Positions 1 to 64,000 of a DNA stretch of 64,000 nucleotides are shown one piece after another. Each line of letters starts with the position of its first letter. Within the stretch, counting starts at the first letter, position 1. The translations under genes were made by a program, and so were the position numbers. Source of the DNA: Diphasiastrum complanatum (Eukaryota; Streptophyta; Lycopodiopsida; Lycopodiales; Lycopodiaceae); contig CM055109.1 in the NCBI GenBank assembly GCA_029204225.1, forward strand, positions 32,558,927-32,622,926. The letters run 5' to 3'. The notes below the pieces were generated by a model that did not search any database, was not told where the DNA came from, and saw only the letters and a list, made by a program, of their open reading frames with translations.

Positions 1-824
1 TTTTTGCTTAACCTCATCTCTTACGGGAAGAGAAAGGGTGAAACCTATGTAAGAGAGACTTCTGTTTACACTTCCACCACTCTTCTTCTTCTTCTTTTTC
101 TTCTTCTCCTTCTTCTTCCTCTCTCCTTTCTTCGAAGGAGGCTTGATCAGTGGCGCCCATCTACTTGCTAGAATCAAATGACTTAATACTTCTCGATAAG
201 AGATCTTTTGCTATGTTCCTCATGCTTATTTCTGCTTGGATATCTCAAGAGTTACGAAAATTGTTGTAGGGTCGTAGTTTAGCGCGAGCCACCCTCCGTC
301 TGTCAAAAGGGTTAGTTCGACGAGGATAAAGCTCTAACTATATTAAGTTTTGGCTACTATAGTTGCTTTTCTAACCACATTCACATTAACACTAACAAAC
401 TATCCTATCATCAACTAACACTAACCACACTTTCCATGAGTAGAAGAGATAGGTTAGAGGGAGGTAGCTCACAAGCACTTGCTTTTAATCTAATGGAGAA
501 ACTTTAACAAACATAAAAAATGAAATGACAAAGCATAAGCACAATAGAAACTACAAGCAAAAAGCAATAGACCCAAAGCAAGCTCATGAGGATGCTAGAT
601 TCACCAAAGTGGTAGAGTTTCATCCTCTCAATTAGCATAGAAAATGGTGTACAAGAGGTGCTTTTTTATTCTTGGGGAGGCCCTTGCCCCTTGGTTTCTA
701 TTGGCTACTTCAAGAAAGGGAGGATTAAAATCCTAACCCTTCAAAAGAAACACACTTCAATCTATGGTGCACAAAGAAGCACACCCCACCTACCACCATT
801 TTGACTTTGACCATAATTAGTCAA
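1..824. other. No gene recognised; pyrimidine-rich start
   Basis: I see no convincing coding sequence here. Positions 65-130 are a (CTT)n-like pyrimidine run. The string TGGCGCC at 151-157 follows a CA dinucleotide and could be a Ty3-type primer-binding site after an LTR end, but the end of the Ty3 relic further on shows no matching LTR end, so I do not call it. The rest is AT-rich sequence with short repeats of the type CATTAACACTAAC. Confidence 0.4.
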
Positions 825-950
825 AGACTCTGACGTTGTAATGACCTTATTGACCAGTTTGCCATCCTCTTATGAAAACTGGGTGATGATGGTAATCACA
901 CACTCAAATATAACATGGTCCAGAGTCTTAATTGTGAAATTTCAGAGAAA
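825..950 (+). pseudogene. Ty1/copia gag fragment
   Basis: A short open stretch beginning around 829 reads VVMTLLTSLPSSYENWV. This is the conserved C-terminal gag motif of plant copia elements (UBN2-type gag; compare MTLLSSLPKSYEHFV in the better preserved gag at 46.9 kb). Only about 35 codons are recognisable before similarity is lost. A similar motif occurs at 25.4 kb. The sequence just after it, around 963-1,150 (a GATCTACAAAAGATC segment and then a CACACGTGTG segment), resembles 14.35-14.53 kb, so both belong to one repeat family. It is a dead fragment. Confidence 0.6.
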
Positions 951-2327
951 TGGACTCAATTTGATCTACAAAAGATCAATAAGAGTGATTGGAAACTTGA
1001 AATTTTGATCTATATCAAAACTAGCATCCAAATCTAGTTTCTACTTGACAATTTCCATATATCCAAGCAAGAACAACAAAAAATAATGATCCAAAGGCTT
1101 CACACGTGTGAAGTATAGCCACTATATGGCCTACTAACAACAAATAAGTTTACTTAAGAAATCTAGGCATTCATCCACAAAGAACTTGCTTAAGAGAGTG
1201 AAAACACCAAGATTGCTCCCAAATCAATGTTTCTCATCATTAGCCTCCAAATGGATCTCACATGGATGATGTACAAAATCTTCATAATCTCTCTCTAAGC
1301 CATATCCAGCACATGTGAGACAGATCATAGTGCTTATCCATAAGATTCCACTAATTTGCCACATCATCATTGGTGGCTAGTGTTGACCTTCTAGATTCCT
1401 ACAATCTAGGAGATAACTCCTACAATTTAGGAGATTTGACATTTGACTCAAATGAAATCTATATTCAATGGATTTGAACTTTATGCTTGACATTTCACAC
1501 GTGGGAGACTACTCCTACCCATGTGATATAGCATTTTCTACCACTAGAATGGTGCCAAGTGACATAATACTACTAAACTAGTTTTTGGCCAATTTAACCA
1601 CTAGTTTCCAAGTCTAAATGAGATGTACAACCTATATGATCTATCTAAATGACTTGGTCATAGATTTCACACGTGGGAACAGGCTTCACACATGTCTAAT
1701 GATGATAGGTACAAGTCATTAGAAATTTTAGCTATTGGCAATTTCTGTGGAGGTCGAGTTGGTATCTTTCTCATTCCAAATCGATCCGGATCCATGTGTT
1801 GTAGGATCTGTTTATCTGTCAGCTCATCTTCTTTGTTGTATAAAAAGGCATGTTGCTAGAGGGTACCAAATCATCTTCAACTTGCTTGGGTATAGGTTCC
1901 GCTGCTAACCATGCCACGTTGAACATGTTCACCTCTCGTAAGTTATTTGCGTGTCTAGGGTGTATCCCTTTGATGAAGATGTGCTGGGTTTTGTATCGAA
2001 TTCGACTGACATGCATGCCTAGCCATACAGTCCACCATGGCTAATGTTTACGTCCATCATACAATGTCAGTTTGTGATTTGTAATGACCTTCCTTTACTG
2101 ATCTCGGGCAGTCAATACTATGGTCCGCGGTGAAGGAATCATCATTAGCCTTGGGAGTAATAGGTTTCAGCACCCATGTGGTTGGATCTACCTTTACTGC
2201 ATGTTCTATCTTCTCAAATGTCAGTTTTCATGTTTTATTCTTCTCCACTTGCATGTATGTTCATCACAGATTGTCTCATCATCATTTACGTGAGCTGTCG
2301 TTATGTATATATATGTGACAAGGCAAT
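951..2327. other. Repeat-derived sequence without a supported gene
   Basis: Positions 951-1,150 share blocks with 14,350-14,530 (GATCTACAAAAGATC and a downstream CACACGTGTG), so this is remnant LTR or leader sequence of a copia family. The antisense stretch 1,790-2,016 looks mildly protein-like across a frameshift, but I recognise no family. Nothing else is supported. Confidence 0.4.
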
Positions 2328-3260
2328 ATGGATGATGTGGAATGTGAAGATCTTGTATTCGAACGAGGTCGAAGAGGATGTAGTCAAAGCCAAGCACCAT
2401 TCGAAAAGTGGGGATTGGATTACATCGGTCCAATTCACCCTACGACAAGGAGTTTCCAGACTCGATACGTAATCGTAGCCACAGACTACCTCACCAAATG
2501 GGTCGAAGCCAAGGCAGTAAGAGTAGCTGATGCTAGGACCACTGCCAAGTTCCTTTATGAAAATATCATTGTATGCTTCGGATGCCCGATAGAGCTAGTC
2601 AGTGATTGCGGAAGCCATTTCATCAATGAGACCAGCAAGGTCCTATTGGAGGAATTCTTCGTGATCCACAGAACCAGTACGCCTTATTATCCTCGTGGTA
2701 ATGGGCAAGCAGAATCATCCAATAAGATCCTGTGTAGCGTGCTCATGAAAATAGTTGAAGCTAGCAGATAAGATTGGGAACATAAGTTGCTTGCTGCACT
2801 GTGGGCATTTAGGACAACATATAAATGAAGCACTGATCAAACACCCTTCCAATCGGTATATGGTCATGATGTTGTGATGTCATTAGAGTTTTTAGTTCCT
2901 TCATTAAGGATTGCCACCACGCAGCATCTTAGTGAGTCCAAATCTCTACAGCTACACCACGAAGCTCTGCATAAACTCTGTGAAACACACTTACTAGCTG
3001 TGCATCCACTGGCAGCTGAAAAGGAAAGACGCAAAGCATGGCATGATCGCAGGTTACAAAAGAAGGATCTTCGTTCTGGAGATCTGGTCCTGATGTATAA
3101 AACCAAGGCGATCAAAGGGAAATTAAAATTCACAAGTGAAGGTCCCTATCGGATCAGGGAAATTCTTAATCATGGAGCCGTGAATTTAGAAAAGTTAGAT
3201 GGGACACCATTCGATACACCCATCAACGGTAGCCGGTTGCACAAGTACTGGCCACCATAG
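2328..3260 (+). pseudogene. Ty3/gypsy integrase, 3' end of pol (broken)
   Basis: The product joins retroelement cDNA to host DNA. The reading frame carries the integrase core: WGLDYIGPI near the start, DYLTKWVEAKAV, then VSDCGSHF and the PRGNGQAE segment, which supplies the third acidic residue of the D-D-E triad. It continues as WEHKLLAALWAFRTTYK and ends with the C-terminal GPYRIREI region. Two in-frame stops (2,769-2,771 and about 2,826-2,828) interrupt an otherwise collinear frame, so this is a point-mutated relic. No protease, reverse transcriptase or RNase H is visible upstream. A purine tract with GTGGGGG at about 3,278-3,284 lies just after the stop, where a polypurine tract and 3' LTR would be expected, but I could not define the LTR end. 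Confidence 0.85.
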
Positions 3261-3536
3261 TGAGATAGATCCAGAGTAGTGGGGGCACGTTACGAAAAGC
3301 TAATCTGCTAAGCCATCACCGCTAGATCTAAGAAGATCAAGCCAAATCAAGCTAAATCCATCAAAATTTAGCCAGATCTGACAAGTTCGGAGAAATCCAT
3401 CAGAATCCAAGAAGGATCCAGATCTAGATAGGATCAAGGAGTGAAAAATTCTTGTGATCAAGTTCAACTCTTGGGGTTCGAACCAACCAATGTCAAGTGG
3501 CATTTTGGAGGAACGCTCTCACAGGTATGATCGGCA

Positions 3537-4133
3537 GTGGCAGTGTCCGGTCAGGTGATAGCTGCATTGAAACACGCATCTATAGCCTGGAAATTTCTCG
3601 TTCGGAGAGAAATATGGGATAGCTTGGAGGTACACACATTTTGGCGCTCATGGGTGATGGAAGTGCGAGGTGGTGCCCCTCACGTGCAAATCGTATTCAT
3701 TACGTTCTTGATGCTCTCTAAGTGTTTATGTGGTCATGTGTTGGATTCCTTGGGTACTCATCTTATGCGGTGCCCCAAAGGTGCAGACCATATAGAGTCA
3801 CATGACTCCATTTGTAACGTTTCTGCTGCTATTGCTCATGATAATGATTTTCATGTTGTTCAAGAGCAAACACACATTTTTTCAGGGCCACCTTCGCAAT
3901 CATCTCATCAGCTTGTTGACCTTGTTCTCTTGTATGACAAAATGTTTCGTTACCATCTATCATTATATCTTTCTATCGTCAATGTCTTTTTGTTGCATCT
4001 GCAACATTCGCAAGCACTTTCAATTCTTCAACGTGCTCAATTTGCGGGAGCGGCTGTAACAAAGCTTCTTGCATTACATGTTAGTGACACTATTCTAGTT
4101 AGTGATTTACATCAAGCAATAGGTTTTGAGTAA
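3537..4133 (+). pseudogene. Reverse-transcriptase-type retroelement, C-terminal region
   Basis: This 198-codon open frame has the pattern C-L-C-G-x3-D-x2-G-x-H-x3-C, then an H about 12 residues on and a V-x-E (FHVVQEQTH). From family knowledge, this layout follows the RT domain in non-LTR-like retroelement proteins of plants and fungi: a zinc-binding-like cluster and then an endonuclease-like VDLVL segment (here LVDLVLL). The middle (LSLYLSIVNVF) has drifted, and no RT domain lies upstream. I read it as a 5'-truncated insertion next to the Ty3 relic. An unrelated host protein is possible. The frame is open, but the start codon is arbitrary. Confidence 0.4.
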
Positions 4134-5159
4134 TTATTTTAATGTTTTCTGTTTTATTAGGCTTTTTAGCTTAATTAATTTTGCCATTTTAGCATTATCA
4201 TTCTATGTACTTTCATCTTTTGTACATTAATGGGTTTTCCTTGAATAATAGAAGTTTTTCTTTAATGTAGTGTAATAGTTTTTTAGCAACTTTATCATGT
4301 GTTTTTCTAAGTCAAGTAAAAATCAATGACAAGTACGAGGAGGAGTTAAGAGTTTAGTCAACTTCCAAGAAGCTACTAACCATGTGGCTCATTAAGTCAA
4401 GCTCATAATAAAATATGAAACAATATTAAACAACTATAGCTTATCATCATATCTCCAATAATTCTCTCTAGTATGGGCTCTATAAGTGGATGTATGATGT
4501 AAATATTGTGCATATTGAAGCTGATGCAATCAAATATTGTTGAAAAAAATGATAAGATCAAGTTCATGAGCTCGGAACATAAATGACATTAGGCCCATAA
4601 AATTCAGGGCTCTCAAATCTGCTCTATATTTTGCTAAATAAGAAAAAGAGCTAACAAAATCAATTTCTACTTAGCATAAATTCTTGCCACAAGTGGGTTC
4701 ATGGATTTTCAAAGCTTTTGCCCTCTTGGAAACTCATACAATTCTTGGATAAAGACTTTGTTTTGCACAAATTAAATTGTCACATCAAAATAACCAAAAA
4801 ATCTCATAAAGATCTTCCTTGTCATGCCATGCTACAATTTGAAATTTCTAGCTAGATTGTGTATTGCTTTGTCCTTAATATGACTACATGCATTGCACTC
4901 ACACATGTCACATGTATGTAAAATTCTAAAGACTTGTATGAAAGAAATTAGCTATATCATAATTTATACCATAAAGTAGGACACTACCCCTCACAAAACA
5001 AAGTCATGGAGCTTAATTAAAGACATTGCTAGGTATGTAAGAATTTTTGGGCCTATTTCATTGAAGTTTTGCCATGTGGCAAAATTCTATGTATTCTTGC
5101 GAGAGATTTGGAAGGCGTCCTTGGCCTCTCTTTGCCCCACGTTTCACAAAGCCTATGAA
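4134..5159. other. AT-rich spacer, nothing recognised
   Basis: No open frame of note, no recognised repeat and no RNA gene was seen. It is AT-rich with scattered short direct repeats. Confidence 0.4.
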
Positions 5160-5583
5160 TCTTTCTCGTATATATCACTCTCATAAAAGCATTCCTTTCC
5201 TTCTCATTTTAAGAGAGTAGACCCAAAAAATGCATGGGAGTCGATTGGAGAGGGTGTGTCCACAACTAGGTCGTCAAACCTTTCTCATACATATCACTCT
5301 CATAAAAGAATTCCATTCCTTCTCATTTTAAGAGAGTAGACCCAAAACATATCACTCTCATAAAGGAATTCCATTCCTTCTCATTTTAAGAGAGTAGACC
5401 CAAAAAATGCATGACAGTCGATTGGAGAGGGTGTGTCCACAACTAGGTCGTCAAACCTTTCTCATACATATCACTCTCATTAAAGAATTCCATTCCTTCT
5501 CATTTTAAGAGAGTAAACACAAAAAATGCATGGGAGTCGATTGGAGAGGGTGTGTCCACATGGTGCAACTAGGTCATCAAACC
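5160..5583 (+). repeat. Tandem repeat, ~118-bp unit, about 3.5 copies
   Basis: Each unit runs from TTTCTCATACATATCACTC through TTTTAAGAGAGTAGACCC and GGAGAGGGTGTGTCCAC to AGGTCGTCAAACC. The copies begin near 5,160, 5,279, 5,346 and 5,456. The second is cut to about 67 bp, ending at the shared string AGACCCAAAA, and the fourth carries a small insertion before AACTAGGTCATC. The copies differ by few substitutions, so the array looks fairly young. It lies about 820 bp upstream of the cytochrome b561 start codon. Confidence 0.9.
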
Positions 5584-6401
5584 TTTGGTGGAAGTGTGTT
5601 TTGAATCACCATTGTAATGACAATGATGGGCTCCCAAAGATCGGAGGGCATGCAGATATGGTACCATCTCGAAAAGATGGCGGTACCACTCACCCTCACA
5701 ATTAGAGGGTTGGTGCATTGAACAACCCCCCCCCACCCCCCCCCAAAGAATATACCAAATGTACAATGTCCAAATATGGTGGTCACTAAATCCACGTCTA
5801 CAAATAAAAAGAAAAACAATGCTCGTGGTTGGCATATGGGAGAGCCTCAGAAAAAGAAAAGGAAAAAGAAAAGAAAATAAAAATAAAAGAATAAAAAATT
5901 CAGAATTTCAGTAATAATAAAGTGTCCAGTAATATAATAAAACCAATAAATAATTTTCATTAATAATAGCGGGCGTGATGACGCAGGAGCCCTGACGCCC
6001 GGGCCGTCACACTTCTATGAAAAATGAAATTTAGCTGAGAAATAAGAAAGCACCTGCCAGATAAGGCCATAGCCTTTCAGTTTGAAAGGCGATGACACTT
6101 GTCAAAGCAACGCTGCCAGGCTTTGACGGGTAAAAACTTAAGGGGGAAAGGGACAGGACATAAATGCTTAAGGGGCAATGAGTGGCTCAGAATGCGCTGG
6201 ACTGACGTGACCTGCGAGGATCGATCCCTGGTCGATTTTCTTATATCTAATTTTCTACTCTCTCTCTCTCTCTCTCTCTCTTTTTCATCTCTTTGGCTTT
6301 TTGGTGTTTTTTGGTTGCGATCCCTGGATTTCCCGATTGGTTGCGATCTCTCGAATTTTTTGTGTGTGTTTTTGTATAGGTTTTTGTGAAGATTGCTGGC
6401 T
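5584..6401 (+). promoter_or_regulatory. Upstream region and 5' leader of cytochrome b561
   Basis: The stretch before the b561 start codon holds a homopolymeric C tract (about 5,726-5,744), an A/G-rich segment (about 5,845-5,890) and a (CT)n run at about 6,257-6,281, about 120 bp before the ATG. CT microsatellites in 5' leaders are common in plants. I see no clear TATA box and could not place the transcription start. The promoter role is inferred from position only. Confidence 0.35.
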
Positions 6402-8804
6402 ATGGCGCTCTCGTGGAGTGTCAAATCCTTCCCCTTCACCATCGGGGTGCATATCTTGGGTGTTGTTGCTGCTGTGTTGGTGCTGGTTTGGAACATCCCC
6501 TTCCGAGGCGGACTTGCTTGGAGTTCCCCCAACAAGGATCTTATATTCAATGTAATCATGCTCTGCTTACGCTTTTCCTGTTCTCTGTATTTCCATGAGA
6601 ACAATTCTGATCGTCGTAGCTGGGGATATATGAGCAGGATTTTTTTGTAGCATCTTCATCATTCATGAGAGAGTATTGCATTGGCTTTTAACACCTTTTG
6701 GTAGCTTCTGTTTGTTCATTAGCAGATCGTTTTGTTTTTATTGATTAGCTCGGTCTTTGACAATGTGTTCTGTACTAAATTTGAAGCAGATCGGTTTTGA
6801 ATTATCAAATCAGAGCTAATTGCAATATAACGCACTTGAATTGAAAACATTTGGCCATTTCAATCTGTCATTAGACTAAACTGTGCCTTATAGTCATGCC
6901 ATTACGCTGCACAATGATACCGAAAGCTGAAATAATCTAGTGCTGATCTATGAGATTCATTCCTCAGCTGAGAGACAGTTAAATACGCAATACCCTAAAA
7001 CGCTCCTGGATTTCATATTTTGTTTGTTATTTGACTGCTTAAAGTTTTCTGATGTCGATTCTAGATCTGGGGTAAAAAACATTCACGGTTCAATTATGTG
7101 GTCGAAGCCTTGTGTGTATAGCTGATCACAAGTGTAGTAGTGTTGCCGCTTAGTTCCATGAAATCGTGTTCCCTGTATGCTGTTAGGATGTGACTCGCTC
7201 AATTAAGTAGTCAATCTTGCAGATTTGCAACGGAAATTTTTGTATTTAATGTTCATAAACAAATGCCATTGCACTCTGATTTGTCTTCAATTCATTTATG
7301 GTGCTAAAACCTTGGTGGCTGTCACTCGTCTTACTTTTCAGCAAAGCAAGCATTTATTTTCCAAATATGCTGGTGGCAACGTTAGAATAAGGTTTGCTAG
7401 CATCAATCTTTCATATTCGAAAGTAGTTTGTGTTGTTATTTGGTGTCTCATAAACATGAAATATATTATCATTTTATCATAATTAAAGTTAAGGTGAAAT
7501 TAAGCACCTTTTATTGTAAGCGTTTACAAGCTGTCAGTGCATGTCGTTTAAAACATGTATCTTGCTGAGCTCTTCAGAGTTGGGAATATAGTGGTAAATG
7601 AGCATGCTCTTTTGAACATTGTTCCTCATTTTTCCACAATCAGCAACATAAAAGTGGTATCACATCAAAAAAATCTAACATCTTGAATTCTGACGGCAGG
7701 TTCATCCAGTTTTGATTGTGATTGGCTTCCTTTTTGTATCCAGTGAGGGTGAGCTTCATTGAATTTCTTCATTATTGTTGTTGGAGTCGAGATTTGGGAG
7801 TAAGATAGCTCGTTTCAGTTTGTTTGGGCTTCAAGGATTTATTTTCATCTTTATTTGCACATGTGACTACTAGGGTCTCTCTTGCAATCTTCTTTTGTTT
7901 CATAGGAGCATGTTTTATTTCCTTAAATATTATCTGCTCACAAAAAATTGAGTATCACGCTTTCATGTTGGATGCACTTACTATGACTACAATTATTCTG
8001 AAACAGCTATTTTGGTCTACAAGAGCTTCCCTGGAACCAAGGAATACAAGAAGTTGGTGCATCTGACTTTGCAAGGAATAGCCCTGATTTTGGCAATTGT
8101 GGCCATCTCAGCTGCATTCAAATTCCATAATGAAAAAGGGATTGCCAATCTTTACAGTCTTCACTCATGGTTGGGTCTTGGAACTGTTATCCTATTTGGA
8201 ATTCAGGTGTGAATCTTCTTTTGTTTTTTGAACGGAGACATTTTTTTTCACTGGGGTAACATGTTCGGCATGTATTTGAATGCCGATGTTATTCATGATG
8301 GCTTGTTATGTTTCTCTTTGGGTTCAAGTACTCTTTGGGTTATTCATGTACTTGTAGTTCTGATTTGATGCTCATATCTTTTCTCCAGGATGGAAATTTT
8401 AGGTCTTTTGAGTGTTCAATCTTGAGCGTATGTCTTATCAAAATCTTTTTTTGCATGCGATTCACCTCTTTGCCTGACACTGAGAGAATGTATTTGCACA
8501 GTGGTTGATAGGATTTGTCACGTTTTGGTATCCTGGTGCTGCAAACAACACAAGGTCTGCTCTAAAACCATGGCACATCTTCTTTGGCCTCTTCATATAT
8601 GGTTTGGCACTCGCAACTGCCGAATCAGGAATATTAGAGAAGCTGACTTTCCTTCAGAGTAGTAGTGTGATAGGAAAATATGGCTCAGAAGCTATGATTG
8701 CCAATTCTTTGGGTCTTACACTGGTATTACTAGGAGCTTTTGTATTTGCAGCAGCAGTAATTCCAGTAGATAGCCCAAGTGACGCCTATGTACCTTTGGA
8801 ATGA
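6402..8804 (+). CDS. CYB561: Transmembrane ascorbate-reducible cytochrome b561
   Basis: A di-heme membrane protein that moves electrons from cytosolic ascorbate across a membrane (tonoplast type in plants) to monodehydroascorbate or ferric iron. Four exons join in frame: 6,402-6,551, 7,700-7,748, 8,007-8,206 and 8,502-8,804, giving 233 residues, the usual length of the plant family. All introns start with GT and end with AG, in phases 0, 1 and 0. Six hydrophobic segments are visible. The four heme-ligand histidines fall at H52 (NVHPV), H85 (LVHLTLQ), H119 (SLHSWLG) and H158 (PWHIFFG), expected pairs H52/H119 and H85/H158. Family signatures FRGGLAW (34-40), AFKFHN (103-108) and GILEKLTFLQ are present. 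I chose ATG 6,402 because it begins the family's N-terminus directly and the upstream in-frame codon is only TTG. The gene appears intact. Confidence 0.95.
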
Positions 8805-10528
8805 GCTGCAAGGTTTGTTGCAAGTGTATGTTACACTACTGTATAATAATTTCTTGTCACTATGTATTACACCTTCATATTCTATGATAGAAGTCCACCA
8901 CCAAGGGAATGGTCTCTTGGCAAGGGGGTTTTGGAGTTTTTCCAAAACCTAGTCATTCTCTTAATCAAAAACTAGTACTTTAAACTCTTTTCCTTGTGCT
9001 TTCTCTGCTGGATCAAACTCTAGAACATAGGCAGGTGAGCATTTACATCAAGAATCATGTGGTAATGTGTTGAATATCATAATTCTTTGTTGGAAATGTT
9101 CATGCTTAATACTAGCGCTGTAAGGAACATTTTTGTGTATATACGGAATATTAAATTTCCCACAACTCTAGTGTTTGCTTGGATTAGTAATTATGTTCTA
9201 CCTTGTAAACCATCTTTATCCTATCATTTCCAAAAAACCAATGCTGCTGTCACTTAGACTTCCCACCGGTGTAAATGCAAACTCACAGAGCTGGTTTCTC
9301 TCAGCATCAGTTGAAAGTTTATCTTCTTATTTCTCAGCACATTTAAAGTATTTGTAAATCATAGATAAGTTTCGCCCAGAACCAATTCCTGAATGAGAAG
9401 GTACCATCGCACAGGAGACTCTAAAATTTGGAGCGTTCCTGAAAGCGCATGCAAAGAAGCTCAAATCTAGCATTCAATATAACAAAAGAGGGTAGTGATA
9501 TGGTGTAATCATCACCAGATTCCTACCCGAAAATATACTGTCCCCTGTGCAATTGGGCTAATTTAAGATTTAACGAGAACTTACTCCTTGAGGTCAAGCA
9601 TTCAACGCCAACACACTGCTCAAATGAGGACATACGAGCAAATACTCCATCAAATGCTTCAAGAATGATGACATGGAACTACTGGCTTTGCAGCTAACAA
9701 AAGGCAGAGCTTGCACTTTGCCTATTCTCCGATTGTCCAATGATGACATGGAACTGGCTTTGCAGCTAACAAAAATCAGAGCTTGCACTTTGCCTATTGT
9801 CCAATTGTCAGGGCTGTGAGATCACCCTGGCTACTGAATAGCATGCCATTGCTCGACTTACACGAGGCTATTCTAAAATGGATTTCTTAATGTTTATTTG
9901 AGCACTATAGAATGATACAAATATTGCCACGTGGGAGCTGGAGCCTGGCAAACAACCCTTGAAATACGTTTCCTGGGGCATGATGCAGTGGCACAGGCAA
10001 TAATAATAAAGAAGCTAAATCTCCAAAAACAAATCTGGATGGCACTACGTCTTATAATAAGCCCAGCTCCTCAAATATTTTGGACACACTCAAGAAATCT
10101 CCAATTAAACAAGTTCACTTTACTGAAAAGAATAAAATGCTGCTGCTATCCACTTCACGAGCTGGATGCTACAGAAGAGGATCATTACGAGACTGCAATA
10201 ACAATTGCTGGCCAAAATAAAGCACCCAATTCTTATGTTAATCCTGATCTACATAAAGCACCCAATTTTCTCTTCAAAATGACTAGCAATTAACATTTGC
10301 AGAAAACTTGCTAATTATAAGATGGATTGAATTGGCCAAAATCTATTTGCAAAGGGATTCTTTGAAGCCTCGTACATCTGAAGTGCATTACTGTGGAAAA
10401 TAGACATTATGGCGTGGGGTTACAAAATATTTGAAGGGCTCTTATAAAAGTGTTTTGTAAAGTCTGATGTATCATGGGCTCTTATGAAAGTGTTTCATGT
10501 ATCATAATACATGCCATACAAAGAGGTT

Positions 10529-10529
<1 letters not shown>
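8805..10529. other. 3' flank of cytochrome b561 and spacer
   Basis: The first few hundred bases probably hold the b561 3' UTR, which is AT-rich with several AATAAT/AATAAA-like strings, but I cannot fix a cleavage site. No gene is recognised in the rest. The open frame at 9,931-10,293 has no family features and I do not call it. Around 10,437-10,505 a GGGCTCTTATRAAAGTGTTT motif occurs twice. Confidence 0.4.
9664..9810 (+). repeat. Direct tandem duplication, 75-bp unit
   Basis: The unit begins AATGATGACATGGAAC, continues GGCTTTGCAGCTAACAAAA and ends CTTGCACTTTGCCTATT. It occurs at 9,664 and again at 9,739 with few differences. It is a simple local duplication downstream of the b561 gene. Confidence 0.85.

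Positions 10530-10567
<38 letters not shown>
10530..10567 (+). repeat. (GA)n microsatellite
   Basis: An uninterrupted run of GA dinucleotides of about 38 bp, bounded by GGTTTG and CTTCATT. Confidence 0.95.
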
Positions 10568-10570
<3 letters not shown>

Positions 10571-11104
10571 CATTAAAATCTTGTAGCTACTTGAGGGTAC
10601 AAAAGATCAAATATGTACATCTCAAGTGTGTATGATACTTTGAGAAAAACAGTTTTGTAAAAGATAGCATATTGAGTAAAATTAGATCAACAAAAATATA
10701 CTAGATATATGTCATTGTACTAAAAATAGAAAAGGATCTCAAATATCATGAAGCAAAGTCAAGCCTCAGATCTCAGCCACTACTATATAGTTGGATGGAC
10801 GTAATTAAACTCGTGGAGTGCCTTGAGCGTGATGAGTGATGTAGCCATTGCTTGGACTTGTGGATACTATCTCACGATATGTCTTGGTCTGTTGGAAGTA
10901 TGATTCGGTCTGATACACTAACGCCTAGCTCGAACGCTTGTCTCTGATTGGCATATATCATCCTCTAATCTATTATATGTATCATTTATGGGTCTTTGTC
11001 TACGGTTGGAAAAGAAATCTATGATATTAGTCTGGGGATCCATATTAATCTGGTCACTAGCTAAAACTCTTTTCTCAAAATTGTTGTCTCTCGTATCATC
11101 AAGG

Positions 11105-11578
11105 CTACTATTACAAATTCCCTAAGATCTTCGATTGACTTGAAGGTTTCACACACCCCATACAAGTGACAACGCATCGTATCTGCCCATCCATAGGGTC
11201 ATAACCGACCCACCCCCATGAATTGGAGCTATCGACATAGTCATGCCCAATTGAGCCTCCTACAATAATTGGCGTTCCATAGCTCTAGCCATTGCACTCG
11301 GCTCTCCCTAACACACATCTCTTGGCTTAGAGAGACATCCTGGCTCATGCACGTGCTCTCCATCCACCAACTCCGGGGTAGACTGAGTGAATGGAAAGAG
11401 AGAAATCCCACCACTATATAGGCATAGCATAGTGGGTCCCATCAAGCACGGTCCTGCCGGCGACGCGTGACCACCTAGGATGGTGATGCGTGGCACCCAA
11501 ACATGTCAATAACGCCAGACCTTCGACATGCCCCTTGCGAGGCCGTCACTGAAGGGCGTACCGTTATGGTACATAACA
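11105..11578 (-). mobile_element. Ty3/gypsy LTR (3' LTR of the relic at 11.8-12.8 kb)
   Basis: Read on the minus strand, a G-rich purine tract (about 11,579-11,600) is followed at 11,578 by TGTTATGTACC, the expected polypurine-tract/LTR junction. Downstream lies a TATA-like CCTATATAGTGG at about 11,415-11,426, consistent with an LTR promoter. The distal part, 11,105-11,215, matches 12,815-12,916 in inverted orientation (shared blocks around ATGGATGGG, GTATGGGGTGTG and GAAGATCTTAGGGA), so it belongs to a repeated LTR family. The far end of this LTR was not resolved. Confidence 0.55.
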
Positions 11579-11762
11579 TCGCCCCCCCTCCCCCTCTCAT
11601 AAAAACTTCCTTCTATGGGAAGAAACCAGAGAATCTAAATCTTAAATCATCCTCTCCCTCCCTGTGTCCTCATCATCTGACTTACTTTTCCAATGAATCA
11701 GATGTTTAGAAATCAAACAATTTCTCAATTGATGACGTCGGGTATCTATGATCCTATTTGGT

Positions 11763-12830
11763 TCATGGGGTACAAAAGCAATCATATGTGAGAATCAAGT
11801 CATCTTTTCCACCAAGTCGTTCATTTAAACGACTAACATGGAATACATGATGAACCTTAGTTCCAATAGGGAGTTCTAGTCTATACGTAGCCCTGCCAAT
11901 CTTGTTAAGAACTTCGAAAGGACCGCTAAAAACATGGAGATAACTTCGGACATTTCTCCGATCGTAGTGTCTTAGAGTCTTTTGGAATTCTAAGATACAC
12001 CCAATCATCGCTCTCAAATTCTCAAAGAGCGCGGCTTCGATTGGCATAGAATTGGGCTCAATCTAATGCTTTCCCTAGTTACTTGCAACATTTTCGGCAT
12101 ATCATGCAAGAAATCCGCTGCAGCTTGCACCTTGAGGCCTTTGAGTCCAACGGAGATAGGGGAACGAGGCTGAAAGTCGTACAAGAGCATAAGGACTGAA
12201 ACCAGTGGCAGAATGCTTCACACTATTGTATGCGAACTCAACCATTGGGAGGTACTTTTCCCAATCTGATTGTCGTCTCCTGGAAACATATGCACGAAGC
12301 ATATCTTCCATCAACTGATTGACACGTTCGGTTTGACCATCGGTTTCTGGGTGATCCATAGACGATAGACTTAAAGTAGTTTCCAGTCTTTCAAAGATCG
12401 CTTGCCAGAACTTGCCAGTGAACTTGGAATCACGATCACTAACAATGTCATTCGGCAAACCGTATAACCTGAACAACGAAGAATTGTGCAAGCTCTGAAG
12501 CTTTGACATTAATTTTTGTTGGAATAAATTGTGCCATCTTGGTAAGCCTGTCAACTTCTACCCAAATGGCATCGTGACCCTTCCCAGGCTTGGGAAGTCT
12601 GACCACAAAATCCATGAAAATACTTTCCCACTTCTTGATGGAAATTTTCAACGGATGTAACAGACCAGCTCCTTTGAGTGTTTCTACTTTATTTACTTGG
12701 CACTATTTACACTTTTGAACATATGCCTGGACATGACCTTTTATTTTTGGCCAATAAAATTCTCTCTTAACAAGGTCAAGTGTCCTCTTATACCAGGGTG
12801 TCTTGCATTGGGGCTATCGTGATGACCCAA
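11763..12830 (-). pseudogene. Chromovirus-type Ty3/gypsy integrase region (broken)
   Basis: From high to low coordinates the minus strand encodes a partial His-Cys zinc motif (YVQKCK then CQVNK, with a stop between), then WESIFMDFVVRLP with HDAIWVEVDRLTK, then LPNDIVSDRDSKF and DHPETDGQTERVN, which carry the D-D-E residues, then WEKYLPMVEFAYN, and finally the GPFEVLNKIG and HVFHVSRL segments of the GPY/F domain. Such wording is typical of chromoviruses (Del/Tekay, Reina, CRM types). At least two frameshifts separate the open pieces (12,651-12,448, 12,554-12,102 and 12,047-11,763). No chromodomain is visible after the GPY/F segment. The upstream pol domains are missing. Confidence 0.85.
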
Positions 12831-12916
12831 TGGATGGGAGGATACGGTGCATCGTCACTGGTATGGGGTGTGCGGAACCTTCAAGGTAGTCGAAGATCTT
12901 AGGGAGTTGTAACAAC
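12815..12916 (+). repeat. LTR fragment, inverted copy of 11,105-11,215
   Basis: This block (TGACCCAATGGATGGGAGG onwards, through GTATGGGGTGTGCGG to GAAGATCTTAGGGAGTTG) is the reverse complement, with substitutions, of sequence inside the LTR at 11.1-11.2 kb. It directly abuts the truncated integrase relic, so the zinc-motif end of that relic was lost at this junction. The rest of its family LTR is not recognisable here. Confidence 0.7.
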
Positions 12917-13129
12917 TAAACACAACGAGGATTCTCATAGGTGATCAGAGATTGAAGTGACCTGGGGGAATCCCAATATAAGTAGTAGTATTATTCTCTA
13001 ATCTTGTGATAGACAGGTGTTAGTCGATTTTTTGTCATAAAAAATCGGACTTGAATTATGACAATTTTTAAATTTTTATAAAAAAATCGGGTTAAAATGG
13101 CTGATTGTTGTAAATTATTATATGTATTA

Positions 13130-13490
13130 TATTTACAGTTCGGGCATCTGGCCTGTCCAATAATGGCCAAAATAGAATTTTCAAATTTATGTAAATATTT
13201 TTTCCAATAAGTGGAGTTAACTGGGATTATTTAGAAGTTTAGTAAGAGATCACTAGTTGCGAGACCGCCATAGTGATGCTAAAGTACACTCTCTTCTAAT
13301 TAGGATACTCTTCTAGTAGGGAGACCGCCTTAGAAGAGGATTAATCAACCAATAGAACCATGATTTGAGTGGATCTTACCTGTACTCACTCTATACAACG
13401 ACCTTTAGGATCATTTATAACTCTACTAGATGGGAGACTGCTACAATAGAACTTAAGAAAGAAACTAAAAGTACAACAACGACATAATCA
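13130..13490 (+). repeat. LTR-like repeat (family shared with 23.66-23.96 kb)
   Basis: The segment contains the landmarks GTAGGGAGACCGCC, GGATCTTACCTGTACTCAC, GATCATTTATAACTCTA and AGAAACTAAAAGTACAAC. The reverse complements of all of these occur in the same order at 23,660-23,900. The distant copy sits at the 5' end of a minus-strand Ty3 gag, so this is best read as an isolated LTR of the same family on the plus strand. No coding sequence accompanies it. Confidence 0.6.
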
Positions 13491-13766
13491 TTTGAAATTG
13501 AATGCAAATATCAAAACCTTTTACCTATACACCACACACTTGACACTTCCTTTGATATCTGGTTGCTCTTTTGTAGTCTTTGCAACTCCATATCTGGCTC
13601 AATCGCTGCAAACATATTCTTTCTATATTGCAACTTAAAATTTGTGAAAAAATCGTCTAGCGGCCCAACATTCTCCATGTGCATCGGCCCTAGATATGGA
13701 ACACACCAACATCCACAAAATCAACACGCCAACATCTGCGAGTAGAGCTGGCGAGCTTTTTTTTGC

Positions 13767-13915
13767 CTTGCCAGATCGCTTGCAGGGCAAAAAAAAATTT
13801 GCATTTTGCGTGCCCTGCCAGCGATCTGGCAGGATGAATTTTTTTGCTCTGCTAGATCATTGACAGGGCAAGGGAAAAACAAATTTTTTTTGCCTTGCCA
13901 GCGATCTAGTAGGAC
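13767..13915 (+). repeat. Two adjacent imperfect hairpins
   Basis: The first hairpin pairs CTTGCCAGATCGCTTGCAGG (about 13,768-13,788) with the segment around CCTGCCAGCGATCTGGCAGG (13,814-13,833), spaced by an A/T-rich loop. The second pairs GCTCTGCTAGATCATTGACA (13,847-13,865 region) with TTGCCAGCGATCTAGTAGG (13,894-13,913). The two hairpins are diverged copies of each other, with shared arms CCAGATCGCT / AGCGATCTGG. It could be a small foldback element or duplicated MITE ends. Confidence 0.7.
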
Positions 13916-13920
13916 AAAAA

Positions 13921-14645
13921 CACTACAAACTACAAAAGACCATTATCAGCTTTGCTCCTCTTCTTTCGATTTGATCTTCCACTTCACAACTTTGCTTCAA
14001 AAGCTATTTTCCACTTCAAAAGCTCCTCTTCAAAAATGTTGTTTCAGTCTTGCAGTTGGCACACAATTTTTCAGTCAATAGCAAGTTGTGAAAGATTTTA
14101 GAAATTTGTGGAGCACCTGTATAGGTTGATGAGATGCCAAAAAAATACAATGGCAATATGATATTTGAATTCCCACCATCGAATTTGACAGACATGGAAG
14201 GCATGAAAAGATCCTATGAGTGTCACAACTATATACAACTTCTACAATACAAGGTTTTCCGAGGATTGTCAATATGCGGCGGTGGGTTTGAGTGTAGGAG
14301 TGAAAATTGTTCACATTTATGTGAAAGTACTATACTTTAGGACCATAAATGGATCTACAAAAGATCCACAAGAGTGATTGGATGCTTGCTTAACAATCTA
14401 TCAAAAAACTAGACACAAAAAAGTTGATCTAGATTGGCAATTTGACAAACAACAAGCATTAACAATCAAAAGCATTGATAAACATTGAAATCCGAGCCCA
14501 CACGTGTGTACTACAGGCTGTAGTACGGCCTTCAACCTGAGAAACAAGTAGAAATTGATTTGGTTTCATTTGGATCACAAAAACTCAATGTACATAGTGA
14601 ACTAGCTTGAGATTGCCAATGAGCTCCAAAAATTTTCTTTTTTCT
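13921..14645. other. Repeat-derived spacer
   Basis: No gene is recognised. The part 14,345-14,530 resembles 960-1,150 (GATCTACAAAAGATC, then CACACGTGTG) and probably belongs to the same copia family leader or LTR. Confidence 0.4.
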
Positions 14646-14650
14646 CACTA

Positions 14651-15020
14651 TGGAGAGAGGGAATACATAGCAAATTCGACTTCCTTCTTGAAGTTAGGTG
14701 GATTTCCAGCATGTAATAAGGAAGTTAACTCACTCTCCTTGACCTAAAATGAAACCCTAGTCTATTTCCTAGGGTTATGCTTGGTAGGTAGCTAGTTGGT
14801 CAAATTTTCACCTTAAACTTAGGTGTAGGTCCTATAAAGTAGGGATGACCACCAAATAGACATGACCAACTCTCTTGACTTGACCTAACCTACATTAGGA
14901 TGGGTTTCCCATGTGGCATCATGGCCTCACATGTGTGGGACCCACTTATGTACACAATTTACACTATTCTACATGGTTTTTGATCAAGCTAGATTTGCCA
15001 ATTTTTGGCAATTCTTCACA
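14651..15020 (-). mobile_element. Copia 3' LTR, 370 bp
   Basis: This is one of two near-identical direct repeats (the other is at 16,068-16,436). On the minus strand it starts TGTGAAG and ends CTCTCCA, the TG...CA ends of an LTR. It is preceded at its minus-strand 5' side by the purine tract TTTGAGGAGGAG (15,021-15,034), a good polypurine tract. The two copies differ at only a handful of positions, so the insertion is relatively young. No target-site duplication matches across the element. Confidence 0.8.
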
Positions 15021-15034
15021 CTCCTCCTCAAATT

Positions 15035-16062
15035 TAGCTTGATCTATTTACAACTCTCTTGATAGATGAATGAAAGCTTTTAGAAGTGTCTAAAAAATCC
15101 AGCTACAAACAAGGAACTTTTGAGACTCCAATAGAGAATGATGTCCATGAAGGATCTTTCACCACCTCTTAGAGAATCCCTTACAAGATGTTCCATAAAT
15201 GTGTCTATATACATGTAGCACACTTCAAAACTAAACATCATGCCAAGCCATGGATTCCAAGGCATTTTGTGCACTTGAAGATACATCAATTAAAATATTA
15301 AGTGCATAAATAATGTTGCCAAAGACAACTTGTCTTGCTTGATCCATTTGATTGAGCCTAGATGGCTCCATCTTGATACTCAAGGTTCTTCTTGGAGTCC
15401 TCGGGTCTTGAGCTTGCTCCTCCACTTGACTTGACTCTAGAACATCAATGAATTGAATAATGTGTTGATCCAAAGGTGCTTCTTCAAGTTTACAAATCTT
15501 CCACTCTTGAAAGATCACATTTCCACCATTGACAAATTCTTTGGTTGAAAACAAGTAGATTCTACAATCTCTACTTGAAGAGCAAAACACTACCATTATT
15601 CCTATCATTGAAATAGGATAATCTTTGGTCCTTACATTGGAATGATCATGCTCAAAGCATGTGGACCCAAAGATTTCCAATACAAATGATGTTTCATCTT
15701 TTATGACACTATTCAAACTATTACAAAAATAGTTATCCAATGAAATTGCTTTATCAACAACAAATGTAGATTTCAAAGCATCCCATTTCATTGTCTTGTC
15801 ATACAAAGTAATAAACACCATGAATCTTAAAGGTAAGAAACAAGTCACCTCATGTCTACTAATACTTTCCAAAAAATATTCAAAGATAGTAGACTCTCCA
15901 ATGCTCACCACCCTTGCAAGATGCACACTTGAATGGACAATTTGCATGCAATTTGATGACTCGGACATTGTCATTGAGGACTCCCTTGGAACTCTCATGC
16001 TTTGAGGCTGATCCTCGAGATCTTCCTCCTTTTGATGCTCCTCCTCAATGCAAGCAAGATCA
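15035..16062 (-). pseudogene. Copia pol fragment between two LTRs
   Basis: The minus-strand frame from the right-hand LTR edge to 15,231 encodes a stretch starting IEEEHQKEEDLEDQPQSM and including FGSTCFEHDHSN and, about 45 residues on, FVNGGNVIFQEWKI. This matches the region between integrase and reverse transcriptase in copia elements (compare the usual FGCxAYxH ... DVxFxE). No complete integrase or RT domain is present, and a frameshift near 15,231 leads to a different short frame at 15,289-15,080. The internal region of about 1 kb is far below the roughly 4 kb of a full element, so most of gag-pol has been deleted. Because the open frame runs right up to the 16,063 repeat edge, that end looks like a recombination junction, not a normal leader. 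Confidence 0.65.
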
Positions 16063-16067
16063 CACTA

Positions 16068-16436
16068 TGGAGAGAGGGAATATATAGCAAATTCGACTTC
16101 CTTCTTGAAGTTAGGTGGATTTCCAGCATGTAATAAGGAAGTTAACTCACTCTCCTTGACCTAAAATGAAACCCTAGTCTATTTCCTAGGGTTATGCTTG
16201 GTAGGTAGCTAGTTGGTCAAATTTTCACCTTAAACTTAGGTGTAGGTCCTATAAAGTAGGGATGACCACCAAATAGACATGAACAACTCTCTTGACTTGA
16301 CCTAACCTACATTAGGATGGGTTTCCCATGTGACATCATGGCCTCACATGTGTGGGACCCACTTGTGTACACAATTTACACTATTCTACATGGTTTTTGA
16401 TCAAGCTAGATTTGTCAATTTTTGGCAATCTTCACA
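16068..16436 (-). mobile_element. Copia LTR, second copy
   Basis: Direct repeat of 14,651-15,020. The shared sequence even includes the five bases CACTA outside the left LTR end in both copies (14,646-14,650 and 16,063-16,067). In a normal element the inner side of this LTR would carry a tRNA primer-binding site (TGGTATCAGAGC), but none is present, which supports an unequal-recombination origin for this copy. Confidence 0.75.
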
Positions 16437-16617
16437 ATTTCCTATCTTTTGGTGCCAAAAACTGTACACAGTTCGTTGGCAGACTGCAATCTAGATGTCC
16501 TCCTTAGTTGGCAGAGCTATCCATGCATTCAATTTAAGTTGAAATTAATTTAGGGCTAAATTGGAGCAGCTAATCATAATGCATATTAAAAAATAAAAGC
16601 ATATGAAATCAAAGAAA

Positions 16618-17285
16618 CTATAAGAATAGTTTAGGTTCACTTACCATGCTTGCTTGCAATCCCACCTGTCCGCTCCAGCCTAGCCTAGAATTGCCTATCC
16701 CATGCATCTTAGCGGCCGCGACATTTTTCTGAATCTTGTATTTATCCGGTGTTCGTTCATCCGCTTTTACACGGTTCCAATCATTTCTTGAACACCAGGA
16801 GGGCTTGGATTGCTCGTTTTCATTAGCTCGTCGTGCCATATCATGACGATGCCTAATCCATAAGCTCACATGCTTATGAATTTTCTTCTCGTCAAATATC
16901 TCTTCTTCCTGGAATTCGTCATGAAAGGTACGAACAACCTGTCGTTTAAGATCGCCAAATTGTTCGGACCATATATTAAACAATCTGTCGCCAAAATGAC
17001 GTTGGCATAAAGAATACAGTTGGTCCAAAACCACCTCCTTTTCTTGTTGGCAATTATGTTATCGACAAGATCCACGTCATAATAAGAATTTGTGGATGAC
17101 TCTTCAGTAGGGGCGGGAGCCGCGGCCGCTTGTGAGGAATCACCCTCATCTCGGCTAAGCATACCTGATAGTTGTGCTTTCTGCTCGAGAGTTAATGATG
17201 TATTAGAAGTTGAAACATAATCTCCTGAGCTTTCACCACTGCCTGACCCCGACATGATTACTACATTCATAAACATACAATACAT
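16618..17285 (-). pseudogene. CACTA (En/Spm) second gene, Transposase_24-like
   Basis: Two overlapping minus-strand frames join by a frameshift near 17,035. The first begins MSGSGSGESSGDYVS and has an alanine/proline-rich linker. The second carries VVRTFHDEFQEEEIF, WIRHRHDMARRA, KPSWCSRNDWNRV and NSRLGWSGQVG. The order resembles the plant CACTA-associated transposase family PF03004: an aromatic/basic segment, then a P..W......W-type segment, then a glycine-rich end. It lies next to a CACTA TNPD-type gene on the opposite strand, and CACTA elements usually carry both proteins. A short intron instead of a frameshift at 17,035 is possible. Confidence 0.55.
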
Positions 17286-17832
17286 TACAATAAACCCTAA
17301 TATATTGAAATGAAGTAGAAAAGAAAATCGACTACAGAACTTTAATGTATACTAAAGTGAGACTTTCATACCTATGATAACAAAAGAAGAGATAGATGTG
17401 TGTTTAGAGCCTGCACCAAGATGCAAAAGAATCATATAAGTGACAACGTATAAGAATAGTACTATCTAAAAATTAAAACATGAGAATCATACAATAATCG
17501 AAAGATAAAAATCATGCTATCTAAATATCGGAAGATAAGAATTGTGCTATCTAAATATCGAAAGATAAGAACCAACATCTTGTTTTTGAAAAATTGATTA
17601 ATTTTATGTTATTTGTGTTTTGTACTTGTGCATATATATGCAATTTATTACAAAAAGATGAATTATATTCAAATCAGTCTAGCGATGAACACACTACTCA
17701 AGTTAACAAGGTAAATAATAAACATACATGTTTTCTTGTTCATAAAGACTTTGTTATTATAAGTTAAACTTTGTTATTACATGACCTCAACTATTGTGCT
17801 AAAGTGACATGTACTTGATTTTTGTTTTTTGT

Positions 17833-18499
17833 AGAAAAATTATTTTCAAAATAAAATATGGTGCACATGCGTCAAGTGTGATGGGCAAAAGATGCGTGAA
17901 AGACGCATTGTTGAAAATCATTTGTGGAAGTTTGGACGAAAAGAAGAAGGTCAACCATCGAATTTGGAAGACGTTGAGGTTTGTTAACTTTCTATGATTG
18001 TTTTTTAGTATAATATTCGTCAATCTATATACGTCACTTATGGATTTGTTTCACGTGTGTAGCCAATAAATCGAATGCCATTCCACGAAGTTGATTCATC
18101 CATGTTTAGTTACAATCAACGTCAAGTTTTGATAGACTTGAGAGAAGAAAGAACGAAACAAATTCAAGAGGCAAACACAATTGGAAAAAAGAGTAATCAA
18201 CTTGATTCTAATGATGATGATGATGATGAGGTGCAACACGATGAGAAGCAATGCACAACAAGTTTGAATCTTACTTTGAAACGAATGAGAATGATGCTAT
18301 GCACGTGCCTTCTAATGAAAATGAAGATCACGAACAATTTGAGATGGATGAAGACGAGATTCTATTGTGCAAGGAGGTAGATACTCCTTTGTATCTCGGA
18401 GCATCCATTTCGAGACTAGCTACGTCAATTCTTATTCTAAACTTTCTAGCAACATACAAATGGAGTGACCGTAGCGTGACATCATTATTCGAGTACTAA
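17833..18499 (+). pseudogene. CACTA TNPD, N-terminal part
   Basis: The stretch includes MPFHEVDSSMFSYNQRQ, a short (GAT)n-encoded acidic run near 18,211-18,232, and then EDEILLCKEVDTPLYLGA followed by SISRLATSILILNF. The PLY-x-G-A-x3-S/T-x2-A-x-L-x-L pattern is the conserved lead-in to the catalytic part of CACTA transposases. A frameshift around 18,250-18,290 splits it into two frames (18,075-18,380 and 18,251-18,499). A stop follows SVTSLFEY at 18,497. Confidence 0.65.
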
Positions 18500-18639
18500 C
18501 GCATAACACAACTATTGTACTTTATAGCGTATTTACATTAAGATGATTTTTTTTTTCTAACAACTCACATTGCTCTTTTTTTAGGTTGTTGCATTGAATA
18601 CTTTCAAAAGAAAATGTGATACCTAAAACACGAAAAGAA

Positions 18640-19357
18640 GCATGAAAGATGATGACCGTGCTTGGAATGGGTTACGACGCAATACATGCATGTCCATCGG
18701 ACCATGTTCTATATAGAGATGAGCATTCAGAAAAGCTTCAATGTCCAATGTGTAACGCTTCATGTTTTCGAGATGACGTACAAGGGGATAAACGAAAAGT
18801 GTTACGACATTTTCCAATTATCCCATGATTGCAACATTTATTTCGATGTAAATCTTTGGCACAACTAATGGATTGGCATATCAAAAATCAATCTACGGAT
18901 GATGTGATGTGAGTACCAACAAGTGAATCACCTGCATGGAAACATATTGAAGACCAATGGCCCGAGTTTAAAAATGAACCTGGTAATTTGAGATTTGGTC
19001 TTGCTATGAATGGCGTAAATCCTTTTAGCGTCCACATGGCCAATTGTGCTCGTTAATTATAACATACCTCCATGGTTGAGTATTAAAATGGGACACTTGT
19101 TATTGGCTTTATTGATTCCGGGAAAGTACAAGGCCAAGAACATGGATTTGTACCTTGCACCTTTGGTCAATGAATTGTGCATTCTTTTGAATGGTATTCA
19201 CGCTTACGACATCTCGAGACCTTTACAACCAAGGAACTTCATCGTTCGTGGAATTCTAATGTGGACGATGCATGACTACCCCAGTTCAAATGAATGTTCA
19301 GGTATCTATATAATTAATCTAATCCATTTTAGGGGTTTAGCATTTGAGTATATTTAA
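18640..19357 (+). pseudogene. CACTA TNPD, Transposase_21 domain
   Basis: The catalytic region of the CACTA transposase. Visible in order: GYDAIHACPSDHVLYRDE, KLQCPMCNASCF (a zinc-ribbon-like CxxC), RKVLRHFPIIP, a DWH motif, PAWKHIEDQWPEF, RFGLAMNGVNPF, VNYNIPPWLSIK, LLIPGKYKAKNMDLYLAPL and WTMHDYP. This matches PF02992 along its length. In-frame stops occur within the domain (for example after HFPIIP and before VPTSES), and one frame change is needed near 19,040. Confidence 0.9.
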
Positions 19358-19371
19358 CTAAGCTTATGCTC

Positions 19372-20072
19372 AATTTGGTTTATGAACTATGCAAGTTTAA
19401 CCACATCAGGTTACAACACATGTTATATTTGTGGACCACTTTTGGAGGGTTGACATGGCACAAATATGTTGAAAAAAGTGGTGTACGAAAATCATCGCAA
19501 ATACTTGCCGCTTGATTATCCTTTTCGAAGGTTGAATAAACGATTTTTTGGAGGACGAGGAGATAATCCTCCAACTACATCACCACCCCCACGCATGGGA
19601 GTAGTGGAATGACATGGCTTAAACATCACGACATTAATTCTTCATGGAATGAATCCATTGATGGTTTGAAACAATTGTCTATATTTCATAAATTATCCTA
19701 TTGGAAGAATTTATTGATAAACCATCTATTGGATCCTATGCACACATTCAAAAACGTTGGTGAATTCTTATGGAACCACACCATTGGCATAAAAGACAAC
19801 TCCGTAGCTCGTAAAGATCTACAAGCGGCCGATGTAAAAAGACCCCAATAGGATTCAATACACCGAAGGTGGAGATGAGATTCTACCTAGCGTGTCGTGG
19901 ATTCTTACAAAAGAGCCACTCTCATATTTTGAACATGTCATAAAACAAATGAGAACTCCAACAGGCTATGCACATTCTTTATGCAAATTATTTACCAAAG
20001 ATGGTAAATTAAGTGGATTGAAATTGCATGATTGGCATAAGATGTTGCAATTCATACTTCCACTTTCCATTT
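19372..20072 (+). pseudogene. CACTA TNPD, region after Transposase_21
   Basis: Continuing from the catalytic part: WTTFGGLTWHKYVEKSG, then, after several breaks, MTWLKHHDINSSWNE, SIFHKLSYWKNLLINHLLDP-MHTFKNV (the conserved 'pony-tail' of CACTA transposases, usually ...L-Y-W-x-x-L-x-x-x-H-x-x-D-x-M-H-x-x-K-N-V), then WILTKEPLSYFEHVIKQM and LSGLKLHDWHKMLQFILP, which opens DUF4218. There are multiple frame changes and stops. Confidence 0.8.
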
Positions 20073-20217
20073 GAGGTCTCTTCAATGATGACGTACGAAA
20101 TACGCTTTACAATTTGTCATCGATAATTAGGTTTGTATATTTTTTAAGCACTTCTATAAATATGTGTTATTTCAATATTTTTATGTGTTAAACAACCTAA
20201 TGTACTATCAATTTTGC

Positions 20218-20937
20218 AGGTGGATTTTCTCAAAAGAAATTAAAAGAAGTGAATTGGATTCCATGAAAATCCAAATGATTGAAATGGCATGTTTGTTCGA
20301 AAGAGATTTTCCAACTTTCTTTTTTGATATACAAGTTTATCTTCTAGTGCATTTGGTCGAAGAAGTATCAATTGCAGGATCTGTGTACACGAGATGGATG
20401 TTTTACCTTGAGCGCTTTATGAAAGTTTTGAAGGGCTTTGTGAGACAACAGGCAAGGCCAGAAGGTAGCATTGCAGAAAGTTGGCTTGTACATGAATCTT
20501 TGTTTTATATCACCGAAATAATCTCACAATTGCATCCTACAAGTCCAAAAATGTGGTGTGAAGAAGAAGATAAACGTGTTAAGGGTGAAGTACCACAAGG
20601 AAATGGTGTGCAAAAGAGACTTTCACTTCAATTAAAAGAGAAAATTGACACGTTCATATTATATAACTGTGGACAAATGGAAAAGTGGATTTTAAGGTAT
20701 GAAAAATCCAAAAAGGAAAGAAACATAACATTGAAACGAAGAAGAAATATCAATCAAAGAAGAAGGAGAGCATTGGAGAATGACGAACCTTTGGAGCCTT
20801 TACCTTCAAAATGCTCTCGTGAATGGGTTTTTGATACGATGCTAAAAGCATTCGAAAACAGAAAAGAAGTGACTGAATTAGAATGCAAATTTGTACGTGG
20901 ATGTGGATGGAAGGTTAGTGTAGTATTATTTTTGTGA
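20218..20937 (+). pseudogene. CACTA TNPD, DUF4218 domain
   Basis: The exon begins after a TTTTGCAG acceptor at 20,219. It encodes RDFPTFFFDIQVYLLVHLV, VYTRWMFYLERFMKVLKGF and VRQQARPEGSIAESWLVHE, which is diagnostic of DUF4218, followed by a lysine/arginine-rich C-terminal part. The frame is open for over 230 codons and ends at a good donor (GGAAGGTTAGTG, about 20,913), so this is the best-preserved exon of the transposase. Confidence 0.9.
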
Positions 20938-21014
20938 AGTTTTATTTTTGTACTACTCAATATATAAATAATATTTTTAATTACACACATTTGTTTTTTT
21001 TTTTTGTGTTTTAG

Positions 21015-21395
21015 TATACATCATACACTGCCATGTGGGCATATGGACACCATTATCATGTTGAGAGAGTTGACAACAAGCAACGTACATATGATTGTGG
21101 TATAATGACCAACTTTCAACAAGAGAGCCATTCTAGTGCGAGGGACCCTAATGTCATTTCGGACGACCTAGACTATGTTGGCACATTGCAACATATTTAT
21201 GAAGTCGATTATGAGACTAATGACAAATACTTTATTTTTGACGTAAAATGGTTTAAGGTCATCTATCGTGGAAGCAATGCCACGATTAGAAATGATAACT
21301 CAAACTTTTTTCAAATCGGCTCAGCAAAATGTATATCGATGGACTCTCATGACACTTTGGTATTGCCACGACATTGCGAACATGTGAGACTCTAA
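21015..21395 (+). pseudogene. CACTA TNPD, DUF4216 domain
   Basis: After a TTTTAG acceptor at 21,014 the exon reads DCGIMTNFQQESHSSARD, then VGTLQHIYEVDY, FIFDVKWFKVIYRG and FFQIGSAKCISMDS, ending with LPRHCEHV. This matches DUF4216, the C-terminal domain of CACTA transposases. Further remains follow: IIFHPNQIRPKM at about 21,480-21,515 and an acidic tail at 21,707-21,916. Confidence 0.85.
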
Positions 21396-21919
21396 AATTC
21401 CAATGTCATTAATATTCGCAATCCAATTATTTATGTATTAATCTTAAAAGACTAACTTATTTTTTTAAATTCTTTGGCAGATTATATTCCATCCAAATCA
21501 AATTAGACCCAAGATGGTGGTATGTGATCCAACTTAATGCAAGAAAACGATGTGTGTTTGAAGGAAAAGATATTGTCGAATTGGATACACACGACGAATC
21601 ACCACCCAAATTTTGAGGATGTTTTGGAAGAACATGAGCCACTCATTCAAACTCCAAATGATGTGGAAATGATTGGAGAAGAAGGTACAAATGGAAATGA
21701 TGACCTATGATTGTGCAAGACCGAATTGGGGGTAATTTGAGGCCCCCAAGTTTGGATGAGATAGAATTAGAAGAAGAGGAGATTGAATATGAGGGTAGCT
21801 CACATAATCAAAGAGACACGATCAGAAGTCTACAATTATACCTAGACTTAGATTCAGATGAGTGTCAAGACTTGTGTGACGATGAGAATGACGTAAATGA
21901 TGAGAATGATCTATGATTA

Positions 21920-22648
21920 TTAATACTTAATGGGAAGGATAGGTCTTGTCAGCCATATCTTTAAACACCTTTTGGAACTTGGCTGTAAGCTTATCCATTT
22001 GGGCTTGTTGAGTTTTTTGCCAGATATCCATATGATGTAACAAATCAATGGAATTAGAGCTATCAGGGTGTGAATCATTTTTAACGGGAGATTTCCCCTT
22101 GCGATCACGATGGTCATACTCATCATCGGATCTTGCATCTTCTTCTCTAATGGTGTCATCCATTACTTCCTTCAGCTGGTCGTATAAGTCAGTTGATTTA
22201 AGTTTGCGTTGGATAGATTTAGGTAAACCTACTAAAGAGGTTAGATGGCTATTTTTTCGATTACTTGCTCATCAATGCATTCAACTTTGAGACTCTTAAA
22301 GCGCTCAATGTAGGTGCATACGAATTCGTCCCTTCTCATCTTGATGTGGGATAGTTGAATGAAAGGGCTTTGGGTCAATTTGGAAGGTGTGAATATTTTG
22401 GTAAGGGCTATTCTAAGGGTTCCCTGGGAAATTCTATCAGCTCTTCAAGATTGAGATACCATTCCTTTGCATCTCCATAGGGAATAAACGTAGCTTTTCA
22501 ACTTCAGAAGTATCTCCGTAGAATTTGCACGCATTTTCAAAGTCTTGGAGGAATATAACTAGGTCAGATCATCATATTTAGGTGCATCGATCCTAGGAAT
22601 ACACCTTTCAAAGCATGGAGCAGGAGCGCCTCCAGATTTCTTACTCAT
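21920..22648 (-). pseudogene. Ty3/gypsy gag (broken)
   Basis: The minus-strand frame starts with MSKKSGGAPAPCFERCI at 22,648. Further pieces in shifting frames include RRDEFVCTYIERFKSLKVE (the typical gag YxxRF segment) and MDDTIREEDARSDDEYDHRD, the last two being acidic and basic linkers. A related acidic segment (KDTIKEEDESSDDE) occurs in the gag piece at 36.85-37.13 kb, so both are from one family. At least three frame changes or stops occur. Its 5' leader lies at 22.65-23.5 kb and its LTR at 23.5-23.95 kb. Confidence 0.7.
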
Positions 22649-22960
22649 CTCGTTGATAATCAGTTGTTTAGGGTTTTATTACTGTAAAATGACAATAGTG
22701 GAACAAGAAATCGATGAACGGGAGAAGTCAGCACTGAATAAGGTAAAACTTGCAACGTCTCTGGATTTTCTTGGTTTTCAAACACAGACAGAATTCGCAC
22801 AAGCTACTCATAGCTTAGAATAGGGTTGACTTAGTCAAAGATAGAGTGTGTGAACTTTGAATGTCAATATTTTAACAAAAAATCAATGCTTTTATGGGTC
22901 AGAACTAAATTTCTTTCAGATTTTTTGTGATTTCAAACTACACACATGTTTATCTAACAG

Positions 22961-23430
22961 TGGGCGAGTTTGAAATGTTGTGTGCAATTTTTCAAAAGTA
23001 GTCTAGATAGGCGTGCAAATTTGTTTTGTCCAAAATGACAAATTAGTGTGGTCTGCTCAAAATTGCAACTTTTTTGACCGGAAGGAATTCACACAGGGCC
23101 CTAAGAATTTGTGCAAGGTTTTCTCAATCCATTAGGACAGTGGGCGAATTTTGTCTTGATGATTTTTGCTGAAAAGTTTGTAAAAAGATGATGTTTTTTG
23201 ACAATTGTCAACTCCAAAGAATTCGCACAGGGATCAGAGAGGTTTGGCACTGTTTTTTCTGGACTCTGTATGGTGGGCGAGTTTATCTGAGTTGATTTGG
23301 GATGTGATAGTTGTCAAAGAACATGTCAAAATAGTTGTTTTGACCATACACGAATTCACACAGAGGAGTTTCGAAAGGCTGGTGCTCTGTTCAGGTCCCG
23401 TGCAGATGGGCGAATTATGTTGGTGAGGTT
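22961..23430 (-). repeat. ~133-bp tandem repeats in a Ty3 leader
   Basis: The landmark TGGGCGA occurs at 22,961, 23,141, 23,274 and 23,407, and the landmark GAATTC(G/A)CACA at 23,085, 23,219 and 23,352. The periods are 133-134 bp, apart from a first 180-bp interval. The units are diverged but collinear. The array sits between the LTR and gag of the minus-strand Ty3 element, where some plant Ty3 lineages carry tandem repeats. Confidence 0.8.
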
Positions 23431-23499
23431 TCATGCAAAAAATCAACAAAAAACATAAAAGACTACCTAAAAACACTTAAAAATTAAACCAAGTTTCTT

Positions 23500-23960
23500 G
23501 GTTCTTCCCCCTATCCGAAATGAGGTAGTACAGTAGTTTCAATGGAAGAGGGATGTGTGAAAAAAACTAAAACAAGATGAATGAAAGAAGAAGCAAGAAA
23601 ACTAATGGAAAGGCAAGGGAAAATAAGCAATAGAAGTAATAAAATGAGCGACAACAATGCCAATGTTGTACTTTTAGTTTCTTTCTATGTTCTATTATGG
23701 CGGTCTCCCATCTAATAGAATTAAAATGATCCTAAATGCGTTGTGTAGGGTGAGTACGAGTAGGATCCACTCTATTCATGGTTTCTATTGTTTGTTTATG
23801 GGTTCTTCTATGGCGGTCTTCCAACTAGAAGAGAACTAAAAATGGAGGAATGAATAAACTACACCAAGGCGGTCTCCCTACTAGTGTGATGCGTATGGAC
23901 TAAACAATTCCTAAACTAACTCCACAAGAGAATGGAAACAAAGTGAACAAAAGATAATCC
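23500..23960 (-). mobile_element. Ty3/gypsy LTR, 5' LTR of the 22-kb gag relic
   Basis: Reverse-complement landmarks of the repeat at 13.13-13.49 kb occur here in order (CTTTTAGTTTCTTTCT, TCTCCCATCTAATAGA, GGCGGTCTCCCTACTAG). The position upstream of a minus-strand gag and its tandem-repeat leader fits a 5' LTR. I could not define both ends or the primer-binding site. Confidence 0.55.
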
Positions 23961-25369
<1,409 letters not shown>

Positions 25370-26035
25370 TTGTGCTCTCAGACTCAGCTCTCAACTTTAA
25401 CTTTGCTGGAAGCCCCAGAAGCATATGAGAATTGGGTCTTCATCAACAAGACCTCACTCTTACTTAAGCATCTCAATGCTACTTCAATAGGAGATAAGCC
25501 TAAAATGGATCATCCTCAAGCTCTATGTTCCAAAAAAAAAAAAAAGTTCAGATCCAAGAGATCTACAAGGTTAGACCAATTCGACAAGAAGAACAAAGAG
25601 CAACCAAAATCAAATTTAGAACATTTATCCTCTCAACCAAGACAAAATATATTTTGCAAATACTACAAAATGACTGGCCATGTCATCAAGGATTGTTGAA
25701 GAGTAAGTACAACATTGAGATGAAGAAATGGTTTCAGTAACAAGTCAATACTGCTGATTGTAAGGATGTTGCATTCATGGCCAAATTAGAGAAAATCCAA
25801 ACTGATGAATTTTGGTTCTTGGATCTGGGAACAACTCAACATATGACTCATCATTAGGATTGGTTTCAAAATTTTCAACCCTACACACAATCCAAAGTTG
25901 TCCAACGAGGAGGAACTCGTCTCACAACATAAGAAGGTACTGTAAAACTGATATTTCAGAATGGTAATATAAAATTATTGTCCAAAGTTCTTCATGTTAT
26001 GAGAATCTCACCAGAAATTTACTTTCAATAAGTCA
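25370..26035 (+). pseudogene. Copia gag C-terminus and protease (broken)
   Basis: Gag is represented by LSTLTLLEAPEAYENWVF, a basic KKKKKFRSKRS stretch and a degenerate zinc knuckle CKYYKMTGHVIKDC, in which the second cysteine is a tyrosine. In the following frame comes the protease: FWFLDLGTTQHMTHH, a decayed form of the D-S-G-A-T-x-H catalytic motif, followed by GGTRLTT and a short KLLSKVLHV segment. Stops occur at 25,697, in the protease and near 26,030. Integrase and downstream domains are missing. Confidence 0.8.
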
Positions 26036-27270
26036 AATCATTGATTTATGTTGGCCGGTGGAAGATCCCTCGGTGTGTGCACTATGTCTACCAGTATGGA
26101 TTCCGTAGGCGAACACAAAATTTAGATGTGCTTTGTGGAAGCGTAATCAGTTACAGTACAATAAAATGCAGATTATTGAAATAGAAATTATATAATCGTA
26201 GATAGTACAAGTCAAAATGCAGACAGAAGCCGCATTCTTCTTAAAACAATACTCTGATATAACAGAGAGAAAGAACAAAATGTAGAAAAATCAGCATCTA
26301 CATACAAAATGAGATGCAAACTCTAATAGAACTTGATTAAACATGAATTAAAACATAAAGTACTTTTGCGGTCCATACAAAACCAGCAAGCTACTATATT
26401 TCACACGTGTGGATCCAAAAATAGCAAATATAAATCATTCTACACATTGCAAGCAATGACAAATATAGTGCACCAATGGATAGTGGAACCCAAGAGAACC
26501 ATGTATTAGCATGAAATGAGATAGAGAAGAGAGAAGATATGTCTCTCCATGAGTTACATCCTTTTATAATAGGTCCAAACCCTATTTGGCCACTTGGGTT
26601 TCCCTCCAAAGTGTAAACCCTACTATTTTTGGGTCTAGATTCAATGTACCCAACATTTAAATTTGAATCTACTCAAACTCGACTTCTAACTTTCCCACAC
26701 TTTCAAAAAGTGTGTATTCAAATGCAATTTAGACTAACATAACTTTGAAAAGAAACTCTAAGTCTAATATGAAATTGGCCTCAATTTGCCAAATATAAAA
26801 ATGTGGCAAATATGACTAAACTAGTTGAATCTTTCACAATCGATATATTCCATTGGAAGCACACATTAGGAGAAATATGGGCTTAAATGGGCCCTTTAAG
26901 AAATTTCACTTTAGAGAGAGAATGAAAACCGGTAACTTCTGGTCGTCGTTTTCCGAGTTTCCGGCCTTGCTTGACGTTTAACTAGTATGGTTAACTTCAA
27001 ACAATAGCTAGTTAAGCATGAGATGTGTTAACTTCTCTTCATGCTCGTTCCAAAATTTGGGACTAGAGCTTTAAGACTGAAAATCTTGGTGTGCTCAATG
27101 CAAAAACTGAAGCGGGAGAGGCAGAACTTTTGAAATTACTATATGCTTATAGTGAAATATGAGGCATGACGATTTTTCAATGCGACATAAACATTACAAA
27201 AGTAAGGAATGCTAGATCTATTCATATTGATTTACTGTAGTTTGATTCATTTACATGATTGTAGCTTTCA
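26036..27270. other. Spacer, nothing recognised
   Basis: No supported gene. CACACGTGTG at about 26,402-26,411 and the surrounding composition resemble the copia LTR fragments at 1.1 and 14.5 kb, but I see no clear alignment. Confidence 0.35.
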
Positions 27271-28913
27271 ATGACAATGTTCCATTTGCATGTTGCTCTT
27301 CCGATGGAATGCACTCCAATTATTAAAAAAAATATGAAAGTTGTAAAGAATGTTGCTGCAATAGTTAGAGAATTGAGAATGAATAATCATATGAATGGTG
27401 AGCTCAATTGCAGCGATTGCAATAATATTTTCCTTGATATTGAAAATGTTCTAAAATACATTATTCGATTCTATAAACTAGACAAACATCAAGTAAATGG
27501 AAAGATCATTATTGTAATAAAATTGGATGAATATGAAATCATCAAGGGTTAGAAGTTGGAACGAGTGAGTGTCACTTTGATGAACAAAATTTTAGATACA
27601 AATCATCGAACGTTTAGTGTTCAATCGGAAAATCACATATGGTGGTTGGCGGCATTCCAGGTATAAATTTCTATTTTCATTTAGAATATCTTTATTTACA
27701 ATTCATATTTTGCCAGTTTTTATTGACATGTCATGCATTACTTGTTTTTTACAGGTCTTGAAAGATGACCATAAAATACTTTCATGGATATTTTCAAGAA
27801 CAAATTATGGCGAAATTATAAGGAGACATTTGGAGGGTGAGAAATTTACAGTCGAAAACCATGGAAGTTTTCAAATTCAATGGCACCTTGCAGGGGATTT
27901 GAAAACATTAAAATGTATGTATAATGTCTCTCATGGGGCAACATCAAAGCATCCATGTCTTTATTGCATGAAGGATTGCTACAATATGAATTTGGGACGA
28001 TCAACAAACACTGGCCCAACACGAGAAGCTGAAGATCCAAATATGAAAAGTGTTCTACCAATTTCATTAAAATATGTTCACAGATGCACATTGCATGCTG
28101 AGGTTCGTATTATTGAAAAACTTATTTACTTGCATATTCTACTAGCATTGAATCAAAAACCGGAGTTTGTGGCTAAAGCAGCAATTAGGAGGTTGAAAAT
28201 AGTTATGTCAAATGCAGGACTACATAAAAGGAATGTCACGATTGAAAAAAGTGACAGACTCTCTGGGAAAAAAGAAAACGTTTCTAATAAGCCATCAATT
28301 GGAGGTGCTAAAGCAAGAAAATTCTTATCCAATCACACATGCAAAGAATCAGGTGTCAGATACGAAATTTGGAGAGAAATTGTTCAAGCCACACGAACAC
28401 TAGAAGGAAGTAATCGAGTGGAAAAGGGACAAGTGTAGACCAACTTAGACAAACTCATAGGTGTTATCAGGAAAGAAAACCTATCATCAGAAGATATGAG
28501 AACTTTGCAAAATCATTGCACCACATTTGTAAAATCTGTACATGATTGTTGGGAAAAAGACAACGTTATTCATTACATGGTGCTAATCTATATCATTATC
28601 TGGTACTTTTTTCATTCAGGCTTATATTTTTTTCTACTGATGTAACTAATCAAAACTATTGTTTGCAGCACATTTTTCTTCATCATGCAACTTATTTTGC
28701 AAAGGAATATGGGAGCTTAAGTATCTGGTCATCACAAGGCATGGAAAAATCTCATTGGCAAGCAAGGGGAGCATTTCATAGAGCGACAAACCATGGAGGA
28801 CACAATTCAAAAAATAAATATTTAGTTCAAGTTTTTCAGTGGTTTTATAGAAGAACACAATTTAGATATCAAGCTAAAAACTTTTGTGCAGATCACAATA
28901 TATATTTCTTTTA
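27271..28913 (+). pseudogene. Unclassified DDE-transposase-like gene, multi-exon
   Basis: The pieces join by good splice sites: exon ending WWLAAFQ with donor at 27,660, acceptor TTTTTACAG at 27,754, and a second intron from about 28,601 to 28,669 (acceptor TTTGCAG). Motifs: NHRTFSVQSENHIWWL, FQIQWHLAGDLKTLKCMYN, then GATSKHPCLYCMKDC, and near the end SIWSSQGMEKSHWQARGAF. From memory, the D-x-K-x-L ... C-x-W/Y-C ... S-x-Q-G-x-E-K layout occurs in a poorly described group of repeat-associated eukaryotic proteins in plants and animals. I infer that D and E are catalytic. Two in-frame stops (27,550-27,552 and 28,436-28,438) interrupt an otherwise continuous protein, so it is a recent relic. The N-terminal segment has a CSDC pair. 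Confidence 0.55.
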
Positions 28914-29848
28914 AAATGGTCATGCAAATTAGAGTACTTTCTATTGTGTTTATGCTTAGAGGATGGTTGGGAATGCACAAGGTCTTGAAAATGAACAAAA
29001 CAAAAACTATCTATTTTCAAAACAGGAGTACTAATAATCTGAGAGAAATTATCAAGATAAGAGATTAAATTATAATGATTCTCATAAACTAGCTTATTGA
29101 TATCGAAGAGAGCAAAAAAAATACTAGCAAAATACTCTAATTTCTCAGATGGAATGTCACTGGCATTAAAAAAATCAAGAAGTTTGTTATCTGAGGACAT
29201 GGAGGAACTAGCCATATTGAACCTGATATCGATTCAACGCGACAAAATTATATCGGTAGAGGACATAACAAGAGTGCTCGTGTTGATCCGATATCGGTAG
29301 GACAAGATTGAAATTTTTCGCGAGAACACGTCAGAAGTGGGTGATATCGATTCAGCACACCTGAACGAATCTGACTATGCAATGTTTGGGAACTCGCACG
29401 TCAATTCAATATCGTGAGGCAAGTGGTGCCCATATTTATAGCCAATTCTTGTTGATCACAGCCATACATTTGTCAAATAACGAATTAAGAAACACAGCCT
29501 ATATCTATCCACCAATCAGAGTGAGACAAATTTGTACCTACGCCGGAATACATTAACTAGTCTATAACTAGATTCAACGAACCATCATTAGGTCTGATCC
29601 TAGAATCAGTACCTCCGCTGAAATATATTAAATATTCAATCAGTAGCCTCCTCGAATAATTATTAAACAAATAATAAACAAATGATAAATGAATATCATT
29701 AAAAAACGTGTACGAGGAGAATTATTACAATCTCTCGTTCTATTTAAGCAGAGTAAAGACGAGATTTTATTCTTTTGAGATAATGTTCATTCAGAACATG
29801 TTCATTAGTCGTTCATAAGGTGCTCCAATATAATTCTTCTGTGTATGA
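28914..29848. other. Spacer with GATATCG-rich sequence
   Basis: No gene is recognised. From about 29,220 on, words such as GATATCGATTCA and GATCCGATATCGG recur. They are also the boundary words of the tandem duplication that follows. Confidence 0.4.
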
Positions 29849-30441
29849 GATATCGGATCAGTGCGCCTAGCGGAAGATGCTTATTCTCCATTTGGACTAC
29901 GCACGTCGAATCGCTATTGCAGGGGCAAAATTTTTTTTGAAAATTTGAAAACTATTGGACCCCATTATGCATGCTCAAAGCTTGATTCGGTAAACTCTTC
30001 ATACTGTCCAAGATTAAGCAGAATTTATCGAGTCAAGCCTTGATCATTCGTATTCTGTCCAATATCGGTTCAACGCGCGAGAATAGCACCTCTGGTTTTC
30101 AAATGCTGTATATGTGCGTCGATTAACTATCTGGTGAAATACTGGATATCGGATCAGCGTGCCTTTAGAGAAGACAATGATTTTTCACTTGGACTGCGTG
30201 TGTCGAATTGCTATGGTAGGAAACAAAGTTTTTCGACAATTTTCGAAATTATTGGAGTGTATTTTGCATAATCAAAGCTTGATTCGGTAGACTCTTCATT
30301 CTGTCCAAAGCTAAGGAGAATATATCGAATCAAGCTTTGATCATTCATATTATTTTCCAATATCGAATCAGCGCGCGGGAATAGAATCTCTGGTTTTCAC
30401 ATGTAGTATATGCGCGTCGATTTGCTATTGGGTGAAATAAT
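29849..30441 (+). repeat. Tandem duplication, 296-bp unit
   Basis: Unit 1 begins GATATCGGATCAGTGCGCCT at 29,849 and unit 2 begins GATATCGGATCAGCGTGCCT at 30,145. Both contain CAAAGCTTGATTCGGTA, TTGATCATTC, CTCTGGTTTTCA and GTGAAATA in the same order. Divergence is moderate. Neither unit is coding. Confidence 0.9.
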
Positions 30442-31020
30442 GGCGGCTGGAATTTTACGAAATTATAATGATTCGATATAAAAAAGGTCAAATATTTATA
30501 GCTTAATATTGTCAATTTCAGTAATAAATTTTAGATGTGACTATACTTTTGTAGCTTTAAATGTAGATGTGACTATACTTTAGACAAAATTAATTCTGTT
30601 TTATTCGATATCGACTAATCATTTTGATGATAGACGGATATTTAGTTTGATTTGATTGACAAGCCTTGGAGAAATCATTCGTAATTTGAGCCTCGGACAT
30701 CCAACCCACGACCTTTTCAATCATTTCAAATTTTCTCTATATATACTGATAGACGACGCTGAGTTTTTTTTTGCTTAAAGTTCTTACAATTCTCTACATC
30801 CATGCGATAGCGATACAGCGCGCTCGAGACAGACTTCTTATGAACCTCGATTACTCTCGTGCGCCCATCCGCTACCAGCTATTGGTATTGTAGAGCTCAC
30901 GTATTGGTTTGACGTGCTCTACGCTACTTCTCATCCTGGGTTCACCTTCTTCGCGCGCTGATCTGATATTGGTCAGTAATAGCGCGGACCAGGCATACTG
31001 CACGAGGCCACCCTGGTGGA
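30442..31020. other. Spacer upstream of the H3-like ORF
   Basis: No gene is recognised. The frame of the H3-like ORF stays open upstream to 30,967 without another ATG, so a promoter or an earlier exon may lie here. I cannot identify either. Confidence 0.35.
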
Positions 31021-31626
31021 ATGCCAATTTCAGGAGCAGGACATGGAAGTCCACCACCATTACCTCGTCCACCACCACCTCCTCCTAGGCCAAGGGGCAG
31101 AAGAAGAGACCCACCTTGGCTCAAGGATATTCAGAAGCTACAGAAGACAAATAATCTTTTGATTCCGAAAGCTCACATACAGAGATCCATCAGGCAGGTT
31201 ACAAGAAGTCTATCTGCAGATGTGAGATGGACGGTAACGACAATTGAGGCACTGCACACAGCATATGAGGATTTCTAGGTGAAATTTTTTTCTGATACTA
31301 TTGTTGCAGCTGTCCATGCCATGAGGGTGACCATCATGCCCAAGGATTTCAACATTGTGTTCAGGCTTCGGGACACATATGACAAATTTGCAGAATACTT
31401 TAGACCTGCTCTCTCCTCTCCTCCAAAACAAGATTCAGGGAGGACAAAACGAAAGCAAGCTCAACCATCTCGGCTTGTTATTTGTATACAGAGCGGGAGT
31501 GTTTCAAAGAAGAGGAGGTCTCTTGACCCTCCAAATAAAGTGACAAAATTTTCCAAGCCATCTCCTTTGGATGAGATTCTTTCTTCTAGGCATTTTCCTC
31601 CCAATTCTCCTCCTAAGTCTCTTTAG
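31021..31626 (+). pseudogene. Histone-H3-fold protein with atypical tails (one stop)
   Basis: Codons 33-118 align to histone H3 from alphaN to alpha3 without a gap: WLKDIQKLQKTNNLLIPKAH for [20 protein letters not shown], then DVRW in loop 1, EALHTAYEDF for the central alpha2 helix, and HAMRVTIMPKD for HAKRVTIMPKD. Codon 86 is TAG, in the middle of alpha2, yet alignment continues in the same frame, so it looks like a point mutation. The N-terminal tail (codons 1-32) is proline-rich with RGRRR and lacks the ARTKQTARKS tail. After the fold come about 85 residues with KRKQ and KKRR clusters, which H3 does not have. Loop 1 is not lengthened as in most CENP-A proteins. A transposon-captured or fast-evolving H3/CenH3 relative are both possible. 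Confidence 0.6.
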
Positions 31627-32036
31627 ACAATTCTTTTTCTGGTTTATCTGTATTACTTCCGTCAGCCCCTGCACTTGCCTTTGTAAATACTCCTCAATAT
31701 GTATAGTATGACCAATTGTTAAACACGTATCTTAAAGGTTTAGGTCCTCGATACAGTTTTAGGATGCCGAAGACCAATGTTGGTCTCCCCCTTTCTAGTT
31801 TAGATATAGGTGAATCAGAAAGTAGGGATAAATTGCTAGGTGACAATGTAGGAGGTGGGGCCATTCAGTATTGGATGGAGTTTTTCCAGACCCCATTGTT
31901 TATAGATGTAGCATTGTTTTTCCTTCAATTCATGGCTGCATTTGATTTCCCTGATTTCAAAAGTCTACAAGATGATATGCTCCAAAACGTTAGACTGGGG
32001 ACTCCAATTCTCGCGCTACCATACATAACAAAGTAA
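31627..32036 (+). pseudogene. Unrecognised extension after the H3-like ORF
   Basis: After the stop at 31,626, a frame one base off continues as LLPSAPALAFVNTPQYV, a stop, then YDQLLNTYLKGLGPRYSFR and FQTPLFIDVALFFLQFM up to LPYITK at 32,033, followed at once by a consensus donor AAGTAAGTG. The clean donor suggests an exon of the same gene as the H3-like ORF, with a frameshift near 31,620. I recognise no domain. The ending contains a hydrophobic helix-like stretch. Confidence 0.35.
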
Positions 32037-32127
32037 GTGTCTTTTTTTTCAGATTTTATTATGTTAAATTTTTCATATGAATTTTGATTTCACATTGATT
32101 CTCATTAACTTATTGTTTTCAAATATT

Positions 32128-32244
32128 GATACCCAAATTTTGATGCCCAGAATTCGATCCCCAAATTCCGATACCCAGATTTTGATATTCGAATATCGAT
32201 ACTCAAATATCGATACCCAAATTTCGATATCCAGATTTTGATAC
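32128..32244 (+). repeat. ~16-bp minisatellite
   Basis: About seven diverged copies of a unit like GATACCCAAATTTC (variants GATGCCCAGAATTC, GATATTCGAATATC and GATATCCAGATTTT). It lies about 90 bp past the putative donor at 32,034. Confidence 0.8.
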
Positions 32245-32641
32245 TATCTCACCCAAAATTACAAAACAAACCTAACCACATTCGAATGAGACAACATAAT
32301 CATGACCACTCCCAATAGCTAGTATTCAACTCAAGGTCTTGAACTTGGCTCACACTTGTATCTAGATTAAAGACATATTGTTTATTCTCAATAATTTTGA
32401 ATCAAAAAGTCCCATATCACTTCCACCTACATAAAACTTTAAAAATTGAGGAACAAGTCAACATTGGACAATAAATGGCAATATTCGAAACTGGCATTCA
32501 ATCAACAAACACCAAACCTACATAAAGCAAGTCAACAAAATTGAGCTTTCATATCCATTCCTCACAATTTGTATCCCATTTAAAAAACGTAAACTATATT
32601 CAAGCTTATATAGATTAAGCACACAATAGTCATTCAACATC

Positions 32642-33040
32642 ATCTAAACTAGTAAGATACTTAAGTCTATGCAAAAACATAGAGTCATAGTTGCTTCCTA
32701 ATAGAGTCATGTCCAAACAACCAGAATTCGTGTACAATGTATCTTCCTGGCATTCATCATCCACAAAAGCACAAGAATGACATGGATGTCTGCTAGAATG
32801 CATCTCTGTGTCACACTGCCTCTCCAGTGTTCTGGCCATTCCCACTGCATAAGATGGCAAATGACTAAGGTTAAGGAAGAAAAATGACATACTATGAAAA
32901 AAAGCACATGTAATTGAACATTGTTTATTTTTCAACTAACCATCTCTGGAAGTCATCAAAATCCCATTGCTCCACTTCCTCGGCATCATCGTCAGAGTCC
33001 ACTTCGATAGTTGGGGTATTGCCAGCGGATGTTAAATTGT
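32642..33040 (-). pseudogene. Possible downstream exons of the methyltransferase-like gene
   Basis: On the minus strand, 33,030-32,940 can read SAGNTPTIEVDSDDDAEEVE and then WDFDDFQRW, ending at a GTTAGT donor. After an acceptor (TTATGCAG near 32,850), a frame reads MARTLERQCDTEMHSSRHP and on to LKYLTSLDDVE and a stop at about 32,632. The two pieces do not join in frame. The protein-like acidic segment and splice-like signals are the only support, so treat these as tentative exons of a decayed gene. Confidence 0.3.
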
Positions 33041-33114
33041 CAAACAATTAAATAATGTAGTACTAAAATTTGGAGCATGGGTAAAACAAAATCTTTTGCC
33101 AAATATACTCACTA

Positions 33115-33458
33115 TATCTATTTATCGCATGAGCCAAAATAGCCTCATCGTAGTCCACTGCAATAAAGTCTCTACCAGTGCTAGCGCATGCATACAATGC
33201 CTCCCCCCCCACCCCCCATCCAAGGAAATGATCCACAACCACTCCAGAAGCCCTACAACATAGCTCCACCAGAAACCGAATAAAATGTGGACTCTTCTCC
33301 ATCCCACCACGCAGTGGGCGTGATGTCACCGGATCAGGCAAATATTCAGCTGTGGGAAAGTGGTGCACCCAACAATCTGTTGTGCTTAAAAACAACGACT
33401 CATCAATTACCCATTGGAAACGTGGAAGACGCATCGACACGACATAGAAGATAAACAA
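33115..33458 (-). pseudogene. SAM-dependent DNA methyltransferase-like exon
   Basis: The minus-strand frame reads GGMEKSPHFIRFLVELC and then VVVDHFLGWGVGGEALYACA, STGRDFIAVDYDEAIL. This has the order of the C-terminal part of N6-adenine/N4-cytosine methyltransferases (PF01555 type): a K-P-like segment, motif I with D-x-F-x-G-x-G, then G-R-x-x-I-x-V/I-D/E-x-D for SAM binding. The exon ends at a GTGAGT donor (33,114). Upstream frames carry stops. The catalytic (D/N/S)-P-P-(Y/F) motif is not seen, so it is partial or inactive. Motif I is encoded by a G-rich tract (9 consecutive Gs) prone to slippage. DNA methyltransferase domains are known in some transposable elements such as DIRS-like ones. 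A host gene cannot be excluded. Confidence 0.5.
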
Positions 33459-33549
33459 CCATCATATACACCTGCCAAGCAAAAATCAAGTTATTCAAAA
33501 TTAATATACTCTAAGTATCATGATGTATACAAAACAACCACAAAAAATT

Positions 33550-33755
33550 ATATTGTTGCATACCTGAATCCGCAAAGTTGTGGTGCCAAACTTATCAATT
33601 CCATGCAGGATAGCATATCTTAGCACTCTCAGTCCACATTTTCTAACAAATCTTATCAGTTGTAGAATGTGGTACACACCTTAGGAGATCACAAGTACAT
33701 GTTGTGGATAGTCCACACGTGTGAAATCAACAATTTTTACATCAACAGCCATATG
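33550..33755 (-). pseudogene. Possible upstream exon of the methyltransferase-like gene
   Basis: On the minus strand, MAVDVKIVDFTRVDYPQHVL is followed by a stop and then by HILQLIRFVRKCGLRVLRYA and HGIDKFGTTTLRIQ, ending at a good donor (CAGGTATGC at about 33,565). An acceptor TTGGCAG at about 33,470 could join it to the methyltransferase exon, but the frames do not match perfectly. It is recognised only as coding-like sequence. Confidence 0.3.
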
Positions 33756-33767
33756 AATCCTTGAGGG

Positions 33768-34206
33768 GTGGCTGGGTCATCAGGTTTAAGACTTCGAAAA
33801 TTGAGGAAGGAGCTACTTGCATTGGGTGAGCAACCACCATGGCGACGAACAATATTTGAAAAGACTCTAGATTTTAATAGGAGTTACGTAGCGAGCCCTT
33901 GCCAGCTCCGGGTGGATCCTTATTACATTCCAATGCCACGAAGAAATAAGTGGAAAGAATTGGGTGTACCAATGGATAAAATCACCATCCATATCCCAAA
34001 TTGGCCCATTATCTATCAACCATACAATTAGTAGTGGATTTCAACCGTGCCCTCCAGACATATTCACAAGAGTATATGTTTTCACCAGATTCGACAGTTA
34101 GGCAATCGGTTATTTTTGCAAAGGACTTGACTAAGTTGGCATCAGTATCAGCAAGATGGGACGATTGCTTTTTGTCAACGTTAAGCTTCGATCCAAATAT
34201 CCCAAT
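33768..34206 (+). pseudogene. Unrecognised ORF cut by a copia LTR
   Basis: The frame MAGSSGLRLRKLRKELLALG runs through PYYIPMPRRNKWKELGVP to IPNWPIIYQP and stops at 34,031. An overlapping frame (from about 34,010) continues as LVVDFNRALQTYSQEYMF, VRQSVIFAKDLTKLASVSAR and WDDCFLSTLSFDPNIPI, ending exactly at the LTR edge at 34,207. The two together look like one protein with a single frameshift, interrupted by the retrotransposon. I recognise no family. Confidence 0.35.
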
Positions 34207-35592
34207 TGATAGGGCAAGGGAGATAGGAAGAACGAGAACGGAGAAGAGAGCATGAATATTGCGGAACAGCTCTCCCATTCTGATCAGCTGCTAGGTGCAA
34301 AACAGTCTAATAGACAACTTATGCTAGAGATGATTACAACTTTATGCGTTCTGATTGCCCAACAAGATCTTAAAAATTAATTCATACTCTAAAACAAGAA
34401 TACAGTCCACCGAAGAGATTGGAGATGGTTTGTATATGGTACTACTGAAATCAGATTCAACAAGAAGTATAGTTGTGAAATAAATGGAAGAGCAATATGA
34501 TATCGCAAGTTCCTCAAGCGTCAAAGACAGCCATCGTCTGATAAAAAACTGAGGAGTCGTAGACGTTCGTGTTCTGATCTGAGTGAGTAAACAAGCGCGA
34601 TCAAACAACAATGAAAGTGCATTCAATCACAACAAGCATTCATCTATGTTGTACACAGATAAAAACGTGTTGCTGCTATATTACATTGAAGCACAATACA
34701 AATAACAATTACAACCAAAATTGATGGCGTAATTGGGATGCTCAAATAATGCGCCTCATGGACGGAGCAACCGCTAATCTGTGCTTGGACGATCTATTTA
34801 TAGATTTCATTCGTGTATTAATTACATTGAATGCTTGTCACCTAATTAGGAAAGCCGTTGTACTTGAAAGTATATGGCTTTTGTGACAATTGTACATAGT
34901 GTATACGGTCAATAATTCAGCATCGTTGACGCGGACGAGGATGTCGCTGGAACGTTCCTCGTTTATTTTAGACGACCTTCGGGAATTTTCTCTCTTTGTA
35001 TTTTTTGCAAAAACCAAAGGTGTCCTCAAAAAGACGATGATGTCTTTAAAACAGTTTAACTCATGAAAATAGATGACCTTTGGAAATTTTCTCTCTCTTC
35101 GCATTTTTTGAAAAAATGCAAAAAAGCCGAAGGTGTTAAAAACAGTTTGAACTGCACAAATTAAACTTTTGAACTATGCAAGTGTGGAAAAATGTAAAAA
35201 AGCCGAAGCTATTGAAAAACATAGTATATTTCTGCAGACTGTTGAAAAAGTAATGTATTTCTGCAGACTTGTTCTAAATGCAGGTTTTGTGGAAGTCCTT
35301 GAGAATGGCAAAGTCTTCAATGACTTCAAGTTATTAAACTTGACATCTGACTTTGAAATTATGACAAGATTGGTTACCCTTTGCTGGAGGTCAGCCGGAA
35401 GCCCGTTGTAGATGTTCTTCAAATAAATTGGTTGTCTGAGCTTGTGATTCTTGCAGGTATCGGATGATCAGACTCAGGACCAAATGTGGTTTCACTTGAC
35501 CCTAGATCAATGATCAATAAACATGTAGGAAGAATCATGAAATAGAAATTAGTCATTCACCAAGGAGAAAAATGTGGGCTTAATTTTCAACA
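34207..35592 (-). mobile_element. Copia LTR (family A/B), 1,386 bp
   Basis: On the minus strand it begins TGTTGAAAATTAAGCCC, right after the purine tract CTTAAGCGGGAC, and ends TTGCCCTATCA. The LTRs of the element at 45.7-50.8 kb have the same start (TGTTGGAAATTAAGCCC), the same end (TTGTCCCATCA) and share the central part with CTATAAATAGATC as a TATA box (about 34,797-34,809 here). The family has an antisense-open stretch of about 94 codons in the U5 part, which is an LTR feature and not a gene. Confidence 0.85.
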
Positions 35593-36430
35593 GTCCCGCT
35601 TAAGGTCACGGTTGGTGCCTTGGTATCTTCATCAGGTTCAGCATGTTGAAAAACTTTTGATGCTTGATCCTGGAAGTGAAGATGTATGTGACCATTTATG
35701 TTGTGGAGTAGTATTGAAGGATTACTTGCCCTGAGAAAACTTTCTCCCAAATGAAATGATATTGGATTTCTATGTGCTTGGATTTGCCATGAAATCTGGG
35801 ATTCAGTGATAGTGAAATACAGCTCAAGTTGTCACACATAATGGTGGTAGCATCGAACTGAGTGTGTGCTCTTGGCCTTTGACTTCAAATCCTTCTGGTT
35901 GGAAGGTGTACAGCTCCTCTTCGACTTTGCCATTGAGAAATGTTGTCTGACATCCATTTGGTGCATTTCGAAGTCTTTCGCGGTTGCTAACGCAATCAGA
36001 GTCCTTATTGACTACATTTTGATGACAGGACTGAAAATTTCTTGATAATCCACTCCTTGGACTTGAGTGAATCCTTTAGCCACCAGCCATGCTTTCCATT
36101 TTACAATGGAACCATCAGAGTTGATCTTCTTCTTGAAGATCCACTTGTTGTCGATAACTCTCTTGTGAGTAAGAAAGTCGACCAGTGTCCAGGTCTGATT
36201 CGTCAAAAGTGAGTTGTATTCGCTTTCCATAGCTTCTTGCCACTTCACAGCATCCTTGGAGCTAATTGCTTCGACTAGGATCTCTGGTTCTTCAGATGAA
36301 GTCCAGAATGATTGAGGTGCATACCTCTCAGGAATTGTTTGAGTCTGTGAGGATCTGCGGACGTTTGGTTGACCAGAATGCGATGATGCTTCTTCTTGAA
36401 TTTCTCCAGATCTGCGGAGCTAGCTTGTTT
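35593..36430 (-). pseudogene. Copia pol, internally deleted (RT start fused to RNase H end)
   Basis: Minus-strand order: PERYAPQSFW, WQEAMESEYNSLLTNQTWTL, VIDNKWIFKKKINSDGSIV, LVAKGFTQVQGVDYQEIFSP (RT start), then FLNGKVEEELYTFQPEGF, and then directly TQFDATTIMCDNLSCIS with SKHIE (RNase H end) and RIKHQKFFNMLNL before the polypurine tract and LTR. The RT catalytic centre and most of RNase H are missing, so a large internal deletion joined RT to the end of RNase H. Stops and frameshifts occur in the remainder. Confidence 0.85.
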
Positions 36431-37310
36431 TGATGGTCGGATCTACATAGGGTTTGTCAGGTGGTCTGTACCACTGCCACTGTTGCTTAGGTTGGGGTGG
36501 CATTTCTTGTTCCGCTGTTGTCAAATTCACATGACCCACTTGATTGTTAGCTGGCCCTAGTGGTGCAAGTAAAGCCATGCGCTACTGATTCATTTGCGTT
36601 TTATATCGCGGTGCTGCATTCGGTGCTCCCTAATGGTATGGATAAGAGGTTTGATATTGATTCCTCTTCTGTTGAGATTTTGGAGTTGAATGGGTAGAAC
36701 ATTGTTTCGTGCGATGATGCATTGCACAGGTGGCAGTATTGTTGTGTCAGTTTGAGATTATGCTTCAAAACTAGACACGATACGTTTTCTCTTCCGAGAT
36801 ACTGCAGCTGGTCCTGTTCTAGTGGATTTGAAATTGATGCTATAGCTCCCTACAAGTCCTTTAGCTTTTGATCAAACTGTGTCGTCAATTGCTCCATTTG
36901 TTGTTTATGTAACTTTTTCATTTCTTCCATCAATAGATTTGTAGATACATTGGAGGCGTTGGAGAATGATGCTATCGAGGGAGTTGGATTATGGGTGCTC
37001 GAATATGATTCATCGTCTGAGCTTTCATCCTCTTCCTTGATGGTGTCTTTCATTGCTTCCTTCAACGTGGCGTACTGCTCCCTTCGTTTGAGTTCTCTTT
37101 GAATGCTTCGTGATAGCCTCGCGAGGAACCACATACTCAGGTGATGCTTCTGACTTAGTCTCCAATGAGCTGCATCATTGCAGTGCTATGTTGCATTCAG
37201 ATCTTAGATGTTTGACCCGTTCAATGTAGTCCCGGACCCTTGCTCTTTTCCCATTTTGACTTTGCTTAACAGGAGAAAAGGATCTTCTAGGAACTTCCTC
37301 GATTTAAAGC
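36431..37310 (-). pseudogene. Ty3/gypsy gag fragment joined to copia pol
   Basis: On the minus strand, RDYIERVKHLRSECN lies at about 37,235-37,190, MWFLARLSRSIQRELKRRE at 37,134, then KDTIKEEDESSDDE and MEEMKKLHKQQMEQLT, followed by a glutamine/proline-rich linker (QQWQWYRPPDKPYVDP) ending near 36,430, where copia pol begins. The gag wording matches the Ty3 gag at 21.9-22.6 kb, not copia gag. It is a chimeric junction, by recombination or nested insertion and deletion. Confidence 0.7.
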
Positions 37311-37314
37311 GCGT

Positions 37315-37990
37315 GTGAGAGCTGCTTTAACTCCCTGTTTTCAAAATGTCTACTACTGGCCTTGCATCTGGTGTCGACTTTTCGAAAAGAATGCAACTGG
37401 TGAAGATCTTGCAAACGCACGGATTTGTTTCAACCATGTTTATAGAGTTTGCGATTGGGTCACCATGGCGACTCATGTTTATGACACTAGTAGATACATG
37501 ATATACTACTTTGCTGACTATATTGGAATCTAAATGAAATGGTTGGCATTCATGATATTTAAATACTTATGTGAGGTTAAATTGATAGATTGTTTTTTTT
37601 TAAGATGCACACTGCATGCAAACCATTGCCATATGTGAGATGAAAGCATAGTATGTGAAAGCACAAATACTATTCTGGATCATGATAATGTGTCACACCG
37701 TCCAGAAATGGAATACATTATTGAAAATAGGTGAAAGACCTCCTTTTCCTTTAATGACAACAAGTAATATGGCACCTACACTACAATCAAATATGACCTC
37801 CAATTTTCAAATTCAGCAAGCAAATTCAATAGTGGAGCTCACAACAAATGACCATTGGTGTGCAATCAGAAGAGTGCAACAATGTAGTTGTCTTAGGTGC
37901 CAAGGCATGAGTACTATCAAACATGGTAGGTGCAACAAACCAATATCAACTACTATAACACCTTGCTTCTTAAGAAAAAAAAACATGTGA
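37315..37990 (+). pseudogene. Mutator-like transposase family fragment (copy 1)
   Basis: The frame has NARICFNHVYRVCDWVTMAT-HVYDTSRY, which matches copy 2 (NVWCCFDHIYRVKDW, MATHVYDT) at 57.0-57.1 kb. Further on, CAIRRVQQCSCLRCQGM and HGRCNKPIST match CAIRCPRPRSQVRCQGM and RGRCNSLITT of copy 2. The section between, present in copy 2 (the GKERSCLFHF region), is missing, so this copy is internally deleted. The assignment to a Mutator-like DDE family rests on resemblance of the longer copy to plant repeat proteins. Confidence 0.5.
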
Positions 37991-40295
37991 ACATGGAGAC
38001 TAACACATTCTTTGTATTTCTCAAAGTAAGGGTTTGGATGTGGATGAGAACATGTTTATTCATCAATCTCATAGGTATCCAATGCCCAAGAATTGTTCCA
38101 TGTGTTAGCAATATCCAAAAATAACGTTGTTCCAATGCATAACACTAACTAGTTAGAAAAAGTTTCCAATTTTTGGAATGCCCAATAGTCCATCGAGATT
38201 CAAAATTAGTTCATGTTGTTCATTTCACTTCTCTTGGTCATTAAATGACCACCACCAATCACGTTAACAAGTTCCTCAATTGTGCTTGGGTGCATGTCAC
38301 TTTATGAATTTTGGTTAATGAACATTGTTTACTACTTTCTAAATATTGTTTGGAACTGTGGAGTAGTCTGGTCATCCATTTTACACAATATACTTTATAT
38401 CATGCATAATACCTTTATCTCGCAAAACTTGCACATCCTCCCCCAACTCCAAACATCCAAATAATTGTTGCTCTACTAGCTGACATGTACACCTTAGGTG
38501 ATACCTACATTAACACGTGCATGAAATAAAATGACTCGTCAACCGACATTATTTGGTTGACAAGATCACATAGTCATAACATGGATAGAGTATTCTATCT
38601 TTGAATCTAATATATAAAACACATGCATATTCAAAACTTTCTTCAAAGCAATAATTCCATATGTAAGAATCCATTGCACTCATTGAACTTCAATGTGTCA
38701 GATCTTAGTGGTGAATTATATATACCAAGTCCACCAGAAGCATATGTTAGATGTCTTGATATCATTATTAGTTTTACTATAGTATCTGAAAAAATTTGAA
38801 GTGTGCAATCTTTGACCTTGTGGAGTCCCATCCCCAGTCTCAAAACATCAAAACTCCATGATGCATGGCACAAACCAACATCACGACACCCATAATCACT
38901 TTGTCAAAAAACAGAGGTCACATGCAAAAAAAAAAATTATATTAGCTTTCAAATATTTGTACAAAGATCGGCATACCGAAATATTATCATGTCTTTGACG
39001 GTAAGGACAGACTCAGACATGAAACCCAGCAGCACAGAGCACAATCAATCAATAAAAGTCCCTACTTCAAAGAAGAATAAGGAGAATTTACATATTTTCA
39101 CTTCAGCTAGCTCATGAGTTGATTAGAAAGCACAACCTATGAAGAACACCAAAAAAGTGTATGAACATATGCTGAGCAGTGGTTGTTCAAGGGAAGTAAT
39201 GTCAGAATCAAAAATGCATCTTTTCTGAAAAAAAAATGTGCGTAAGGCAATGAACACTTCTGAAAATGGCTCAAAAAGTTGCACAGAATTTCTGAAAAGT
39301 TTCAATGCTGTATTTTAGAGGATATAGCTTTCTTTGGCAACCATGAACAAACTTCTTTGTTGCTAAGAATAACACCTCTGCCCAAACAATTACTCAAAAA
39401 GTGCAACCATTTGCAATAAGCTCTTACACTTCAAATGCTCATGAGGTCATTTTTTTGAAAATATTGCACAAGGGGTTCTAATTTAGACTTCAGGTATAGG
39501 GTTTTAGCTCACTATTAGAAGGTATATCACATCAAAGGATTAAATCTTGCCAAAGTGCCCTTCTTTACACAAGTTTTTGTAAATTATCATACTTCCTTGG
39601 AAGAACTAAACTAAGCTCTCTGCGAACAATACTACCTTCTTCATCATATTCTAAGCGTGAAAGCCTGGAACTAGCAAAAAGCTCAAATTCCTTTTACGTA
39701 CTGCAGCAGCTAAAGATAGATGATATAAGCCAACCGTAATGCTTCCTCGTGTCAATTCATCACATGTTCTATTTCATCAACCAGGTTACCTATTTGAACA
39801 AAACCATAGGGAGACACTATTTGCAAGTTTTAAAAACGTTGGGCCAAACTTTCCTTTGAAAGAGAAGGTTCAAAATCATCAGTCCCTTCTGTGAAACAAT
39901 CATGTACATAATCAACAGTTGCAAATAAAAAACACAAGCAACCAATTTAAAGAATCAAAAGACAATTTGATCATTGGTTTGGCTGATAAACTCTATTCAA
40001 ACAGCTCTTGCTTTTGTTTTACCAAAAGCTTCCAAGTGTACGACAAGGAAAATGTAGGCACAGAAAAGACCTTTCGTAGAAATCTCCTAAATAAAAGGCT
40101 TCATATAGGCCATGCATAACATTGCTACAACCTGAGTACAAATAATCGTGAAGCGATTGGCAACAAGAACTGGCACATCTAGAGTTGAAAAAACCAGGGG
40201 GAGAAATGGACTTTGTGATTACTGACAGTAACGTACAGCTCAGGTAAGAAATGATCCAAATCAAAATCAGCCCATGAATCTCGATTTCAAACAAT
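37991..40295. other. Spacer and probable 3' UTR of RPL34 locus
   Basis: No gene is recognised in 38.0-39.9 kb. The last few hundred bases next to 40,296 are the expected 3' UTR position of the minus-strand RPL34 locus, and I cannot fix its polyadenylation site. Confidence 0.35.
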
Positions 40296-41624
40296 TCAAG
40301 GTTGGGCTTTGGTAGCTTGTTTTTCCTTGGATTTTTGAATTTTTAGAACCTTCTTCACAGTCTTCTGCTCTTCAACCAAAAAAGCCCTGATAATCCTGCA
40401 GCAATACATAACAACAAACAAATAACTTGTTAAAACACAGCAAACAGTGATCTGCCAAATGTCACAAAAAGCACTGAAGCTTTCACCTTGCTCACTAGAA
40501 TTACCTTTCACAAACGGCAGCACCACACATTTTTCCACCGTAAGCTCTATTTATGGTCTTTCTATGTCTGTGAAGACACGAAGTTTTGTATTCTGCAGGT
40601 CGCAGATGAGGAATCTGAATCCGAAAAATGCAATTTCCTGATAAGTCTTACTCATAACAATGGCTGATACTTGACCGATCCAATTACTTGGTCATAACAA
40701 AAGCTGACTCCTGAGTGATGACCTAACGAACGACAATATGAGAGTCATAGATTTAATAATAGGTCGTTAAAACAGTGGACTGTCTTTCAGCACTTACTCC
40801 ATGAAGTCGTTTTCCTGTGATTGAGCACTTTGGACCCCTGGCCCGCTTCTTTGATGTCTGGAACACCAGTCTACCACCTGCAAGCAAAATAAACAGGTTC
40901 TCATTAAAATAGCAGGAATTTTCCTGGCTCCAATCGGATCTTAAACATACTATATGATGTTAAAAAGTTACACGAAAATTGTCTTCTGTCAGCTCAAAAC
41001 ATCTCCCATGTTGACACTAGGAATATAATAATTTCCAACTTTAAGAGCACAATGTAGCTTCACAGTGTTACGTCTTCAATGACAATAGTGTCTCGGCCCA
41101 CATGAAGACCTACTCAGCTTCTAGTGCGATATATCAACAGCGAGCAGACATCAATTACCCAGAAAATGTGACTTCCACCTCCAAAAACCCAACTATGGAA
41201 AGCATAACTAGATATGCTTAAAATTCCTGCCTCTCAGTGTTAGACTTTACACATCCAACTCATATACAAGTATATTGTGGCATGCAGACCAACTAGCAAC
41301 CACGCGTTTGAAACAGTCAAACTTTCACAATTACAAACTATTTCTGACGTTTGGGCAAAATCCTCCAAACTCTTCTGAATTTCAAAACTTATACTACTAT
41401 TTAGGATTATACCCGACATAACAAAGGAGACAAGCAATCTTCAATTACTATGGAGTTGATCCACAAAGACTTAGACCATCAACTTCATCGTGCATAGCAT
41501 AAACCAAATCTCCAACATTGCATAACATTGACACGCCAGGACCTTCTAGAAAGGTTCAACATAATAAATATGGCCCCAATTTAAGCTTTATCTTCTTGAC
41601 AAATCCCTTTGACCACAAGGTCTT

Positions 41625-41699
41625 AATGTCAGAGCGTCACATGTCATCAGCATGCCCATAAGTTCTGATGACCGTCGTGATAAATCTCATCATTCAAAT
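41625..41699 (-). ncRNA. C/D-box snoRNA (U35/snR73-like), copy 1
   Basis: Guides 2'-O-methylation of 25S rRNA in the nucleolus. On the minus strand: C box ATGATGA (41,693-41,687), guide TCACGACGGTC (41,680-41,670), D'-like box CAGA (41,667-41,664), C' box TGATGA (41,648-41,643 region) and D box CTGA (41,632-41,629). The guide has 11 bases complementary to the conserved rRNA segment GACCGUCGUGA. The fifth base upstream of D' pairs with the first C of GACC, which from memory is the yeast snR73 / human U35 target (Cm2959 in yeast). It lies inside RPL34 intron 1, a common snoRNA host setting. The terminal stem is weak (about 3 bp) and D' is not the consensus CUGA. Confidence 0.75.
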
Positions 41700-42803
41700 A
41701 CTGTCTGTGCGATAAGCAAAATTTATATCAGGCATTATAGATTTGTTCACCTTCACAATTATGACACATTTTTTCAAGAAAATGTAAGATTTTTTTCTCC
41801 CGAAAAGAAGCCCACTAGATATAACACAATGAAATAAATTATATATTGAAAAGCATGCTACCATGACTGGTCAGAATATTATATTAAAGTCTAAAAGACA
41901 TGGAAAATCAAAAAAACATTGCATAAAATTGACACCTCGATACCTTCTGGAATGGACAGACATAATAAAAATGATTCCTCATTTCAAGGACGTGCTAGGA
42001 GACATATAGTTTGGAATTGAGAACTTTATCTTCTTCACAGATCCCTTTCACCAATGCTCATACAAAGCAACTAATACAAAGAGGCCAATTGTTAAAATTG
42101 GCATTTTACTTCTCATTTTCAATTCATAGATTTTGACTTCTGCTAGAATTAAGTCTAACAAAAAATTTTACTTTTAAAAGGATGCTATTAAGTTCTTTAA
42201 CACCTGAGCAAATTAACTTATGTTCAGTCAACAGTACATGTGGGTACAAAATGAACGTAGCTTTTTTTTTTCTGAAAAATGAATGACTTTCGAGTTTTTT
42301 ACCACCTAAGCAAATTAGCTTATATTCAGTCGTCTAGTATCTACACTACCTCTGAGTTCAAAATAAAACATAACTTTCTTGAGAAGTCGCTTTATCGATC
42401 ATTGAACAGCTTGCTTACATTCAAGCTTGGGATATGAAGAGCATGCCATCCTTAGAATGAAGCATCCATTGAAAAACAAAAAGTTGAGCATTCTAACGTT
42501 GCTCAACTTTCAGTTCACAACACAGTTTGTCGAGGGAATATAAAATTATTTAGTTGAAGAAAAAGAAACCTACTAGACATTTTACAATAAGATACATCTA
42601 TTTAGAGAGCATAATGGCACCAAAAGGTCAGACAATCCTAATAAAGATCTCGCATATCTCAAACATTGCATAACATTGACACCCCAAGACCTTCTGAAAA
42701 GGTCAAACGTAATGAATACAATTTCAAGAGCATGCAATGACAAATAGCAAAGATTGAGAGCTTCATTTCTTAACACATCCATTTGACTACGTGGTAAAGG
42801 CTT

Positions 42804-42878
42804 GATGTCAGAGTGTCACATGCCATCAGCATGACAATGTGTTCTGATGACCGTCGTGATAAATCTCATCATTCATGC
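42804..42878 (-). ncRNA. C/D-box snoRNA (U35/snR73-like), copy 2
   Basis: Second copy of the snoRNA in the same RPL34 intron. C box ATGATGA (42,872-42,866), the same 11-nt guide TCACGACGGTC and the same D'-like CAGA, C' box TGATGG (one change from TGATGA) and D box CTGA (42,811-42,808). The sequence outside boxes and guide differs from copy 1 at several positions, while boxes and guide are kept, which suggests selection on the snoRNA. It sits in a longer duplicated block of the intron. Confidence 0.75.
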
Positions 42879-43298
42879 TCGTGCAATCAGCAAACATAAA
42901 GTCTTGCATTCTTCATTTGTTGAACTTTCACAATTATGACACATTTTGCATAGGGAATATGAAACTATTCTTATAAAAATACAGACGTGTCAAACAGCTG
43001 AAAAGAAACAGCATTGATAGACAACTTTCTGACTTGAATAGAACAACGTCAGGTTTAGTGCGAAAAGGCCTCGAGAAAAGCAAGAGTCGGTAAATGAAAC
43101 TTTGAAAGAACACTACATACAATCAGCCATCAGACGCTATATGAAATAGCAAAAACAACCACTAGGCTACAAAAACATAACCTAAGAATCAAGAGTACAG
43201 AAAAAACTAGGCAAAGAGCTTGCAAATACCATGGGTTTTAACAACGCGCGTCTGATTTGAGCGTGATGGCGCCGCCTGTAGGTCAGACGCTGCACCAT

Positions 43299-43812
43299 CG
43301 TTCCTTCGCTTTTCCTCTGCTATAGTCTATGAGACTGCTCTCTCTCTTGAGAGAGAGAAAAGAATGCAGGTGAGCTTGTGCCCTAGTATTGACGGCAGAG
43401 ATCTCGTCTTTGAAAAACTCATCCAACGGTCAGCATCTCTTGTATACAAAACACCTCACATGGTCATTGGAGAATAAGTTTGCAATAGCCTTCCCGCGCG
43501 CATGCGCCATGTTCGTTATTGACACGAATGACAAGTGTAATCTTGGCAGCAATGGGCGTTCACCATGTGTCACATCGTAGCAATGGTCATCTGCAAGCAG
43601 CCATGTTCAATTGTGAACCCATTACATAGGCTAAACATATTTTTGAGGGGACTGCCATGTCACCCTGCCACCTCAACTTCGCACGTGCGAGCAGTAAGTG
43701 GATGAAATTTCACTAGGAGTGCACATTTTTTCAGGAGGTGTATGTGAAAAACGACCGTTTTGCTATGCATGCACCCCAAGAGCCATTACCCATCAATCTT
43801 AAACAACCTATT
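43299..43812. other. Upstream region of the RPL34 locus
   Basis: On the minus strand, a pyrimidine-rich leader with (CT)n and a palindrome CTCTCTCTCTTGAGAGAGAG (about 43,338-43,358) precedes the ATG at 43,298. It may include the promoter and a TOP-like start, but I could not place a TATA box or start site. No other gene is recognised. Confidence 0.35.
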
Positions 43813-43891
43813 CTGAACCACACAAACGTAGCTTACCTCTTTTGTCATCCGTCTGCGATGACAAAAGAGGTAAGTTATGTTTGTGGTTCAG
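43813..43891 (+). repeat. Near-perfect hairpin, 37/35-nt arms, 7-nt loop
   Basis: The left arm (43,813-43,849) starts CTGAACCACACAAACG and ends TTACCTCTTTTGTCATC. The right arm (43,857-43,891) is its reverse complement except for a 2-nt gap and two substitutions. The loop is CGTCTGC. It could be a small foldback element or the seed of a hairpin RNA. It lies about 515 bp upstream of the RPL34 start codon. Confidence 0.9.
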
Positions 43892-45708
<1,817 letters not shown>

Positions 45709-46388
45709 ACAAAAGCCATATACTTCCAAGTACACCGGCTTTTCTAATTAGGTAACAAGCATTCAATGTAATTAATACCCGGATGAAATCTATAAATAGA
45801 TCATCCAAACATAGATTAGCGGTTGCTCAATCCATGAGACGCATTATTTGAGCCTCCCAATTACGCCGTCAATTTTGGTTGTAATTGCTATTTGTATTGT
45901 GCTTCAGTGTAATATAGCAACAGTGATTTTATTTGTGTACAACAAACGTAGATGAATGCTTGTTGTGATTGAATGCACTTTCATTGTTGTTTGATCGCGC
46001 TTGTTTACTCACTCTAATCAAAACATGGACGTCTACAACTCCTCAGTTTCTGATCAGACGATGGTTGTCTTTGACGCCTGAGGAACTCACGATATCATAC
46101 TGCTCTTCCATTTATTTCAGAACTATACTTCTCATTGAATATGATTTCGGTACTACCACATACAAATCATCTCCAATCTCTTCGGTGGACTGTACTCTTG
46201 TTTTAGAGTATGAATTAATTTTTAAGATCTTGTTGGGCAATCAGAACACATAAAATTGTAATCATCTTTAGCATAAGCTGTCTATTAGACTGTTTTGCAC
46301 CTAGCAGTCGATCAGAACGGGAGAGTTGTTCTGCAATATTCCTGCTCTCTTCTCTGTTCTCGTTCTTCCTACCTCCCTTGTCCCATCA
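45709..46388 (+). mobile_element. Copia element B, 5' LTR (5'-truncated)
   Basis: It matches the LTR at 34,207-35,592 (inverted) and the LTR at 49,582-50,769 (direct), including CTATAAATAGATC and the U5 part ending CTTGTCCCATCA at 46,388. The first half of the LTR is missing. The primer-binding site follows after three bases. Confidence 0.85.
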
Positions 46389-46391
46389 AAT

Positions 46392-46403
46392 TGGTATCAG
46401 AGC
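46392..46403 (+). other. Copia primer-binding site (initiator tRNA-Met)
   Basis: TGGTATCAGAGC just inside the LTR end. This is the standard plant copia primer-binding site, complementary to the 3' end of initiator methionine tRNA. Confidence 0.9.
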
Positions 46404-46446
46404 GTAGCTCAAATAAACTGAGAGATTAAGTTTGTTCTATTTGTTC

Positions 46447-46992
46447 ATGTCTCATATAGGTGGCTCTTCATCTTTATCACTAAGTGAAGTTAGAGTCATT
46501 GACAAGTTCAATGGTTCTAAATTCTACATGTGGAAGTTAAAACTTAGAATGATGTTGATAGATAGAGATCTTTGGGATGTAGTAGAAGGTGCAGACCTGA
46601 AACCAGAAGATGGTCATCAAGCCAAGACCTGGAGGATCAAAGATCAAAAGGCCTTAGCATGTATCACACTCAATCTGGCCGACTCCCAAATATCTCACGT
46701 TATCATGTGCAAAACCTCTAAGGAAGCACTGGACTTGTCATCAAGTCTCTGTGAGACTCACGATGTGACCACGAGATTACATCTTAGAAGGAAGTTCTTT
46801 TCTCTTAGCATGTCTGATTCTACTGCCATCACTTCTCACATCAACAATATCAAGTCCCTGTTAGATCAGTTATCAGTTGTAGGATGTTCTATTCAAGATG
46901 ATGATGTCGTCATGACCTTGCTTTCTTCCCTTCCAAAGTCCTATGAGCACTTTGTGGTGATGATCTCCACACAACCCGACCTCACTCTTTAA
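46447..46992 (+). pseudogene. Copia element B gag (N-terminal part, open)
   Basis: The capsid protein of the retroelement. From ATG 46,447: the segment VIDKFNGSKFYMWKLKLRMM (the F-x-G-x-N/K-F/Y-x-x-W start of copia gag), DLWDVVEG, WRIKDQKALACITLNLAD, LRRKFFSLSMSDSTAITSHI, and VVMTLLSSLPKSYEHFVVMI. It ends at an early stop after QPDLTL at 46,992, while the next codons still read as gag (AIGHLLQEEMRRK), so the stop is a mutation. No zinc knuckle follows, because foreign sequence begins near 47,080. Confidence 0.9.
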
Positions 46993-47079
46993 AAGGCGAT
47001 CGGTCACCTTCTTCAAGAAGAAATGCGGAGAAAGACTACTTCAGAGAAACTTAGAGCCCGACGAGGGCCTTTGAAAAAG

Positions 47080-48070
47080 ATGCTTCTTTTATTTTTTTCT
47101 TATTTTTGTTGCCATGTGGACCAATTGAAACCTTAGCTTCGGGGTTCTACGTAACGTAAAATTTTGCAAATATAAATAAAATAAAAACTTTTTAAATATA
47201 TTGTTGTTTCGTCGGGCAGCATGTGGGAATGCTATTGGTTGATGAGGCCTACCCTTCCAGCTCATCACTGCCCAAAGAGACCCAAAAGCAAATGTGAAAA
47301 GATGGCAAAGACACGTGTCATTAGATTATTGAGCCACGTGGAATGTCCGTATTGACAATGATGACCCAATTATGAGGCCACGTGGGCTAAGACACGTGCG
47401 CGAATCCGTTATCGACGCGTGTCATTCTCACATGTGACAAATGTCAGATCAATCATTGTAGATATGGCGCATGTATTTTGACCAATCACATGTCGACACG
47501 TGTTCCTTCGCCACTCCTTCACACGTGCATGTCTTTTTCGGCTCGGATTTTCACGCAAATTTACGATTGCTTTGCCAGACATCGATTTCAAGTGCGCTGC
47601 TTGCTCTCATTACCTTTCGTTGACTATTTTGCGCCTGGATCTGATACTGCATCGTCCGGTATTGCATTCGAGCGCGCTTTGCATCCCTTTTCTTTTCTGC
47701 TCTGTGTTCTTGCACTCGAATCCGATACTCCACCTTCAAATATCTCTCTCGAGCGCACATTGTCTTGACGTGCTTGCCTGACCTGCGGTTTGTGCCTGAG
47801 AGCGATATTTGGAACTTTGGTTCTGTTATTTTTGTTTAAAATGTCTAATTTTGAATCCAGTTTGCTTTTTTTTTTTTAATGAATTTGGTATTACTGATAG
47901 GTTGGACTATTTCAAATCCCTTTTTTTCTTTTTTTCTTTTAATTCTACCTTCTATAACTGAGGGCCCTGGTGTGGAGGCATTTTCTGAAATATATCTCAG
48001 ATTTAATTCCCTGCTCAGTACTCTGTTATTCAGATCTCAGAATAAGGACATGATTCATTATTAGGACCTG
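47080..48070 (+). other. Non-retroelement segment inside element B, with clustered CACGTG-type motifs
   Basis: Between gag and the RT remains lies about 1 kb that does not look like copia sequence. At 47,325-47,530 it has many ACGTG/CACGTG words: GACACGTGTCA, GCCACGTGGAA, GGCCACGTGGGC, GACACGTGCG, CGACACGTGTTC and CACACGTGCA. These are plant G-box/ABRE-type cores, bound by bZIP and bHLH factors. After it a TC-rich region with a ~72-bp diverged direct repeat (about 47,598-47,765) leads to T-rich tracts. It resembles captured promoter and leader DNA. No gene product is recognised. Confidence 0.45.
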
Positions 48071-49568
48071 GTGGCACTCGACAAGCATATCTACAAAGCT
48101 AAGCTTGACAGAATGTTTACCAAGTTACATAATGATTTTAAATCTGTAGATGAGTGCCCAATTCATAATAAAAAATGTAGATTTGTTGATTTTCAGTCTT
48201 TTTTTTTTTTTTTTGTGTTAAATATTTTTGACGATTCGGAGACTATGCCTTCCACTTCTAAAGCAGTTTCTTCTAGTGGTACAAAGTCTGAAAAGTCAAA
48301 GATTGTAGATATAGATACTTTTTTTATTGATACGAGTGTTAATTTAGATGATTGTTCTGATTTTGATCCTGCTCGAAATAGGGCTACTTTTATAGGCCCT
48401 AGAACACCCACTACCCTTTCTCCTTCTGATAAATCTCTGATCACTTTGCCTACTTATAATATAGATAATAATTCCTTTTTGACAATATCGGATATATCGG
48501 ATCGATTTGCAAACAATTCAGCTGACTGTAATGTTTATTCAAAGCATATAGGCATCAATTCAGTTCACATAGCTCTTTACGTAGATGATGCATTTATTCT
48601 GTCTAATGACACTACTGCACACTACTAAGAGTGATCCATCAAAGGAATTTGACATGACTGATTTAGGAGCTGTCCATTCTTTGCTAGGAATTCACATTAC
48701 TAGAAATAGGCCTTAGAAAAAAATCTATCTTAGCCAGCAGACATATCTAAAATGCATTTTAGAAAAATTTCATATGTTTGATTGCAAACCCATTGATACT
48801 CCAATGGATCCAAGTATAATATTGACTATACCTACTTGTGCTAATTCTGATAGTGAAGTACTCGACATAGTGAAGTACCCTTATCATTCACTAATAGGAT
48901 CTTTAATGTATACAATGTTGTGTACTAGACCAAATTTAGCATACATTATTAGCACGTTAAGTCAATTCATGTCTAATCTTAGGATCTCTCATTGGAAAGC
49001 ATTAAAGAGAGTGATGAGATATATTCAGGAAAGATTAGATCACATCTTATGTTATGATGGAAATGCTATCAACCCACTCGTCCTGCGAGGCTATTCCAAC
49101 TCAGATTGGGGAGGAACAATTTCTACTAAAAAATCTACCTCCGGGTTCTGTTTCTATCTGGCAAGGGGACCGATTTTGTGGAACTCAAGGAAACAGAAAC
49201 CAGTTGCGCTTTCTTTGACATAGGCAGAGTACATCGCAGCATACCATGCTTCAAAAGAAGCTATGTGGATCAAGTTATTACTTCACGACTTACATCACAC
49301 TCAATTCAATGCTACTACCATTCTGTGTGACAACTTGAGTTGTATTTCACTGTCACTGAATCCCAAATTTTATGGCAAATCCAAGCACATAGAAAAAATC
49401 CAGTATCATTTCATTCGGGAGAAAGTTTTCTCAGGGCGAGTGATCCTTCAATACTGCTCCACAACAGAAATGACCGCAGACATCTTCACCAAAGCGCTTC
49501 CCAGGATCAAGCACGAGAAGTTCTTCAACATGCTGAACCTGACGATGATACCAAGGCACCAACCGTGA
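48071..49568 (+). pseudogene. Copia element B reverse transcriptase C-terminus and RNase H
   Basis: The frame starting at 48,071 has a non-copia beginning (MALDKHIYKAKLDRMF, serine/threonine-rich middle) and then NSVHIALYVDDAFILSND with the YVDD catalytic motif of RT. After a stop and shift the order is EFDMTDLGAVHSLLGIHI, YLKCILEKFHMFDCKPIDTP, PYHSLIGSLMYTM, CTRPNLAYIISTLSQFM, then RNase H: GYSNSDWGGTISTKKSTSG, AEYIAAYHASKEAMWIK, CDNLSCISLSLNP, SKHIEKIQYHFIREKV and TADIFTKALP. Several stops break it. Integrase and the RT N-terminus are missing, replaced by the foreign 47.1-48.2-kb segment. The purine tract CTTAAGAGGGAC precedes the LTR at 49,582. Confidence 0.9.
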
Positions 49569-49581
49569 ACTTAAGAGGGAC

Positions 49582-50769
49582 TGTTGGAAATTAAGCCCAC
49601 AGTTGCCTCCTTGGAATCATAACTTAGACAACCAATTTATTTGAAGGACGCCTACAACGGACTTCCAGCTGATCTCCAGCAAAGGGCAACCAATCCCATC
49701 ATAATTTTGAGTTCAGATGTCAAGTTTAATAACTTGAAGTCATTGAAGACTTGTCCATCTTCAAGGACTTCCACAAAATTTGCATTTGGAACAAGTCTAC
49801 AGATTTACATTACTTTTTGAACAGTCTGTAGAAATACACTAAGTGTCGCAGTTCGTATTTTTCGCACTTTCCAAGAACTGCGACACTTACCTTCGACTTT
49901 TTCCGTTCAATCAATTTTTGAAGAAGTCAATTTGTTCACAGTTCAACAATTTAACTATTTTCAACGCCTTCGTCCCTTTTTTGCATTTTCTCGAAAAATA
50001 TGAAGAGAGAGAAAAATTCCATAAGATCTATTTTTTAAGGGTTAAACTGGTAAAGACACCTTCACCAACTTATAAGGGCACCTTCAACTTGTTTTAAGAG
50101 CACCTTCGGCTTTCTCGAAAAGAGCGAGAGAGTTGAATTGTTAAATAGATCTTCAACTTTCTAAGGGCACCTTAAACTTGTTTAAAGACACCTTCGACTT
50201 TTTTTGCAAAAACCCGAAAGGAGAGAAAAATGTCGAAGGTTGTCTGTTTTGAACGAGGAACATTCCCAGCCACTTCCCAAAATTTGTGAAGTGAGAGAAA
50301 ACCACTTCACATAAATGCGAAGTGAGAGATTTTGCGACGTCCTCGACCGCGTCAACGATCTTGATTTGTTGACCGTACATATATTTTGTACAGTTGTCAC
50401 AAAAGCCATATATTTCCAAGTACAACGGCTTTTCTAATTAGGTGATAAGCATTCAATGTAGTTAATACACGGATGAAATCTATAAATAGATCATCCAAGC
50501 ACAGATTATTGGTTGCTCCATCCATGAGACATATTATTTGAGTCTCCCAATTACGCCGTCAATTTTTGGTTGTAATTCCTATTTGTATTGTGCTTCAGTG
50601 TAATATAGCAACAACATCTTTTCTATCTATGTATAACGTAGATGAATGCTTGTTGTGATTGAATGCACTTTATTGTTGTTTGATCGTGCTTGTTTACTCA
50701 CTCTGATCAGAACACGGACGTCTACGACTCCTCAGCTTCTAATCAGACGATGGCTATCTTTGACGGCTG
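49582..50769 (+). mobile_element. Copia element B, 3' LTR (interrupted)
   Basis: It begins TGTTGGAAATTAAGCCC directly after the purine tract and matches the LTR of 34.2-35.6 kb and the 5' LTR of this element. It contains CTATAAATAGATC at about 50,479-50,491 and several CACCTTC(G/A)ACTT words between 50,050 and 50,200. Similarity stops at TTTGACGGCTG (50,769), where the LTR of element C begins. The rest of this LTR is not found on the other side of element C. Confidence 0.85.
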
Positions 50770-51645
50770 TGTAAAAAAAATGGTTATAATTCTTCCTCAG
50801 AGAACACGATGAAAGTTTGAATAAATCAAACTAATATTAGTGTCTTCAATCGGGTCTGTTTCTGATCTATGTACTAATAGAATAGTTTTTGCCTTGATTG
50901 AATAAGTGCGAAATTAAGAGACAACTTTAGACAATTTTAGACAATAAGAAACTATTGATCAAAAACAAATTTTTTTAACTCTAAATCTGAATCATCGATA
51001 TGCATCTCTTGTTGTCTTATCTCATTGTTGTGTCTCTGATTGAGTGAGCTAGTTACAACGAGTAGTGCACATGTCTTTATATTGCTACAAGACAGGTCTT
51101 TTGGCCTTTTAATTCTGTAACAGTAGATCTAACCGGTTATGATGGTTTATATTCAAATAGACGCTCTGTTTCCAGGGTCGAATAATTTTTGTTCGCGAAT
51201 ATTTTGTGCAGTCTGTCTCTTCGTTACAACTTCGTGCCTCGCAAATTATTCGCGACACTTGTCTCTTCACGATATTTTCATGTTTCACGAATTGTTCGCA
51301 ACAGATGACAATTTTGAGGTTGAAGAAAAATCCAAAATATTTTGCGACATCTGAGGTTTGAACAAGAAATAAAATATTTCCCAACAAAATTCTGTTCACG
51401 AATCTTTCGAGCTTCAATAAAAAACCATGAGCTTCGACAAGAAACTGTTACACGAATCTTTCGAGAATCTTTTGAGTTGGCTGCAAGATAAATTTCGCAA
51501 ATCTTTCGTGAATCTTTTGAGAATCTTTTGAGTTGGTCACGAATAGAAATGTTTCAAGTTTGCATTTGTTTCTTTCTCATCCTTTGTCAAGTAAACTACG
51601 CACTTTGTTAGTAGAATCGAGATCTGTCTGATCAGGTGTTTAACA
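50770..51645 (-). mobile_element. Copia element C, 3' LTR, 876 bp
   Basis: On the minus strand it starts TGTTAAACACC after the purine tract CTTTGAGAGGGAG (51,646-51,659) and ends TTTTTTACA at 50,770. Its last ~270 bp match 55,935-56,207, the truncated 5' LTR. It lies inside the 3' LTR of element B. Confidence 0.85.
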
Positions 51646-53666
51646 ACTCCCTCTCAAAGTGGGTAGTTGGATTAATCCCAATCTTCTTCGCCGCTTCTCG
51701 AACAAACCTTTACTTAGTGGCTTTGTAAAGATATTAGTTGTCATTTCCTCTATGGATATGAAGACTGTCTTTAGTATCTTCTTCTCGACTAAGTCCCGAA
51801 TAACATGATACTTGATAGCTATGTGCTTCGTCTTTGAATGAAATACAGGATCTTTCGTAAGATAGATTGCTGAAGTGTTATCCATTAACAAGGCATAAGG
51901 TTCAAAAATAGTATCATCAAATCCTTCCAACATTTGTTTGATCCAGATCAGCTCGTTTGCCATCTTGGCTGCTGCTACATATTCCACTTCACAGGAAGAT
52001 TGAGCTACTATTCTTTGCTTCTTGCTTATCTAGAGTATGGTTGCACCAGATACTAGAGTACAACCTCTTGAAATACTTTTGCTATCATCCTTCATGGATG
52101 CCCAGCTTGCGTCACTGTAAGATTCGATGTGAAATTCAGCTCCCTTCAAATAACACAGTCCATAGTCTTTCATTTCCTGGAGATATTATAGTATTCTCTT
52201 TGCTAACTTCCAATGCAATGATCTTGGGTTCTGATTATATTGGCTCAGCCTGTATACTGCAAACGCTATATTAGGTCTGATGTTGTTTGCTAGATATAAC
52301 AATGATCCAATCAGCCTACGATAGGGTGTATTGGCCATTCGCTTCTCTTCCTCGAGAGTCTGTGGACAATCTGCCTTGCTCAGTATTGTTCCAGGTATCA
52401 TGGGAATATGCACACCTTTGCATTCGAGCATGTTGAAGTTTTCAATGATCTTTTGAGTGTACTTTTGTTGATGAAGACACAACTTACCAGCTTCAAAGTC
52501 TCTTTGGATCTGCAAGCCTAGATAGATTTTTGCTTTTCCTAGGTTAGCAATCTCAAATATTTCAAAAATGTCTCTTTTGACATCTGAAATTAACTTACCT
52601 CTTCTTGAGAAGATAAGTGTGTCATCAACATTCATTTTGAATAAGCTAGAATAATTATTTCATTTTGGACATTCTTGATATAGTCATTTGATTCAACAAA
52701 TAGAGGTTTAAAGCCTAAAGAACGTAATGCTTTGTCTTTCTTTCTATACCATTGTCTTGTTGCTTGTTTCAGACCATAAATGTTTTTATTCATGTGACAT
52801 CCGTATTCTGGATATTCTTGGTTTACAAAACCAAGTGGTTGGTCCATGAATATGTCTTCTTCCAATTCTGTGTGCAAGAAAGCAGCCTTCTCATCCACAA
52901 TATAGATTTTCAGATCATGAGCCACTGCATACGTGAATAACAAGCGAATTGATGTATGTTTGACTACCGGTGAGAAAGTATCAGTGTAGTCGATTCCATA
53001 CTTCTGTGAAAATCCTTTAGCAGCCAACCTTGCTTTGTATCTGATGTTTTCTCCATCAGGACCTATTTTGATCTTGTAGATCCACTTGCATTTGATCAAG
53101 AATTGGTGCAAGTGTCCATACATTGTTCTTATACATGGATGACATTTCATCCTCCATTGCTTGAATCCAGCGATCTTTATCTGGTCCATCAATAGCTTCC
53201 TTGAATGTTTGAGGTTCGTTAGAGAAACCACAAAATTTGATGACTGTATTAAAAACATCATGGCCATACCTTTCTGGTGGTTTACGTTGTCTGTCAGATC
53301 TTCTCACAGGTGTTTTGAGTTTGATTCTGATTCGACATTTTCTGCTGGTATTCGAGCTGGTGATTCGAGTCTGTCAGGTATTTGATCTTGACCTACCTCT
53401 GAATCAGGTAATTCTCTTTCATCGTTTGCTTGTTTTACTTCTGTCGTCATTGGTAGCTCATAATAGTTTTTGAGAATTTCATAGCCGACTAGATAACTGT
53501 CTGCTATGTATTTCGATTCATCAAATTTGACATCTTGAACAATTTTTATTCTGCCAGTTTCGGGTACATAGACATGATAATATAACGAATGTAACTCGAA
53601 TCCTACCAAAAGCCCTTGTTCTGTCTTTTCATCAAGTTTCTTTCTCAACTTCTCTGGTATGTCCAT
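51646..53666 (-). pseudogene. Copia element C reverse transcriptase and RNase H
   Basis: Minus strand, in order: SLYYHVYVPETGRIKIVQDV (end of the integrase region), RRSDRQRKPPERYGHDVF, TFKEAIDGPDKDRWIQAMED, KCKWIYKIKIGPDGENIRYK, LAAKGFSQKYGIDYTDTFSP, FTYAVAHDLKIYIVDEKAAF (palm), NIYGLKQATRQWYRK, NVDDTLIFS (the YVDD box with N for Y), KIYLGLQIQRDFE, PYRRLIGSLLYLANN, then RNase H: SDASWASMKDDSKSISRG, SCEVEYVAAAKMANELIWIK, SKTKHIAIKYHVIRDLVEKK and TNIFTKPLSKGLFE. At least three frame breaks or stops separate the pieces. This is nearly the complete RT-RNase H of a copia element. Confidence 0.92.
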
Positions 53667-54420
53667 ATAAATTGCGGATCTAAATGTCCGAACATGTGCA
53701 AGATTTGGCTTCGACTTCCACCATATCTCATGAGGAGTTTTATTAGGTATTCGATTTCAAAATACGATTCTGAAGATAATTCGATGTAGTCACTGCTTCT
53801 GCCCACAACTATTTTGGTGCTTTTGCATGAGCCATCATGCACCTAGTAGCTTTCATCAGTGTATGATTTCTTCATTCAATTATTCCATTGTGTTGAGGTG
53901 TGTATGATGCAGTCTTTGTATGCATAATACCTCAATCAGTATAGTATGCTTTGAATTTGTTGAAAATGTACTCACCTCCATGATGTGCGTGAATCTGCTT
54001 CAACTTATTGTCTGTCTGCTTCTCAACCCAATTCGTATACTCAACAAATTTTTCAAAAGCCTCAGATTTTGAACGTATAAAGTATACTACAGCGAACTTG
54101 TTGAAGTTATCAATAAACGTAGTGAAGTACTTTGCATCACCCAACGACAATACTCCAAATGGTCCACAAATATCTGAATGCACAATTTCAAGTACCTTAG
54201 TTGCTTTATAAACATCCTTACTAAAAGGTGTTATACTCATTTTGCCTTTAAGACAAGACTCGCAGGCCGTCCAAATATCCCTACATTTATTTCGACTCCT
54301 TCGATTCTCTGACTCTTGTTGGCTTGGTACAAGGCTTCCATGATCATGTGACATAGCCTCTTGTGCCACAATATATCTGTTGATTCTTGGGTTTGATTGG
54401 CTTGTTCGATTCGAGCTCAA
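53667..54420 (-). pseudogene. Copia element C integrase (broken)
   Basis: It contains a zinc-region remnant (CRDIWTACESCLKGKMSITP), then VLEIVHSDICGPFGVLSLGD, YFTTFIDNFNKFAVVYFIRS and LKQIHAHHGGEYIFNKF, which provide the first two acidic positions of the D-D-E core (HSDICGP; the second D is lost in HAHHGGEY). The frame then changes to YTPQHNGIIE with the third E, followed by RNHTLMKATRCMM and, in another frame, MHDGSCKSTKIV. The substitution of the second aspartate would inactivate it. Confidence 0.88.
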
Positions 54421-54492
54421 ATGTTCAAGTGATACAAATTTCCTTCTCAGTTGCCTTTAGCAACTAGGTTATCATAATCTTCCTCGAACATT

Positions 54493-55230
54493 TTAACAAG
54501 AGTTCTTTGTGAAGGTTACTGACATGCCTATATCGACTATCTTTGCTACGAATAGAAGATCTTTGTCAAGAGTAGGGACATAGAGAATTTCCTCAAGTTT
54601 TTTGTCACCCTGATTCGTGTCCAGCCATAGTACACCAGTTCCATCAACCACCTGTTTAGAACCATCTCCAAGTATAATGAATCTCGAATAGTTCGTCTTC
54701 TTGTACTCAAATAAAATTTGTTTCAAGGAAACAAAATGTGAGGTGGCTCTCGAATCAAGTACTACTTCTCGAATTTTTGAATTAGATGAACAACATAGAT
54801 CAGCACTAACATAAGCTACTGAGTTCCTTGTCGTCCTATCTTCTGCTGCTCTGGAGCATTATGCTTTGTCTTCGACATAGTTTGAATATGAAGGTTTGCT
54901 TCGATTCTGCTCCTTTTTGTTTCTGGGATTCTGATAACAGTCTACTGCTGCATGACCCCATTTATGACAGTGAATACATTCAACCTTTGGATTTAACCAA
55001 CACTTATCTTTTGTGTGACCTGATCTTTTGCATCTATTGCAAATCTTCTTATCACCAGAATTTTTCTGTTGTTTTTCAGATTGTTGATCATTTGTTTTAG
55101 ACTCATTCTTTTTAGATGACTCTCTCTTAAACTTAGACTTATTAGAAGAATTATTTTTCTAAGTAAATAGAGCATTTTCGGAATCACCATTGTTGTCATA
55201 GCGTTCACGAGCTTCTACTTCCTCTTTAAC
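54493..55230 (-). pseudogene. Copia element C zinc knuckles and protease
   Basis: Minus strand: two CCHC knuckles, CNRCKRSGHTKDKC and CIHCHKWGHAAVDC (about 55,043-54,935), bind viral-like RNA in gag. Then the protease: VVLDSRATSHFVSLKQ (usual D-S-G-A-T, here D-S-R-A-T), YSRFIILGDGSKQVVDGTG and KKLEEILYVPTLDKDLLFVA. The glycine-to-arginine change in the catalytic triplet predicts a dead enzyme. Frame changes occur between knuckles and protease. Confidence 0.85.
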
Positions 55231-55788
55231 TTCGTCTATTACCTTTTGAAGTGTCATTGTCGCATCTTTCGCCAACAAGGTTTGAGTTGTGTGGAATGAC
55301 CTGGGTAGGGCTCGAAGAAAATAACTAAGTTATTTTTACTTTGAAATTGAATTTTTCACGCCAGAATTCTACAAAGAAATAAACAAATCTTTAATCTTTC
55401 ATATGAATGTGGTCAGGTCTTTGTCGTCGCATTGTAGGTAAGTTAATTGGTCTTCCAAGAACATGATCTGATTACGAGATCGAGTCTCACTCTTGGTTTG
55501 CAATTCTTTCCATAAATCTTTTGCATTCAAAATTGATGTAAGATCTAACATTATATTGTCATGCACTGAAGACACAATAATTGCTATAGCTTTGTCATTT
55601 CTCAAACTCTATTCTCGAAGTTCTTTGCCAAGATTAGTTATTGGCTTCTCCTCTATTGGTTCTACCCATTGCCATAGACCTTCGCCCTTCAATGTGAGTG
55701 AAGTCTTTAATTTCCAAATCAAGTAGTTTGAAACTTCTAGATCCAAGATCGTAGTGATCTTAGCCTGAATATTGCTAATTGATGACAT
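55231..55788 (-). pseudogene. Copia element C gag, N-terminal part
   Basis: It starts MSSISNIQAKITTILDLEVS at 55,788, then NYLIWKLKTSLTLKGEGLW, KAIAIIVSSVHDNIMLDL, KDLWKELQTKSETRSRNQI and TYLQCDDKDLTTFI. This is the usual copia gag order. Stops and shifts near 55,610 and 55,398 break it. The start lies 132 bp downstream of the primer-binding site. Confidence 0.85.
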
Positions 55789-55919
55789 CTTCTATTTTTT
55801 GAATAAGTCCAGATGCGGCTTGTTGATGAATATATGAAGAATGCTGAGAGGGATGCGAAGATATTACTGTATCGACTCTGACTTTATCTGATACCGCTGT
55901 ATCAATTCTAATCTTGTAT

Positions 55920-55931
55920 GCTCTGATACCA
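55920..55931 (-). other. Copia element C primer-binding site
   Basis: GCTCTGATACCA, the reverse complement of TGGTATCAGAGC, next to the 5' LTR end of the minus-strand element. Several other GATACC/GATACCG words occur just before it. Confidence 0.9.
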
Positions 55932-55934
55932 CTA

Positions 55935-56207
55935 TAGGAAAAATGGTAATAATTCTTACTCAGAGAACACGATGAAAGTTTGAATAGATCAAACTAATAT
56001 CAGTGTCTTCAATCGGGTCTGTTTTTTATCTATGTACTAATAGAACAGTTTTTGCCTTGATTAAATAAACATGCGGAATTAAGAGACAACTTTAGACAAT
56101 TTTAGACAATAAAAAACTATTGATCAAAAAATGTTGAATTTTTATAACTTTGAATCTGAATCATTAATATACATCTCTTGTTGTCTTATCTCATTGTTGT
56201 GTCTCTG
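55935..56207 (-). mobile_element. Copia element C, 5' LTR (truncated to U5/R end)
   Basis: It matches 50,775-51,045 with few differences (shared TCAGAGAACACGATGAAAG and GTCTTCAATCGGGTCTGTT). Similarity stops at TGTGTCTCTG (56,207), after which an unrelated LTR fragment begins. About 600 bp of this LTR, with its promoter, are missing. Confidence 0.85.
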
Positions 56208-56222
56208 GGAGTTAATCTTCTA

Positions 56223-56415
56223 TGTTGGATTATTCTCCTGATTATCGACTAATCGATTTTTTAATCATCATCCACTTATTATCTAGTCCTGTAGTTTTAT
56301 GCATGTTCCTACACAGTCTATAAAAATACTAGCTATGGATAATGAGTATTCATCTCTTATCAAGAACCAGACATGGACTATTGTCGAGTTACTTGCCAAC
56401 AGAAATGTAAATTCA
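56223..56415 (+). pseudogene. LTR fragment of element D family and copia RT scrap
   Basis: 56,223-56,330 matches the start of the LTR at 59,834 (TTGGATTATTCTCCT, CTACACAGTCT). It is followed directly by MDNEYSSLIKNQTWTIVELL (56,337 on), the N-terminal edge of a copia RT (compare MESEYNSLLTNQTWTLVDFL at 36.2 kb). These are two unrelated pieces joined at a deletion junction. Confidence 0.7.
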
Positions 56416-56416
56416 T

Positions 56417-58440
56417 TTGGGAACTCACCACCATGAATTTGGAAAGGGAGAGTCATACATTAGCATGCAGATGGCAGGAGAATTGGTTAAGAAGAAGGCA
56501 ATTCAAAACAACATGAATAAATTCAAAAAAATTACAAAAAGACTTAACGAAAGAATTGATTTTAGAAAACTTACAGTCTGGCACATCTGCCAAAAGGGCA
56601 CTGGATGTGACACAGTTTGATGAAATTTTGTCAACAATCTAGCCAACGACAAACAATAAAAGGTTTGATTTGTTGCTTGTTATTGGATCTACTATAAATG
56701 AATACTGTGTAATTCACATTTTAAATGTTTTGCAAGTGCATGTAAAATATAAGATAGAAACATGCATTTGGTGTCTTTACATGAAAAAAGTTGTTGTTGC
56801 AGATTGAAAAAGTGGACTACAGAAGCAAGGCAGAAATTGCAACCAGTAGATATGTCTCATGATATCACTGCTCTTCTTTGATTGAAAGAGCATTGCGCAA
56901 ATGAGTACTTCAATGGTTCATTGTTTCTTGGACAGATGCATGACGATTCTGATAGATGCCATAAAGATGTCGACTACTGGGCTTGTTTCTGGAGTGGATT
57001 GCGTAAAGATGATGCAAACAAGAAATGATCTTGCAAATGTTTGGTGCTGTTTTGATCACATTTATAGGGTTAAGGATTGGTAACAATGGCTACCCATGTT
57101 TATGACACATGGCATAAACTTGTCACCACTTGCGATTTAAGAAAGTAACTATCAATCTTTTATCTTTGATATATTTAAATTCTTGCAGGAATCAATCAAT
57201 ACAAACAATAGCAATAAGTGACATGAAATTTCAAGATGTGCAAGCACAAGTGATGTTCTGGACTCTAATGAATCATGTGATGTCAAACCACCTACATGAG
57301 CCTATCTCATTTAGGGGCTTTATGGCAAATGAAGCTTAAGCAAACTAGAATATTGTACAAATTGTCTATGGAACTAGTGTTGACATCCCTTTGGCTGGAA
57401 AGGAAAGATCTTGCTTGTTTCACTTTATGGACAATGTCAACAAGCACATCCAGAAATACATAAAGTAGCAAGCACGAGATTAGCATGTTGCTTTGTGCCT
57501 GCAATGGAGAAATGCAATTATTCAAGATGCTGCAGACGGGCTTTACAACAAAATATTGACGTGGTGGAAGGTTGGCAATGCTTACGATAATTGTTTGCAT
57601 GAACTAGAAAGTTGGTTGGCCTGGTGGAGAAATCGAATCCATCGATGGGAGAAGTTTATGGTTACTGTACATATTAAATCTTGTTTAGGATGATATGTTA
57701 AATGATAATTCATGTTGCTATTATCTTTTTTATAAATATGCTTAAATTACAGTGTGTTGAAGATGATGGATGACGAGGATGAAGCAACAATGCCAAGACA
57801 TAGAATATGTACAAAAAGTGCGTGCAAAAATCAAAGCAAAGATGCCAGGTTGTAGTGCATCTTACCAAGGACCACCTTCTATTGTGCCAGTTCATGCATG
57901 CTTACAACTATGTGATAATGTATTAGAAAGAGAATTGAACAATAGTTGTGCGCCATTAGGTGTCCTAGACCAAGGAGCCAAGTCAGATGCCAAGGTATGA
58001 AGGCTGCTGAGAGAGGAAGATGCAACTCATTGATCACAACAAGAGTAGCAGCAAGTTTTTTTTGGAACCAACAAAATGGGCTCACAAATAAGTTTATGTG
58101 GTTTTTTTTGCCACTGATGTCATCTGCACGTGGAAGTTGAATCCGAACATCATTGTCTCGCCACAAATGAACAGTGGTGTTTGGCATGTCCAACATGGTG
58201 CTTGTCTCCAACAGCTAGAGGTTGACATGTTGAATCAAGGTGGTTATATTTTGGAGACATGTTTGGCAGTCATTGTGTCACCACAAATGAGCAGTGGTGT
58301 TTGGCATGTCCAACATGGTGCTTGTCTCCAACAGCCAGAGGTTGACATGTTGAATCAAGGTGGTTATATTTTGGAGACATGTGCAGCCAGCCATGGTGTC
58401 AACAAATGGATATGTCATAGATGCCCAAACAAGAACTAGT
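56417..58440 (+). pseudogene. Mutator-like transposase family member (copy 2)
   Basis: A long broken gene. Pieces in order: MAGELVKKKAIQNNMNKFKK, VHCFLDRCMTILIDAIKMST, GVDCVKMMQTRNDLANVWCC, FDHIYRVKDW, MATHVYDT, IVQIVYGTSVDIPLAGKERS-CLFHF with VNKHIQKYIK, HVALCLQWRNAIIQDAADGL, WWKVGNAYDNCLHELESWLA-WWRNRIHRWEKFM, then CAIRCPRPRSQVRCQGM and a duplicated 40-residue unit with GVWHVQHGACLQQPEVDMLN and CHRCPNKN at the end. The G-K-E-R-x-C-L-F-H and C-rich end recall Mutator-like transposases with a zinc-binding tail; the exact family is uncertain. Many stops and frameshifts occur. Introns are possible around 56,650-56,800 and 57,690-57,750. Confidence 0.5.
58151..58390 (+). repeat. 120-bp in-frame tandem duplication
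   Basis: Units begin ATTGTCTCGCCACAAATGA at 58,151 and ATTGTGTCACCACAAATGA at 58,271, nearly identical over 110 bp. The length, 120 bp, keeps the frame, duplicating 40 residues in the C-terminal part of the Mutator-like gene. Confidence 0.95.
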
Positions 58441-59833
58441 GCCACTCAAAACCACCCCTGCACAAACCCTTCACCAAATTTAGCTTCCGAACGCAACCAA
58501 ATGAGATGACGATCCAGTATATCCAGAGCTGCAAAAGAGAGGATTGTCATTAAAATGTCATGTTCGAGAGTTAATTAAACATCGTGTAGACAACAAGGAG
58601 GAGTATGTCATTGAGAGTTTTGGTAGTTCAAATACAGGTTTTGTTTATCACGTCTCGAAACCAAATAGAAACTATTTTTGTAGTGCAAGTAACAGTCTCA
58701 TTACGTTGTCTTCATTGTCGGGCAATGCAAATTTTTAGCTCTTTTTTTATGCTTTGGAATATCAGATGAACTATATCCGATCAGGATGGACTGCATTCTT
58801 TGCTTGATAATGCATTTTCAAACTTTGTGTTTCAATGTGGCATCAAATCTCGGTTTGTCATTTTCATTGGCAAATAGTACACTTTTAAAGATTGTGTAAA
58901 CTTTTTAGGTTCCCTACCCTAAAATTATATTTGATTTTCTTCAAGGATATGGTTGCTGTAAATCCGAACATGTTGCTGCTGCATTGAGTTCAAATTATTT
59001 TGCTCATAACTCTAAGCATGGCTATAAAAATAGAACGATGATAAACTTGCTAAACTCGTGAATTGTTACTTGCAGATTGTCTAACCCCTATTTCACTCAA
59101 CTCTTTAAAGACTCATTTTTGTGCGCAGTCCATGGGAAGAGAGTTACTTTATTCTCCAAGGATATATTATTAGCACAAAGCTTGAGGAGATATTATTCTC
59201 AAAGATCATGTACTATACCAAATTTTGATTTAATACATATGAAATTATTTTTGATTCACAATCTTTTATTGATTTTGTACTATTCGAAACATATGCAAGC
59301 ATAATACAACAACTTAACCCATGAGCTTTCAAAAACTCCATGCATGTAACAATAATCAAGACAAAGGCTTTAATACTATCAAGCCACATATCATTCATAC
59401 CAAAGCAAGGTTTCTAATTCGAAATTTGACAAAACCATCCCCTAAGTCTACTTGACCATTGCCAATTCCAAAGCCTTTTAAAATTGATCAAACAATCTTG
59501 TCAAGAAAGACTGACACACAACTCCAAAGGATGTGACTATCTTGCAAGTAAGCATTATGCGAGAACAATAACATCACTCAAGAAACAATAACATATTAAA
59601 TTCTTCCACTCCTAACATAGTAGCACTAGTATTATATGAAACAAAATAAATATCGTAGCCAAAAAGGTGAGTAACTTGCATTTGAATGATGTCTACTCCT
59701 GCACATGCATCCACTTTCTGAACATTAATTTCTTCTTTTCCATGATCCCTACGTGAAATTTTTTTCGTTCAGCACTCTCAAGGTATAGTAGATTGCTTTT
59801 TGTAATATACTCTCTCCAAGGCAAAGTCCATTT
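58441..59833. other. Spacer, nothing recognised
   Basis: No supported gene. The short open frame at 58,544-58,738 shows no family features. Confidence 0.35.
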
Positions 59834-61070
59834 TATTGGATTATTCTCCTTCCTACTAATCGACTCGGTTTTTAATCTTCATCCAACTGTTTATCCAGTT
59901 CTGCGGATTTTCCCGTGTCTTTATACAGTCTGCAGAATTACAAGTGTTTTTACACAATCTGCAGAAATACATGGAGTTTGACAACAGTGTCGCATTTTTC
60001 TCTAGAAACCCGACAGTGTCACCTATCATGTAAAAATGCAGTGTCGTCTTTTTTCGCATTTTTCGCGTGTTAGGAATCTCGTGTAAAAATGTAGTGTCGC
60101 CCTTTTTGCATTTTTTGCTTGTTAGGAATTGCGAGTAAAAATGTAGAGTCGCGTTTTTCGCATTTTTTCAAAGTGCCTCAAACGGTAAGAAAATGACTTT
60201 GGCACAATGTGGGACTACCTGAATATTAAGGACATGAGATTTTGCGACATTGTTGTTTTTCTCTAAAAGCCGACACTGTCGTCTTTTTGCGACACTGTCT
60301 CATGTGGCAGTTTTAGTTCATTTATGGAGAGTGACAATTTTAGTTCATATATGCAGAAAACTGTTTATGGCAATCGTCGTCGCTTATCAGCAATTATTTC
60401 TGAGAAGGAACTGGATGAATGTTAGCGGACTCCAGCCAACTGGCAATCGCATTTGACGACCTAATTACTTTGTATAAATCAGCTGATCATAATATCTTTT
60501 TAGTCCTGGATCAACATTGTGAATTGTGAAGGAGTTGAGTGTTATTACACAATGCTTCATGCGCTCTCATAAGCATCGTTCACAATCAAAAAGTATTTTT
60601 GTTAGCTCTCTATCAAGCTTTCAAGCTTGAACTCTCTTGAGCATTCTAATTCAGTCTTTTAGAGATTTATTTTAGAGTTGCTATTGCGCTACTGCTTATC
60701 AACATAGTTGTTTATTATCAGACTTATTCTCAGTTACTCAGAGACTGCTTTAGAGTGCGCGGTTTCTATCTACTATTGTCTTACGCTCATTGGCATCTGA
60801 TCTTGTTTTTCTGAATCAATACTATTTCCTTATTGCATTTAGTTTGTATCAGAATGCATGCATCTCTGTATTGCTTTTGTAGCTGGTAGAAATTGTCTGT
60901 GAATTCAATACTTTATGTTTGGCTATGTAATCACTTAGTATCTAGCGAAAGTTAGTTGCTAAAGATTGAACGTGATTTCCATCACTACTACTTTGTTCAA
61001 TTTTTGATAGGCGTAGTCATGCATTGGAAGTAGGAAGTTTTTGCATTCTATTATTCACCTATTACTGACA
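59834..61070 (+). mobile_element. Copia element D, 5' LTR, ~1.24 kb
   Basis: It starts TTGGATTATTCTCC (shared with 56,224) and ends ATTACTGACA right before the primer-binding-site-like TGGTATCGAAGC (61,071-61,082). It has a TATA-like TGTATAAATCAGC at about 60,472-60,484. It contains three 53-bp repeats (60,029-60,175). Confidence 0.7.
60029..60175 (+). repeat. 53-bp repeats inside LTR D
   Basis: Three units starting TGTAAAAATG(C/T)AGTGTCG or GTAAAAATGTAGAGTCG, with GCATTTTT and GTGTTAGGAAT, at 60,029, 60,082 and 60,134. The third is truncated. They lie in U3, upstream of the putative TATA box. Confidence 0.9.
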
Positions 61071-61082
61071 TGGTATCGAAGC
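61071..61082 (+). other. Primer-binding-site-like sequence of element D
   Basis: TGGTATCGAAGC differs from the standard TGGTATCAGAGC at positions 8 and 9. It is mutated, or complementary to a different tRNA. Confidence 0.65.
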
Positions 61083-61340
61083 ATACTATCATAGTATTAG
61101 TGCTAGGTCACTACTTCTTTATCTGAATCGTCACGATATTAGACTTATGATCTCTATTAGGGCCTAATACTATTTTGATATTAGAGTAAAAAGCTCTAAT
61201 ACTTGATATCTTTCGCGATATCAAATTGATATCATATTCTTCAGTTCCTTTCATCCTTTCAGTATCAGAGAATTGATTTCCTGTTGTTGGCATCACTACA
61301 TCTTAGTGTCATCGATACAATCAACAAACTAAGTTCCAGA

Positions 61341-61625
61341 CGGATTCTCAAAGTAAAGCTGGTCTTATCGCAGACAAGCTGAATGGATCCAATTATCAGT
61401 TGTGGAAATTTAAGATGAAGACCTTGCTGATAGCCAACGAGTTGTGGGATGTTGTTATAGGTATAGAAGTAAAACTTGAAGACGACACAGACGACTCAAA
61501 GTGGAAATTGAAGGATGGTAAAGCTTTTGCGCTTATTATCCTCAATATATTAGATAGGACACATAGCTGAAGCTAAAACTTCAAAAGAAGTTTGGGACAT
61601 CCTAAAATCACTATTATGTGTATCC
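61341..61625 (+). pseudogene. Copia element D gag fragment
   Basis: The frame SQSKAGLIADKLNGSNYQLW, KFKMKTLLIANELWDVVIGI, WKLKDGKAFALIILNILD, then after a shift AKTSKEVWDILKSLL, is the start of copia gag. The frame breaks after NILDRTHS and the rest of gag and pol is missing. Confidence 0.8.
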
Positions 61626-62335
61626 GGAACTTGTAAAATACCTAGAAATTTTGAAGACTGCAATTTTTTTGACAGAAGGTCAACATTGAGATTCGAAATC
61701 TATTTTGACTCTAGAAATCGAAATTGAAATCGGCCTTTGGATTGCGTCGACAGGTTGAATCAAATCGATATATTTTTTACCCAGCACCCATTTTGACCCA
61801 ATACCTATTTTGACCTTGTCAATTATTTTCAACCCAAGGTCTATTTTGACCCTTGTGTTTATATTGACAACTATTTTCGAAACCCAAGTCGCAATCTGAT
61901 TATGGCCCAAGAATGATGTTGACAGTTTACTTACTATGTACATACAAGTTTAAGATCTATGGCGACCTTTATCTATTGTCAGACATATTAAATAGCATAG
62001 CAAACACTTGTAATCGTTTTCAGTACCTTAGAAATAATAGATTTTTGCTATAAGTAAACAAGTAGTGCACTTGAATTTTCAAGTCAAGGTAAGCAAAGCA
62101 AGAGCAATTTTCTAGCTATTATAATCCTCTAATCTTCTTGAAGATCAATTTTAATGAAAAAGATTTTTCAACTCTTGGATTCAATTTGATTATCTTACAT
62201 TTTGTTTGTTCAGCTTCTACTTCTTCATACATTCATTGTCTGAATACTACACTAATTGACATAGTTTGTCTTCCATTGCTACTGTCTATTTCGACCTTGT
62301 CTAAATCCACTCTACTGATTTCTGATGTTTTCAAC
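61626..62335 (+). mobile_element. Copia element E, 5' LTR (left end uncertain)
   Basis: Sequence immediately upstream of a perfect primer-binding site (62,336-62,347). It includes repeated ACCTATTTTGACC-like words (61,760-61,870). The left LTR end is not certain; TGTGTATCCGG at about 61,617 is a candidate. Confidence 0.5.
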
Positions 62336-62347
62336 TGGTATCAGAGC
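62336..62347 (+). other. Copia element E primer-binding site
   Basis: TGGTATCAGAGC, perfect match to the plant copia consensus. Confidence 0.9.
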
Positions 62348-62398
62348 GAGTTGTTGATTCCACCATACAATAGAGTCATTTTTAGTCTTGTCTTTACC

Positions 62399-62950
62399 AT
62401 GACTTCATCTGGAAGTATGCAACCTGAAGCTTTTTCTCTTTCGACAATATTTTCTTTTTCAATAATTAATCTTCAGAATGGATTTAGACTCCAATTCATC
62501 TCCAATTGAGAAGTGCTATGGAGATAACTACCATATTTGAAAATTCAAGATAAAGGTAGTATTGCTTGCAAAAGAATTATGGGACATTGTTGAAGACACT
62601 AACATCAAACGGATGCAGTTATCATCATAGTGGATGCAATCATTCATCACCAAATGAAGATAGAGAGATGGGAAGGCTTTTGCAATGATTACTCTCAATA
62701 TTAATGACTTTCAGATCAGTCATTCATATTAGCCCAGACTACTAAGGAGGCTTGGAATATCCTAGTTACCCTTTATGGCATTAGAGATTTCACCTCCAAA
62801 CTCTATTTGAGGAAGAAATTTTTCACTCTAAAATGTTTGAAGTTGATTCTATTTCCACCTATAATGATCGCCAAGTGAAGATCTTCAAGAATCTTGTCAC
62901 GTGCAAACCAAAAGGACACCTGTGGAGCATAAACCACCCAACCAACATGA
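62399..62950 (+). pseudogene. Copia element E gag (broken)
   Basis: ATGACTTCATCTGG at about 62,399 opens the gag leader. After a shift near 62,460 it reads MDLDSNSSPIEKCYGDNYHI, KFKIKVVLLAKELWDIVEDT, DGKAFAMITLNINDFQIS and TKEAWNI-like remains, with several stops. The C-terminus grades into unrecognised sequence near 62,900. Confidence 0.7.
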
Positions 62951-64000
62951 AGAGGCTAGTCAATGGATGCAATCCTCGAACGGAAAGTATTCAGATGCAA
63001 GTGTTTTGCTAGGTCATTGGATGCACATCGTCAGATGCACGTCATCAGCTGCAATCGTCGGACACAATTTTTAGCTTGTCGTCAGGTGCACGTTGGATGG
63101 GAATTGATAATTTGTCATTTTTTATGTACATATGTAAATTCCACGTGTGATGCATGTTTCCATGTGTGAAGAGTAGGCCTAAATGCATTTAGTTCATAAT
63201 GACTCAAACTCTCTTGATTCAAGTATCACTAGAAAATTTATTATACTCAGATATTATTGAGTATCTGAAGAATCAGAGATGCCTTGCTAGGTATGATCTT
63301 GAACAAAGAACGATATTTCAAGATAAAGTTGGACCTACACAATTATAAAAGATGATGTCCTATTTTTTTTGGAATAATCTCGATAAGGAAGAGAGAGGAT
63401 GTTTAAGTTGGGAAATACTCCAAGAGAAGTTTTGTGTTAATCCCTTTGGCAGTTCATAATTATATGTAGGATGTACAAAATTTCGAAGAAAAATTCAAAA
63501 AACTACTAAATGAGAAAATTTATTCTTTTAATGCAAAAAGAGGTAGATTTTTATGGCTACTATGATGGACAATTAGATTACTGGACATTCCACTCCCAAT
63601 TTAATCTTTTTCAGCCCACGACATAGCCAAATTTTGTTCAGTTTGATAAAGATAATCAACTACGAGATATCAATGTCTCCTATCCAAACGTATGGGAGAT
63701 GTACATCGATTGGGAAGCAAATTATCCAACCCACTATGAGAATATCACATGCAACATTTAATCTAGGAGAGCTCACAAAGAACATGGAAGATTCATGACA
63801 TATTAATTGGAATTTATTAGTAATTTTATCACCAAGGTTCTAGATGGAGTACAGAGTCTATACATGTAGGGTTCTTTTATTAAGTTGAATGCGAAGCTAC
63901 TAAAGGAGATCATTCCTAGAAGAGGAATGTGTTATGATAAAAAGATCTCACAAGCAGTTTATGTGGAACTTACCTAGAGATTAAGTTGGAAAGATTTTGT
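62951..64000. other. Degraded, partly coding-like sequence
   Basis: 62,960-63,090 has repeated GGATGCA and CGTC(A/G)GATGCA words. From about 63,630 a plus-strand frame reads FDKDNQLRDINVSYPNVWEM, YIDWEANYPTHYENITCNI and, past a stop, LEFISNFITKVLDGVQSLY and IIPRRGMCYDKKISQAVYVE. It looks like decayed protein-coding sequence of an element, but I do not recognise it, and it runs off the end of the window. Confidence 0.3.

What the first reader, a model, noticed from the sequence alone, without database searches (positions are those of the whole stretch)
31021..31626. Histone-H3-fold protein with proline-rich N-tail and long basic C-tail in a transposon-rich block
Codons 33-118 align gap-free with H3 from alphaN through alpha3, including LLI-x-K, Q-R, D-x-R-(F/W) and RVTIMPKD. 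The canonical H3 tail is absent, and an ~85-residue basic tail follows. The only lesion inside the fold is one TAG within alpha2 with homology continuing in frame, so decay is recent. H3 variants with such tails are not standard plant histones. It could be a captured H3 used by a mobile element, or a rapidly evolving centromeric-type relative.
Basis: partly seen in the sequence, partly recalled or inferred. Interest (0 to 1): 0.88.

Follow-up and report, generated by a model that had tools for sequence, protein, structure and literature searches.

The report
Plant transposon carrying its own histone
A dead copy of a histone H3-like gene in this plant window belongs to a large family of jumping DNA elements that carry their own altered H3, which keeps the very tip of the H3 tail but lacks the lysine that plants use to silence such elements.

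Summary
In detail: window 31114-31401 encodes an H3 fold (Pfam Histone 70.9 bits, 1.5e-19). It is not a stray H3 fragment. It is a decayed copy of a gene carried by TIR transposons that are highly repeated in this 1.74-Gb plant genome: TIR ends of two families matched 1,881 and 1,244 times, reversed controls 0. Of 20 fetched copies, the H3-like gene (H3L) lies beside partner gene X in 17, Y in 15 and a putative transposase in 14; relics of transposase and X precede it in the window. One copy is an open 412-residue frame. Between two subfamilies the H3 fold has dN/dS about 0.08, the lowest of the pieces tested. My best mechanism, inferred, is an element-encoded H3 that cannot be silenced through H3K9 methylation. 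Fungal hAT elements with captured H3 are the nearest precedent; this transposase has no Pfam match.

The parts
27421..28914 (+). Relic of the element's putative transposase gene (Tp), recognised in stretches 27421-27663, 27707-28435, 28379-28588 and 28666-28911; one in-frame stop in the first and one in the third, the second and fourth open
   Evidence: tblastn of family A and B Tp frames: 60% identity over 85 aa, 61% over 217 aa, 50% over 62 aa; stops counted; no Pfam family reaching its cut-off for the 273-aa frame
28877..29233 (-). Relic of partner gene X (overlaps the end of the Tp relic on the other strand)
   Evidence: tblastn of the window frame against X of L021/L022/L024/L025, best E 3.5e-9, 29% over 85 aa
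30982..31020 (+). Remnant of the H3 N-terminal tip, ARTRHTARGHPGG, in frame with the fold
   Evidence: 8/13 identical to H3 1-13; unique among 127,924 window 13-mers; 0 of 100,000 shuffles
31021..31113 (+).
   Evidence: translation
31114..31401 (+). H3 histone fold of H3L, interrupted by one TAG at 31276-31278
   Evidence: PF00125 70.9 bits, E 1.5e-19; PDB H3 matches; clade with family-E copies L082-L084, 96/95
31402..31626 (+). C-terminal tail frame of H3L, ending in a stop
   Evidence: translation; weak similarity to family-E tails, E 8e-4 (L087) and 0.002 (L086)
31707..32036 (+). 109-codon open frame out of frame with H3L, perhaps the rest of its C-terminal domain (unproven)
   Evidence: open frame; no match by BLASTP to the family B tail or by tblastn to L086/L087
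33063..33461 (-). ORF with weak N6/N4 DNA methylase similarity, repeated in the genome; membership in the element uncertain
   Evidence: PF01555 E 0.0017, below cut-off; 520 first-look candidates genome-wide; of 3 other such loci fetched, one (L078) has a Tp match beside it

Best explanation
What it is (about 0.95): the dead H3L gene of one old copy (family E) of a set of multigene TIR DNA transposons. The fuller copies of families A and B carry a putative DDE-type transposase (Tp), two genes of unknown kind (X, Y) and H3L, an H3-fold protein with the N-terminal tip of H3, a rebuilt tail and, in families B and E, a long C-terminal extension. How it works (about 0.35, inferred): H3L is made during the element's active phase, pairs with host H4 and enters nucleosomes, perhaps brought to element DNA through its long extensions. 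Its tail keeps residues 1-8 (R2, often K4, T6, R8) but has no K9, so nucleosomes holding it cannot take H3K9 methylation, the mark that feeds DNA methylation of plant transposons, while K4 remains open to marks linked with activity. H3L would thus be an anti-silencing factor. Shown: gene, element, repetition, selection, tip kept, K9 lost. Inferred: expression, nucleosome entry, targeting, anti-silencing.
For: H3 fold; TIRs at both ends of family A and B elements and 1,881 + 1,244 TIR matches against 0 for reversed patterns (these include deleted derivatives). H3L beside X in 17, Y in 15 and Tp in 14 of 20 copies (copies chosen for high score and mostly long open frames). Selection between B subfamilies: H3 fold dN 0.034, dS 0.427, ratio 0.08; X 0.18-0.39, H3L tail 0.35, Tp 0.44-0.61, Y 0.67; non-coding stretches read as codons 1.87 and 0.71 (at most 4 against 3 rows; 0.09 with 7 against 7 copies). 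Tip: MARTKQTAR with 7-9 of 9 matches in 11 A copies, residue 9 D or G; MDRRKQTRR-type in 13 B copies, residue 9 D (G in one); MARTESTAR-A (C, L025); MARTKQTAR-E (D, L028); MARMKQTTR-L (E, L086); ARTRHTAR-G (window): K9 in 0 of 28 copies (of 41 scanned) and not in the window; K4 in 11 of 11 A and 12 of 13 B copies. 194 A-type tips genome-wide, 57 exact, control 0. Residues 69, 113 and 129 kept in 8 of 8 aligned H3L sequences, 83, 116 and 123 in 7 of 8; that these serve DNA contact, the H3-H3' bundle and chaperones is recalled.
Against: No expression, protein or chromatin data. K9 may have been lost once in a common ancestor, so its absence in all families need not be repeated selection. R63 (a DNA contact, recalled) is lost in 8 of 8, and part of alphaN varies, so nucleosome entry is not assured. 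K4 is replaced in the window (R), L025 (E) and L047 (M). dS in the fold is far above that of the rest of the element, so the low ratio may partly reflect recombination between modules. No consistent target-site duplication: equal 3-bp flanks in 1 of 10 end pairs. Tp has no Pfam match, and its single-sequence model was useless (pLDDT 35).
Confidence: 0.5

Rival explanations
1. H3L is a structural part of the transposition machinery: an H3/H4-like half-nucleosome or DNA-wrapping subunit that holds the element ends or guides insertion into chromatin, with the extensions binding Tp, X or Y.
For: Beside X in 17 and near Tp in 14 of 20 fetched copies; fold more constrained than Tp; extensions differ between families, as adaptor domains might.
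Against: Does not explain why the distant tip ARTKQTAR stays intact in A and D while the rest of the tail is rebuilt.
Confidence: 0.25
2. H3L derives from the centromeric histone CENH3 and steers the element into, or lets it survive in, centromeric chromatin.
For: H3L lies beside plant CENH3 in the tree, 74/91; an LIPxAPF-like stretch in most H3L and, in family E, RW and RVTLM resemble recalled plant CENH3; best PDB match of L084 is fission-yeast CENP-A, 72.4 against 70.2 bits for the next protein; of the first 100 listed family B ends, all on contig C1, 28 lie at 65.0-66.7 Mb and 21 at 95.0-98.6 Mb.
Against: H3L next to canonical H3 not rejected, p-AU 0.071; best PDB matches of the A and B folds, L083 and the window are H3 or H3 variants, not CENP-A; the window tip ARTRHTARGHPGG has TAR...GG as canonical H3 does; the crowding may be segmental duplication; no host CENH3 was found for comparison; comparison CENH3 rows are recalled.
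Confidence: 0.15
3. H3L is a decoy: it soaks up readers, writers or chaperones of H3 (a histone mimic through its tip, or an H4 sink through its fold) without entering element chromatin.
For: Perfect ARTKQTAR tip on a protein of 412 residues with residues of the H3-H3' bundle and chaperone site kept (assignment recalled).
Against: A decoy for the tip alone would not need a fold at dN/dS 0.08.
Confidence: 0.15
4. Passive transduplication: a host H3 gene was swept into a transposon and copied without being used, as in the RIP-inactivated fungal hAT copies.
For: Many listed copies carry stops; fungal precedents (PMC6710886, abstract and Results part 1 of 2 read; PMC3538342, passages read). Differences private to single copies are 59% (A), 70% (B1) and 49% (B2) replacement against 72-74% expected without selection, so single copies decay freely or nearly so in A and B1.
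Against: dN/dS 0.08 in the fold between subfamilies; five diverged families keep the fold together with X, the tip or both; saturated synonymous against 24% replacement change between the window and L083.
Confidence: 0.05

Closest known systems
H3-carrying hAT transposons of fungi (H3L of Pyrenophora tritici-repentis, PMC3538342; Pseudocercospora fijiensis and relatives, PMC6710886)
   Same: TIR DNA transposon with transposase, an H3-like gene with altered tail, and in P. [quoted passage not shown] amplified to tens or hundreds of copies
   Different: There the transposase is hAT, with 8-bp target duplications in P. fijiensis; P. fijiensis copies were inactivated by RIP, while ESTs of H3L were seen in P. 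tritici-repentis. Here no hAT or other Pfam domain, no 8-bp duplication, several old families, selection on the fold, H3 tip kept with K9 lost
VANDAL elements with VANC anti-silencing proteins of Arabidopsis (PMC10398659, abstract and outline read)
   Same: Plant transposon whose own accessory protein counters host silencing (here only a hypothesis)
   Different: VANC binds element noncoding regions and induces loss of silent marks; H3L is a histone and would act as the chromatin itself. No sequence relation looked for
Plant centromeric histone CENH3
   Same: Divergent H3 fold and rebuilt tail; LIPxAPF-like stretch in most H3L (comparison sequences recalled)
   Different: Repeated, in a transposon, with partner genes; C-terminal extension in families B and E; tree placement undecided

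Membership tests
Histone H3 | H3-type histone fold | tested here: met
   PF00125 1.5e-19 for the window copy; H3 and H3-variant chains best in PDB (for L084 CENP-A is best)
Histone H3 | N-terminal tip ARTKQTAR | tested here: met
   9/9 with initiator Met in L009, L010, L011, L013, L014, L028; 5-8 of 9 in 22 further copies of 41 scanned; degenerate in the window
Histone H3 | K9 and the rest of the modified tail | tested here: not met
   K9 in 0 of 28 readable copies and not in the window; later tail not alignable by eye
Centromeric histone CENH3 | groups with CENH3 in a tree | tested here: inconclusive
   74/91 for H3L + plant CENH3; alternative p-AU 0.071; recalled references
Centromeric histone CENH3 | longer loop 1 | tested here: inconclusive
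   Longer by 4 in L081/L082/L084/L085, by 1 in B, not in A, window or L083 (my count on the sequences)
Centromeric histone CENH3 | located at centromeres | not testable with these tools
   no centromere map or ChIP data
TIR DNA transposon | terminal inverted repeats shared by copies at unrelated sites | tested here: met
   about 30-34 bp TIRs starting CATTAG in families A and B, matched genome-wide; ends of the window's own family E were not determined
TIR DNA transposon | target-site duplication | tested here: not met
   equal 3-bp flanks in 1 of 10 end pairs; 8 of the 10 pairs were matched only by nearness and orientation of their ends
TIR DNA transposon | recognised transposase | tested here: inconclusive
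   Tp conserved between families with KLD, HLAxDLK...CxYCM and QGMEKSH motifs but no Pfam match; DDE reading is inference
hAT transposon with H3 (fungal type) | hAT domain and 8-bp duplication | tested here: not met
   no hAT domain in any gene piece scanned; no 8-bp duplication in 10 pairs

The most novel reading that the evidence does not exclude
A lineage of plant DNA transposons carries its own histone H3 that keeps the H3 tip (residues 1-8) but lacks K9, and uses it to build element chromatin that the H3K9-methylation silencing loop cannot mark: anti-silencing by replacing the histone instead of removing the mark.
Probability: 0.3. Interest if true: 0.95.

Novelty: new variant of a known kind. 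Interest (0 to 1): 0.78.

Why it matters
Transposons with a captured H3 are known from a few fungi. Here several old families in one plant genome keep the histone under strong selection with recurring partner genes and a tail that is H3 up to residue 8 and something else from residue 9 on. If the protein works in chromatin, it would be a natural K9-less H3 test of how H3K9 methylation silences transposons, and a case of a selfish element rewriting its host's chromatin alphabet.

Tried and rejected
Protein database search with the window H3L: 1,681 candidates, none with E <= 1e-3, not even ordinary H3, so I take that collection to be of no use for eukaryotic histones and did not repeat it. Viral contigs: no relative of the A-type fold or of the window Tp. 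Rfam: nothing at gathering threshold in the window. Structure predictions of the window Tp and H3L without alignment were of very low confidence (pLDDT 35 and 43) and were not searched for folds. The first sight that the 31707-32036 frame matches the family B tail was not borne out. L036, first thought a host CENH3 because of its score, is an A-type H3L. No host CENH3 was found with a recalled CENH3 query among the 150 scored of 5,569 candidates (introns may hide it). Genome counts of the B and E tips were not obtained. In one search a fourth Tp piece was read in a frame that one search shows not to be the coding one (the QGMEKSH frame is another); it is left out of the ratios. One further A end pair (L065/L066) was cut too short to read, and L075/L076 face outward; both were dropped from the 10 end pairs. 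Literature searches that showed no plant case: in full listings; two searches gave 12,208 and 8,713 papers of which I saw 20 and 10 titles (PMC open-licence library only).

Full report
Observation. The + frame at 31021-31626 carries an H3 fold broken by a single TAG. Read with X at the stop it matches PF00125 at 70.9 bits, E 1.5e-19, against a cut-off of 26.4, and many PDB H3 chains (best 4.6e-17). So the histone reading is beyond chance. Upstream in the same frame lies ARTRHTARGHPGG (30982-31020), 8 of 13 residues identical to H3 1-13, unique in the window and never reached in 100,000 shuffles. From A1 to the start of the fold it is about as long as the canonical H3 tail (my count: 47 against 48 residues).

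Genome context. The window's genome has 1.745 Gb in 5,176 contigs. A six-frame search with PF00125 gave 6,325 first-look candidates, of which the best 150 were scored: 13 places at about 164-165 bits (ordinary H3), nearly all the rest at 95-110 bits, with open frames from about 95 to 417 residues, many with one or two stops. The candidate numbers are loose. I fetched 20 of these places with about 10 kb each, chosen mostly for long open frames, so the sample favours intact copies.

The element. All-against-all comparison split them into family A (10 loci), family B (8) and diverged ones (L025, L028, window). Family B copies share a block of about 9.3 kb with inverted ends CATTAGAGGA(G/A)TTCTCAATATC..., family A copies have CATTAGGGCCCTTTTTGGACTC.... 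Genome-wide, these ends with at most one mismatch occur 1,881 (28 bases) and 1,244 (32 bases) times; the patterns read backwards occur 0 times. These counts include deleted derivatives. Equal 3-bp flanks were seen in 1 of 10 end pairs, so no target duplication is established. Besides H3L the blocks hold Tp, X and Y. Of 20 loci, X is near H3L in 17 (not L015, L018, L023), Y in 15, Tp in 14 (in L018 and L027 not in the usual place or direction). In the window Tp (27421-28911, +) and X (28877-29233, -) relics precede H3L; no Y was found there. Tp, X and Y pieces have no Pfam family reaching its cut-off. Tp families keep a KLD, an HLAxDLK...CxYCM and a QGMEKSH motif; I read these as a DDE-type transposase, by inference only.

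H3L families. A: tip MARTKQTAR, a long acidic, Q- and P-rich tail, H3 fold at the end; L009 is an open frame of 412 residues, in other copies the frame is broken by a stop or frameshift. B: tip MDRRKQTRR, short tail, fold, then about 200 residues (open frames of about 330). E (with the window): L086 begins MARMKQTTR, then fold and a long C-terminal part. C (L025) MARTESTAR; D (L028) MARTKQTAR, its tip lying in the same frame but with stops between it and the fold. The residue after R8, K9 in H3, is D or G in A, D (once G) in B, A in L025, E in D, L in E, G in the window. I scanned 41 fetched copies (many short ones do not reach the tip); 28 have a tip of at least 5 of 9 matches, and residue 9 is lysine in 0 of 28 and not in the window (L024's second, C-type tip is the most altered, with no recognisable R8). 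K4 is kept in 11 of 11 A and 12 of 13 B copies, in L024's second, D and E; it is E in L025, M in L047 and R in the window. A 45-base A-type tip occurs 194 times with up to 3 mismatches, 57 exact, control 0. Counts for B and E tips could not be had.

Selection. B splits into two subfamilies. Between their per-piece consensus (4 against 3 rows at most, fewer in some pieces) the H3 fold has dN 0.034, dS 0.427 (ratio 0.08), X 0.18-0.39, the H3L tail 0.35, Tp 0.44-0.61 in three pieces, Y 0.67; two non-coding stretches read as codons gave 1.87 and 0.71. With 7 against 7 copies the fold gives 0.036/0.403. dS is much higher in the fold than elsewhere, so the element may be a mosaic; the ratio for Y is no different from the lower control. 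Within family A (21 copies) mean pN/pS is 0.44, within B (14) 0.25. Differences private to single copies are 59% (A), 70% (B1) and 49% (B2) replacement against 72-74% expected without selection: near neutral in B1, less so in A and B2, in a sample chosen for good HMM scores. Left out: L024's B copy (a stop), L017 and L055 (short), and the C, D and window rows. Family E pairs with unsaturated dS give ratios 0.16-0.50. The window against L083: pN 0.244, pS 0.913, saturated.

Origin. In an 18-row tree all 9 H3L rows fall together (87/85), beside three plant CENH3 rows (74/91); the window joins E copies firmly (96/95). Holding H3L with canonical H3 costs 10.6 log units, p-AU 0.071. The plant CENH3 and human CENP-A rows are from memory. 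One capture of an H3-type histone, followed by long diversification inside elements, is the simplest reading; whether from CENH3 or H3 stays open.

Mechanism. H3L keeps residues 69, 113 and 129 of H3 in 8 of 8 aligned sequences and 83, 116 and 123 in 7 of 8, while 63 is changed in all. From general knowledge these serve DNA contact, the H3-H3' bundle and chaperone binding, so pairing with H4 is plausible. The likeness to the H3 tail ends between R8 and K9 in the families other than the window's, whose copy still shows GG at 12-13. In plants H3K9me2 and CMT-type DNA methylation silence transposons (general knowledge). I therefore propose that H3L makes element chromatin that cannot be marked at K9. 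Arabidopsis VANDAL elements show that plant transposons can carry anti-silencing proteins (PMC10398659, abstract and outline read). Nothing here shows expression or chromatin entry.

Known relatives. Fungal hAT elements carry captured H3 genes: P. tritici-repentis H3L, 26 copies, with insertions in the tail and ESTs (PMC3538342, passages read), and P. fijiensis, 784 H3-like copies, inactivated by RIP (PMC6710886, abstract and first part of the Results read). The present elements lack hAT domains and 8-bp duplications. I found no plant case in the listings (18 and 65 seen only in their top rows).

Noticed in passing
47957-48283 (+) and 59089-59190 (+): Two further fragments of the same element kind: a piece of X and a short A-type H3L fold piece (73.5% identity over 34 aa with the A19 frame).
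   Followed up: partly
33063-33461 (-): N6/N4-methylase-like ORF (E 0.0017, below cut-off) downstream of H3L; repeated in the genome (520 first-look candidates) and beside a Tp match in L078, one of 3 other loci.
   Followed up: partly
20164-20937 (+): ORF with DUF4218 (PF13960, 1.6e-26), which from memory is typical of plant CACTA elements.
   Followed up: no
G000 contig C1, 65.0-66.7 Mb and 95.0-98.6 Mb: Of the first 100 listed family B ends, all on C1, 28 and 21 lie in these two stretches, with runs of one strand; 5 of 35 listed A ends of C1 lie at 65.0-66.2 Mb. Could be a centromere or segmental amplification.
   Followed up: no
family A and B element ends (L022+L029, L013+L034, L056-L063, L067-L074): No consistent target-site duplication although the inverted ends are well kept; two left flanks of different families (L058, L071) both end in agtgttgtat.
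   Followed up: partly
family B elements, gene by gene: Synonymous divergence between subfamilies is 0.43 in the H3 fold but 0.05-0.19 in the other genes, which hints at recombination of the H3 module.
   Followed up: no
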